Source of the DNA: Citrus sinensis
Taxonomy: Eukaryota; Streptophyta; Magnoliopsida; Sapindales; Rutaceae
NCBI RefSeq assembly: GCF_022201045.2
Contig: NC_068561.1
Location: 24,992,501-25,056,500, forward strand
Reading direction: 5' to 3'
Length of the DNA stretch: 64,000 nt
Below are positions 1 through 64,000 of this stretch, piece after piece. How positions within the stretch are numbered: position 1 is the first letter of the stretch; each line of letters begins with the position of its first letter. The position numbers and the translations under genes are program-made. The notes beneath the pieces were generated by a model. That model made no database searches and had not been told where the DNA came from. It worked only from the letters and a program-made list of their open reading frames with translations.

Positions 1-2233
1 GTGGAGTTTCAAAAATCAGCTACAAGTCCGGATCAGCCTGTACCGGCACATGCACGAGCACCAGCACGGCTACCCACACCATCACCGGCACGAACCCAAC
101 CGCCGTCGCCACCGCCGCAACATGTTAGAGCACAACAACCGCCATCGCCGAGGCAACATTTTAGAGCACAGCCGCCTCCGCCACCCCCTCATCTCAAAGC
201 AAAATCACCACCATCTTCGGAGCAACATTTTAAAGCACAGCCGCCACCGCCGCCACCACCTCATCTTAGAGCAAAATCCCCACCATCGCCGGAGCAACAT
301 TTTAAAGCACAGCCGCCGCCGCCGCCACCACATCTTAGAGAACAAACCCCGTCACCGCCAATTGTTAGAGCACATCCATCGAAGGTTAAATTTGTTGACA
401 CACTACCTTCTGAGCCTACTTCTCCGACAGCAATTTCTCTTAAGTCCCCGCGAAACAATGAGGTTAGTTTTATTAATATCAACATTATCCTCGGAATTAT
501 TTACGATAAATTTGTACCATTCTGAAATGCGGATCAACACATAGAGATATTAATGATTAATTTTATGACATTAATTGTTCAACAACATTTTTCTTTTAAT
601 AAGTATTCGTAGAAGTGCTAATTTTTTTGGGTTCAAACTGTGTTTAATTAAGTGGATAGAAAGACTTAGGTGGCGTTTGTTTTTTAACTTAATGACTTAA
701 AGTAACTTAACTTAATTAATTAAGTTAATTAGAGGTGTTTGTTTTTATAACTTAATGAAACTTTTTAGATAATTTTGACTTAATAAAATAAGCTAACTTT
801 TTTGGCTTTTTACTTAATGGAGAAATCTCAATTAAGTCAATTACTTGCTAATGTCAAAATTATCACTGCTTTATAATTTATTTTTCATGTCTATCCTAAA
901 ACTCACCCATAGACATTTACCCCACATAAAAATATCTCTGTTTTTTCTTTCTTATATTATATACGATAAAATTTGAAATTTATGGTATTTTATATATTAA
1001 AATTTCAAAATCATTATGTATTAACTTGAATATAGTTTTACTTATAAATGTTAAAATATTGTGGTATTTAATATATTATTTATTTGACATTCAAATTTAA
1101 TAAGGATACAAATGTAAAAGTATATATTTTCAGCTTTTAAAGTTGAAAAAAAACAAATAACTTAATACTTATTTTCTAAGATTCAAACGAAAAAAAAAAC
1201 ATATTATTTAGATTCAGACATTCAGATCTATTCAGAATTTAGACTAATTCAAGTCTATTCAGATTTCAGACAAAAAAAAAAAGCCACCTTAATTAACCTA
1301 TGTTATGGATTACTTACTTTAGATACTCAATTGTGATATTTAATAATGTAGCATGTTATATGTCATCCATTGATTGGGTTGTAAAAATAATAATTAATAT
1401 TATATATATGACACTAAAGTATTCTAATTAAGTATCCAAACTTAATAGATATATTATTTTGTTTATATACAGTATTGATCTGGTTCACAATCTAAGATTT
1501 TGTTAAAGTTCAGAAAATTATTTAGTCAAATGGTTCAATAGTATAATGCCGCTATTAAAGCATATAGCTTAATGACTTTCCTAAACTTTAACAAAATTTA
1601 GGATCCCATATATATATATATATATATATATAGATTCAGTACCTTCTCCCCCCACCCACCCACCCACCCACCCACACACATATATATAGTTGCAATATAT
1701 GTTAAATTACTCTGTTTTTAACATTGAATTTCGTACATCTTTGGTGCAATGAAATTTGCAGATTGATGACACATTTAAGCCTTCATCTGTGAATGAAGGG
1801 AGACTTATTGTTTATGCTGTGGTTGATGATAAAGGGAATGTTGATAAATCGGAAGGGGAGTTGTCTTTTACATTTAAAGGAAGTGGAGTTGAACAATTGA
1901 AACAAATGGTGAAGGAAGTGACGGGGCTCAATGATATTATTGTTTGTTCTAGGAATCCTTTAAATGGCAATCCTTATCCTCTGAGATTACATCTTCCTCC
2001 AAATAATGCAACCATGAATCTTGTTGTGGTTCCTTCAACATCTAAGTGTAAGTTCAATAATGATTATCATTCTCTCTTTAGCCAATTAAATACTCTGCAA
2101 ACTGCATGCAATTGGAGCACTGATGCTTGTTTAATGCATTTTGGCAGTGGCAAAAGATTTGAAGTAGCTAGCGAGAGGCCCGAGTCCTTTGCAACTTCAT
2201 TCAAGTGTGTGCATTTTCTATAACCCAAACCAA

Positions 2234-2270
<37 letters not shown>

Positions 2271-2384
2271 TGGTTGTAAATTTTGGTTTGTCAGTGTGAA
2301 TAGCAATATTCCAAAGTGAATCAACAACTCTTCTTACCCATGTATATATGTTTCTCAGCAACATCAGTGCATCTGAAGAGCTGA
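1..2384 (+). CDS. Proline-rich protein with unknown C-terminal domain (5' truncated by window)
   Basis: Function not recognised. Exon 1..462 (open at the left edge, no ATG seen) is extremely rich in Pro, Ser, Gln and His and contains three tandem units of 23-24 residues beginning QHF (about residues 52, 75 and 99 of the visible part), each with a run of 6-7 prolines followed by HL[KR]. Donor at 463 (GTTAGT) and acceptor ending at 1761 join in phase 0 to exon 1762..2047, which encodes a compact, non-repetitive domain (contains GRLIVYAVVDDKGN, VKEVTGLND, NPYPLRLHLPP). A perfect GTAAGT donor at 2048 and an acceptor at 2357-2358 would give a tiny last exon 2359..2384 ending SVHLKS-stop; alternatively exon 2 reads on to a stop at 2221-2223. 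The N-terminus looks disordered or wall-protein-like, but no signal peptide is visible because the start is missing. Exon 1 and 2 joining is well supported by frame; the last exon is tentative. Confidence 0.6.
669..1288. mobile_element. PIF/Harbinger (Tourist)-like MITE
   Basis: The element begins GGTGGCGTTTGTTTTT and ends with the inverse (a run of A then GCCACC). It is flanked by TTA at 666-668 and TTA at 1289-1291, the 3-bp target duplication typical of PIF/Harbinger elements. The interior is AT-rich with no ORF. It lies wholly inside the intron of the proline-rich gene. A related right end, with the same ATTCAGACTAATT and TTCAGATT motifs before the terminus, occurs near 42200-42252. Confidence 0.65.
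1609..1632. repeat. (TA)n microsatellite
   Basis: Uninterrupted TA dinucleotide run in the intron of the proline-rich gene, shortly before a C-rich tract. Confidence 0.9.
1648..1673 (-). other. (CCCA)n tract: G-quadruplex motif on the minus strand
   Basis: Six runs of at least three C (1648-1653, 1655-1657, 1659-1661, 1663-1665, 1667-1669, 1671-1673), each separated by one A. On the minus (template) strand this reads as G-runs with 1-nt loops, a canonical G-quadruplex pattern. It sits about 90 bp before exon 2 of the proline-rich gene. Confidence 0.85.
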
Positions 2385-5300
2385 AATGAGTGATACCATT
2401 TTTTATATAGAAACAAAAATAGAATCATGCCGCATGTTTAATGATAGCTGATATATTTGGAATGATATATTTTATGATAATATATTTTTTTCACTAAAGT
2501 TTTGATTCTACAAAGATAAATTTATACTTGGTGTTGAAACCCAAGCTTGATTACTTAAAATCTTTTTTCCCATTAATCATACTCTATGATGAATTCCTCA
2601 ACTCATCACGACATTGACTGACTATATCATAAGCTTTAAAGAGTTATGTCTCTTATTTCGTCTAATAAAATCTTCCTCCTTTATGCCTTCCCTTGATCAC
2701 AAGAATACAGCGGTAGTTATTGAGTAAAAAAGCAAATAAATTATGTTTCATAGTTATTTTAAATAACTAATGTCTCATTTAGTAAATTCACAATTATGCA
2801 ATTACACATATTTAGATATTAAAGTATTCCAAGTCATGGAGGAAAATTATAATCTAGACTGGTCTATAGTATATAAAACTGCTTTGTACATCTGCAAGAA
2901 TTTTTTTTTTTTTTTTTTAAGCACTCATAGATATGATCCATTTGATATTATAAGCCACACAATTCCACTCATGACTCACCTATCCAAATTATCTCAATTC
3001 ATTCACTTCTATTTTTATTTCCACCAACCAAGTCACCAACTAGGGATGGTAAATAAATGGACTAGGCCAGACATTTCCAAGTTCAAGATCAAGTTCATGT
3101 TAGGAAAAATATAAGGTTCAGGTCAGAACTTCCAAATATTTTTTAATTATTTTTTATACTATTGTGAGTTTATAATGAGGTAATAATCAATAATGAATTT
3201 AAAGAAAATAATTATTTTTAAATAAATGAATAAATAAAAGTTTACATATTTATTTTTTAATATTAGATTCCCTAACCTAAGTACCCTCTTAAATTCATTA
3301 AAGATCAAGAGATAGTTTAGTATTTTATTTTTAAATTTTTTTTGAATCATCATTGATTTTTCTTCTTTTAGTTTTATTAGTATTTTTTAGATTTTAATTT
3401 ATAAATTTATATTTAAAAAATAAAAGACCAAACCTGGACTAAGTTAGAAGCGGTTAAGATATTCACCCAGCCCAGATCCAGGCCAGACCCGACCTATGCT
3501 GTCTTAATAAAATCTGCCCCAGGTTAATAAATAAATTGGTTCTCAGTATTGATTTTCATTGCCCGGTTATTTTCGAGTACGGGTTTGGGCATGACCCAAA
3601 AAAGCTAGAACTTGAAACCGTGCCTACTGCCTAGTTAAATTTTTTAACTTAAAAAAATTAAAAATAAATAAATATATACCTAAGCCTTAACCTTTACCCA
3701 TTTACAAACACCAAGCCTAAACTCAATAGCGCACAGACAACACAAGCATGAAGCCGTTACCTCCGACTCTCGAAGTAGCCACAATCCACTGACTTGCATC
3801 TCCATCACGCACCGCACGTTTGCACCTCCAGCACGCATCACATGTCTGCTCTTCTTACCTCAAGCATGCATCGTACGTGCCGCAATCCAAAGGTAAGATA
3901 TTAGAGAAAAATTTATCACCAAAATGAGTTATCATGTATCAAGAAGACATTATCAATGTATTGCCTTCATAATTACTTCTTAAGAAAGTGATTTTGATCT
4001 TATGACAACCAAGATGGGTTACCATGTAATAAGAAGACATTATCATTATATTAACTACATGGTTAATTCGTAAGAAAGAATGATACATATTTAATGATAT
4101 ACAATTTTTATTTTTAATTTACTGCCCTTTAATCATTTACATATTCAACCTGGATCGTGTTTGAAAAAATCGGGCATAATCTTCGATCCAGGCAGTTGTT
4201 AAAACAATCCGAACTGGTCCTGAGTAGGCTCAAACTCAGCCTGGACCCAGTGTTTTGCCATACCTAGCCTAAGCCCGTCGGGTATGAATCGGACACTTTT
4301 TAAAAAGCCTGTCTCCAACCCAAGATTTGATCACGTGATTCCCTCAAATGGTTACCATACTTGCTAGAAGCCTAGAATCGCCAAACATCTCATTGCAAGT
4401 TACAACATTCCCAATGCTTCCCAAACCTGTGTTCCTTAGCAAAACTTATAGTTTCCATAAGATGCAGGGACCAAATATCTAATGAATTAAAATGGATTAC
4501 AAGCTTTTCTGTCTTTACAAAGATCTTCTTTCTTTTCAACATTCAATTTACTGCTCCAAAAAGCCTTATATTGTAAGAACAAGAAATTCATTTGGTGCAA
4601 ACGATCACCTATAATTTAAGATTATTCATGTTGTATCACTAAGAATCAATAACGAATTATGGAGAAGCGTACCTAAATCTATGACGCTGAATTACTCTTT
4701 AAAATTGTGTGGTTAGCCTTCCAGATCAACACATTTTCCTAGAGAATCCTTTAATTTTCTCTGCGCTCTCTCTCTGATGATGAGATGACAGAAAAAATAA
4801 AAAGATACATGTGACTAGGGAACCATAACTAATTATATAGACAATTTTTTCCTGTTGTTATTAGGTATGCATAATTCTGTCAATCATAAAATTAGAATAC
4901 CATTAGATCTTTACATATTAAAAGTCAACACCCTATTAGATATATTAAAACTCATAATACCAAAAACCTTAATAAATTATTTTTAATTAGGCTTAACCCT
5001 ATATGACATTCTGCAATACATAATTATTTACATATAAGCCTCACGTTAGATTAATAATCCAACAATGTTAGATTAAAAATCCAATATATATTTCTTTGCA
5101 TGTTCAACTTTACCCTTAACATTTTTTATGCTAAAATGACAAGCTCTTTGTTTCTTTTCGATTTAGTCCCCAGTTGTTGATTCCATTAGGTTCATGCTAT
5201 TTTTCACTTTTGCCACATCAAGAATTCTTTTGTTATTTGCTTTAAAGGCCTTTTCAAGTTTCTTCAAAGCCGGTGTAAGATTAACTCGACTATGAGAAGC

Positions 5301-5798
5301 ATGTAAATACTTGAAAATTTATTTATTCTTATAGTCAATTCTTCAGTCTTTACTCAAATGTTGCACTTTGATAATGTGTATATTTATTTATCTATTTATA
5401 CGACATATGTGTATATTTAGTCGGGTCTAAATAATACAATTTACTATGTAGAGAGATTAGATGAAAGATCGTCTATTAATTTCTTAAAACTTATCATTTA
5501 TATTACTGACTAAAATATGATATTTAGGCTCATATGATTCGAGCTTGAACGAGATAATTACAAATGGTTCCATTAATTTAAAACTAATCACAAGTGAAGA
5601 CCTAGATTTTAGTTATTTTCGCGAGAAAGGCAAGCAGAAGTAATTAATCCAATTTGAAACCAAACACAACGACCAATAAGTCTCAGCCACGTTAGATTCC
5701 GCAGGAAACAAGCTACACCCACACGCATCAGATCTCCCTTTAAACAAAACTCTTTTATCTAGCCGGGCGCTGGCCCGCTGCCGCCATTTCTTATCCGG
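2385..5798. other. Intergenic, AT-rich, with probable transposon remnant at about 3042-4266
   Basis: No supportable gene. A stretch of about 1.2 kb starts with CTAGGGATGGTAAATAAATG (about 3041) and ends with the approximate inverse (GTGTTTTGCCATACCTAG, about 4249-4266). It has GC-richer sub-terminal parts containing repeated CCAGGCC/GACCCG-type motifs, which suggests a degenerate non-autonomous DNA element. No target duplication could be identified. The rest is AT-rich spacer; the last 100 bp are leader and promoter of the downstream flavoprotein. Confidence 0.4.
3917..4096. repeat. 90-bp tandem duplication (two copies)
   Basis: Two adjacent, diverged copies with period 90 share AAGAAGACATTATCA (3941 and 4031) and TAAGAAAG (3981 and 4071). 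They lie inside the transposon-like stretch. Confidence 0.6.
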
Positions 5799-5909
5799 AT
5801 GACCAACTTCCTCTTACAAGAAAGGGGAAACCATGAACTTCACTTTAGCCCGCTTTGTGTTTCAGTTTGCTGTCTCTTTAGATACTGCCAGTACCAGAAG
5901 CAACTGTAA
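5799..5909 (+). promoter_or_regulatory. Overlapping out-of-frame uORF ahead of the flavoprotein
   Basis: An ATG at 5799, 34 bases before the chosen start, opens a 36-codon reading frame that runs past the main ATG at 5833 and stops at 5907-5909. If transcription starts upstream of 5799, ribosomes using this ATG would miss the main start. The transcription start is unknown, so it could simply lie outside the mRNA. Confidence 0.35.
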
Positions 5910-8900
5910 ATATCTTCTTTTAACCTCCAAAAAAAGAAAATTTACCACAGCTGCCATCCCCTTAACTCATACTGTGAGTTATTTACTTTTCTATGCGTGT
6001 AGTCGTGTACTTTATTACTTTTAACGATATTAATTATAAGTTTTTATTATTTTATATTTTTTGCTGATGGGTAGTCAAGTGAAGAGCTATTGGTGGTCGT
6101 TGGAGGAGGAGCAGCTGGAGTTTATGGAGCTATTAGAGCTAAAACTGTGGCACCTAAGCTTAATGTTGTCATTATAGAGAAAGGAAAGCCTCTTTCAAAG
6201 GTTTTTTCTTTTTTTCTTTTTGTAATTGCACAAAGAATTTGACCCAGTTGGTGAATTGTTAGTGTTTTGAATCTTCATTGTTGGTTGTTGGCAGGTTAAA
6301 ATCTCTGGGGGAGGCAGGTGCAATGTGACTAATGGGCATTGTGCTGATAAAATGGTGAGATTTGGTTTTAACACTTTTAATTCAGTGCACAAGAAATAAT
6401 GTTCATGATTATTTTTAACTCATTGAAAACTTGTATGCTAGAGCTAGAGAATTGTTTTTATCCCCGTATGTTGAGCATTTCAATTGGCTATCTGAGGCTT
6501 GTTAATTCAGCAATTAAGTTAGCATTTTGTTTTATATAGTGAAGGCTAGGAAGGTAGGTCGTATTTGAAGCCCTTAATAAAAAATGTTCCAATTGTGCTT
6601 CGAGTGTCTTTTGTTGTACAGCATTTTCAGATTTCGAAATGGTTAATTCCTTTGTAGATTTTGGCAGGGCATTATCCTAGGGGTCACAAAGAATTCAGAG
6701 GATCTTTCTTCAGCTTGCACGGGCCTATGGATACAATGTCCTGGTTTTCTGACCATGGAGTGGAACTGAAGGTTGTCTTAAGAACTGTGTCTCTTTGGTA
6801 TCTTTCTTTGTTATTTTTTGTAATTTATTCTTTTTTTGGCTCTAGACTGAGGATGATGGAAGGGTTTTTCCTGTCAGTGACAGTTCTTCTTCAGTAATTG
6901 ATTGTCTTTTGACTGAAGCAAAGCATAGGGGAGGTATGCTTGAGCACGCCGGCTTTGTTTTACATTCACTTTGTGATCTGTTCTTGATTATAACCTCCTT
7001 CAATATTATGGAATGTTTGCAAGTTGTCTGTATTAGTTGCTCCATCAGTTGTTCTGCAGACTGGCAAAGTTGTAACAACTGCATCATCTGATAATGCTGG
7101 CCGGAAGTTTCTTCTCAAGGTTGAGAAACGTACGATGAATTTAGTTGAATGTATTGAAGCTGATTATCTATTGATTGCTAGTGGAAGTAGCCAGCAGGTT
7201 TGGCTGATATTGGTTCATTTCCATTATTAGGTGAGGTGAATCGAATTTCTTGATAACTCCTGTTGTTTATATCACAGGGCCATAGACTTGCAGCTCAACT
7301 TGGTCATTCAATTGTAGATCCAGTACCTAGCCTATTCACTTTTAAGATTGCAGATTCACAATTAACTGAGCTATCGGGTGTAAGCTATTCGTCTCTTCTA
7401 ATCTTGATGGAGACCCATGCCATACTTGTAGTTGCAAGATTTTGTGATCAATTTGGCTGTTCAGCGTATGTATATAAGTGGAAAACAAGTTGTGCATAGT
7501 TCTTTACCCTCAAGCTGTGATTTGACATGATTATTGCAATGATCCATCAAGCCAGTTGAGTTTCTTGCCGTACTCAGTTGTTAGGATGATTATGATATTA
7601 GCTTAAGGGTTGGTAGCGTGGAAAGCCCACAACTTCATAATATTCCATTGTGGTATTGCCTTTCCTCAAAATACTTGAGGTGTAACGGTGTATTTCCTTA
7701 AAAATTCAGCATGTGCACAACAAGTTCAGTCAAGGTCTTTGTTGATTGTGTTGTATGTTCAACTCTTTTTCAATCATCATTTGTTGATAACTTTATGCTA
7801 CAGTAGATTATGTGCATTCGTGTCACATGATATGGTTACTCTTGACCTGTGCTGTGGACATCTTACTATATTGTTGCATGATATTAGCAGTATAATGGTC
7901 ATGGTTCTAATATTTCTACTTGTTGAAAACCATCATTTATTTCCTTATTTATGATTAGGTTTCGTTTCCCAAAGTCGTAGCAAAGCTTAAGTTAGAGAAT
8001 GTACAAAGGAGTAGTCCATATCTTACCCAGGCAAGCTTGTGTTTTCATTTCAGTACTGATGCTTAATAATGTATGTGAATTAAATCAAACTTTGTGCAAC
8101 TTTAGGTTGGCCCCATGTTAGTCACCCATTGGGGACTTAGTGGACCAGTAATTCTTCGGCTATCTGCTTGGGGTGCCCGGTATCTATTCAGTTCATGTTA
8201 TAAGGGTAAGGGCACCATTTTTTCTGTTTGAACTATCAAAATATATCATTTAAAATAGAGAATAAAACTTTCAAAAGAATAAAGAACAAAATAAATCCTT
8301 ATTCCAACCTGCTGGTATTTGGATGCAGGGATGCTTACTGTTGATTTTGTACCTGATTTACATATAGAAGATATGCAGTCCATTCTCAGTCAACACAAGA
8401 TTCGATTTGCAGTAATTTTTTCTGATTGTTCTTGTATACATTGGTGATAGTGCTAACTTGTTTCTTTAACAAGGGTATTGGTGGTATGAGCTGAGAATTT
8501 TAGTAGTTCAAGAAAAAGAACCAACTTTTCTTACAGGTTTCTAATGAAACAGTACTATTGTTATTATCAAATTAGGATAGTTTGTGACGTTTCAATCAAT
8601 TTACAGTAACCCAGTTAAAATTAATTTGCTTCTGACTTCACGGGCTCCACGACTACATTCTACTTTGTTGCTTTTTGAGATAATTGCTTTCCTTCCATTC
8701 ATTCCTTTACAGAAGCAAAAAGTGCTCAATTCTTGTCCTCCGGAATTCTGCCTCGTGAAGAGATTCTGGAAATATATATTGGGTCGTGAGGTATCATACA
8801 TGTTTCAAGCTGAAAGATCACGCATTATTATACATTTGTCTTCTTGTGGTTAAAATTTCCCCATCGATGTAATTTTCCTTGGTCATATACAGGGTTTAAG

Positions 8901-9698
8901 TGGAGATACATTGTGGGCTTCCGTTTCAAATAACTCTTTAATTTCTATTGCTCGGCTTCTTAAGCATTGTACATTGGAAGTTGCTGGCAAGGTAAGGATA
9001 CTGACGGAAAAACTGTTTGTTCTCAGTTTTCAAAATTTGTCTTGATTTTCTAAAATGATAGACATTTATTTGTAATGAAGGGCCAATTCAAGGATGAATT
9101 TGTCACTGCTGGAGGCGTTCCCTTGTCAGAGGTACTTTCTCTCTCCCACTCTCCCCCCATGTGTATGCAAATGGAAATATAACTCCCTATGTCTTGCCTT
9201 TTTGTAGATCTCTCTAAACACAATGGAAAGCAAAATACATCCGCGTTTGTTCTTTGCTGGAGAGGTAAAATTATTTTCTACTCTTTTAGTTTTCGATTGC
9301 TCAACAGAGCTAGAAGAACCTTGTCGTGCATCAATGCGGTTTCAGTATTTCACAGTTTTGGCTTCAATTTACAACCCGGCAGCTTAAATAAGCAAATGCC
9401 CGCATTCATTTGGGTGCATGAATCAGTTTAAGACCTGTTAATGCTTTAGTGGTGCTCAAAGGTTGAAATAATATATGCAGGTACTAAATGTTGATGGGGT
9501 GACTGGTGGCTTTAATTTCCAAGTAAGGAAGATATGCTTTAAGATATAAACACATTCTTTTTGAGATATAACATAACACACCTGTTGCTATTTATTCATC
9601 GTTTGTTTTTACAGAACGCTTGGTCTGGTGGATACATTGCCGGAACAAGTATCGGCAAGCTATCAAATGATGCTACTCTAAAAAACAGAGGCTTTTAA
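5833..9698 (+). CDS. HI0933/YhiN-family FAD-dependent oxidoreductase (At5g39940-like)
   Basis: Sixteen exons: 5833-5973, 6075-6200, 6295-6354, 6658-6771, 6846-6933, 7049-7197, 7278-7379, 7959-8030, 8106-8205, 8329-8411, 8713-8790, 8893-8991, 9081-9131, 9208-9264, 9481-9522, 9615-9698. They give 481 aa with frame kept at every junction. A basic, Ser/Thr-rich N-terminus (about residues 1-47) suggests an organelle transit peptide. The FAD-binding Rossmann motif VVVGGGAAG is at 54-62, the family signature [11 protein letters not shown] at 92-102, and the C-terminal FAD-contact segment is [16 protein letters not shown] then AWSGG. Bacterial relatives are flavoproteins of unclear or specialised substrate; the plant substrate is not known to me. 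The intron after 8030 uses a GC donor (CAG|GCAAGC); all others are GT-AG. No frame breaks were seen. Confidence 0.93.
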
Positions 9699-11842
9699 TT
9701 CAAATGTCGATGCTCTGATATATACTTACATATGAAATTTTCACATGAATTCCAGGATGTTTTTGTAAAAGATTAGATGCGACCGATTAACAAAATGTAT
9801 GAGACATTCTTTTCAGAAACTCTAAATCCAATTATGTGACATGATCCTAAAAACTAAAAAGGGGTTTTGTTCTCTTTGTAGTTTTTTAATTTTTTTGATA
9901 TATTTTTTGGGTGGATAATCATGACAATCATCACACGTTATCATCTTTCCAAATTGAAAATCACAAAATTCTACAAACAATATCATCAAACTTACTTTTG
10001 TATTCTTGAAAATTAATAAATTCTCTATCGAGCTACTACGGGCCATTTCATTCGTTAACCTCTGGAAGCCTCGGCCAGTTGACTCGGTCTTACACTTTAA
10101 AAGAACTAATTAAAAATTGTTTCTAATCTCAATCTCAAAACAAGTGATCGCGATCAAAGGTCCAAGATTATAATTAATTACCAACCGATCCCCACGAATT
10201 ATTTTTCTATTTGACCTCTCACCGCCATTAGTTGTAATTCTTCCACGTGTGCGATTAAGGATTTTTCTTACAATTCAACCGTTCAATATAGACTCAATGA
10301 TTTTGATCCGTGATTGAAAAATATAAGTCTCCTTTCAAATTAAGACTATAGTCACTGTATGTCATACATAATCTTAAATTTTAATTTTTAGAATAATATC
10401 ATATAAAATCAAACTTTTATTTGGTAATGAAAATAAAAAATTGTTATTATGCAAAAAAAAAAAAAAGGTTGATAATTTGGGGTACATATGATTTTGAAAT
10501 AACAATTTTGATAAAAATCATAAATATGTGATATGCTTCCCAACATATAAATGTATGATAAAATCATCTTAATTTACAAAACCACAACAAATATTTATAT
10601 GTAGGCGAATATTGAACTACAAATTTGTTGTTTACACAAAAGAAATTTTACCAACAAAACTATTTGGCGTCCACAACATAACTTAAGTTATGTGTTCACA
10701 ACTTGAGTTCTTTTAACAGTGAAAAATTATTTGTTCAATTCAGATATAGTACTTAATTAATAAAAATCATATTCATAGTTACAACAAACCATTTTTTTTT
10801 AAAATTTCATAGAGGTTTCAAGCCTGCAAAATTAGTACACTGGTTATCAAGATTTATTTAATATTATATCAATATCCTTTTTCTCGTTAGATAAATATGT
10901 ATGCTAATTTTAATAAATTTTATTTCGTTATAAGATTAATTTAACAAAAACTTTTTAATTTAATTTTCAACGTTTTTTCGTTTTAAGATTAAATTTTAAC
11001 TTTTGAAACATTACTTCAAAGATTAGGTCAAAGCCGTGGTCAAAAACGTTGAGCGAGTTAAACTTTTTGCGCTGAAAAATCATACCCCTTGTCCCCTGGA
11101 CCGACAATAAATCAACAAAAATAAGCGTAACATTTTTAATTGTCGCATATATTAGGTATTAGTACAATAAAAAATTCAAAATACAACACAACTAGGATCG
11201 TGGATGTGACAGAGACAGCACCAAATCTACGTACTACTTTATATTATCTCACCTCCAGAATCGGCTGAAGAGATCCAAACATTCAGCATTACCTTGCAAA
11301 ATAATACGACATAGTTTTAGGTATTAGGACAACTCTCGGTTCGCGTGAGTCTCACTCTCACATATACCACCAAAATTATATGCTACTTTATACTACCTTA
11401 CCGTCACAATCTTATAAACAAATCCAAGCACCAGTGCTAACTTTTCCACGACACCATCCTCGTCGTGTATTTGCACAGTCGCATTGCATATTCCAGAATC
11501 CAAAATCTTTATCTCCAAACGCGCCTTTATGTCAACTAAATACATGTTACTTTCCAATTTTTTTCCTACTTTTGTATTATCTCTTTATTTATCCACTTGC
11601 TATTTTATTGCTTGCCGCTATGCGTTTCGTTCAACTTTCTTCTGAATCTCGTGAATAGACGGGGGAAAAAAAAAGGAAAAAAGAAAACAACTCACCGTTT
11701 CTGAGCTTGCACTCAACCGCGTGTTATCTGTTTCTTCAGCTTCTTTACGGAGGTCTATATATTTGCTCTGAAACGACTCCGTGTTTTCGTCGTTTTAAGA
11801 CTTAGCGAAGCGAGGGAGAAACAGACACGTGCGGAGAGATAG
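9699..11842. other. Intergenic spacer and VIH promoter region
   Basis: About 2.1 kb of AT-rich sequence between two same-strand genes. No gene or clear mobile element is seen. The last few hundred bases are less AT-rich and carry a TATA-like box at 11754. Confidence 0.6.
11754..11764 (+). promoter_or_regulatory. TATA-like box upstream of VIH
   Basis: TCTATATATTT lies about 80 bases before the VIH start codon. A transcription start near 11790 would give a short leader of roughly 50 bases. Inference from position and sequence only. Confidence 0.4.
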
Positions 11843-14800
11843 ATGGAGGTTCATAAAAAGATTACTATAGGAGTGTGCGTTATGGAAAAGAAGGTGAAAT
11901 GTGGCTCCGAGGTTCTCTTTCTTCTTCATTTTTTCTTTTTCTTTTTTTTTTATATTGATTTTCATTTTTTTTCATACATATTTATGTATATGTAGTTATA
12001 TACTTGCACGTACAAACACGTAGTATTTGCTTGTAAATTTTGAAACGATAAGCTAAAAACATGTGAATTTACAGGTGTTTTCGGCGCCGATGGGACAGAT
12101 TTTGGATAGACTTCAAGCATTTGGTGAATTTGAGGTACGTAAGTATATTATTATTTGTTTGTTGTTTTTATTTTTATTTTTTAAATAGTAATATAATGTG
12201 TGAGTGTAAGGAGCTTGTTTCTGTTAGTACTAATGTCAGCAGATTGATAACTGTGTGTAATGTTGCAGGTCATACATTTTGGAGATAAAGTTATTCTTGA
12301 AGATCCGATAGAGAAGTGCGTGCGTTTTGTCGTAATCAACTGATTTTTTTTTCAATGTCAATTTTTTTATAATTATTATAATTATTGTTGTTGAATTAAT
12401 CAAAGCAACTGTTAGTTTTCTATTTTCTATATATATATTTTTAAATAATTGCAGAAAGAGTAAGTGGTAAAAGAAGTTGAAATCCGAGAAGTTTGTGTAG
12501 ACATTCTTTCCAATATATTGATTGAAAGGAAGAGTATTGTGAATTGGAGATCAAGTGTGTTCTAGAATTGAGGTCGGTTTGGCTGACAAAAGATGTTTTT
12601 CCTGGGAAATATGAAATTAGTGGACTTTGATACTTTTGGTTGAAAACAGTAGATAGACTATTTTTGTGAAGATGAAAATTTACGGATTTTCTCTTCTTCC
12701 CCCCCCCCCCCCCCCCTTCTTTTTTCTTTTGGCCTTCCTTTATCCTATTGCTGGACTTCTCTATTGATTCTAAAAACAGAGTTACTCTGCAATTTCTCTT
12801 TGTTAGACATTCAACTACTAAAGAAAGCAGAACCATGTGACTTAAGAGCAATTTTAATTTATTTTAAAGATATATTTTGAAAACGTAAATGCATCTTGAT
12901 GTGTGGCCCAATACAGAAAATTGGAGTAAAAAGGTCAAAATTAATTGATTCAAAAAAATTCGATAGTGGTGAAGGAGCTAAATAGGGAAGGTGAGGGCAT
13001 GGCAAGTGCGCGTGCATGTGCATTGCATGGTTCATCAACTTGGGGACCAGGTTTATTCATTGTACACCTATTTTTTTAGGTTGATATTGTCCTTAGAATT
13101 TATTCTTGTTGATTGTCTCAAGAAATTATTAGTTGTTACAATATTTGCTTATTTCAGGTGGCCAATATGTGACTGCTTGATTGCATTCTATTCCTCTGGT
13201 TATCCCCTTGAAAAGGCTGAGTCATATGCTACATTAAGGAAGTAAGTTCTCCTGTTTATGATGATGTTTGCTGGTCTTTTATAATTTTCATTTCTTTCTT
13301 TTCGTAGCCAGAAGGTGGCTTGGCTCTTATACTTTATGTGTGTTTGGGGCCTCTCTGCTGTTTTGTGTTTGGGGCCGCTATTCTGTGCTATTCTGTTCTT
13401 CAAGTATCTACTTAAAATGCAATTAATCTCCTACTGAGCATGTGCTGGTGTATCTTGAAGAATGTGCTCCCATTCTGTCAATTTTCATCATTAGGAACCT
13501 ATGGACATGCATTTCTTATACTACCAAATTGTGTACAACTGCTTTTCCAACATAACTATTTAAGCTGCATTAATCTTTTGAAGCTGTTGATGAAACTTCT
13601 CCTTTGTACTCATATTTGAAACTTTTCATGCTCTGTCATCAGACCTTTTCTAGTAAATGAATTGGAACCACAGCATCTTCTCCATGATCGGAGGAAGGTA
13701 TATGAGGTATGTGTTCTGAACTTCCATCTCAGCACTTGGGTTTTCATCTTTATTTGGTCATGCATCCTCTTGAAGTATGTCCAAGGAATTGTTGTCTTGA
13801 CTTCTTAAGTAATCTCATTACTCTTGTTGTTCACTTATAATATGATGTCCCTGCGTCTTATGCTGTAGAGGTAATATTTCTTATGTGGTAAAAGTCATTC
13901 TAGGTCCTAGAAGAACTTTAGAATGCTTAGAGCTTCATAAATGTTGCAGATATTACAGTGTCCTTATATTTTGGACCATCAGGCCAAGTCATGATGTCAA
14001 AGTTTAAAGTGATCGAACAGCAGAGGCAGTATGGATGGATTGCTTAACCTTTGTTTCTCAAAACTCCTCATTGAATTTGCAGATAGAAAATGGCTTAACT
14101 GCGTTGTTTCTGTTTAATGTTTTCATCTTCTAACAATCCAATGAAATGTTCTGATTTATTATTTTGGTGGAACCCAGCAACTTGAAAAGTATGGAATCCC
14201 TGTGCCAAGATATGCCCTTGTAAACAGGGAAGTACCATATCAAGAGCTGGATTATTTCATCGAGGAAGAAGATTTTGTTGAGGTTCATGGCAATCGTTTC
14301 TGGAAGCCATTTGTAGAGAAGCCTGTTCATGGTGAGCTCAATCTTTTTATATTTCTGTAAATTGTTGCATCTTTGCTGCTTCTTGTTGTTAATATTATGG
14401 GCAATAAATCGGATGCAGTCCTTTTTATTGGATGCTCCTTTTCTTCTGCAGAAGCTTTAACCTTGCTCGCATAAAGCATGTGAGGAGTTTCTTAAATTTT
14501 TGGCATGTTGTAAATCATCCCTGCAGTGATACTTCATCCACATTGCATGATTCATGGCATTCGAAGATCATTATTGTTTGTGTATTCTATATGGTGTGAG
14601 GTGACGAAACTGTCAGTTATTACATGGCAATGCTTTACAACATATTTGTTATTATGGTTGTTTCCAGTGTGTTTAACTGCATTTATGTTCTACTTTCTGG
14701 CAGTTGTAGTATTTATGTGATCCCCCCCCCCCCCCCAAACAATTGAGTTCTTTCTATTGTTTGCTTGGGAAAGAAAATGATACATGGAGATTGATTTAAC

Positions 14801-17800
14801 TTGTAAAATTCAGTTAAGCTTGCAAAAGAAATTAAAAATTGAAATATAGTACAGCTTTGCTTTTTCTGGAGTTTTCTTAACAGAGGTTTAAAAAAATAAT
14901 CACATAAAGACATGTAAAGTCTCAAGCACTTCCATTACTAGTATGATGTAGCTTCCTAGTTCAGAATTTTAATACTTACCAAAATAACTAATCCAATCTG
15001 TTCTTCAGATTGATCTAAAATCTTAATTGATAACTAATTGATAATGGAGTCCAATATGCAATGTTTGCTATTAATTCATGTTTTTAGCTCTGACTTGTAA
15101 CTTTGTCCTCTGTTCTGAAATTTGCTTTTTCCACAATGAATATCTGGTAATAAATTTTTATTTGTGCTCTTATGAAGGGGATGATCATAGTATTATGATA
15201 TACTATCCAAGCTCAGCGGGTGGAGGTATGAAGGAATTATTTAGGAAGGTTCGTGTATCCATTTGTTACTTCTTATTTGTAAAAATAACCAGCATAATAT
15301 TTCTTCTTTGATGTCTGCTGCTCATTAAAAAGTTTGTGGGCTTCTTTGATAGGTTATAAGTAAAGAATTATGATTTAATTGGTTCCAGGTTTTGTTGGTT
15401 TTGCTGCCTTCAATGGACTTGTCATTGCCTTAATTCTGCTGGTCATAGGGAATAGCCAACTCAAACCTATTAGTATGCCTGTTGTTAGATGTTTGCAATG
15501 TCTTGCTTAGTTCTTACCCTATCTTGTCTCAACAATGCCTTGAAGACTGCTATCTATGGTTATCACCTTTTTACATGCCCAGCAGCTTGTCCCCGCTTAA
15601 CTTCTTTTTTTTTATTTTTTTTTATTTTTAAAATTGGTTCTCATCAATTACAAGTGACTGTTATTTCAGTATCCAAAACTTTGCTTATATGTCACGAATT
15701 TGTTATTGTAGGTCGGAAATCGGTCTAGTGAGTTCCATCCAGATGTCAGAAGGGTTCGGCGTGAAGGCTCGTATATATACGAAGAATTTATGCCAACTGG
15801 AGGAACAGATGTTAAGGTTATATTGCTATTTAAAGGATATATTTTTTTGTTTCTATTGGCAGCTTATGTTTATTATGTTGTGAATTTTGACGCCCTTTAT
15901 GAAATATGAGTATTTTTGACCCCATATATATGGAGACAATTTGCATTGATTCCATATGTTCTGCATCAGAGCAGAATGTCCATAAGCTTATTGGATAGTT
16001 TCAATTCTTAGTTATTCATTTAGTCTGCTAGGGAGTGAGTCTATTCTTTGCATACAGCACATCCTTCTCAGTCATGACCATGCTACATTAAGGTTTTTGG
16101 ACCTTCTGCCCACTCTCTATTATCTTTTTCAATCATGCTTTAGTTTTTCGTTGTTCTAATCTATTGTTTCTGCTCTTGGAATTCATTTCCTTTTTGAATT
16201 CTGAAATCATTTTATTCCTTTGAATTTTTTAAGTTCATTTTTGTTTGCTTATTGTTTATCTTTTCATTTTCTTGTCTGTCTACTTGAAGAAAATTCTATT
16301 TTATGCATTTTGGTCCCTTTTTTTTGGTTCTCACAAGTGATTGCTTGAACATTTTGTCAATTATACAGGTTTATACGGTTGGCCCTGAATATGCACATGC
16401 TGAGGCAAGGAAGTCTCCGGTTGTTGATGGTGTTGTTATGAGAAATCCTGATGGCAAGGAAGTAAGTGTTACATGTAGCATAAGTGATTTACAAAACCAT
16501 TAATCTTCTTTCTCTTCCTCTTTCCATGTTATTTTTGTCTTTCATATGTACTTTCTGCTCTTCAGATTTCTCGAAATTTTCTAGAGCACTGTTTATTGTA
16601 TGGGTTTGATTAAACTCTGGGGACGTCGATCTTGACCCTTGTGTAACTGACATTGAATTGTTGGTCAACTGTTTAGATAAGTTGCATTATATCAGAGAAA
16701 CCAAATTTTGGTTATCTACACTTACTATAATATTTTAGTTAAATAGACATCAAGATTGACCCTTGTGTATCTGGCAATGAATTGTTGGTCAACTGTTTAG
16801 ATAAGTTGCATTGTATCAGAGAAATCAAATTTTGGTCACATACACTTACTATCATATTTTAGTTAAATAAGTAAATTCCTACCAGGCTGTTGGTTGAGCT
16901 GGATGTGATATGACTTAACATTTTAAATTGACTATGAGGAATTTCACGGTTCGGTTTAAAGGCACTTCAAGGATAAAGAGAAGGTCCTTTGAATCTCCAA
17001 TAATAGAGAAGAAAACTAAGCCCAAGGAGACTGTATTATGTGGGTAACATTGAGACAGGGATACAAAAGTGGACTGGATTTTCAGAAAGAAACAAAAATG
17101 AAAAGAGCTCACACATCTGAGAACTGCATTTGCCCATGTATATGATGAGCACCAATTTGTGAATCTCCTGATTAAACTGATGCATTGCTCTTCTGGGGCG
17201 AGAATTGAAATTATTGTGTTTGAACATGTTGTTACTTTTTGTGACAGGTGAGATATCCCGTATTGCTAACTCCTAATGAGAAGCAAATGGCGAGAGAGGT
17301 TTGCATTGCCTTTAGACAAGCGGTATGTATGTACACAACTATTGATTAATGATGTATCTCCAACTTCCAAAGTGCTATTGTGTTGGCTTCTTGAGCTGTT
17401 GTTTGCAGACATTTGTTTAGTATATTGCTTTCCCTTGTTGATTACAAGTCTATCATTTTACCTTTACTTACTAATGAATTGAAGAGACCTAAAATGAAAC
17501 TCTCCTGAACTCTTGGAAAACTGAAGGCAGCAGAGGCGAGAAAGTAGTTTAATCTGTTAAAAATATATTGGGAAAATGGTGGGTTATACAAATACAATAA
17601 ATCTTTTTAGAGTGGTTTATTTGATGCACTGTTGAATAGATTTGCACAATTGCATCATTCTACACCTGCTTCTTGTTCATCATAGAAGACTGAGTAACAT
17701 TTTCCCCCGTGTTACATGTGAATGCTCGTATGCACATACAATCTGTATTTTGGTAATTACTTATTTGTGAATATAGTTTATTCTCTTAATCTGTTTATTA

Positions 17801-20800
17801 GTTTCTTGTTGCCTGTAGGTTTGTGGGTTTGATCTCTTGCGATGTGAGGGACGCTCGTATGTTTGTGATGTGAATGGATGGAGCTTTGTGAAGAACTCGT
17901 ACAAGTAATGCCATAGATTTGCTTTATCATGTTATTATCTAGATGGTAAATCTTTTACTATTGACTGTATTTATTTAATTTTTAAATTTCATTTCCAAAC
18001 TAATAAAAAAATGCTGATATCCTTGACTTAGATTTAGTAATTTTTGTACTATGGCACTATTGTCTTCCTGATGGGAGGATAAAAGAGAATCAGAAATTGC
18101 ATTTGCAAAGTTGCCTGTGATAATATTTCTTTTTCTTCATCTAGTTGTTTAGATTTTCTTTTTCTTCTCAAAAAGTTCATGCTTGGTGGACAGTTTTACT
18201 GCTCATTTTGGAACCAATGTTATTAAAAACTAGGTGGCAACATTGAGCTAAGATCATCGTACAATGACATGATTTATCCGCTGGTTATATTAACCCCAGA
18301 TTTTGACAAAAAACCAAGTTTTGGAAAAGACAAAAAGGTTTTCTTTATGTATCTCTGTCTTCATGCTTTTTTATTATTATTTTTTTAATCAACTTAGAAT
18401 TTTATCATATTTACTATAGCATTTCATACATGGTATTGTTATCATCTACAAGCTGGTCAAATGAATCCAGATGCTTATCCTTCACAGACCATATGTTACT
18501 AGATTCTCAGTTCTCTTATGTTTCTTTGTCATTAGAGTACTTATGGTTTCTCTTTCTAAACACAGGTATTATGATGATGCTGCTTGTGTCCTGAGGAAGA
18601 TGTTTTTAGAAGCGAAAGCTCCTCATCTTTCTTCTGCGATTCCACCAATTTTACCTTGGAAAGTCAATGAACCTGTCCAGCCTACTGAGGGACTAACTCG
18701 CCAGGGAAGTGGGCTTGGCACATTTGGGCAGTCTGAGGAGCTACGCTGTGTGATTGCTGTTATGCGCCAGTATGTTGTAGTATCTTCATTGGTATAACTG
18801 GTCTTGTAGAATATTGAATCACATTCTTGATTCTGTTTTGTATTTGCAGTGGCGATAGAACCCCCAAGCAGAAGGTCAAGTTGAAAGTTACTGAGGAGAA
18901 GCTGCTGAACTTGATGTTAAAGTACAATGGGGGGCGGCCTAGAGCCGAGGTTATTATAGAAACGACTGATTTTGATTCATTTTAATTGTATAAAGCTTAA
19001 GCATTTTTATGGACATTTGTTGGTTCCCTTTGTTGCAGACAAAACTCAAAAGTGCTGTCCAGTTGCAAGATCTGTTAGATGCCACACGAATTCTTGTTCC
19101 TCGTTCAAGGTTTCATTTCATATTTTATGTTTTACTAATTTAATTGCTTAAACATGTTAGTGTGATGCAAATAATTTGCAATTTGGCTTCTCTCAGTTGA
19201 AAATATTCTCTTACATTTGAATTGACTTTGAACCACCCATTTCATATTTAACACTTGGTTCAAATGAATCCTTACATTTGGTTTCATTAGTTTGTCAAGG
19301 TGCTCGAGCTTATTCGTGGGTGGATGAATAGTTGTAAACTTGGTATTTGGCACGGTTGTAAGTTCAACATAAAGTAATTAAATCTAGAATTTTGTCCAAG
19401 GAGGTAAATATTTCTTTGTCAAAATGTGAAAGTGTTTCTTAGCTGCTTGTGATAAATTAATTGCGGGAAGGTAATTTGGCTGTAATCAATAATCAATGTA
19501 GGAAACCATTTGCATAATAGGACAACCTACTACAGTATTAATGAACTTGTGGAAGGTAGTTTCCCATCTAGTGATTAACTTGTGTGTGATTATTTACATT
19601 ATGTATTAACTTGCTTATAATTATTTAAATTATGCAGACCAGGCCGTGAAAGTGATAGTGAGGCAGAAGACTTTGAGCATGCTGAAAAGCTTCGTCAAGT
19701 TAAAGCAGTGCTTGAAGAGGTTAGTGATGTTTATACTTTTCTTTTCTTAAACCTTTTCCTTTTTAATACAGTCATTTTATTGATGTTTGCTTTTCTTTTT
19801 CCCACTGTTACTGTTATGCTCTTTCAAGTGAAGGCAGCTTCTGGATGATGGTGTTGACAGTATCTTTACAGTTGACAAAGCCAAATTTACATTCAGTGAT
19901 ATAAATCTGCTGAACATTGATCTTAACTAGCTTATGAATTCTTTGGCACATTTTATTCTATGTTGTAGAAGTATATACTGGATTGACTTTCTCAATATCT
20001 GCCTACATAATGGGATTGGTAAACTTAATCAAAATTGTTTTGGCCTTTCCAAATGGTATTACTCCTGGTTTCTGGAATTGTGCATATGTTCTTAGTCAGA
20101 ATTTCAGTGCTAATACTTAGAAACGAATGCCAACGAGTATAGAGTAGTAATTAGTACGGAGACTGGATAGTTCTTAGTTGCCTAAAGCAATTGAATGTCT
20201 TTTTCATGAACCTTATTTTGGATAATCCTTACCCATGATCTGAATATATGAAATCTTGTTTCATACTTGCACGTCGTGCCATCTATAACTTGGTAAATAT
20301 TTTGTGATGCAGGGAGGACATTTTTCTGGTATTTACCGGAAAGTTCAACTGAAGCCACTGAAGTGGGTTAAAGTTACAAAAAGTACTGGTGATGAGGAGG
20401 AACGGCCTGTCGAAGCTCTAATGGTTCTTAAATATGGGGGTGTTCTAACGCATGCTGGCAGAAAGCAGGTGTTAATTACTAATATCTGGTGGAAAAAATT
20501 TCTGTGATATAATTTGTTTTTGGTTATATGTTATTACTACAATATGATGGTGTTGCTAGGAAAAGCATATTTTGCAAAACTATAGCATGAAACACAAATT
20601 TAGTTCTTCCAATTTCATTATAATCATTTATCCTATCTTTTAATTTTCCTTTTTTTTTTTTTTTACCGTAACCTTGCAGGCAGAAGAATTGGGTAGATAC
20701 TTCCGAAATAATATGTATCCAGGTTATTATTATGGTTCCTTCTGTTATCAGTAAAATCACTTTCTTGCATTGATGTCTCAAGTTGTTCTCCTTAGTCATT

Positions 20801-23800
20801 CCTTCCGATTTTTAATGATAATATGAAGAAAAAATTATTTTTTTACATATATTCTCAGTTGTTCATGCTTCTTTGTTGAGTTGGTAGTTTCAGATGAAAT
20901 TCTGTTTACATCTGAAGAAGAAACTGCTTTATTTAATGTGATTTCTGTATTTGCAGCTTCCATGTCTTGAAATGGTTACTATATTTGTCTTCTCAATGAT
21001 TACTATATTTGTCTTTTCAAAGGTCAGTCAAAAAAGAGAATCATTTGTGTAGCCATTCTACATCTGGGAGGGCAGTTTGAAAAAATTTTCAAGTCAAATC
21101 TTGACCATGAATTATTGAGCCTCACATTTGGCTGATATAGTGTACAAGACGTCTTACTGTCCATTCAATGTCATCTTCTTTTAGCAAATCTAGTAAGTGG
21201 TCAGTTCATTGATTTCCTTATAGAACAGTTTTATTGAGACAATGGAGTCAATGAGATTGCCTACTGGTGAGGGTCACACAATGACTTCTACATTGTATGC
21301 CACCTTACCATAGACCAGGGTCCTGTTACATTTTGGCTAATTCACTTAATTACATAATTTTGATAATGATTATTGCCCTGAATGGATTCACATTGTTTCA
21401 AGTTAGAAAGCCATTGTTGCTTGACCATATCAAGATGACAAGGTTTGCCTGACTAATGCAAACGACTTGAAACATTTTTGCCATTATTGTGCTACTCCCT
21501 TTGCCTCCGCTTCTTGTTGCTAAAGTATTGGTCAAACATCTTCACTGCATTCTTTTCCATCAAATTCAACTTCGAGCAGGAAGTGCTGAATAGAGTCTTT
21601 TGCATAGTATTCTTCAGATAAAGTTTTGCCTGACTGCTACTAATGCCTTTCTGATGAGGTATTATATGTTTGCAGGTGAAGGTACTGGCCTACTGCGCCT
21701 CCACAGTACATATCGTCATGATCTTAAAATTTATAGCTCTGATGAGGGCCGTGTACAGGTATAGCCTTAGTAATGTAGATAAGAAGAGGATTAACATTTT
21801 GATGCTTTCGTGTCAGAGGATTGAATGTCTATATCATCATTACTCTTGTTTTTGGCAGATGTCAGCCGCTGCATTTGCCAAAGGCCTTCTTGACCTTGAA
21901 GGACAGTTGACACCAATCTTGGTTTGTAGCCTTTTCTTTGGAAATTTTCTACTAGTTGACATTGAATTATGCTGAGTTGGTCAACATTTTCAAGGTTTCC
22001 CTTGTTAGCAAGGACTCCTCTATGCTGGATGGACTTGACAATGCCAGCATTGAGATGGAAGAAGCGAAGGTTTGTCTTGCCACCTGACCTGTTTTTTGCG
22101 TACTTTTCAAAATCTGGTGTCGAGATTCCTGACATTACAGTTCTTGGTTATATCAATATATTATCTGATTTGTCCTTTTTGCCTTTCGGAGGTCGAAAAA
22201 TATGTCCAGTCACTGACTGAGCTTTTGTCCATACAGATTCTTTTACTGTGTTATTGTTATGCTGTTTTTATAGCTTTGTTTTCTCTCATGTGGCTTTTGC
22301 TTTATTCGTGGACTCTTGCTCTGCCAGATATATGAAACACTCTCATATTTACTTTTTTTAAGGATTTTTTCCCCCTTAGTTTCTCGTAAAAAAAGTAAGA
22401 TGACCTGGATTCTGGTCCTAAAAGACTGAAACTTAAAGTTGCTTCTGTACGTTCACTTGTTTCTTGTTTTGAAATGTTCAAGAGGATATCTTATGCTGCA
22501 TATCCCTTTTGACTTAATGCCATAACTTTAGGATTTTGATAATTTTGGAATGGTGAGAAAATAAAGATAGAATATTGTTTTTTTCCCTATTTTATGCTTT
22601 AGATTATTTGTAAATGAACTGGGAGCCTCCTTGATCCCACATGTTTTTTCATTTAAAAAATTTACTTACTTAACAATGTATGATTTACCATCTATTGGAA
22701 TGGCTTTGCTTCAGGAACTGCAATTATATTGTTCTTTCTCAAGTGACCCAGCTATATGCTTAATTTGATGATGTCAATGCAAAATCAGAGGCATTTTAGG
22801 ATTTACTAATAACTTAACTGAGTTGCCAGAACGAATTGGCCATAGGCAAATCACATTGCAAATTAAAAGAGTAGAGCCTTTAGAAGTCTGGTGTTTTTTT
22901 TTTTTTTTGCTAAAAAAAAAAAAGAATTTTGAGAAAATTATATGAGGCGCGGCATGGCTGTATCACAAAAGAGCAGGACACAATACTTTATGGGTTTCAT
23001 CAAGCCCAAAATATCCTGTAAGCCCTAGATTTCTTATGGGGCTGTGTTTATGAATATATTTATACAACCATAACAAACATAGACTTCCCTCATCACACCA
23101 TTTTGTATGTACTATTAAATTGCAACATTCATATCAACTACGAAGCTCTTCCTATTGAGCATCATCAAAGTTTTTGAATGCTATACTGAAAATAGATTTT
23201 TCATTTTTCCCCTCCTTTGCCCTTTCGTTCCTTTTGAAACTTAAAATTCCTTGCAGGCAAGGTTGAATGAGATCATAAAATCTGGCTCAAAGATGATACA
23301 TAGCAATGGATCATCTGATTGTCCTTGGATGGCTGATGGAGTGGGACTGCCTCCTAATGCTTCTGAACTTCTTCCCAAACTGGTAATTACATTCCTTTTT
23401 TGGGTAATACCATTCCAGATTGCTTACTCTTTGCCTTTTCCATAACAGTTGAATATAACTATTCTCCGACTTTAGCTCTTATTTGTATTAAAGTTACTCC
23501 AGTTAGAATATAGATAGAGATTTATGTTTCATTTCAATTTGCAAAACTAGCACAAGTTTATTATTTTCCTCGTTTCTTTGTAAATAGGTAAAATTAACCA
23601 AGAAAGTAACTGAGCAAGTAAGGCAACTGGCCAAGGATGAAGATGAGGATCTTGCTGAGACAAACCCCTATGATGTAATTCCTCCATATGATCAAGCAAA
23701 GGCTCTTGGAAAGACCAATATAGATGTTGATCGTATAGCTGCTGGATTACCTTGTGGTAGTGAGGGATTTCTTTTGATGTATGCTCGTTGGAGAAAACTT

Positions 23801-26800
23801 GAAAGAGACTTGTATAATGAGCGGAAAGAGTAAGCTTTTATTATTTATGACTATGATTATGCTTGTGATAGGAGTAGTTACTATATGTTTTCTACTGGTT
23901 ACTTCTGTTATCCTTCCTTTTTTGTGGTATTATTAATGTCATTTCATTTAAGGCCAATTCAAAGCAGCAGCCTTAGCTTACAGGGTAATTGTCGCTGGGA
24001 CTGTGGGATTAGCTATTGGCTTTGCACAACTAAATTTTTCTGCGACAAATTTTAACTCAAATTATGGGATTTCATTGTTATCTTTCTTGAAATATAAATG
24101 ATTATGAAACGTTGGATATGTTAGTCGCCTGTTGGTAAACGAACTGACAGTTGAATTTATTTGCAGGCGATTTGACATAACACAAATTCCAGATGTTTAT
24201 GACTCCTGCAAGTAAGTAGTTCCTTTTGATTCAAGTTAGATGGACTATGCATACGCAACGTTATTATTTATTTTGTTTTAAATCTAGAAAGCTGAGTGGG
24301 CATATATTCTATTACCTTTTTGTCAAAGTTGAATAGAAGACTAGCCCTCCAATTCTAGTAGATCATTCAGGAGCTAAATTATGGCTGCCTACTGGTTATT
24401 GTTAATTTTAAGATATATTACCTGGGTATGCAAAGGAGCATCATAACGAATATTTCAACTCAATTGAGTTTAGATTTAAGGGTCAGCTCATCAATGCTGA
24501 TTTTCTGTGCTGTTGAGTATTGTCACGACGTGGCATGCGTGCAAATGCAGGGCCATACTGATGCCACCATGCATGCATATGCATCACTTAGTAACTTCTG
24601 GCTGTGTACATTCATATGGAAAAAGTGTCTATAATAAAATTTAATTTGCCAAGGATAAATTGTTTTGTACTTTATTTGTAGTCATTCATCATATATTGCT
24701 TCACAATCTATTATGAATTAAAGATAGTACTCGATTTGGTATGCTTAACTTGATTTATAATGTTTTACAGCTTCCCATTTGTGCGCAAAGTGCTTAGCAT
24801 TTGTAATTTAATGCCTATATTATCGTGACACTATTCTTTGCATTTTTTGATGACTTTTCCATTTGACAGATATGACCTCTTGCACAATGCTCACCTTAAT
24901 CTAGAAGGGTTGGATGAGCTCTTTAAAGTTGCTCAGGTACAAAATGAACAAATTGTTTCTGAAAGTGAAGCTTAAAGGGGGATTATCTCATCTATCTTTG
25001 TAGGATCATCATTCCTCTTTGTTGCTTGGTAGTGCAAGCCTTTCAGTGCTGCTTTATATGGCTGTGCCTAACAGCTCCTGAAATGAAATCACCCGTTTAT
25101 TTTGAATGAAAGCCTGCTGGTTTGAAAATAAAAGTTTTTAGAATCTGAAAACTGCCTCTCCTAGAGTGTACGTCTATTGTTGGTGTTGGTGGGGTTATCA
25201 GCGGACTCTGTCTTAATTCTCTGTATGTTGTTATTGTAGTTACTTGCTGATGGTGTCATCCCAAATGAGTATGGAATAAATCCAAAGCAGAAACTGAAGA
25301 TCGGTTCAAAGGTGAGTTTCTACTGCATCACCACCCCCTTTTTCCCTTTTGAATTTTAAGTTTTGAAATCTGATATCCTTAGTAGTTGCCTATAGAATTC
25401 CTCACTCAATGGAAAAGGCTCTTGATGGAACTCATATACCATGTGATTGCTGAACTTTTTGAACAAGGGGTTCCTTCGTATCATTTCCTATTTACGTAAG
25501 AGAAATCTCTGGAGCTGAATATGATTAATGTTTCTGGTATCAGAGCAAAATTCTTAAGAACTCTTTACACTAGGGCTACGATGAACATATTATATCAGCC
25601 CTTCACAGCTTAAATTTTTATGATCTTTTGTTTGAGAAACAAGATTTCCAACATCACCATCATGTGATTGCTGCATCAATACATAAGAAGTTCTACAAAC
25701 TGGTAAAAACACAGAAGAAATTAAAACCTAGAGGGGGGGGGGGAGGGGGGGGGGGGGGGGGGAGAGGGGGGATGTAGGGATTGGTATCTTATGAAGACTT
25801 AGAACTCTGAGCTATTTATGGTTCTCTTTTGCCTTTGGTGGTGGCTCCATTTCATATGAGAACATTACTTTTCATTCATCATAACTTCAAACCATGTATG
25901 TTGTTTCTGCTTCTGCACTACGTTAGTGGAGCCATATCAATATTGCTAATAACATAATTGATAATTATCATTTCTTATTTTGTTGCATTTCAGATTGCCC
26001 GCCGTCTTTTGGGAAAACTTTTGATTGATTTGAGAAATACCCGTGAAGAAGCCATCAGTGTTGCTGAACTAAAGAGTAGTCAAGACCAAGTTTCCAAATC
26101 CACTAAAACTGAAAAGGAAGATAAAGATTATCCGCCAAAGCTTTTCATTAAGGCTGATGACACAAGAAGATCTAGCACCACTAGCGACATATCCATGGAT
26201 CAGGATGATGATGATGATAAGGAGACCCAATATAGATTGGATCCTAAGTTAATATCTGAACTTTTGAGTTATATTTCATTCGCTAGTATGTAGTTTGCCA
26301 GCTTACAGTTCCCTTATTTTCTGTCAGGTATGCAAATGTCAAGACACCTGAACGCCACGTCCGGACACGCCTTTACTTTACATCTGTATGTATAATATAT
26401 ATTGCTGTTATTAACACACAACTTTAGCATGTTAACTACAGAAGTGTGTAGGCCTCATTGTATACACAAGTTATTACACAATTTTTTAGATTTATAGACA
26501 TCAGCTGTTTCTTCTGTGAAATAATATCAAAGTTAATTTGTGTAAAACCTTACTCAGCTTATATTTTTGGATGACAGGAATCACATATCCATTCCCTCAT
26601 GAATGTTCTTCGGTACTGTAATCTGGATGAATCTCTCCAAGGAGAGGATAGCCTTGTTTGCCATAGTGCTTTGGAGCGCTTATATAAAACTAAAGAGCTT
26701 GACTACATGAGCTACATCGTTCTGAGGATGTTTGAAAACACAGCGGTAAGAATCAGTGTTTAGATTGTGATCCACTTTAGGTATTTGAACTTCTCTAGTT

Positions 26801-27751
26801 ATAGCACATTTAGATTATATTGGTCAATGGTTAAAGTAGCATGGAACTGTGGATCACATGCTGAAAGTGAAGACTCAAATTATTACTCTCCTGTTACATT
26901 AATTACTTGTCATAAACTTTTGTTGTATGATGAATTATTAGATTCCTATGGCGTTGCTGATGTGTGCGTCTGAAATTGTATTGCAGGTAGCTTTAGAAGA
27001 TCCAAAAAGGTTTCGCATCGAGTTGACTTTCAGTCGTGGTGCAGATTTATCCCCTTTGGAGGTAATGTATTTTTAATAGTAATAGACACAGCTTTCTTTG
27101 TAAAAAAAAAAAATATCTGGAAGTTAATGACCACTATTTTCAAACTAATCAGTAGGATTTTCATGTGCACTTACTGTTAATCCTAACATAAGTTATACTT
27201 TTGTTTTGGAGTTATGAAATTCAATATTAGAGATGTTGGACATTGTTCTTGCAGACCCAACTCCTATGATAATGATATAAAGAGTGGGTGAATCACGTTG
27301 ATTGCCTTGTTAGAGTTGACACTTTATATACTGATTGTTGGAAATTCTGTGTGATTTTTTTTTTCAATTAACCTGGGACAGAGATTTTCTAAATGGATAC
27401 ATAAAATTTAAAGTTGGTAACAAATCACCTGCCTGTGTGATTTTACTTGTATCATAAGCTTGACTCTCTTCTTCTTTCACTTGCCAGAAGAACGATATTG
27501 AGGCCTCTTCATTGCATCAGGAACACACATTGCCCATAATGGGTCCGGAAAGGCTACAAGAAGTGGGATCATATCTTACATTAGAGAAAATGGAAAAGAT
27601 GATTCGCCCATTTGCCATGCCGGCAGAGGACTTCCCTCCACCATCAACCCCTGCTGGATTCACAGGCTATTTCGCAAAAAGTGCATCAGTTCTTGAGCGA
27701 CTGGTAAATCTTTGGCCTTTCCATAAGAATGCAAATTCAAATGGGAAGTAA
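11843..27751 (+). CDS. VIH2: Diphosphoinositol pentakisphosphate kinase (PPIP5K/VIH type)
   Basis: Thirty exons: 11843-11911, 12075-12134, 12269-12315, 13158-13241, 13643-13706, 14178-14331, 15178-15248, 15712-15816, 16369-16461, 17248-17322, 17819-17904, 18566-18769, 18850-18949, 19039-19109, 19638-19719, 20313-20468, 20680-20722, 21676-21758, 21859-21921, 21995-22069, 23257-23382, 23588-23829, 24167-24211, 24870-24936, 25240-25311, 25994-26247, 26328-26385, 26578-26745, 26987-27061, 27488-27751. Together 1051 aa, the normal length for plant VIH proteins. The N-terminal ATP-grasp kinase (about 8-330) includes the metal/ATP segment [12 protein letters not shown] (D291). A histidine-acid-phosphatase-like domain opens with RHGDRTP (H371) and carries a later SESHIH motif. 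The family makes InsP8 (and hydrolyses it through the phosphatase domain), feeding phosphate sensing via SPX proteins and jasmonate signalling. An acidic, Ser-rich linker (poly-Asp near residue 840) interrupts the phosphatase domain. VIH1 and VIH2 cannot be told apart here; the symbol denotes the family. Confidence 0.96.
12699..12716. repeat. Poly(C) homopolymer
   Basis: Eighteen consecutive C in intron 3 of VIH. Confidence 0.9.
14722..14736. repeat. Poly(C) homopolymer
   Basis: Fifteen consecutive C in intron 6 of VIH. Confidence 0.9.
16622..16869. repeat. 124-bp tandem duplication in VIH intron 9
   Basis: Two adjacent copies (16622-16745 and 16746-16869), about 90% identical by eye, share TTGACCCTTGTGTA and TTGGTCAACTGTTTAGATAA. 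Non-coding; recent local duplication. Confidence 0.85.
25733..25771 (+). repeat. Poly(G) tract
   Basis: G-runs of 11, 18 and 6, separated by A or AGA, on the coding strand in intron 25 of VIH. It would be G-quadruplex-capable in both DNA and pre-mRNA, and the exact length may be a sequencing uncertainty. Confidence 0.85.
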
Positions 27752-30700
27752 CCAATACCTAGTTCTTTTGTTTCATATGTTGCATCTTTTAGGATTTCCT
27801 AACAGAACGGTCAATAGAATTACAGCTACCAGACTGAGCAGTCTGCTCTCTGGAAAATTTTTGGAAAAACTGACAACTTGCAACAGCAAAATATGTTGTT
27901 GGAAGTATTCATATGTGCTGAAACTGTTTTTTACTTGCATTTTTGTTTTCTATTCGTGTATATTTCTCTTCTTTTTTTTTTTTTTTTTTTTCAAATCAAT
28001 GTGTAGTCTTTGATTACTTCTTTCACTCTTTAAGATGCTTTACTGTGTTTCATAAATTACACAATAGAGGAACATTTGGTGTATTGGCGAGTGGATCAAA
28101 TTCTTAATAGGTGCTGGTTCTGGTGACACGATCAAATTAATTTTTTGGTGAGTCCCATAAAGGTGACGGCCACTCGTAATAAAGTTATTTAATTCCATCT
28201 AGGACTTCAACGATGTCACAACTGCTCGAGTTTCGATTTTTTTTTCCCTGTTAGCTCAAGTAAAACAGCATGCTGGCCTCTGCTACTATCGAGCATAGTA
28301 AATTAGTAATCCTAACGGACGATTTTTATTTTTTTAAATTTCTATTAGCTGCTTATTCTGATCTTTGATGCTTTTCATTTTCAACTCAATTCCGTTATTA
28401 AAGGTACCGAAGCCCAATAATAATTTAAAACACTCGCAACTTCTAAGAGGAGTGCTGTGAGATAGCTTCTTAGGCAATTACAAATTCCAAATGGAGTAAG
28501 ATTTGGTCAATTCATAAGGATTTAATGCGACGATTGTTAATTTGGGACTCAACATTCGTTTGCGCTACCTTCTTAGCTGTCATAAATTCTACATGCTACT
28601 ACTATTCCTATTATTTTCAAGCCTCTACCTGCTTGTCAAAGTGTTACAATATTTTTGGTCTTTTGCCATCTCTTTGATATAAATATATGTACCATTAATT
28701 TCTCATCAAAACTATTTTTTTTTCTCCCTCGCACCTGTCCTAGACCTACGATATAAAATAAAATACACAGAATGTCGAGAGCATTCCATATCTTTGCTTT
28801 TGTCAAAGATTGAGTTGGATTATGTATATAATATACAATGATATTATTTCTTTATCATAAATTAACACAAGGTGGTGACATGATTTCCTAGAAAGATGAG
28901 CACATGTTCCCTAACATTAACCTAATCTAACCTCTAATCTTTCTTGAATATCAACCTTTTTTCTTCCCTTGAAAAGTCGGATCTAATATTCTTGATTTTC
29001 AACCTAATCTCAATTCTTCATAATATTCTTGATTACCTAAAAATCCCATTCCTTTCATGTTTCTTTCGTGCACATTACAGCTTGCAAACTATTAGAGGCC
29101 TGCCACTAAAGTGATCTTAGTGCCTACTTTCATGGAAAGTTTGATACATATATATTTATCCCTTGAAGAACCCATGTGGCAATCAACCGCCGGTTTCTTT
29201 TTCTCTCTCTTTTTTTTTTTTAAATTAATTTTATTTTGAACTTTCCAACACCATGATCTCAAGCTTATCTTTAATATATAAAGAGGGTGTCGTGATGGGT
29301 ACTTGAATTTTTGTAAGTTTTGTCCACTTTAAGTCAAGCAACCGATGTCTTATTAATTGAGTACTACTTATTAATACGTTTACATTTTGAAGAATACAAA
29401 TTTGAGTCTCGGTTTAAATGAAATTATAGTTATTTAGCATCCTAATTTAAATATGTATGAGAGCCTTCGCACTTGATAAATTTTCACTACTGATTTACAA
29501 TAATTTTCAATAAGTGAAATTTATTTTTTATGTCTAAAATTCAAATTTAAGTAATTTATTGTTATTCTATGGTAGGTAGTCTACCCTTTCCCCATCTCAA
29601 GTTTCATTTTAGATTTTTTAATTACTTGAGGAGGTAAAAGGAGGTTAGCTTAATTTCATAAATGTCCCATTGAGATAGGGGGGTTGGGGATCATGAATAG
29701 TTTCTAGTGGCGAGAATCTTATTACAAATTGTGCCTTTTCTTTTCGTAAATATCTTTCTTTACGACTTTCTCTTCAATTGGAATCGGTTAATCTTGTCTT
29801 TGTTGGCCATTTTCTGGATATGGCACTGGCATCCAAAGATTTTGTAATGGAAGTGGTGGGTGCTCACAGTTACCAAACTTTACTTGTATCTAGAAATATC
29901 AACATGTTTTCCACCTCCCAAAATTCTCTTTGGGTTAGGTTATAGCATAACCAAGTTTAATAAGGGCCGCTAGAAGAATATGAAAAAATAAAAATGATTT
30001 TTGAATAGATTGGAAATTTGAATATCTCACTCAAATAGTTGGTGGAATGTTTGAATTAGCCAATCTCTAGCTCCCTCGTATTAAATTTTGGTGACTTGTG
30101 AATTCTTGTACTCACGATAAACTTTAATATTTTTCTTTTTTCATAGAATCTTAGAAAGATGTTCAAATAATTTCTTATTCTCAGGACTTTATTTAATTTA
30201 TTTATTTATTTTAAGAAGCAAAAACAAACATTTACAGTTGGCCTTAGACTAATGGAAAAACTGATTCAAAATTCCAAATACGTGTCCACTACTAAGAGGG
30301 TAGAATAATAGCAATGAAAATGACAATTATGTCTTGCCAATTAGATTAAGTTCACATACAATTAATTAATTAGATAAAAAGACATTACATGATTGATGTT
30401 GCTATGTATTTAATAAAATAAGTAATGATATAAATTTTAATTTTTTTTAATTTACTTTAAAATAATATGTCATTAATTAAATAATTATTTTTTTTTATAA
30501 AATTTGAGTAAATTAATTATATTATATTATATTATTAATTAATTAATTGATACGTGCTCCGTTGTTTAAAATAATTTTTTAAAATATAAATTTTGAGACG
30601 TGTAGTAATAGTTATCGTTATGACTTCATGGGAATTCAATTCAAGCTTCAAAGGTTCAATAATTACAAGAGGGAAGTTGGAAGTAAGAAAGACAAAAGCA

Positions 30701-32211
30701 AGTGCAGAAGTTACATAAAATGACAACGACGCAGCAGACTTTTATGACTTCATGTGATGACTTGCAGAGTCTGGATTCAATGGGACTCTTCTTCATCTAC
30801 TTATAAAAAATAGTTTTTTTTTTTTTTTTTAAATTCTCGGAGAAAAAGAATGTGATTATATAATTCTAGTAGTCAAGTGATGATGAAAGGGATGTTTTGG
30901 GGTTTTAACTATTTATTGTTATTATTATTATGCAATTATCAGGATTGTACAGCATTAAGTCTAAAACTAATCAAATTTAGAACTGAGAAATGGTGGGCCC
31001 AAGGATCAAATAACTTTTAAAGATTACTGTACAATTATGCTGTCTATATTTTTGCTAATGAAATTTCTTAAAATTTGGGGACATAACTCAGGAGCTGGCT
31101 AAGTTACAGATTCTGTAACATACAGATCCAACTTAGCCAGCTCCTGATTGGTTAGCTAGCTGCCAAACAAAAACAATTGCAAGCTTTTTCTCCATATGCA
31201 GGACAGGTGTGGTGCATGCATTGGATGCGTATGTTACAGAATCTGTAAGATAAAATAATTGATTTTGATTTCGGACCAAACAAAAGCACTTGATATCGTT
31301 CGTGTCGGCTTTATAAAGTTTGTTTTCCATTTTGCCACGACACATAAAAATTGCTTAAACCACAAATAACAATTTTTTTTTTTTTGGGCATAGAGAAATT
31401 AAGAGAAAAAAGAAAAAAAAATATATTTTCCGTTGGTGGCAATCTTTATCAAATGAACATAGAAGAAACATGTACGGATGATACAACAATAGGAAAAAAA
31501 AAATTATTCATGAGGATGTATTGTTAGAAAATTATTCAAATGTATTATTTATCTAAGGATTATTTTCTTTAGGATGTATTCTTAGACGATTACTTAAATA
31601 TTTTATTTTTGAAGAATTATTTTCTTTTACGTCTCAAATATGAATAAATTGGGATACGACTCAATTTATATGAGGCGATGGGGTATTGTTATATCACTAT
31701 CACACGCTTCATTTTATTTACATTATTATTTAAAAATTGTACAATAACTTGTATCTTATTATTGCCATTTTAAGAAAATTAAAAAAAAAATCCCCATGAA
31801 AGGGCAATTTTATAAATGAGGATGAGTAGTTCATTACGTGCTGCAATTCGCAAAGCACATCGAGACACTTGTACCGTGTTATTATTCAGAGAGGGGATAA
31901 AAATTTTCTTAAGTAATTCTGACTAGAACGAGGACATACACAAAATAAAGATGAATATGAAAAAATTGGTCCCCTCCCTTCTCTCCCCATTGCCATCTCT
32001 ACTTATACCGTGTATGTATGTACTGTGCTGTCTTTTCAGTTTTGTGTATAAAATATAAATAATAAAATGAAAAAAAAAGTAGAAGAAACAAAAAATTAAA
32101 AAAAGATAAAAACAGAGGAATAAAATAGAATAGAAGCTTAACAGAAGTGTACCTGCCAAGTACATGCTCTACATTTGCTGCTTGATTATCCCCACCAAGT
32201 GACTATCTTGC
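27752..32211. other. Intergenic: VIH 3' region and H+-ATPase upstream region
   Basis: About 4.5 kb of AT-rich sequence. The first few hundred bases are presumably VIH 3' UTR. No gene is supportable. Notable items are the nested inverted repeat at 31089-31248 and several A/T homopolymers. Confidence 0.6.
31089..31248. repeat. Nested inverted repeats (foldback)
   Basis: A perfect 17-bp inverted repeat (31089-31105 with 31130-31146, arm CAGGAGCTGGCTAAGTT) has a 24-nt loop. Overlapping it, a perfect 19-bp inverted repeat pairs 31104-31122 with 31230-31248; each of those arms contains a near-palindrome, TTACAGAxTCTGTAA. It lies about 1 kb upstream of the H+-ATPase TATA-like box. Confidence 0.85.
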
Positions 32212-32222
32212 CCTTATAAAGG
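32212..32222 (+). promoter_or_regulatory. TATA box of the H+-ATPase gene
   Basis: CCTTATAAAGG, followed about 50-120 bases later by a CT-rich leader typical of strongly expressed plant genes. It implies a transcription start near 32245-32250 and a 5' UTR of about 200 bases. Confidence 0.6.
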
Positions 32223-32318
32223 CTGCCACTTTTAGATTCTACAGAGAGATTAACACCACCTCACCAACCAGCCACTCTCTCTTCCTCTCTCTACAAATAT
32301 AGAATTTTCTTTGAGGTG

Positions 32319-32330
32319 ATGTCTCTTTGA
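32319..32330 (+). promoter_or_regulatory. uORF 1 in H+-ATPase leader (3 codons plus stop)
   Basis: ATG TCT CTT TGA, between the TATA-like box and the main start. Some Nicotiana plasma-membrane H+-ATPase mRNAs are known to carry uORFs. Confidence 0.5.
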
Positions 32331-32390
32331 ATCTCTCTCTCTCTCTGTTATTTTTTTCCTCCAAAATTTTGCCAGCGAAGTTGTTTTGAT

Positions 32391-32414
32391 ATGATTGGGT
32401 TCTTGGTTTTGTAG
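32391..32414 (+). promoter_or_regulatory. uORF 2 in H+-ATPase leader (7 codons plus stop)
   Basis: Encodes MIGFLVL and stops 30 bases before the main ATG at 32445. Whether it is translated is unknown. Confidence 0.5.
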
Positions 32415-32444
32415 AGCTTTAAGCAAGTGAATTGATTGACAGAA

Positions 32445-35400
32445 ATGGATAGCAAGGCTGAAACTATGGAGGCAGTGTTGAAGGAAGCTGTAGATTTGGT
32501 ACTGCAAACAGAGCAACCCAGCTCGTTTTATTATTTCCTTTCTGTTGCTGTTTTTTTTTTTTTTTGTGTTTTTGAGAGTTTTGCTTTCTGGGTATTTGGT
32601 TTTGTGGTGAATTTTTTGAGCTTTTGATTTCAGGAAAACGTGCCTATGGAAGAGGTTTTTGAGACTTTGAGGTGCAATAAAGAGGGTCTTTCCACCGAGG
32701 CTGCTGAGGAGAGGCTGACCATTTTTGGCTATAACAAACTTGAGGAGAAACAGGTGCTGTTACTTGATCAATTTGTTATTTCCATTTTAAGAGTTTATTT
32801 TTTGGAAAAGAAAAGGAAAAAAAATTTATGTGTAAAGAGTTCATATTTTATGAATTCTTGAAAATAGAAACCTTGGAATTAAATTTATCCTTTATTATTT
32901 GAAATTCAGCTGTGAAAAAAGGAAACAAATGAAGTGAAGTTAAACGTTGGGTGATTTGTAAGCTTATTTATTTATTTTTTTGCAGGAAAGTAAAATTTTG
33001 AAGTTTTTGGGGTTTATGTGGAACCCTCTCTCATGGGTTATGGAAGCTGCAGCTATCATGGCTATTGCACTTGCCAATGGAGGAGTGAGTATTAAATTTT
33101 TGTATTTCCATTTATTGGAAGGCTTACTGCTTTCAGATAACTATAATTCAGGCTTATTACTTTTCTTTTGATACTTTTTTATTTTTTTATTTTCTCTTCC
33201 ACGTATAATCTCACAGTTGGGAACCTCATTTGTAGGGTAAACCTCCTGACTGGCAAGATTTTGTTGGTATCATAACCCTGCTTCTTATCAACTCAACAAT
33301 CAGTTTCATAGAGGAGAACAATGCGGGTAATGCTGCTGCAGCTCTCATGGCTAGTCTTGCTCCTAAATCTAAGGTACTGAATAGATTTTAATATGATCTT
33401 TTAAGCATTGCCTTGAATTGTTTTAAATTCTACGAGTTTTTGTATTTTGAGTTTGATATAATGGTTGGATTATGTATTCTAGTTCTGTAAGTTCATGTTA
33501 TCTTGCTTGAGAATATTTTAGGTCCTTCGAGATGGGAAATGGATGGAGGAGGATGCAGCCATTCTTGTTCCTGGTGATATCATCAGTGTTAAGCTTGGTG
33601 ACATTATTCCTGCAGATGCTCGTCTCCTTGAAGGTGATCCATTGAAAATTGATCAGGTGCTTTTGCAAACCTTGCATTTTTGTAGTCGAAATCAAATTGA
33701 TTTGTTAAGTTGAGCAGTTTATTCAAGTTTTTCCAATTTTTATGTTGCAGTCTGCTCTCACAGGAGAGTCTCTTCCTGTGACAAAGGGTCCCGGTGACAG
33801 TGTATATTCAGGCTCTACGTGCAAACAGGGGGAGATTGAAGCTGTGGTTATTGCCACCGGTGTTCATACCTTCTTTGGCAAAGCTGCTCACCTTGTGGAT
33901 TCCACGAATCAACAAGGCCACTTTCAAAAGGTAAGAAAAAGCAAATGTACATTGCTTCTGTTCTAAACTAAAACTATCTGAAAGAAAAGGGAGACAGATT
34001 GCTAGATGATTATCATCTGATTGATATTTTTATAACCTACACCATGTTTCAAGTTTTCTTTTATCTTTTAATTCGTATTAGCATTCACCAAATCCTTTCT
34101 TTTGGCTTTGTTCATAGGTGTTAACTGCTATTGGGAATTTCTGTATATGTTCAATTGCGGTGGGGATGATAGTAGAGATCATTGTCATGTACCCGATTCA
34201 GCACAGGAAATACCGCCCGGGAATTGATAATTTACTTGTGCTCCTGATTGGAGGAATTCCCATTGCCATGCCTACAGTTTTATCAGTGACAATGGCAATT
34301 GGTTCCCATCGCTTGTCGCTGCAGGTTTGTCATAGTTGTTGTTACAATGCTGCTACTTTATAGTCATTGGTCGATGGTTGTCAGCATATATGGGCTGTTT
34401 ACTGCAGGGAGCCATCACAAAGAGAATGACAGCAATAGAAGAAATGGCAGGCATGGATGTACTTTGTAGTGACAAAACTGGAACTCTAACTTTGAACAAA
34501 CTATCTGTTGACAAGAATCTAATTGAGGTTTGTACAAGATATGCTGCACTTTATGGGGATCGATTTTCGCTTTCGAATTGTAGTTTGTTTCAACATTTGG
34601 CCTGCATTATTTGTTTAGATCTTTGCTAAAGGAGTAGATGCAGACGCTGTTGTTCTGATGGCAGCTCGAGCCTCCCGAGTGGAAAACCAGGATGCAATAG
34701 ATGCTGCTATTGTGGGAATGCTGGCTGATCCCAAGGAGGTATTCTGTTTAATCTATTTAAGCTCAGTTGCTGCTGCTGAACTTTTGCATCAGCAAAGGCA
34801 ACTTTGAGAGTACCAGGATTTTTCTTCAGTTTAACATTTTGTTCTTCGTAACTCTTTGACATTGGTTTCTTTGCTTTTGATGACAACAGGCACGGGCTAA
34901 TATCCAGGAAGTTCACTTCCTACCATTTAACCCAACAGATAAGCGAACAGCCCTCACATATATTGACAGTGAAGGAAAAATGCATCGGGTCAGCAAAGGT
35001 GCTCCGGAGCAGGTATGACAGTCATCATCTAATTGCGTATTTAATGGTTCTGGAATAGTCTTTTATACAATTTTTCTTTCTAATTTGACTTTCAGATTTT
35101 AAATCTTGTGCTCAACAAATCAGAGATAGAACGCAGAGTTCATGCCATAATCGATAAGTTTGCAGAGCGAGGATTACGCTCTCTTGCAGTTGCATACCAG
35201 GTATATGATATACCCGTGTTGTTGTGATGGGTCCTATTTTCAAGTCAGTTCATCTATTTATTACTTTTATTGTATTTCATGTTAGCATAGCCTATATTTA
35301 TTAGTTTGTTTTCAGGAAGTTCCTGATGGAAGAAAGGAGAGCTCAGGAGGCCCATGGCAATTTATTGGACTAATGCCTTTGTTTGATCCACCTAGACATG

Positions 35401-38400
35401 ATAGTGCAGAAACAATACGAAGGGCATTAAATCTTGGGGTGAATGTGAAAATGATCACAGGTTCTTCTTCTATCTGTTGTATTATGTCATTTTGTTTTGT
35501 ACACTATATTCAGTCAGTGCTTGGGCACATTTTGTATATTGAGAATTTGGAGTGTTCCTGTTTGCTTAATCATTCTGTCAGTAAATTCTTATGGATGAGA
35601 AGGAATTTAAATGCTCCATTCACATTTCCCTTATGTAGTATATTTAGTTTGTCTGTTTCTTCAGCATTATGATAAGTATTCCATCTGTTTTGACATTTTC
35701 CACTTTTAAGGTGATCAACTTGCAATTGCAAAGGAAACGGGACGTCGTCTTGGAATGGGAACCAACATGTATCCTTCATCAGCCTTATTGGGACAGAACA
35801 AGGATGAGTCAATAGTCGCTTTGCCAGTTGATGAGCTGATCGAGAAGGCTGATGGGTTTGCGGGTGTTTTCCCTGGTAAGAAGCTAGATCTCCTAATTTA
35901 CACCAAGCAGTCATCAATATATGGCTGATCATGAAGCCGCTGATCAATATATTATGTTATAGTTGATACATTCGTAAAGAAACTGCAGCCTTTTTTTTTT
36001 TTGACCTTTTGACTCACTATATCTCTTCTCATTTCTTGGGTCATTTGACTGTCCTTATGTTGATTACAGAACACAAATATGAAATTGTGAAACGTTTGCA
36101 AGCTAGGAAACATATATGTGGAATGACTGGTGATGGAGTCAATGATGCTCCTGCTCTTAAGAAAGCAGACATTGGCATAGCTGTTGCTGATGCAACTGAT
36201 GCTGCTCGTAGTGCCTCAGACATTGTCTTGACGGAACCTGGCCTTAGTGTTATCATTAGTGCTGTTCTAACTAGTCGGGCAATATTCCAGAGGATGAAAA
36301 ATTACACGGTGAGTATTTGTATTGATCATGCACATGCCTAATGTATGAACACTCTCTAATAATTAAATTTAGCATACTTAAACTGAAACTACTGGAGTTC
36401 AGAATGTGGCGTTTAAGCTTTTTTGGGGATCAGGCATTCTACTCCGCTTGCAGTGCCTGGTGGTGGAGAAAAAACTTGCTTGAGATTCAAACAGCATGCA
36501 ATGAGTCTGTGCATTGGTTATTGTACTTTGGCCCAAGAAAGCTTGAGTTTAGCTGTGTCTAGTAGCCCTTCCCATCGTCTCTGACAGAGTGCTAATTTTA
36601 ACAAGACTTGGAACATTATTTACTTGAATTAATTGATTTCTTTATTGTTCTTTCCCCCCTTTTTGATGCTTCAGTGATTTCGTTCTTGTTGCAGATATAT
36701 GCAGTATCTATTACCATCCGTATTGTGGTAAGTATTTTGCTTTTGGTTTGAGATACTGTACAGAACAACATTGTTTGATTTAATTGATTATTGCTACTTT
36801 TCCACAATAATTATAGCTTGGAATTTATGAAATTGATAGTCTTCCACAAAAGTAGCTTGTATATCTTAACTTGGTGTACTGAACTATTTCTCTTGGTGAC
36901 AGCTTGGTTTCATGCTGCTGGCTCTCATTTGGCAGTTTGACTTCCCACCCTTCATGGTGCTGATAATTGCTATTCTTAATGATGGTTTGTATTGCTCTTT
37001 CTTTTTTTTTTGTGTGTGTGTGTGTATGTCTCCCCACTGACCCCCCAAAATGTGGTTGGTTCTCTGTATGAAGAATTTATTACTTTATCCTGGTTCCATG
37101 TGTCGAGTTTGTTTTGTCTTTATCCTGAATAGATGGTTCCTTGTCTGTTCTTCCTTCAAAATACCTGAACTGCCAGGTACCATTATGACAATATCGAAAG
37201 ATAGAGTGAAACCATCTCCTCTGCCAGACAGCTGGAAATTGGCTGAGATCTTTACAACTGGAGTCATTCTTGGTGGTTATTTAGCAATGATGACAGTGAT
37301 TTTCTTCTGGGCTGCGTACCGGACAGATTTCTTCCCAGTAAGAAAATTTACCTTTGTATTATCATGTCACCAAAATCCTGTGTTATGTATGCTCATGATG
37401 ATTGATGTGATGTAATGATCTTGTTTACTAATATTCACGGAGTAATATTTGCTTTTATGCACTTAAAAACATGTGAAAATGTATGTCTTTCCTTAAATCT
37501 TGTATCCAGTAACTGGAGACTAAAACTTGGTTTGCAATATTCAGCGTACATTTGGTGTTTCGAGTCTTCATGAAAAGGATATAGATGACTGGAAAAAGCT
37601 TGCCTCAGCAATATACCTGCAAGTGAGTACCATTAGTCAGGCCCTCATATTCGTGACCCGTGCTAGGAGTTGGTCTTTTGTTGACCGTCCTGGCCTGTTA
37701 CTTGTTCTGGCTTTCGCTGTTGCTCAGCTGGTGAGTGATGCTGATTTCTTTCTGCATTTCTTTGCATGTTCCTTCTGAATATATGAGAATACTTACTGTT
37801 TTTTATTCCGTGAACAGATTGCTACTCTGATTGCTGTCTATGCGAACTGGAGCTTTGCTGAAATTGAAGGAGTTGGATGGGGTTGGGCTGGTGTGGTCTG
37901 GCTTTACAATCTCATCTTCTACATCCCACTTGATTTTATTAAGTTCTTCATCCGATATGCTTTGAGCGGGAAGGCGTGGGATCTTGTCATTGAGCAAAGG
38001 GTACATATAGCTCTTGTTCTAATTGTTCAGTAGAGTTGATTCAAGCTGTGGATCCTCTTCTTGCTCACTCTCAATGCTGTGCTTGCTATTCTTGCAGATT
38101 GCCTTCACAAGGAAGAAGGATTTTGGTAAAGAAGAACGTGAGCTTAAATGGGCACATGCACAGAGAACCCTCCACGGGTTACACGCACCTGATACAAAGA
38201 TGTTCAGTGAACACAACAAGTTCACAGAACTCAACCAGATGGCTGAAGAGGCAAAACGAAGAGCTGAGATTGCAAGGTAAACCTATAAAGAGAACAAGCA
38301 CGATACTTAAATTTGTTGCAATGCAGAGTTATTCTAATACATGATGCTCTTATATATTTTGAATCTTGCAGATTGAGAGAACTGAGTACTCTGAAAGGGC

Positions 38401-38468
38401 ATGTTGAATCAGTGGTTAGGCTGAAAGGTCTGGATATCGACACGATTCAGCAATCTTATACCGTCTGA
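32445..38468 (+). CDS. AHA11: Plasma-membrane H+-ATPase (P3A P-type, AHA4/AHA11 group)
   Basis: Twenty-one exons: 32445-32498, 32634-32753, 32986-33084, 33236-33373, 33522-33656, 33751-33930, 34118-34324, 34408-34527, 34619-34738, 34890-35012, 35096-35200, 35316-35460, 35711-35875, 36070-36308, 36695-36727, 36903-36984, 37177-37337, 37545-37730, 37818-38000, 38098-38276, 38372-38468. Product 956 aa, the usual length. It pumps protons out of the cell at the cost of ATP, energising the plasma membrane. Visible marks: actuator TGES (186-189), phosphorylated Asp in CSDKTGT (D333), hinge TGDGVNDAP (590-598), ten hydrophobic segments, and a C-terminal autoinhibitory R-domain ending in YTV, whose penultimate Thr (T955) is the 14-3-3 docking phosphosite in this family. 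The segment normally written HRLSQQ reads HRLSLQ here. The paralogue assignment is by resemblance and is not certain. Confidence 0.96.
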
Positions 38469-39509
38469 TAGAGATCATACATGAACATGGAAACATATGT
38501 TATAGTTGAGAACTGATATTAAAGCCACATAAATTATCATCCTAATGTATAAACCTTTAGTCCACCTGTATTTATTATATCACCACCCTTTGCAGTTTGT
38601 TTGTCTTGTATTTCCTTTCTTCTTTTTTGTTTCCCCTCCCTCTCGTTATTTTTTCCCCCTCTTCAGTTCCCTTCTTGCCCTCATCTTATTTTCTTATTCC
38701 ATCTGAATATCAGTTTCCGAAAATGCTGGATTTGCGTTATTGGGTGCAATGATTAGAAGAGGCAAAGGCAATTTTCGATTGGGGTACGATATTTTCCGAA
38801 GGTTGAAATTCGTTCATTGTACATGCAAGAAAGAGATTGATAGATTTTGTGTAGCCTAGATTTTTGGGTATTGAGGAGAATTGTTTAATTTAAACGTACA
38901 TTACCAATGCTTTAAACGTGGGCCACGGTTGTTTAAAACATGAGATATTTAATTAATCTATATTCCGTGAGGACAAATAAAAATAAAAATTAATTGCTCT
39001 AGCAAACATACATAGATTATAAGAAGAGTGATGGCGATTTTAATTCATTAGTCGAATAAAAATATAAAATAATAAAAATAAATATATTGGTTAAAAAATA
39101 TTTAATTTAATTAATTTTATCATGCTACGTCAGTTTGTATAAAATAAATTTATATAAAAATTTATAATTATATCATTATTCTTACAAAAATTATAGGACA
39201 GATAACTAAGAAAAGAATTTCTTAGAAGAAAATGGAAATTAGAATGACAATTCATGATTCTAAAAATCTTCGGCAAACCAATGCGTATAAGACTGTTTCT
39301 CCATAGAGGATGAATGCCCTATTTTGGTGAGAACTTAGAACCCGTCGACGGCCACCAAAAAGCAAAATTGAAAATAGAAAAAGAAATACCCTCCAGTTGG
39401 CCCCCATAAATTTACGGAAATTGCAAGGTGAGATAAACATGAGAAACTGAAGATAAAATAGGAAATATATAATATGATAGATTCATTGAAAGAGAATTTA
39501 TTATTACAT
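38469..39509. other. Convergent 3' spacer between H+-ATPase (+) and thioredoxin (-)
   Basis: Contains the H+-ATPase 3' UTR and, at its right side, probably the thioredoxin 3' end. AT-rich; no gene seen. Confidence 0.6.
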
Positions 39510-39650
39510 AAAGATGAAGATCAGTCTATTGCGCATCGAAAATACAAAAAAGCGAAACATATATAAGAGAGAGAACATGAGCGAGCAATCAGTCGGGGCT
39601 TATGGCAGCCGGTCTGTCTGCCACTGCTGAGCTCTGTGTTTCTCAATTTT
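39510..39650 (-). repeat. Inverted repeat, left arm (end of thioredoxin exon 3 plus 3' flank)
   Basis: 141 bp covering the last 16 codons and stop of the thioredoxin gene (39600-39650) and 90 bp of 3' sequence. It is the reverse complement of 40211-40386 with two mismatches (39610, 39634) and a 35-nt segment present only in the other arm. Confidence 0.95.
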
Positions 39651-40595
39651 CTTCAAAAGCTCATCCTTTCGAGCACCAATCACCCTCTCAACTTCCTTCC
39701 CTCCCTTCACCAACACAAACGTAGGCATTGCCTGCACCTGAAACTCTTGCGCCACATCCTAAAAATATCACAACATCCCACGACCACCCAAAAAAAAAAA
39801 AAAAAAAAAAAGAGAGAGAGATCGTGAGATATAATATTTGTTACATATCCCGAATGTTTTGTCATAACTCTTTTTTTTTTTCCCAATAATTCTAATAATA
39901 ACAGACGTCGTGTGTGTTAGTTTAAGTCTGATGTTTGAATCCCGTTCACGCGGAGAGCATATATATATTTAATTTAATTTAATTAAAAAAGGGGAAAAGG
40001 AGAGAAGAGAGAACATACAGACAACTCATCAACATCAATCTTGACGAATTGGACATCGGAGTAGGTCGAAGCCATCTTACGCAGTTCCGGTTCCATGATC
40101 TTGCAGGGCCCACACCACGACGCCGCAAAATCTATCACCATCTATATTTTCATTGAACAAAACTGAATTTCAGTTTTTAAATCGAAGATCCCAACCAAAA
40201 AAAAAAAAAAAAAATTGAGAAACACGGAGCTCAGCAGTGGCAGACAGACCAGCTGCCATAAGCCCCGACTGATTGCTCGCTCATGTTCTCTCTCTTATAT
40301 ATGTTTCGCTTTTTTGTATTTTCAATTGGGAAAATTGACTTTGATCAATTCTCATGATGATGCGCAATAGACTGATCTTCATCTTTAGTCAAGAAAATTG
40401 AACGAACTGGGTACTGATTATATTGTATTTGTATGATTACTGTACCAATTGGGAAGAAGTTTTGCAGGAATCGAAATGGAGCTGCCATCTGGCGGACGAG
40501 TGAAACGACATAACGTTGGTAGCAGATTCTGAGTGGGGTGAATCTTGGCCGTCGAATCCTCCGGCCCCAAAAATGTTTGAAAGAATACCCCCCAT
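39600..40595 (-). CDS. TRXH2: Thioredoxin h, subgroup h2
   Basis: Three exons on the minus strand: 40595-40446, 40141-40019, 39758-39600, giving 143 aa with phase-0 junctions. The start MGGILS fits an N-myristoylation signal (Gly2, Ser6), as known for h2/h9-type thioredoxins with N-terminal extensions. The redox site WCGPCK is at 59-64, the cis-proline loop AMPTF at 101-105, and DVDEL at the end of exon 2. It reduces target disulfides, presumably with electrons from NADPH-thioredoxin reductase, in the cytosol or at membranes. Intron 1 (40445-40142) is unusual: it contains an inverted copy of the end of exon 3 and its 3' flank. The coding sequence itself is intact. Confidence 0.93.
40211..40386 (+). 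repeat. Inverted repeat, right arm, inside thioredoxin intron 1
   Basis: Reading on the plus strand, it begins with a copy of the last 16 thioredoxin codons and stop ([16 protein letters not shown]), then the 3' flank, interrupted by 35 extra bases (40324-40358), and ends matching 39510. An A-run directly precedes it (about 40197-40214). It is antisense to the thioredoxin gene that hosts it. Confidence 0.95.
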
Positions 40596-41101
40596 CTTTA
40601 AACAAGAACAAGCCGAGACGACGCAATAGTATTGGATTCGTTTACAAAAGGGGGATTATGAAGAAGAATAATAAGAAGAAGACGACGAAGAAGTGGAGTC
40701 CTAACTTTGGTCTCATCCTTAGACACAAAGGGTCCATTTTATACTTTGCGTGAACTTACCTCTCTCCTTCTCGGGGAGAAGTTCTTGAAGTGAGATAATA
40801 TACAGTAGTAAACTATTATTTTTTATTTTTTTATTTTATTTAAATTAACATTATTTATCTTCATAATTTTTATGAATTTTTTTCATATAAAAACATCAAA
40901 AATTATAATAAAATTAATTAACATATATAATATAAAATATTAACAAATGGTACTTAATTCAATATAATTTATGTTATAATAATTTATTATTTTATTTATA
41001 TTTTTTAAAATATTTATTATTTGTTTACTATTATAATTATTTGAGGGAAAAATAAGAAAGGCAATAGAGCGCCACGTGTCAACCAATAAAATGATTTCAG
41101 T

Positions 41102-41310
41102 ATAATTTGGGGTACCCCGTATAATTAGAGGTACCTCGCACAAATAGAGGTACCCCGCACAAATAGAGGTACCCCACACAAATAGAGGTACCCTGCACAA
41201 TTAGAGGTACCTCACGTAAATAGAGATACCCCGCATAATAGGAGGTACCCCAAAGAAATAGGGGTATCTCGCATAATAAAGGGTACTCCACGTAACTCGA
41301 GGTACCCGGC
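41102..41310. repeat. 19-bp minisatellite, 11 units
   Basis: Eleven consecutive 19-bp units, most with a GGTACC or near-GGTACC core (for example ACAAATAGAGGTACCCCGC). A single similar motif recurs at about 41977-41990, at the far side of the LTR-like region. Confidence 0.9.
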
Positions 41311-41660
41311 AAAGCGGATGCAAGAGAATCCTCTGAAAATATCCGCCATGAGAAATGTCTCAGCCTCCTAAAAGATATTATTCGATTTTGTCAGAAATAG
41401 GAATAAAAAACGACGTCCTAAAAGGAGGGATAGCCACCTGAGACCTCTGCCAAAAGTGAAGGACGCTGTCCCAAGGACAGTGGTCCCCAACCGCCTACCC
41501 AACAACTACTGCAGAAGTACCCCAGACCACTCTCCAGTGCGCGCCACGTTTCCAAAAGATGAGATACGCCGCGAACATACACATAACGGCCCCAAAAGTC
41601 ATAAAAACGGTAAAATGACGTTAGCCAAAAAGGGTACGCCACGTGGCAGCTAAAGTACTC

Positions 41661-41672
41661 CATATATAAAGG
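41661..41672 (+). promoter_or_regulatory. TATA box in LTR-like sequence
   Basis: CATATATAAAGG, 21 bases after a GGTACGCCACGTGG segment (G-box-like CACGTG core). It could promote plus-strand transcription toward the 3' end of NDUFAF7. Confidence 0.4.
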
Positions 41673-42059
41673 CGCCTAAGTTTCATTCTCCATGAGGCTC
41701 TTATTGACCCAAAAACACTCACACTCCAAAAAAGAAGTTCTCTTCAACCTTAAACCCTAATTTATAGAGGGTTAGTCAGCTCTCTTTACCATAAAAGCTT
41801 GAGTTTGCTAACTTGAGCGCCGGAGTGTGAACACCGGGGTATCCCGACTTCACCTCTAACCTCTATTTTACTATTCTGTAGGCGTGAAGCTCATTTTGAA
41901 TGACACATCTCTCGTCTCTCTTTCCCTTTCTCACCTCCCCTAAATTTCAGATACACCGCACCGCACACAATAAACTAGTGAGGTACCCCGTCTTTCCCAA
42001 AAATATAAATTTATTATTCAAGATAGATTTTTGATTTCCCTACCCCAAAATCTATTGAA

Positions 42060-42252
42060 AACAATAATTTATAAGAGTATAAATATAAAAATATTAATTT
42101 TTAAATTTTTTAAATTAAAAAAAATAAATAACTTAATATTTATTTTTAACTATTTAAATAAAAAAATAATTATGTTATTTATATTTAAATATTAAATTTT
42201 ATTTAAAATTCAGACTAATTAAGATTTATTCAGATTAAAAAAAAAACCCACC
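42060..42252. mobile_element. MITE fragment related to the element at 669-1288
   Basis: Ends with ATTCAGACTAATT, TTATTCAGATT, an A-run and CCCACC, followed by TAA, matching the right-end layout of the 669-1288 MITE. The left end is not identifiable, so it may be truncated. Confidence 0.45.
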
Positions 42253-42256
42253 TAAG

Positions 42257-42318
42257 ACTCAGCATCGATTCTATTAAAATATATCCTCTCAGCATCGATT
42301 CTATTAAAATATATCCTC
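42257..42318. repeat. 30-bp perfect tandem duplication
   Basis: Two exact copies beginning CTCAGCATCGATTC at 42257 and 42287, next to the MITE end. Confidence 0.9.
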
Positions 42319-42621
42319 TCTACTAATCAATTTTCCCAATTTTCCTGGGTCTCGAACCCTGCACAGGTACCAGTGGGCCCCAAGGCATCACGATTGCAAT
42401 TTGCAAACACTAAAACAAAGGAAGGATTAAATAAATTAGAAGAAAAAGAAGACATGAACAGGATCATATCTCCATTCACTTGCCACAGGAAAAATTTGAG
42501 AACAGTTTCAAAAGAAATACAGGCTTGGTAAATTTATTTGATGAGAACATACATTACTAATGGACGTATATTGCTTAAAAGTATCGAGCCTTAAAGCAGA
42601 AAAGGTGCTGTAATTCAAACT

Positions 42622-45930
<3,309 letters not shown>

Positions 45931-46043
45931 TTTGTTGCAGTGATAGTCTCTGCTACATGGCCATGAATTTTGTGCACGGACGAAAGTATGAATTAAACAT
46001 GTTTTGATATTTGTAAAATCTTGTGTCCAGGTATCTCGTAAAT

Positions 46044-46116
46044 GGGGATGTAGCTCAGATGGTAGAGCGCTCGCTTAGCATGCGAGAGGCACGGGGATCG
46101 ATACCCCGCATCTCCA
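46044..46116 (+). tRNA. tRNA-Ala (anticodon AGC)
   Basis: 73 nt folding into a full cloverleaf: acceptor GGGGATG/CATCTCC (one G-U or mispair tolerated), D arm GCTCAGATGGTAGAGC, anticodon arm CTCGC-TTAGCAT-GCGAG, and T arm CGGGG-ATCGATA-CCCCG, with discriminator A. The internal A and B boxes are intact (TAGCTCAGATGG, GATCGATACC). No intron. Confidence 0.97.
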
Positions 46117-46126
46117 TAACTCTTTC

Positions 46127-46132
46127 TTTTTT
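46127..46132 (+). terminator. Pol III terminator
   Basis: A run of six T, 11 bases after the tRNA 3' end. Confidence 0.8.
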
Positions 46133-46155
46133 GTACTTCACGCCACTTACACATA

Positions 46156-46839
46156 AAGCTGGCAAAACGAGTCATCAGGTCGGTTTCGTGTCGTGTCAAA
46201 TTTAGATCAATCCAAACCCGACATGAAAAAATAATCGGGTTACCCAATAACCCGTTTAATATCTATATATTGAACAAAAGTTACATCAAACCAATAACCC
46301 GTTTAATATCTATATATTGAACAAAAGTTACATCAAATATTTACACAATATCATACATACGTGTGTACATACATACATACATAATTTCTCGATATTATAA
46401 AATATACATATCTACCAATACATTACACATTTACATTATTGAGGTTTTAATATTATATATATATATATAATATTATATATCTATATTATAAAATATACAT
46501 GTTTATCAATTTTTATACATTTATACTATTGAAGCTCTAAATGTATTTAAAATTTTATAAATAAAACATTGTGTTTATATTCACCCTTTTAAAAAAATCA
46601 TCTCTAATATTTGAATTTTAATGATAAGAATATGTAAATTATTTTAAAATAGAAAATATAATCGGGTCATTGATCAAGTAAATGGGTCAAGAATTTTCAC
46701 CCTAACCCGACACGGAAAAAAATCGTGTTGACCCGGACCCGACCCATTTAATAATCGTGTTAAATTTAACGACCCATACCCATTTATTTATGTCGTGTTC
46801 GTGTCGGATAATCGGATCGTGTCAAATTTTGCCAACTCT
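46156..46839. mobile_element. Non-autonomous DNA transposon (Mutator-like or hAT-like)
   Basis: Flanked by a perfect 11-bp direct repeat ACTTACACATA (46145-46155 and 46840-46850). The ends are imperfect inverted repeats (AAGCTGGCAAAACG and the inverse of TTTTGCCAACTCT). Sub-terminal regions are rich in CCCGAC / ATCGGG / CGTGTC motifs in both orientations, a pattern common in plant non-autonomous elements. No ORF. Inserted 39 bp downstream of the tRNA. Confidence 0.75.
46244..46337. repeat. 47-bp perfect tandem duplication inside the transposon
   Basis: Two exact adjacent copies starting CCAATAACCCGTTTAATATC at 46244 and 46291. Confidence 0.95.
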
Positions 46840-46850
46840 ACTTACACATA

Positions 46851-49800
46851 GGGCTTGTTTTTGCTTCTATAAATCAAGTTTCTGATAAATTACCATTTAG
46901 TCCAACTGTTCTTCTGTTTGGCGCCTTTTTTTGTTGTCATAGTCTCCAATTCTTGCATTTGTGCCTCACAATCTAAGGATTTTGTTAAAGATCACAAGAA
47001 CTGGACATTTTCCGCAAGATTGCCGGTTCACTTTCCTTCCACGTCACAAATTTGCCTTAAGTTTATTAAAGAGAAAAGAAAATATTCGTTAATTTGATTA
47101 AATGTTAGAATTAATGCAGCAAATTAATTACTTACCAAATCTTTTAGTTAATGTATTAGGTTTTCACTTGGCGTGGTGCCAGTATTGAAGCCCAGGGCAA
47201 GAGTGAAACTGAATAAAATGCAAATTAAGCAAGTTTTTGTTCATGATTCTTGCAAATCTTGTTTGGTGTAAATCGAGTTTCTTGGGTTTCTTGATTATCA
47301 GACTTCCATGGTTGGTTATGTAAATGTCAATGCTGTGCTGGGAAATCGGAGAAATCAAGCAATCACTTCTCAGGTAATTTTTCTTTTTAATTGTGAATTA
47401 GTTAATTATATATCTTGATTTTTAAGCATGCATTTTGAGCAACTAGATGATGCTGTGCGGCGTCCTAGAGCGATTGTTGTGCGGCCTAAAGATTCTGGAA
47501 TTGGTCTGCTAAACAAATTTGGGAATCTACTTTTGTGGATTTGAACATCAGCAACAGATCAATAACATTGCCAGAAAGCATTGCTGCTATGGAGATTGAA
47601 TTGTCCTTCAGGAAATGTTGAGAAAGAAACACACAGAATCAACCAAAAATCTAGCGGAAACTACCCACTTGTTTACTTCTTCGGCTACACAAATCCTGGG
47701 TAATGAAGATGTATTTTGATTTACTTTTCAATTTCATTTTATAACAGAGTTTTAGTGGCCAAAAGAGTAGAGACTCAGGCATCTATAGGTAATTTTGCGA
47801 TTCTTTGCAGCAAGAATGTACAGTGGTACAGGGTGCTTGTAAAGGAGCTTGCCCAAATGCTGGAGAGACATTTCTGTTGATATGGAATCTCAAGCAGTCA
47901 GCATGGTGATTAACGCCATAGAATGGATAGAAGGTGTAGGACATGAGGTAATTAATTGGATTGTAAACCTTGTTTACTGACATGTTGAGTGATTTAAAAG
48001 ATGTGCCGGATTTATAATATCTAAAATTCAGAGTGTTGCTTAAGGGGCTCTGGACATTTTTGTTTCTTTTTTCTCAAATTCCTTCCATTTCAGTTAATAT
48101 TCTTTCAAACTTGTTTCAAATGCAATCAACATGAATTGTTTAGAGCATATACATTTTCCAACGAATTAAGTTGTTTTGTTTTAGTTGGCAAATACGCATG
48201 TCCTGAAGAATCCATTCATGCTAATGAATGTATTCAGGAAAAGGCCCAATATGGATGCTGTCAAGCCTCAGAAGTGAGGTGGTTTTGCGTCCAGGAATCA
48301 AGCAGCTCGTGAGAAGGCCAGAAGTAATAGGGATGAGGGTAAATATTGACCTTTCCTTTTCCCCATTCAGTGTTTTATTTAATTAATTAATTAATTTTTG
48401 TTTCATCCATAGCCTCTGCAACATATCTGCTTTGGCCAAAAACACAAAAGTGAAGCTTAACCAAATTTAAAGACACTGAGCAAATTGCAATTCTTTTTCT
48501 TTCAGTTTCTACGAGTTGTTTTAACTTTTGTGCTACTCTTGTAATGATACGTTAATGTTAGGAGTAAACAAGGATCTCCTCCCACATTCTTATGTTGCAA
48601 AGTTCAGCTATTTGCATGTCAATTGGATTGTTGATGGACCACAGAGGCCACAAGATCCGGTCTGTAAATTGGAGCACACAACCTGTTGCCAACACTCTGA
48701 AGGTAGTGCCTGTGAACTTTGGCCAACACTTGGTGCACTTTCATTTGCTAATGAAACAGACGATATTATATTAAGGTAAATATCAGCATTATCCTGAAAA
48801 TCACTCTCTAGACTGTTAGCAATCCTCCTCTGCATATTTCAAAGTATTCTGATATCATAAACTCCCATTTCCCCGAGGCAGTGTTGCTGGTTTTATCTCG
48901 AATTTTCAATTTCCAACAGTAATACGGAGCATCTGTCGTTTTAATGCTGTTTTGTGTTGCACCGTCTAACTAATGTTTGAATATTTTAATTTCATCTTTA
49001 GCAAACTGTTTAGATATCTCTCGCCGTCACAAGGGGAGCTTCCAAGCAAAAATCTGATCATGGGAACCTTGGCAGGGGATGATGAACATTAAGTGCGCAT
49101 CGGGCTATTGGTGATTCTGGATTTCATCTTATTCGTCATCTGCTAGGGGATATAAGCGTCCTAAGAGCATGTAACAAATTTTATGATTCTTTTACTTCCT
49201 GTATAGTTAGTTTACCAGTTCATGAAACCAACACAATATGTGACAATTTGCTGGAATGTAACTCGTCAACAAAATTTTTCCCCGGAAAAAAAGTAAAAAT
49301 GTTTCATTCAATTTTTATATTATTCTCATATCCATTACTATGATTTGATTTGACATTATCTGCCATAAGCATATGATTTTGGAACCCGCAATTCTCATGG
49401 GAATCAAGACATAAAATAAAACTAATGATGAAATAGTAAAAATTAAATAGCAAACAAACTAAACTGGGAAAAGAGATTCTTATGAAAAGAAATGAAAAAA
49501 ATTATTGCAGTTGTAAAGAGGAGGGGAATGTAGTTCAGAGTTCAGACGCGTCCCCCGCATCTCCTGCCTATTTTCAGTGACAAATGAAATTGTTGTCAAA
49601 TCCCGCAAATCTTGAGGGCGTGGTTGTTATTTTGGCTTATGGACCTGTTTGAAATTTACCTGAAACAGAACGAAACGACAGTTAGAAATTCACGTTCACC
49701 ATTCAGCTTATTAATCCCCGTTATCTATTGAAAGCGCGCGAAAAGAGCTCTAATTTTAATTAGTAGATTATATGTAATGCAAAATCATATAATTAATTTC

Positions 49801-49957
49801 ATTTCATTTAGAGTTGTATTACAAATGGGTGTAGTCTCTAATAAAGGAATCCATTTGTATCGGAAACTAGTTCGGATATAGAGATTGAATATGACTCTAT
49901 TTATTTAGAACAGTGTATATATGTGTGTGTGTGTGTGTATTGTTTTGTGTTTTTCTA
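46851..49957. pseudogene. No confident gene; decayed exon-like fragments (about 47160-49120)
   Basis: Several short stretches look coding by composition and are bounded by plausible splice sites: about 47160-47373 ending CAG|GTAATT, 47450-47550, 47811-47949 ending GAG|GTAATT, 48230-48340, 48560-48777 and 49002-49091 (ends LAGDDEH-stop). No continuous frame can be built: the segment at 47811-47949 needs a frameshift to read through. I could not identify the family. It may be a decayed gene or a gene whose exons I failed to join. Confidence 0.3.
49523..49565 (+). pseudogene. tRNA-Ala remnant lacking the anticodon arm
   Basis: The 5' part GGGGAATGTAGTTCAGAG and the 3' part CCCCGCATCTCC closely match the first and last segments of the intact tRNA-Ala at 46044, while the anticodon and most of the T arm are missing. 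Non-functional; a decayed tRNA copy or a tRNA-derived element head. Confidence 0.5.
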
Positions 49958-52669
49958 ATGACTCTGTCCATGGCGAATTATGTAGCCGTTCTGTTCCTCC
50001 TTCTGAGTACTCAATGTTTTCTTTCAGCTCATTGTCGTCACTTCCCGTCGAATCAGGGAGCCATTGGTGATGCTTTCGACGTTCTTAATTATGGAGCTGC
50101 TGGCGACGGGCACACTGATGATACTCAGGTTAGAATAACCAGTAATTGTATGCGTACATACGCAAAGGAGTTACATACGCAAGTTATAAAAAAGTTATAA
50201 GAGACCCTATATACACACTTTATGCATAATCTATAGCTCAAATCCGACTTTTCAATTAATATGGAAATTCATTAACCATGATTCTTTCGATGTTTTTCGT
50301 AATTATATACATCATGTCTTTTTCGACAGGCATTTAAGGATGCATGGAAAGCTACGTGTAAATCTTCATCAAGCTCACCAACCATGTATGTTCCCCATGA
50401 CAAGTCTTTTAAGCTGCAACCCTTAACCTTCTCTGGCGAAATTTGCAAATCCAACAGCATCACTTTCCAGGTTAATTAACAATTTCTTCAGTAAGATTAA
50501 TATTTTTGAAGAACACTGTTATTGTAAAGTTCGATTAATTCTTGAGGAAGTTGATGGATTAATTAATAGTGAATTGTATTGCGTATATATTCTTTTTGTG
50601 TAGATTGATGGTCATTTAGTTGCACCCAGGGATCCTCACGCATGGAACACGTGTGATGGAAGCAAGTGTCGTCAATGGATTCAATTCAAAAAATTTGGTG
50701 GCCTCTTCATTCGTGGAGTTGGTTCTATCAATGGTCAAGGATCAAACTGGTGGAAATTGTCTTGTAAACATGATAAAATCGTAAGCTTCGTTTTTTTTTT
50801 TTGGCTTTAATTTGAACTTTCGGATTTTCCTTTGATCTGTTCTTAGTATCATTCTTGTTTAGCTTAATTACTCATATCAATTAATTTTCTCTCAATACAG
50901 GTTTGTGGCAAAAAACCAACGGTATGTAACGATCCACGTTATAGTTTCAGTTTTGGTATATATAACCAATATTTAAATTAGGGTTTCCAATCATTTTAAT
51001 GTATCTTCTCCATTTTTTCAACTAAAGAGAAATGGAGCATAGAAAGATGCATCAAGACCAATGCAAGAATAATTGAAGTTTGGCATTGAAATTAATTTGA
51101 AAACTTTAAACCCTATACACCATGAGCTAACCGTACGAGAACCTACAAGTGGAAAATAGCGAATTAGGGAATAGGGATCGATTTAGAGCGGGTACATTTT
51201 CCAATTATGGAGTAGTCAATTTGTGAATTAATGCAGGGTCTAGTCGTAGCAAATTCCAACAATGTGCATATTGATGACCTAACCTTTGAGGACAGCCCAC
51301 AAATGCACATTGCTTTTGAAAGATCGACCAACATTGAAGCCACCAATCTCACCATCATTGCCCCTGGCAACAGTCCCAACACCGATGGAATTCACATCCA
51401 ACATTCCTCAAATGTCTCCATTGCTCACTCCATCATCAGTACCGGCGATGACTGCGTTTCGATCGGCGACGGTTCTTCCCATCTTAACATCACAAATATT
51501 TTTTGTGGCCCTGGGCATGGGATTAGGTGAGAAAAACAAAGTTAATTTCCATGCATTTTCTTATACACCTCATTATTGCTTCGTGTAATAATTTAATTGC
51601 ACGTCTTGAAAAAGGATTTCAGGTTTTAAAACGTGTTATTACTTTTTGCTAGCATTGGGAGCTTGGGTATGAAGGGAAGGAACGAGAAGGTTGAATTTGT
51701 TCATGTAAACAATGTTTCATTTACAGAAACACAAAATGGAGTTAGAATCAAGACATGGCAGGTAATTAATTATTTATCATTTCAAAGAATTTCTTCATTT
51801 AATGCTTTGAATTAATAAGTATAGATTAAGTATATATCTATAACAACTTTCTAATCACAATGCATGAATATGAATGAACAGGGAGGGAAAGGATACGCAA
51901 GACACATAGTATTTGAAAACATAATATTTCAGGGTTCACATAATCCAATCGTTATCGATCAATATTATTGCCCTCATAAACATTGCAAAAACAAGGTACT
52001 TCTGTTTTCATTAACATGTAGCCTAAAAGTATATATTTGAATTATTGTTTTTTTTTAATACTGTTATACAACACTGTTACTGATATTACATCAGATATTA
52101 CAATTAATATTTACAAACATATTCTACAATTGGGACTTCTTCGTGGCATGTATTCCTCTGAAGCACTGCCCAGATTCTTTAAACCCTCTCAAATATTTGA
52201 AAATTGTCCACTCCACTCACATTTCGTGAGGGATAGACTGGCTCCACTCAATTATTTGATAATTGAGGAAAGATTGTAAATAACCCACATAAATACTTTT
52301 ATGGAGGCTCGAATCCTTGCACTCAACATTGTAAGTGCAAGGGTTCTCCCACTGAACTAAAGGCTCATTGATATATATATTTGAATTATTGTTAACACCT
52401 CAAGATACTTGAATTTTTTGCAGACGTTAGCAGTGAAAATCAGTGATGTCACATATAATCATATTCTCGGGACATCAAACGGAGAAACTGCAGTGGCATT
52501 TTCATGTAGCACATCAACGCCATGCAAGAATATTATTATGAAGGACATACATTTAGGGCACGTTAAACATGAAAAGAAGACATCATCATATTGTTCAAAT
52601 GTGAGAGGAACTGCAGATCCCGGAGTCTTCCCAAAAGTTTCTTGTTTACAAGTAGATGAGAATGTGTGA
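49958..52669 (+). CDS. Polygalacturonase (GH28, pectin hydrolysis)
   Basis: Eight exons: 49958-50128, 50330-50470, 50604-50780, 50901-50921, 51237-51526, 51653-51761, 51882-51995, 52424-52669, giving 422 aa. A hydrophobic signal peptide (about 1-25) directs secretion to the cell wall. After FDVLNYGAAGDGHTDDT, the right-handed beta-helix carries all four GH28 signatures: SPNTDGIH (D220), GDDCVSIG (D241, D242), GPGHGI (H264) and RIKTW. It hydrolyses homogalacturonan in the wall; the exo or endo mode cannot be decided here. Exon 4 is only 21 bases. A second in-frame ATG at 49970 could also start. The last intron contains a SINE. A (GT)n run lies just upstream (about 49919-49938). Confidence 0.95.
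52050..52373 (-). mobile_element. tRNA-derived SINE in polygalacturonase intron 7
   Basis: On the minus strand the 5' end has a tRNA-like head with A-box TAGTTCAGTGG (52349-52359) and a B-box-like GATTCGAGCC (52306-52315), and the 3' end has an A-rich tail (T-run at 52047-52056 on the plus strand). A perfect 20-bp target duplication flanks it: 52030-52049 and 52374-52393 (TATATATTTGAATTATTGTT). Confidence 0.85.
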
Positions 52670-55668
52670 AATTTTGGTCAATAATTAGGACGGTATGAGA
52701 ATTTGCTGTGTAATTAAGTATATTCAAAGGAGTGATCAGGTAATGTGCTATTTATAGATTCATTTATTATTTGAGTGTTGATGGGAGGAAGCAATTTACA
52801 AATGCAAATTGATGAAGATTATATCAGTTCTAAATGGCAATGTTTAAATCTAAGAATGTATTCGTCATCAAATTCAACAACGGAGAAGATAATACATATT
52901 AAGTAGACATTTATGTAAAGATTGTGTTTTTCACTAAATTTTCCTGATAATGACAAATTTTCTTTATTTTTTTAATCAATTTTTGACTTCTTAGTAACAA
53001 CGGAATAGAGCTAGCCCATGTTTTTGACTTATTTCTTCTTTTTTAAAAAAAAAAAAATATTTTAAGAACAAACGAATATGAAATTAATTTAATAAATCAC
53101 ATTATTCTAGTCCTACACAAAGTGGAGAGTGCACCCCTAACCCATACATTAAATCAAATTTGTAAACATATAAATTTATTTTGAAATTGATAATTAATGA
53201 GAGAGAAAATTAAAACAAGTGATATGATTTTATAAATGATCCTTATGATGATGAACAAAAATAAAGATCCTACTCGGGACTTGAGTTTATCAACAACACA
53301 CCTTTATGAGTTTATCATTACTTACGTGGCACGTGTAGCACGATGTCACTGGACATTTAAAATAACATAATTTAATTTCCCATTAGAGCCATCCCTTGCA
53401 AAATTTTTCAACCAACCCAAGCACCTCGTTCTTCCAATCATTGGTCTTACACAAATACAAAGACAATTAGTCTAATTAAGTGATAAAAAGTAGCGTGCAT
53501 AGTGTGAAAAAAAAAAGACAAGCTAAAGGCCAAATTGATGACTAATTAATAAGCAAATTGCATTGTTTTCAACAAATAGTTAATGCCCACTTAGAAAATT
53601 TCTACTTCTAGTTGTAATTCCACTATCATCTCTGAAAATGGCAGCATTAACAAATCACAAGTCAATTTGGTAACTCTCTTCTTCTTCTTTCCCTTTTTTT
53701 ATATTTTTCGGTTAACCCCCAAAGCACTTAAATGTCAATATTTTATTGGTTTAGCATCAATTGTAAACTTTCCACGTGTGACATAACTCATAAACTAGAA
53801 AAAAAAATCACGAAATTGATATCACATTATATCTCATATAAAATAAATTTAATGGGATCACGTCATTTTTTTTTTTAAATTGAACATTCATAGTTAGATA
53901 AATACCATCCAATACATAGATGTCGTCTAATGAATCAGGACTTCATGAGCAGATGAGTTATAAACTGTAAGGAAAAAATTTGTTGATCACTTAAAATTTT
54001 TTGGGTATAATATTTGTATTTTTCATTCATTAGTCTCAAAACTTATCAAATATTTGGTTGATTAAAAAATCGAAAAAAAATAATTGCTTAATGAACTTAA
54101 TTTTTAAGACAAAGTGAGTTATAAGTATCACGGATAAAGTAGAATCGTAATATAAAAATCCTGAATTTATAACGTATAATAATAAATGCAACTTTGTGAT
54201 ATAATATTTGACACAAATTGCGCTATGATAAAAAAATATATATATATATTAAACAAAAATGATAATAATCTGATCTATCCACTTAGCACTGAATGATTTT
54301 GGCAGATGTGTATTTTCTTGTCTGGCATAATGCCAAAGTTCAACTGTTTAAACCAGTAAATAAAACAAAGGGAAAAATAACATTTGTATCCCTATTCCTT
54401 ATAATTATTTAAATAAAGATATAGTTTCACAATATTTTTCAAATTAGTTCATTAGCACATATTAGGGAATCACTTAAATATTCTTTATACTAAACAGTAA
54501 TCAAAATAGATTAAAATGAGAATGTATTGGAATCAGAATAGACTGGAATCGAAGTGAATTAGAATTAAAATGAAAAATAAGAATCATAATAAATTATTTA
54601 CTTTAACTCTATGAATCGAATCAGAATGAACTATATTATAATTAATGTGTTTACTTTATCTTGAAATTATAATGAATAATTGGAAGTTACTAAAAATGGC
54701 CTTAGTTGATTATTGTCATTATTTATTATAATAATTTTGATTATTATTATTCAAATAATTATTTTTAATAATAATAATTATTATTAATTTTATTATCATT
54801 AATTGATTGTATTATAATAATGATGACGATGATAATGTTAATGACAATAATAATAATAATGATTATTATTATTGTTCAAATTTTTATCACTATTAATATT
54901 AATTAATTAATATTAAATTATTATTATAATTAACAACAACAAAAAATAAAAATAGGAATAATAGTAATAATAACAATAATATAATATAATAATATTTTAT
55001 TTAACGACAAAAATAGAATTATAAAATTTAAATGAGATAAAAGAGGAAATTTAAGAAATGAAAACTTAATTTCTTATCTCTCTCATGAGAATCGAGTTCT
55101 CATTCTTTAATCTAAAAAATGTGTGAACCCCACATGTTTCATTCTAGTTCACCTATATTTTAGTAAGTAAACATCATCAATTATTTTTAATTTAAATTTT
55201 AGTTCTCCAATCTAGCAAGTAAATGCACCACTAGTATTTTATAATTCTAACGCTGTAATATCAAGTTTTAAAATGTGAATTGCGTTAGGGTACTTTGGAC
55301 ATTTGAAAAGAAATGAGGACTCATGTGTGATGTTATGGATAAATTATGTAATTATTTGAGAAAGGGTAAAATCATGAGGATGTACGTGTTATTATATTTA
55401 ACAAAATCTCTCTCTCCTGCCCAAACTGCCCGTACTCTCTGTTTCAAACTGCCCAACCTGCCCGTCCTAACACTTTCCCTCTTTCTCAAGCAGCCTCTCT
55501 CTCTCCCTTCAACTTTTGACTAAATTTTGCAAACCGGGTGTCATTGATTTTCCCAAATTTTCCATTTTTTGCGGTTTTTTGGATGTGGGGTTTTCTAATT
55601 GTAGCTAAATTTATGAGCTTTTTCGAGTTATGATATGAGAGCTTGATCAATTTTAGAGCTTTGTAAAG
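52670..55668. other. Intergenic; AT-rich, with AAT/ATT repeat block
   Basis: No supportable gene. Roughly 54660-55020 is dominated by (AAT)n/(ATT)n-like trinucleotides. It is bordered by segments rich in GGAATCAGAAT-type and TTAGTAAGTAAA-type motifs that look like the ends of an old MITE, but no boundaries or target duplication could be fixed. The last 300 bp are the CT-rich leader of the kinase gene. Confidence 0.5.
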
Positions 55669-58600
55669 ATGGGTTTGAGTCCTGAGTCTGTAAAAGTGAA
55701 GAATTGGGAAGTGAATAATAGTGATAATAATAATAATAGTAAATCAAGGAAGGTAAAGAAGAAGAAAGATGGAGGAGCTGAACAAGAAGAAGAAGAAGAA
55801 ATTGGATGTTGGGTTAGGTTCAGGTTTATTGAAAGTTGCATGCCTTCAAGATCAAAAGTTGACAGTTCCATGAGTGGTACAAGTACTAATTATGGTAATT
55901 CTTTTTGTTTTCTTTTCTTAAGTCATTATTTTTTTTATGAGTTTTATTTTCACAGAACTGTTAAAGTTTACAACCTTATGTGTGAATTTAATTTCTTTCT
56001 ATATTTATCATCTTCGGGTTTCCATCTAAGCAAAGTGAAGATACATAATTTTTTTTTCCCTTTAAAGTGATATATCAGCATCATTAGTCGAAGGGATATG
56101 TTTTGCATGAGGTTGAGGATATGTAAAAGTCTCTTGTTTCGTTTTTGAGAAAGGATAGGAGCTGTGTGAAATTTGTTCATTTAATGGGATTGTCTATAAT
56201 CACTTAGTAAGTATGTGTCGATTTGTTTTTATTGGGTATGCTAAGCTTTGTGTGAGGTTTCACCTAATAACTTGCTCAGTTTGATTATCTTGCCAAAATT
56301 GAACATTGAAGCATGAGCATTCATAGCGATTTTCCTTAGGTTGGGAGAAAATAAATGTGTTAATATGGAGGTATTGTGATTGTAACTGCATTTGGATATC
56401 ATTGCATGATTATTGTTTACCTCTTTTGATATGTGTATGATTTGTAATTTTTGGGTCTATCAGCAGATGGTAAATCCTCAAATGAGAAAAGAAGAGATCG
56501 ACCAGTTGTTCCTGTGTCCTCTACGACAACAAGTAATGCAGAAAGTGCTTCATCAACTCCGAAATTCAGTGAGGAGTTGAAGGTTGCTTCTCAGCTTCGG
56601 AAGTTCATGTTCAATGATCTTAAGCTAGCGACGAGGAATTTCAGGCCTGAGAGTCTTCTCGGTGAGGGTGGGTTTGGTTGTGTCTTCAAAGGTTGGGTTG
56701 AAGAGAATGGAACTGCTCCAGTGAAACCCGGTACTGGGCTTACTGTTGCAGTTAAAACCTTAAATCATGATGGACTTCAGGGACATAAAGAGTGGCTGGT
56801 ATGAACGTTAAATTTTCTTCCTCTTCATTTTATTGACTGTAGGGACCACACTTTGGTGCTTTTGCTTACAAATTTATTGAAATCTTTCTCTTTCCTCTTT
56901 AAATCTCAGGCGGAAGTTAATTTCCTTGGCAACCTCCTCCATCCCAATTTGGTTAAATTGGTTGGGTACTGCATCGAAGATGATCAAAGGCTGCTGGTAT
57001 ATGAGTTTATGCCTCGAGGGAGTTTGGAAAACCACCTCTTCAGAAGTATGTGACTAATCATTGATTACTCTTCTTAAGTGTGCTGTTATGTTTCATTAAT
57101 GTGATTTCTTAGTCAGAGAATTGTTGTTACTTCAATGTTCAATTATGAACCGTGGCTAATTACTTTTCCTGAATGTGTGAGATGGAGAGTTCAAGCTACC
57201 CCATGTTTTCTTAGGTTGTAGAGGGGTATCTAGCATTAGCTTCCGTAGTGAAAACATACTGTTAAAAATTAGCTTATATATTAATCGAAATTTCCTGGTT
57301 TCAAATTGCAGCATCTTATAGATGATGGAGAGAAAATGAAGGATAAATTTGATGCAATATGTACCATGTGCTTTTCTGCGTTAAACCCTATGAATTGTAT
57401 ATCTTCCATGTAGATAAGCATTACAACCTAATCTGAGAGGGTTGCTACTGATTATAAGCAATAGCATGCTTGATATGCTTGATACGAGCAATAGCCATTA
57501 GGACTCAAAAGTAATATCTATTAATTGAAAGCAATAGTTTGCTTAATCACACTTGTTGCTCTGGCCAAATGCAGGTTGCAGTTCCATCTAATGTGAAACA
57601 TTGATATTTACTAAGATTGATTATTGTGCCGCATTTGAGTTGGGGCAGAACTCTTCTTTCTGATTTTGTTAATAGGTTTTCTGTGTGACATTTAGGTACA
57701 ACCATTAGAATTGCTCTATCAAGAAGAATTTCCTACTAGCTTTGTACAAACTGCAATTCACAACCTGTTTTAAACCTCAAGAGAAAGTTTTAGGTTTTAG
57801 ATTGACTTAGCTATTTCTTTTTGATTATTATGCCATTATGGAATTGTGTTTTTGACATTTTCTACTTGCATAATTGTATTTTAATGTTCTCTGGTGACAA
57901 CCATGTTATATGCAGAAGGGTCCTTGCCACTTCCATGGTCTATCAGAATGAAGATTGCACTTGGTGCTGCTAAGGGTCTTGCCTTTCTTCATGAAGAAGC
58001 TGAAAAACCTGTGATATATCGTGATTTTAAAACATCAAATATTTTATTAGATGCGGTATGTGACACACATCCAGCACAATAACTATATTCTGTCAGACAA
58101 TCTATTCCCTTATTTTCTAAAATGGTTTAAACATTTTAGGATTACAATGCCAAACTCTCTGATTTTGGACTTGCCAAAGACGCCCCAGAGGATGGTAAAA
58201 CACATGTATCTACTCGAGTAATGGGAACGTATGGATATGCTGCTCCAGAGTATGTGATGACTGGTAAGCATAAAAAATACTTCTTATGTCATTTATGTTA
58301 TTTAATAATTACTACCCCGTGTAGAAATCACACCAGTGATCACTGGGTTGTAACTTAAGTCTAAAATGCTTCTTGTGGATTTAGGACATTTGACATCAAA
58401 GAGTGATGTCTATAGCTTTGGAGTAGTTTTACTTGAAATGTTGACTGGACGAAGATCCATGGATAAAAACCGACCAAATGGGGAACACAACCTTGTGGAA
58501 TGGGCAAGACCGCATCTTGGGGACAAGAGAAGGTTCTATCGGTTGTTGGACCCTCGCCTTGAAGGTCACTTTTCAATCAAAGGTTCTCAGAAAGCAACCC

Positions 58601-58899
58601 AGCTGGCTGCCCAATGCCTTAGCCGTGACCCCAAAGCCAGACCACGGATGAGTGAGGTTGTTGAAACTTTGAAGCCTTTGCAAAACCTCAAGGACATGGC
58701 TAGCTCCTCCTATTACTTCCAAACCATGCAGGCAGATAATACCTGGTCCATCCGAAATTCTAAAAACGGCATCAGAACACAGGGAGGATTCATGACAAGG
58801 AATGGACAACCCTTAAGGACCTTATCGCATCCAAATGGTCCACATGCTTCTCCATATCGCCATCCTCAACAGTCACCAAAACCGAATGGAAAACAATAA
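55669..58899 (+). CDS. PBL34: Receptor-like cytoplasmic kinase, RLCK-VII (PBL34/35/36 group)
   Basis: Six exons: 55669-55894, 56464-56798, 56910-57045, 57916-58055, 58140-58263, 58385-58899, giving 491 aa. The N-terminus starts MGL and has an Asn run and an acidic Glu run, then a Cys/Arg patch ([18 protein letters not shown]) that may be acylated. Kinase domain at about 135-415: glycine loop GEGGFG (142-147), catalytic Lys K173 in [12 protein letters not shown] (D269; an Arg-Asp kinase), DFG (287-289), [14 protein letters not shown] activation segment. The Pro/His/Ser-rich tail is probably disordered. PBL kinases relay signals from surface receptor complexes; PBL34-36 are reported in lipopolysaccharide and chitin responses. 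The three paralogues cannot be separated here. Exon 2 has a NAGNAG acceptor. Confidence 0.95.
56461..56466 (+). promoter_or_regulatory. NAGNAG tandem splice acceptor of kinase exon 2
   Basis: TATCAGCAG: splicing after the first AG gives ...YADGK, after the second ...YDGK. Both keep frame, so the two proteins would differ by one Ala before the kinase domain. Confidence 0.6.
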
Positions 58900-60469
58900 T
58901 AAAATCCTCATTTTGAATTACTCGATTAAATTATCTTCAGATAATCACAGTGATTCTCTCTTATCTTTGTTTCTGAAATGGCTTGTATCGTTGTTGTTTA
59001 TCATTTGTATCATATAATCATAGTGACTCAAAGGCCTCCTTTGCCTGTGTAGTTATGCAGTGCATGTAGTTTATGGAAACCCAAGGAGGCTGGTTTAATT
59101 ATTGTGTATCATTACATCCATGCGATGTATATGAGATATCTGATATCTATTCAAGTCACATTGTTTTTAGAAAGTTAATATTGTTATGATCCTGGTCACC
59201 AGGCAATACCGTCCAATCTTATAATATCACACAATGCGTGATAAGTGTGCACTTGGTATTTTGTGATTGGAGGAGCGTTTGGTGAAGTGGTGGGGACGGT
59301 CTTATCTTGGATTCTTTCTATCAAGGTAAGGAGAAGCCAAGGAGGGTTGGTTGGGGGCCATTATTGATGTGCGTATATGGAATGTTATAGCTGGAGACGC
59401 ATTCGCAGTTATGCAATTTTTGCATTGATCCATCTTTTATCCTTTCAACCACTCCTTGTAATTTTATACATAAATGGATACTTGATAGGGTTTATGGAAA
59501 TGTGTAAGCATTCAAAGTTCAGGTTTACCTACACTGGCAGAAACAATATCAAATCTCTCATGCTCAGCAAATCAAACTCCTACTTCACTGATAAGTTTAA
59601 ACTTTCGCATGGATGCAGTAAACATATTAAAAGTTATTTTTATTATATGCCATGTAGGGTAACTTCATGTTTACATCTAGATTGTTACGGGTTACATTTA
59701 AGGGAAAAAATTTGTCTTGCCGTTGCCTGCTCTAATTAGTAATTAACAAGACATGGTAAAATCAACTGGGGTTCTCAAGCCACATGTACAAGTTAGGCCT
59801 GGTTGTCCTGAGCTTCCTTGTTATTTGTTAATGTTGGCGGGCCTAACCTTGCTGAAATTTGAATTTCATATTTATTATTTATGACAAATTTGATATGAGA
59901 CTATGACGTCTGACAACTAATTGAGTGAACAGAGAGCATCAATCTATGTTAAGCAGCAAGACTTAATATGGTAACAAAATTAATACAGCCGAATAAAAGA
60001 GAGTTGTTCCAATAATGCGTTTCTTGTTACAAACCCAAGAAAAGTAGAAAACAAGCTGGTCAGTCAGTGGTCACCCCAAAATGAGTGAGTGAAGCAAATG
60101 TAATAAAGACTAAAAAGGAGCAAATGCTGCTAATTGGGCTGAACGTAAGGGTGCTAAATGAAAGTTGAGACTAAAATTCAAATGGGTTTAGTGCTCTTGG
60201 GGTACCTTACTATTAAGGAAATGATTCTGTTTCTTTTTAATGCTTTTCAAATATGTATTCTGAAATTAAAAAGATTTTAATTAATAAATAAATACTTTTT
60301 TTAATACAAATAAATACTTTTCTAAAAGTACTAATTAATATTTTTTAGGATAACGGGGTCCCATTGTTTATTTTAATTTCTGTTTATTTAAGTGAAAGAA
60401 TCCTATTTATAAATAACCACTCTTATTCTTACAATCAATTTTTTTTATATTAATTACACATTATATTTG

Positions 60470-60785
60470 AGTAGACATTACACTGATATTTACAATCATA
60501 TATATAATTTAGATCTCACATTATTATATTAATAAACTCACATTATTATATTAATAAACTCACATTATTACATTAATTCTATAAAGTACATATTCAAATA
60601 TATAAGATTACTATATTTCACATAGCAGACATTACACTATGAAGTACATGTCCAGATATATAACTTTGGACTTACATTATTACATTAATTTTATGAAGTC
60701 TATACCCAAACATATGATCCTTACAACATATGTTTACGTTATTACATTAATTTTATGACATACATACTCGGACATATAACCCTCA
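60470..60785. repeat. Degenerate AT-rich tandem repeat
   Basis: ACATTATTA[TC]ATTAAT recurs at about 60518, 60540, 60562, 60672 and (as CGTTATTACATTAAT) 60737. The first copies have a 22-bp period and later ones are spaced by diverged sequence ending in ATATAA. Confidence 0.6.
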
Positions 60786-61041
60786 GAGAGAAGAAATATC
60801 TCTATTCCACTCGTATTTCATAAAAACAAAACTTACAAATTAATCTTACACAATTTTTTACTTAATTAAAAAAGATTAAGCTTATTAAACACTCGAACCA
60901 CAATCATCATACTTCTTCTTTAACTTTCAGAGCAGCTAAAGCCCAAGTGTCACGAACAAAAATCCTTTTAAAATAAAAAAGTGACCACTTTTGTTGTTGA
61001 GCCTCATTTGTTTCTTGTTTCAAAAGCAACTCTTTTGCAGG

Positions 61042-61861
61042 GTATGTTTGTACACCTCTAAGTTTTCCGTTTGGCCCCCGAGAAAAAAAAATTCAGAAAT
61101 TTAAGAGAATCACCCCTGCATTTTTTTTCCTTTGTCTTTCTGTATTTATTGTGTTGTTAGAGACCAGTTTTGCTTTTCATTTTTTTAGTTTTGTTGTTAA
61201 ATATGTCGTTTTGAGTGTCTTTCTGAACTCCCTTTAGTCTGTATGTGATTGTTTACAGTTAACATAGAAAAGAATCGAAAGTTGAATGAGAAAGTTTGGA
61301 ACTTTGTGTTTTTTTCCCCTCCTTTTCTCTATTGAACTTGAATAATCAATAAACTTTACTTTTTTCTTGTTAAAAAAAAAAAAAAAAAACAAAGGAAAAA
61401 TTTTTCCAGCTGGGTTAATTTTTTAAGTTCATTTTCTGAATTATTTACCATTTCTTTTTATAAATTTTACAAATATGTGATTCTTCGTTATAAATCTTGT
61501 TTTGAAGCTTTGTTACAGCTAATTTTTTTTTTTTTTTGGAAAACTGTTGCAGCTAATTTGTGATCCTACTCATCGTAAGTCATCTAATAATTGTCAAAGC
61601 CAGGCACCCTTTAAAATGATGGAGGAGAAAGTTTGAAACTTTGCGTTTATTTTCTTTTTGAACTTAAATAATGAATAAAGTTCATTTTTTGGTTTAAACA
61701 AGTGGAATAAAAAAATGTCTTTTGCCCATCTCGGTTATTTTTTAAATCCATTTTCTTAATATCACTTGTAGCAATTCATACGGGTAGACACCATTTTGCA
61801 CAAATTTCGTGCTTATTTGTTAATTTACTGATCCATTGCTGTAGTTTGATTTCAGTTGCAG
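61042..61861 (+). other. Possible 5' UTR intron of HIR
   Basis: A GTATGT donor at 61042 and an acceptor at 61860-61861, nine bases before the ATG, would remove a T-rich segment of about 820 bp. Inference from splice signals only; no transcript evidence. Confidence 0.35.
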
Positions 61862-61870
61862 TTTTGAAAG

Positions 61871-63424
61871 ATGGGTCAAACGTTGGGCTGCATTCAGGTG
61901 GAGCAGTCAAAAGTAGTCATCAGAGAACAATTTGGAAAGTTTGATCATGTGCTTGAACCTCGGTGTCAATGCTTGCCTTGGTGCCTTGGCTACAAGGTAG
62001 CTGGTCGGCTTTCACTCCGGGTGCAACAACTGGATGTTAAATGTGAAACAAAGACTAAGGTTTGCGGTTTCTTCTCCTTGACTTGATTTCTCTGAATAAA
62101 TTGATTTAAGTTTGTTATTTATATGTTCCTTTTAGAATGCAAATGATATATGTATCTGTTTTCTTAAGCAAGTTCTAATCTTTATACTTGATGAATTCAA
62201 ATGTAGTCTCTTAGGTACCTTGGAACTTCTTTCTAATATGCATTTGTTTGTGTGGAATGAGTTGTTTGCTTTCCCTCCGAATGACCACTCTGGTTTTGTT
62301 TCCTCTTTCTGTGTTTGTATAGTTTGAGGGGACATCATATTGACTTTTGATTATCTCTCCATTTACCATAAATTTATCTTCTTTGTTCTTGGAAAAGTGA
62401 AAACTTGACATTTAATAGAGTTTAATTTATACAAACTTTTTCAGGATAATGTTTTTGTCAATGTGGTTGCTTCCGTTCAATATCGTGCCTTGGCTGATAA
62501 AGCTTATGATGCTTTCTATAAGCTCTCCAACACCAGGGGCCAAATCCAAGCCTATGTCTTTGATGGTAAGTAAGGTTCTTTTGGGTGCATTGTGAAGTAA
62601 ATTAATATGGTTATTGACATGATTGGTAGACATATAATAAGGTGCTTTACAAAAACTAATATTTTTCATCTCTTCAGTTATCAGGGCAAGCGTACCAAAA
62701 CTGAACTTAGATGCCGCCTTTGAGCAGAAGAATGAAATTGCCAAAGCCGTTGAAGAGGAGCTCGAAAAGGTAATATTTGTGAAATTTGGATTGTTTTTGT
62801 TTAAAGCGACCCAAGAGCTAATGTCCTGCCCTTCTTTTTTTTTTTTGGGTTAGGCCATGTCTCATTATGGGTATGAGATAGTGCAGACTCTTATTGTGGA
62901 TATTGAGCCAGATGTTCATGTAAAGAGAGCAATGAATGAGATCAATGCAGGTGAAAATTTAGATCCCATGAATTCATACTTGTCACTCGCAGGAAAAGTA
63001 TGAATATAATTTATAATCCCAATTGTTTGAACGCTTGATGCTTTGCTTGTGCATGTGACTAGCTGCAAGACTGAGGCTGGCAGCAAATGAGAAGGCTGAG
63101 GCAGAGAAGATATTGCAAATCAAACAAGCTGAAGGGGAGGCTGAGGCAAAATACCTGTCCGGACTTGGGATAGCACGTCAGCGCCAGGCTATTGTTGATG
63201 GGTTAAGAGACAGTGTGCTTGCCTTCTCTGAGAATGTTCCTGGAACAACCTCCAAGGATGTCATGGACATGGTTCTGGTGACTCAATACTTCGACACCAT
63301 GAAGGAGATTGGAGCATCCTCGAAGTCCTCATCTGTTTTTATCCCACATGGACCTGGTGCTGTTAAGGACATTGCTACACAAATCAGGGAGGGACTCCTT
63401 CAGGCCAATCAAGTTCAGAAGTAG
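61871..63424 (+). CDS. HIR: Hypersensitive-induced reaction (HIR) protein, SPFH/prohibitin-domain family
   Basis: Five exons: 61871-62059, 62445-62565, 62678-62769, 62854-62950, 63063-63424, giving 286 aa, the standard HIR length. The start MGQTLGC carries Gly2 for N-myristoylation and a Cys suited to palmitoylation, which would hold the protein on the inner plasma-membrane face or microdomains. The SPFH/PHB domain spans about 6-190 ([33 protein letters not shown]-like segment, [12 protein letters not shown]). It is followed by an Ala/Glu/Lys-rich coiled coil ([24 protein letters not shown]) that mediates oligomerisation. HIR proteins associate with resistance proteins and promote hypersensitive cell death in Arabidopsis, rice and pepper. 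Complete and unbroken. The ATG is the first in frame after the putative leader intron. Confidence 0.96.
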
Positions 63425-64000
63425 ATATTCTGCTGATATGCTAAGTCCTTTACTAGTCCTAGTGCTTATCATAGTCCTGCATTTGGTGTTTCTAATATCT
63501 AAACTTTATTAGTATTTTATTCCAAGCACCGTCCTTTGTTATATTATTACTTGCACAATGGGGGGAAAAAAAGGGCTCGAGCGAAATTATTTGTATATGC
63601 AATATGCTTCCGTTATAATTTTTCGCCATAATCATAATATTAGGATATTAGGACTAATTATTTCGATCACTATAAGGAGTTTATTACATAATAACTGTAT
63701 AGTTATAAAAATTATTAGTTTGACTTGGTTATCTTTAATCTAAGTGATATAGAGGTACTACATAAATATTATACCACAGGGATTTTGTAAAATCATTTTA
63801 AAAGTCTAAACATTTGTATTCTTTTCATTTTTTTTTCTCTCAATATAATTTCTACAAATATTATACAATGATTTGGTAACACTTTAAAGATAAATGATTG
63901 TTTAAGCAACTTAAAAAAAATATTTTATTTTAAACTTTTAATGCAACAAAGTATATATTGTTTAAAGTATATAGATTATTATTATTATGTGAAGGTAGGC
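63425..64000. other. HIR 3' UTR and AT-rich spacer
   Basis: No gene seen up to the window edge. Confidence 0.6.

Follow-up and report, generated by a model that had tools for sequence, protein, structure and literature searches.

We analysed a 64,000-nucleotide stretch of Citrus sinensis DNA, referred to here as the window, which carries on its minus strand a thioredoxin h2-like gene with a coding span at 39600..40595. The coding sequence is divided into three exons (40595-40446, 40141-40019 and 39758-39600) that join into an open frame of 143 amino acids with a WCGPC active site. Intron 1 (40142..40445, minus strand) is 304 nt long and intron 2 (39759..40018, minus strand) is 260 nt; both are of the GT-AG type. 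The translation matches the Pfam family PF00085 Thioredoxin with an E value of 7.3e-29, and the best solved relative is 6x0b, Thioredoxin H, aligned over residues 1-134. At the C-terminal end of this alignment the KKIEKHRA of the Citrus protein lies against KKILKHRE in 6x0b. The product begins with an MGxxLS extension, a myristoylation-type feature, and the alignment to 6x0b starts at residue 1. The subgroup number h2 is our assumption, from this start and from similarity. A sequence-only reading had proposed a thioredoxin h2-like gene with three exons, and the reading of the frame and exons, the Pfam match and the alignment to 6x0b uphold both the identity and the structure.

The gene still looks intact from its sequence, with an open frame, GT-AG introns and a poly(A) signal that falls outside the predicted stem described below. 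This signal, an AATAAA at 39497..39502 on the minus strand, is likely to be the near-upstream polyadenylation element and sits just beyond the duplicated segment.

Nine extra residues, QQWQTDRLP (39603-39629), extend beyond the last residues aligned to 6x0b. This tail was absent from all five paralogous loci read (L029-L033). L029 stops one residue past the matching arginines and L031 and L032 are short-ended, while L030 and L033 carry different C-terminal tails of about ten residues each. It is possible that a stop codon was lost prior to the duplication. L029 (C4:27463500-27467500) is a diverged thioredoxin with a similar three-exon layout, an MGANVSS start, AWCGPC at the active site and a KRRN end.

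An inverted copy of the 3' end within intron 1

The inverted repeat in this thioredoxin gene is real and confirmed. Its 3' arm (39509..39653, minus strand), which we identify below as the source, comprises the last 17 codons, the stop codon and 91 nt of 3' flank, and ends just before TGTAATAATAAA. The intronic arm (40208..40387, plus strand) is a copy of this 3' end, inverted with respect to the gene, and consists of 145 homologous nucleotides and a 35-nt stretch. The two arms align in one block of 116 columns (39538-39653 with 40208-40323) and a second of 29 columns that is identical (39509-39537 with 40359-40387). Overall 142 of the 145 columns match, with two internal mismatches and one more at the edge of an A-run. 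Between the blocks, in the intronic arm only, lies the 35-nt stretch (40324..40358, unstranded), which folds as a small hairpin and contains AAAATTGA at 40331. The spacer between the arms is 554 bp and takes in the acceptor of intron 1, the whole of exon 2 and intron 2, and the first part of exon 3. This alignment agrees, to within a few bases, with the coordinates and counts first given for an inverted copy of the gene's 3' end in intron 1.

Without the insert, intron 1 would measure about 124 nt. The corresponding intron of L029 is about 95 nt, as judged by eye from the reading frames, which agrees with this estimate, and a BLAST scan for inverted pairs found no repeat of this kind at L029.

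The arms appear to be unique to this gene. We searched the genome (299,734,781 bases in 11 contigs) with a program that skips very common words, and the inverted match was recovered with an E value of 1.3e-48 for a 119-nt block, which excludes a chance origin. The query 39500-40400 gave nine matches, including the locus itself and arm against arm, together with three short ones involving the A/GA-rich portion of intron 2 and a single one with the active-site exon of a different thioredoxin gene, located on C4. The query 40300-40450, which includes the 35-nt stretch, returned the locus itself alone, and a source for the stretch was not found. Neither search found further copies of the arms, which match each other alone; the arms are therefore not a dispersed repeat. 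A transposon-borne inverted repeat, such as a MITE or Pack-MULE, was dropped since dispersed arm copies were not found in these genome searches.

Within the window, BLAST found no other inverted pair of at least 60 nt and at least 90% identity within 5 kb, and a repeat finder with a 40-nt limit added a single inverted pair, formed by AT repeats. Inverted pairs were compared across the window and 33 loci, 168,776 bases in all with overlaps counted. The pair was present at 7 of the 33 loci, all of which overlap the thioredoxin locus, and at none of the other 26, some of which overlap one another. An Rfam search of 38500-42000 at the gathering threshold gave no matches.

Long-read libraries can contain palindromic chimaeras, and this known behaviour is what could favour an assembly or library artefact. 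We consider such an artefact very improbable here, since palindromic chimaeras would not be expected to show two internal substitutions, a 35-nt stretch confined to one arm and a 554 bp spacer. The mismatches and the one-arm stretch together argue against a simple palindromic assembly chimaera.

Origin and age of the intronic copy

As read from the sequence, the 3' end of the gene must be the source, at least for the coding part of the copy, because the codons in the copied segment specify the conserved C-terminal end of thioredoxins. For the same reason, copying in the other direction, from the intron to the 3' end, was rejected for the coding part. An arginine common to the gene and 6x0b would be glycine in the intronic copy, and this conserved arginine sets the polarity of one internal change as A to G. 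Deamination of methylcytosine was considered for the mismatches and dropped, since two changes give too small a sample and one of these internal changes runs from A to G in the intronic copy.

The junctions of the copy point to how it may have arisen. At the edge of the source lies an 11-mer, AAGAAAATTGA (39643..39653, minus strand), made up of the codons for K, K and I and the first two bases of that for E in exon 3. The same 11-mer recurs at 40391..40401 on the plus strand, 3 nt past the far junction of the copy, and is likely to be the microhomology used in the insertion. Across the whole window, both strands counted, AAGAAAATTGA has only these two sites, which lie about 740 bp apart. It appeared in none of 20000 dinucleotide shuffles of the 58-nt flank, a test chosen after the sequence had been seen. 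Its 8-nt core, AAAATTGA, is weaker evidence than AAGAAAATTGA, being present in 147 of 20000 flank shuffles. Counting both strands, the window has 17 sites for this core; four of them are at the source, on the two sides of the copy and in the 35-nt stretch, and another is at 39364, near the gene's 3' end.

The occurrence of AAGAAAATTGA at the edge of the source as well as beyond the far junction argues for a microhomology-guided templated insertion. The sequence points to a template switch or Pol-theta-type repair as the candidate mechanisms. We consider it probable that a recent local insertion of this type took place in intron 1 and left a young, nearly neutral inverted scar. While intron 1 was being replicated, or a break in it repaired, a DNA end with an (AAG)AAAATTGA-like sequence would have annealed to the identical sequence where the gene's own terminal segment begins, on the opposite strand. 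This end would have copied some 145 nt of the 3' end and then been rejoined in the intron, giving the inverted copy. The insertion may have proceeded in several steps, and the 35-nt stretch could stem from the same multi-step event or from a later change. A one-step model does not fit exactly, because three unexplained bases (GTC) precede the 11-mer at the far junction and an A-run replaces the full 11-mer at the near junction.

The A-run (40197..40214, plus strand) shares its last AAAA with the source (GAAGAAAATTGAG). It adjoins the copy, which could suggest that a fragment of mRNA was retrotransposed and inserted antisense into intron 1. The copied segment lies entirely within exon 3 and the 3' flank, so the missing introns do not count against such an origin. 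However, the A-run stands at the 5', or coding, end of the sense copy, the wrong side for a poly(A) tail, and the 3' end of the sense copy runs CTTTA-GTCAAG with no poly(A) tail there. The AAAA common with the source also accounts for the near junction. We rejected retrotransposition on the side of the A-run and regard it as scarcely credible. The original proposal had been an insertion assisted by either repair or retrotransposition; the 11-mer favours the repair half, and the A-run ahead of the sense copy's coding end tells against the other.

A local inverted duplication within one gene belongs with known local templated insertions. The Citrus insert is longer than typical fillers at double-strand breaks, on the scale generally associated with them, and fillers are usually accompanied by a flanking deletion. 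A copy of about 145 nt is also long for known short-range switches, which counts against the templated insertion that we prefer. In the portions of the literature drawn on here, the copied length in great-ape switches has a median of 12 and a maximum of 128 nt (PMC7954356), whereas the Citrus copy is about 145 nt, has its arms 554 bp apart and comes from a plant. Inverted insertions in yeast are described as mostly about 5-34 bp (PMC11724301). The likeness to short-range template-switch mutations lies in the single-event, reverse-complement copying of a nearby segment and in the capacity to form an RNA stem (PMC8794818, PMC7954356); RNA hairpins have been proposed to arise by template switching (PMC8794818). 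Templated insertions bearing microhomology at Arabidopsis breaks have been attributed to polymerase theta, or suggested to depend on it (PMC5217109, PMC10923293), and a figure legend in the second of these sources codes fillers as forward or reverse complement. With these plant fillers the Citrus case shares microhomology-primed copying of nearby sequence, sometimes as the reverse complement, and iterative rounds (PMC5217109, PMC10923293). Among the matches listed in the literature searched, this thioredoxin case was not found.

The copy appears to be young. With two substitutions in 145 columns, and assuming substitution rates between 1.3e-8 and 1.5e-9 per site per year, the central ages are 0.53 to 4.6 Myr, and the 95% limits over the whole rate range are 0.06 to 16.6 Myr; any gene conversion between the two arms could bias these estimates towards too recent a date. 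The suggestion of a recent event is upheld by these two internal mismatches, with wide limits on the date.

A predicted hairpin and its possible effects

We modelled an unspliced transcript of 1191 nt running from 40660 to 39470, with assumed ends, using thermodynamic folding that ignores proteins and the order of transcription. In the minimum free energy structure the 3' arm is paired with the intronic arm at 143 of its 144 bases, and the ensemble contains 142.5 pairs between the arms. The minimum free energy was -474.9 kcal/mol, compared with -249.5 kcal/mol when the intronic arm was left out. Forty versions in which the arm was shuffled gave a mean of -300.9 (SD 4.4, lowest -312.5). The 35-nt stretch forms a small side hairpin in this fold, and the loop contains the intron 1 acceptor, exon 2 and intron 2 with both of its splice sites. 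The near-complete pairing in the modelled transcript bears out the earlier prediction that the primary transcript could form a stem of about 140 bp with these same elements enclosed in it.

The spliced mRNA retains one arm. Excision of intron 1 should strip the antisense arm from most transcripts, and since this separates the arms most messages should be normal. The likeliest outcome would be a young and nearly neutral scar that leaves room for hairpin siRNAs. Transcripts that keep intron 1 until 3'-end formation could fold into a stem of about 143 bp, from which Dicer-like enzymes could cut siRNAs.

It is conceivable, though unlikely in our view, that the hairpin is a working self-silencer. 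The siRNAs made from unspliced transcripts would then hit the 3' end of the gene's own mRNA or direct DNA methylation of the locus, and expression would depend on the splicing efficiency of intron 1. The near-perfect stem predicted in silico is consistent with this possibility. Introns often remain in chromatin-bound plant RNA (PMC8063115); in the part of that study used here, median intron retention in soybean chromatin-bound RNA was close to 0.25 in the apex and above 0.25 in the leaf, which makes some transcripts with both arms plausible. Inverted endogenous plant genes can also yield siRNAs, and those from VIM4-VIM2 in the Arabidopsis accession Cvi are described as acting in cis and in trans (PMC13213937). 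Both cases have inverted gene sequence able to make double-stranded RNA from its own locus, but VIM4-VIM2 consists of two facing genes with measured siRNAs, whereas in Citrus 145 nt are inverted within one gene known from its sequence (PMC13213937). Against a self-silencer, both arms coexist solely until intron 1 leaves.

The stem could instead alter RNA processing through skipping of exon 2, a circle of exon 2, retention of intron 1 or masking of the 3'-end signal. The contents of the loop, with the intron 1 acceptor, exon 2 and both intron 2 splice sites, would suit such effects. However, the downstream arm is exonic, in exon 3, unlike the usual circle-promoting pairs, which lie in introns, and the AATAAA at 39497-39502 is outside the stem. 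Skipping of exon 2 would keep the frame and lose the active site, because the exon is 123 nt long and encodes WCGPC; this too weighs against altered processing, which we regard as quite improbable.

We also give little credence to a further reading, that a splicing-gated self-silencer was gained in a single mutational step, as a proto-small-RNA locus that has not yet departed from its source gene. Intron 1 would carry 145 nt of antisense to the stop codon and 3' UTR of the same gene. Unspliced transcripts would serve as siRNA precursors, and excised introns would release antisense against the mature mRNA. If this were true, thioredoxin output would be tied to splicing efficiency.

The local inverted duplication matches what the inverted-duplication model, as presented in PMC3237417, takes as raw material for small-RNA genes. 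The likeness to the MIRNA model of Allen et al. (via PMC3237417) lies in an inverted gene segment that could form a long near-perfect hairpin and matches its source gene. In Citrus, unlike in the model as related there, the arms lie in one gene, in intron 1 and the terminal exon, are separated by splicing and are known here from sequence alone (PMC3237417). This layout is attractive for a test, yet in itself it is an ordinary mutation. If the arms yield small RNAs, the locus would be a single-gene example of the first step in the inverted-duplication route to regulatory small RNAs; as source and copy share one transcription unit, alleles that carry or lack the insert could then be compared to see what a single mutation does. 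If they do not, it would indicate tolerance of a near-perfect stem, about 140 bp long, that spans an intron and the terminal exon, presumably since one arm is lost on splicing.

Neighbouring features

A convergent gene lies on the plus strand and was read over 35000-38468; its frame closes with YTV, some 1.1 kb from the stop codon of the thioredoxin gene. We take it to resemble a plasma-membrane proton ATPase from its motifs; a Pfam search with one of its exons gave matches to haloacid-dehalogenase-like hydrolase only. Read-through from this gene would give antisense RNA over both arms.

On the other side of the thioredoxin gene, about 440 bp upstream of its start codon, is a repeat of about 1 kb (41037-42072) with an internal 19-bp tandem repeat. 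This is the sole copy in the window. Full-length dispersed copies share about 82-85% identity, and several are paired about 11-12 kb apart; the number of copies is a lower bound because 40 of 461 candidates were scored. From its sequence the element looks like a solo LTR. Elsewhere on the plus strand the window contains a DUF569-associated ubiquitin-like domain at 1756-2220 and a protein kinase exon at 58366-58896.
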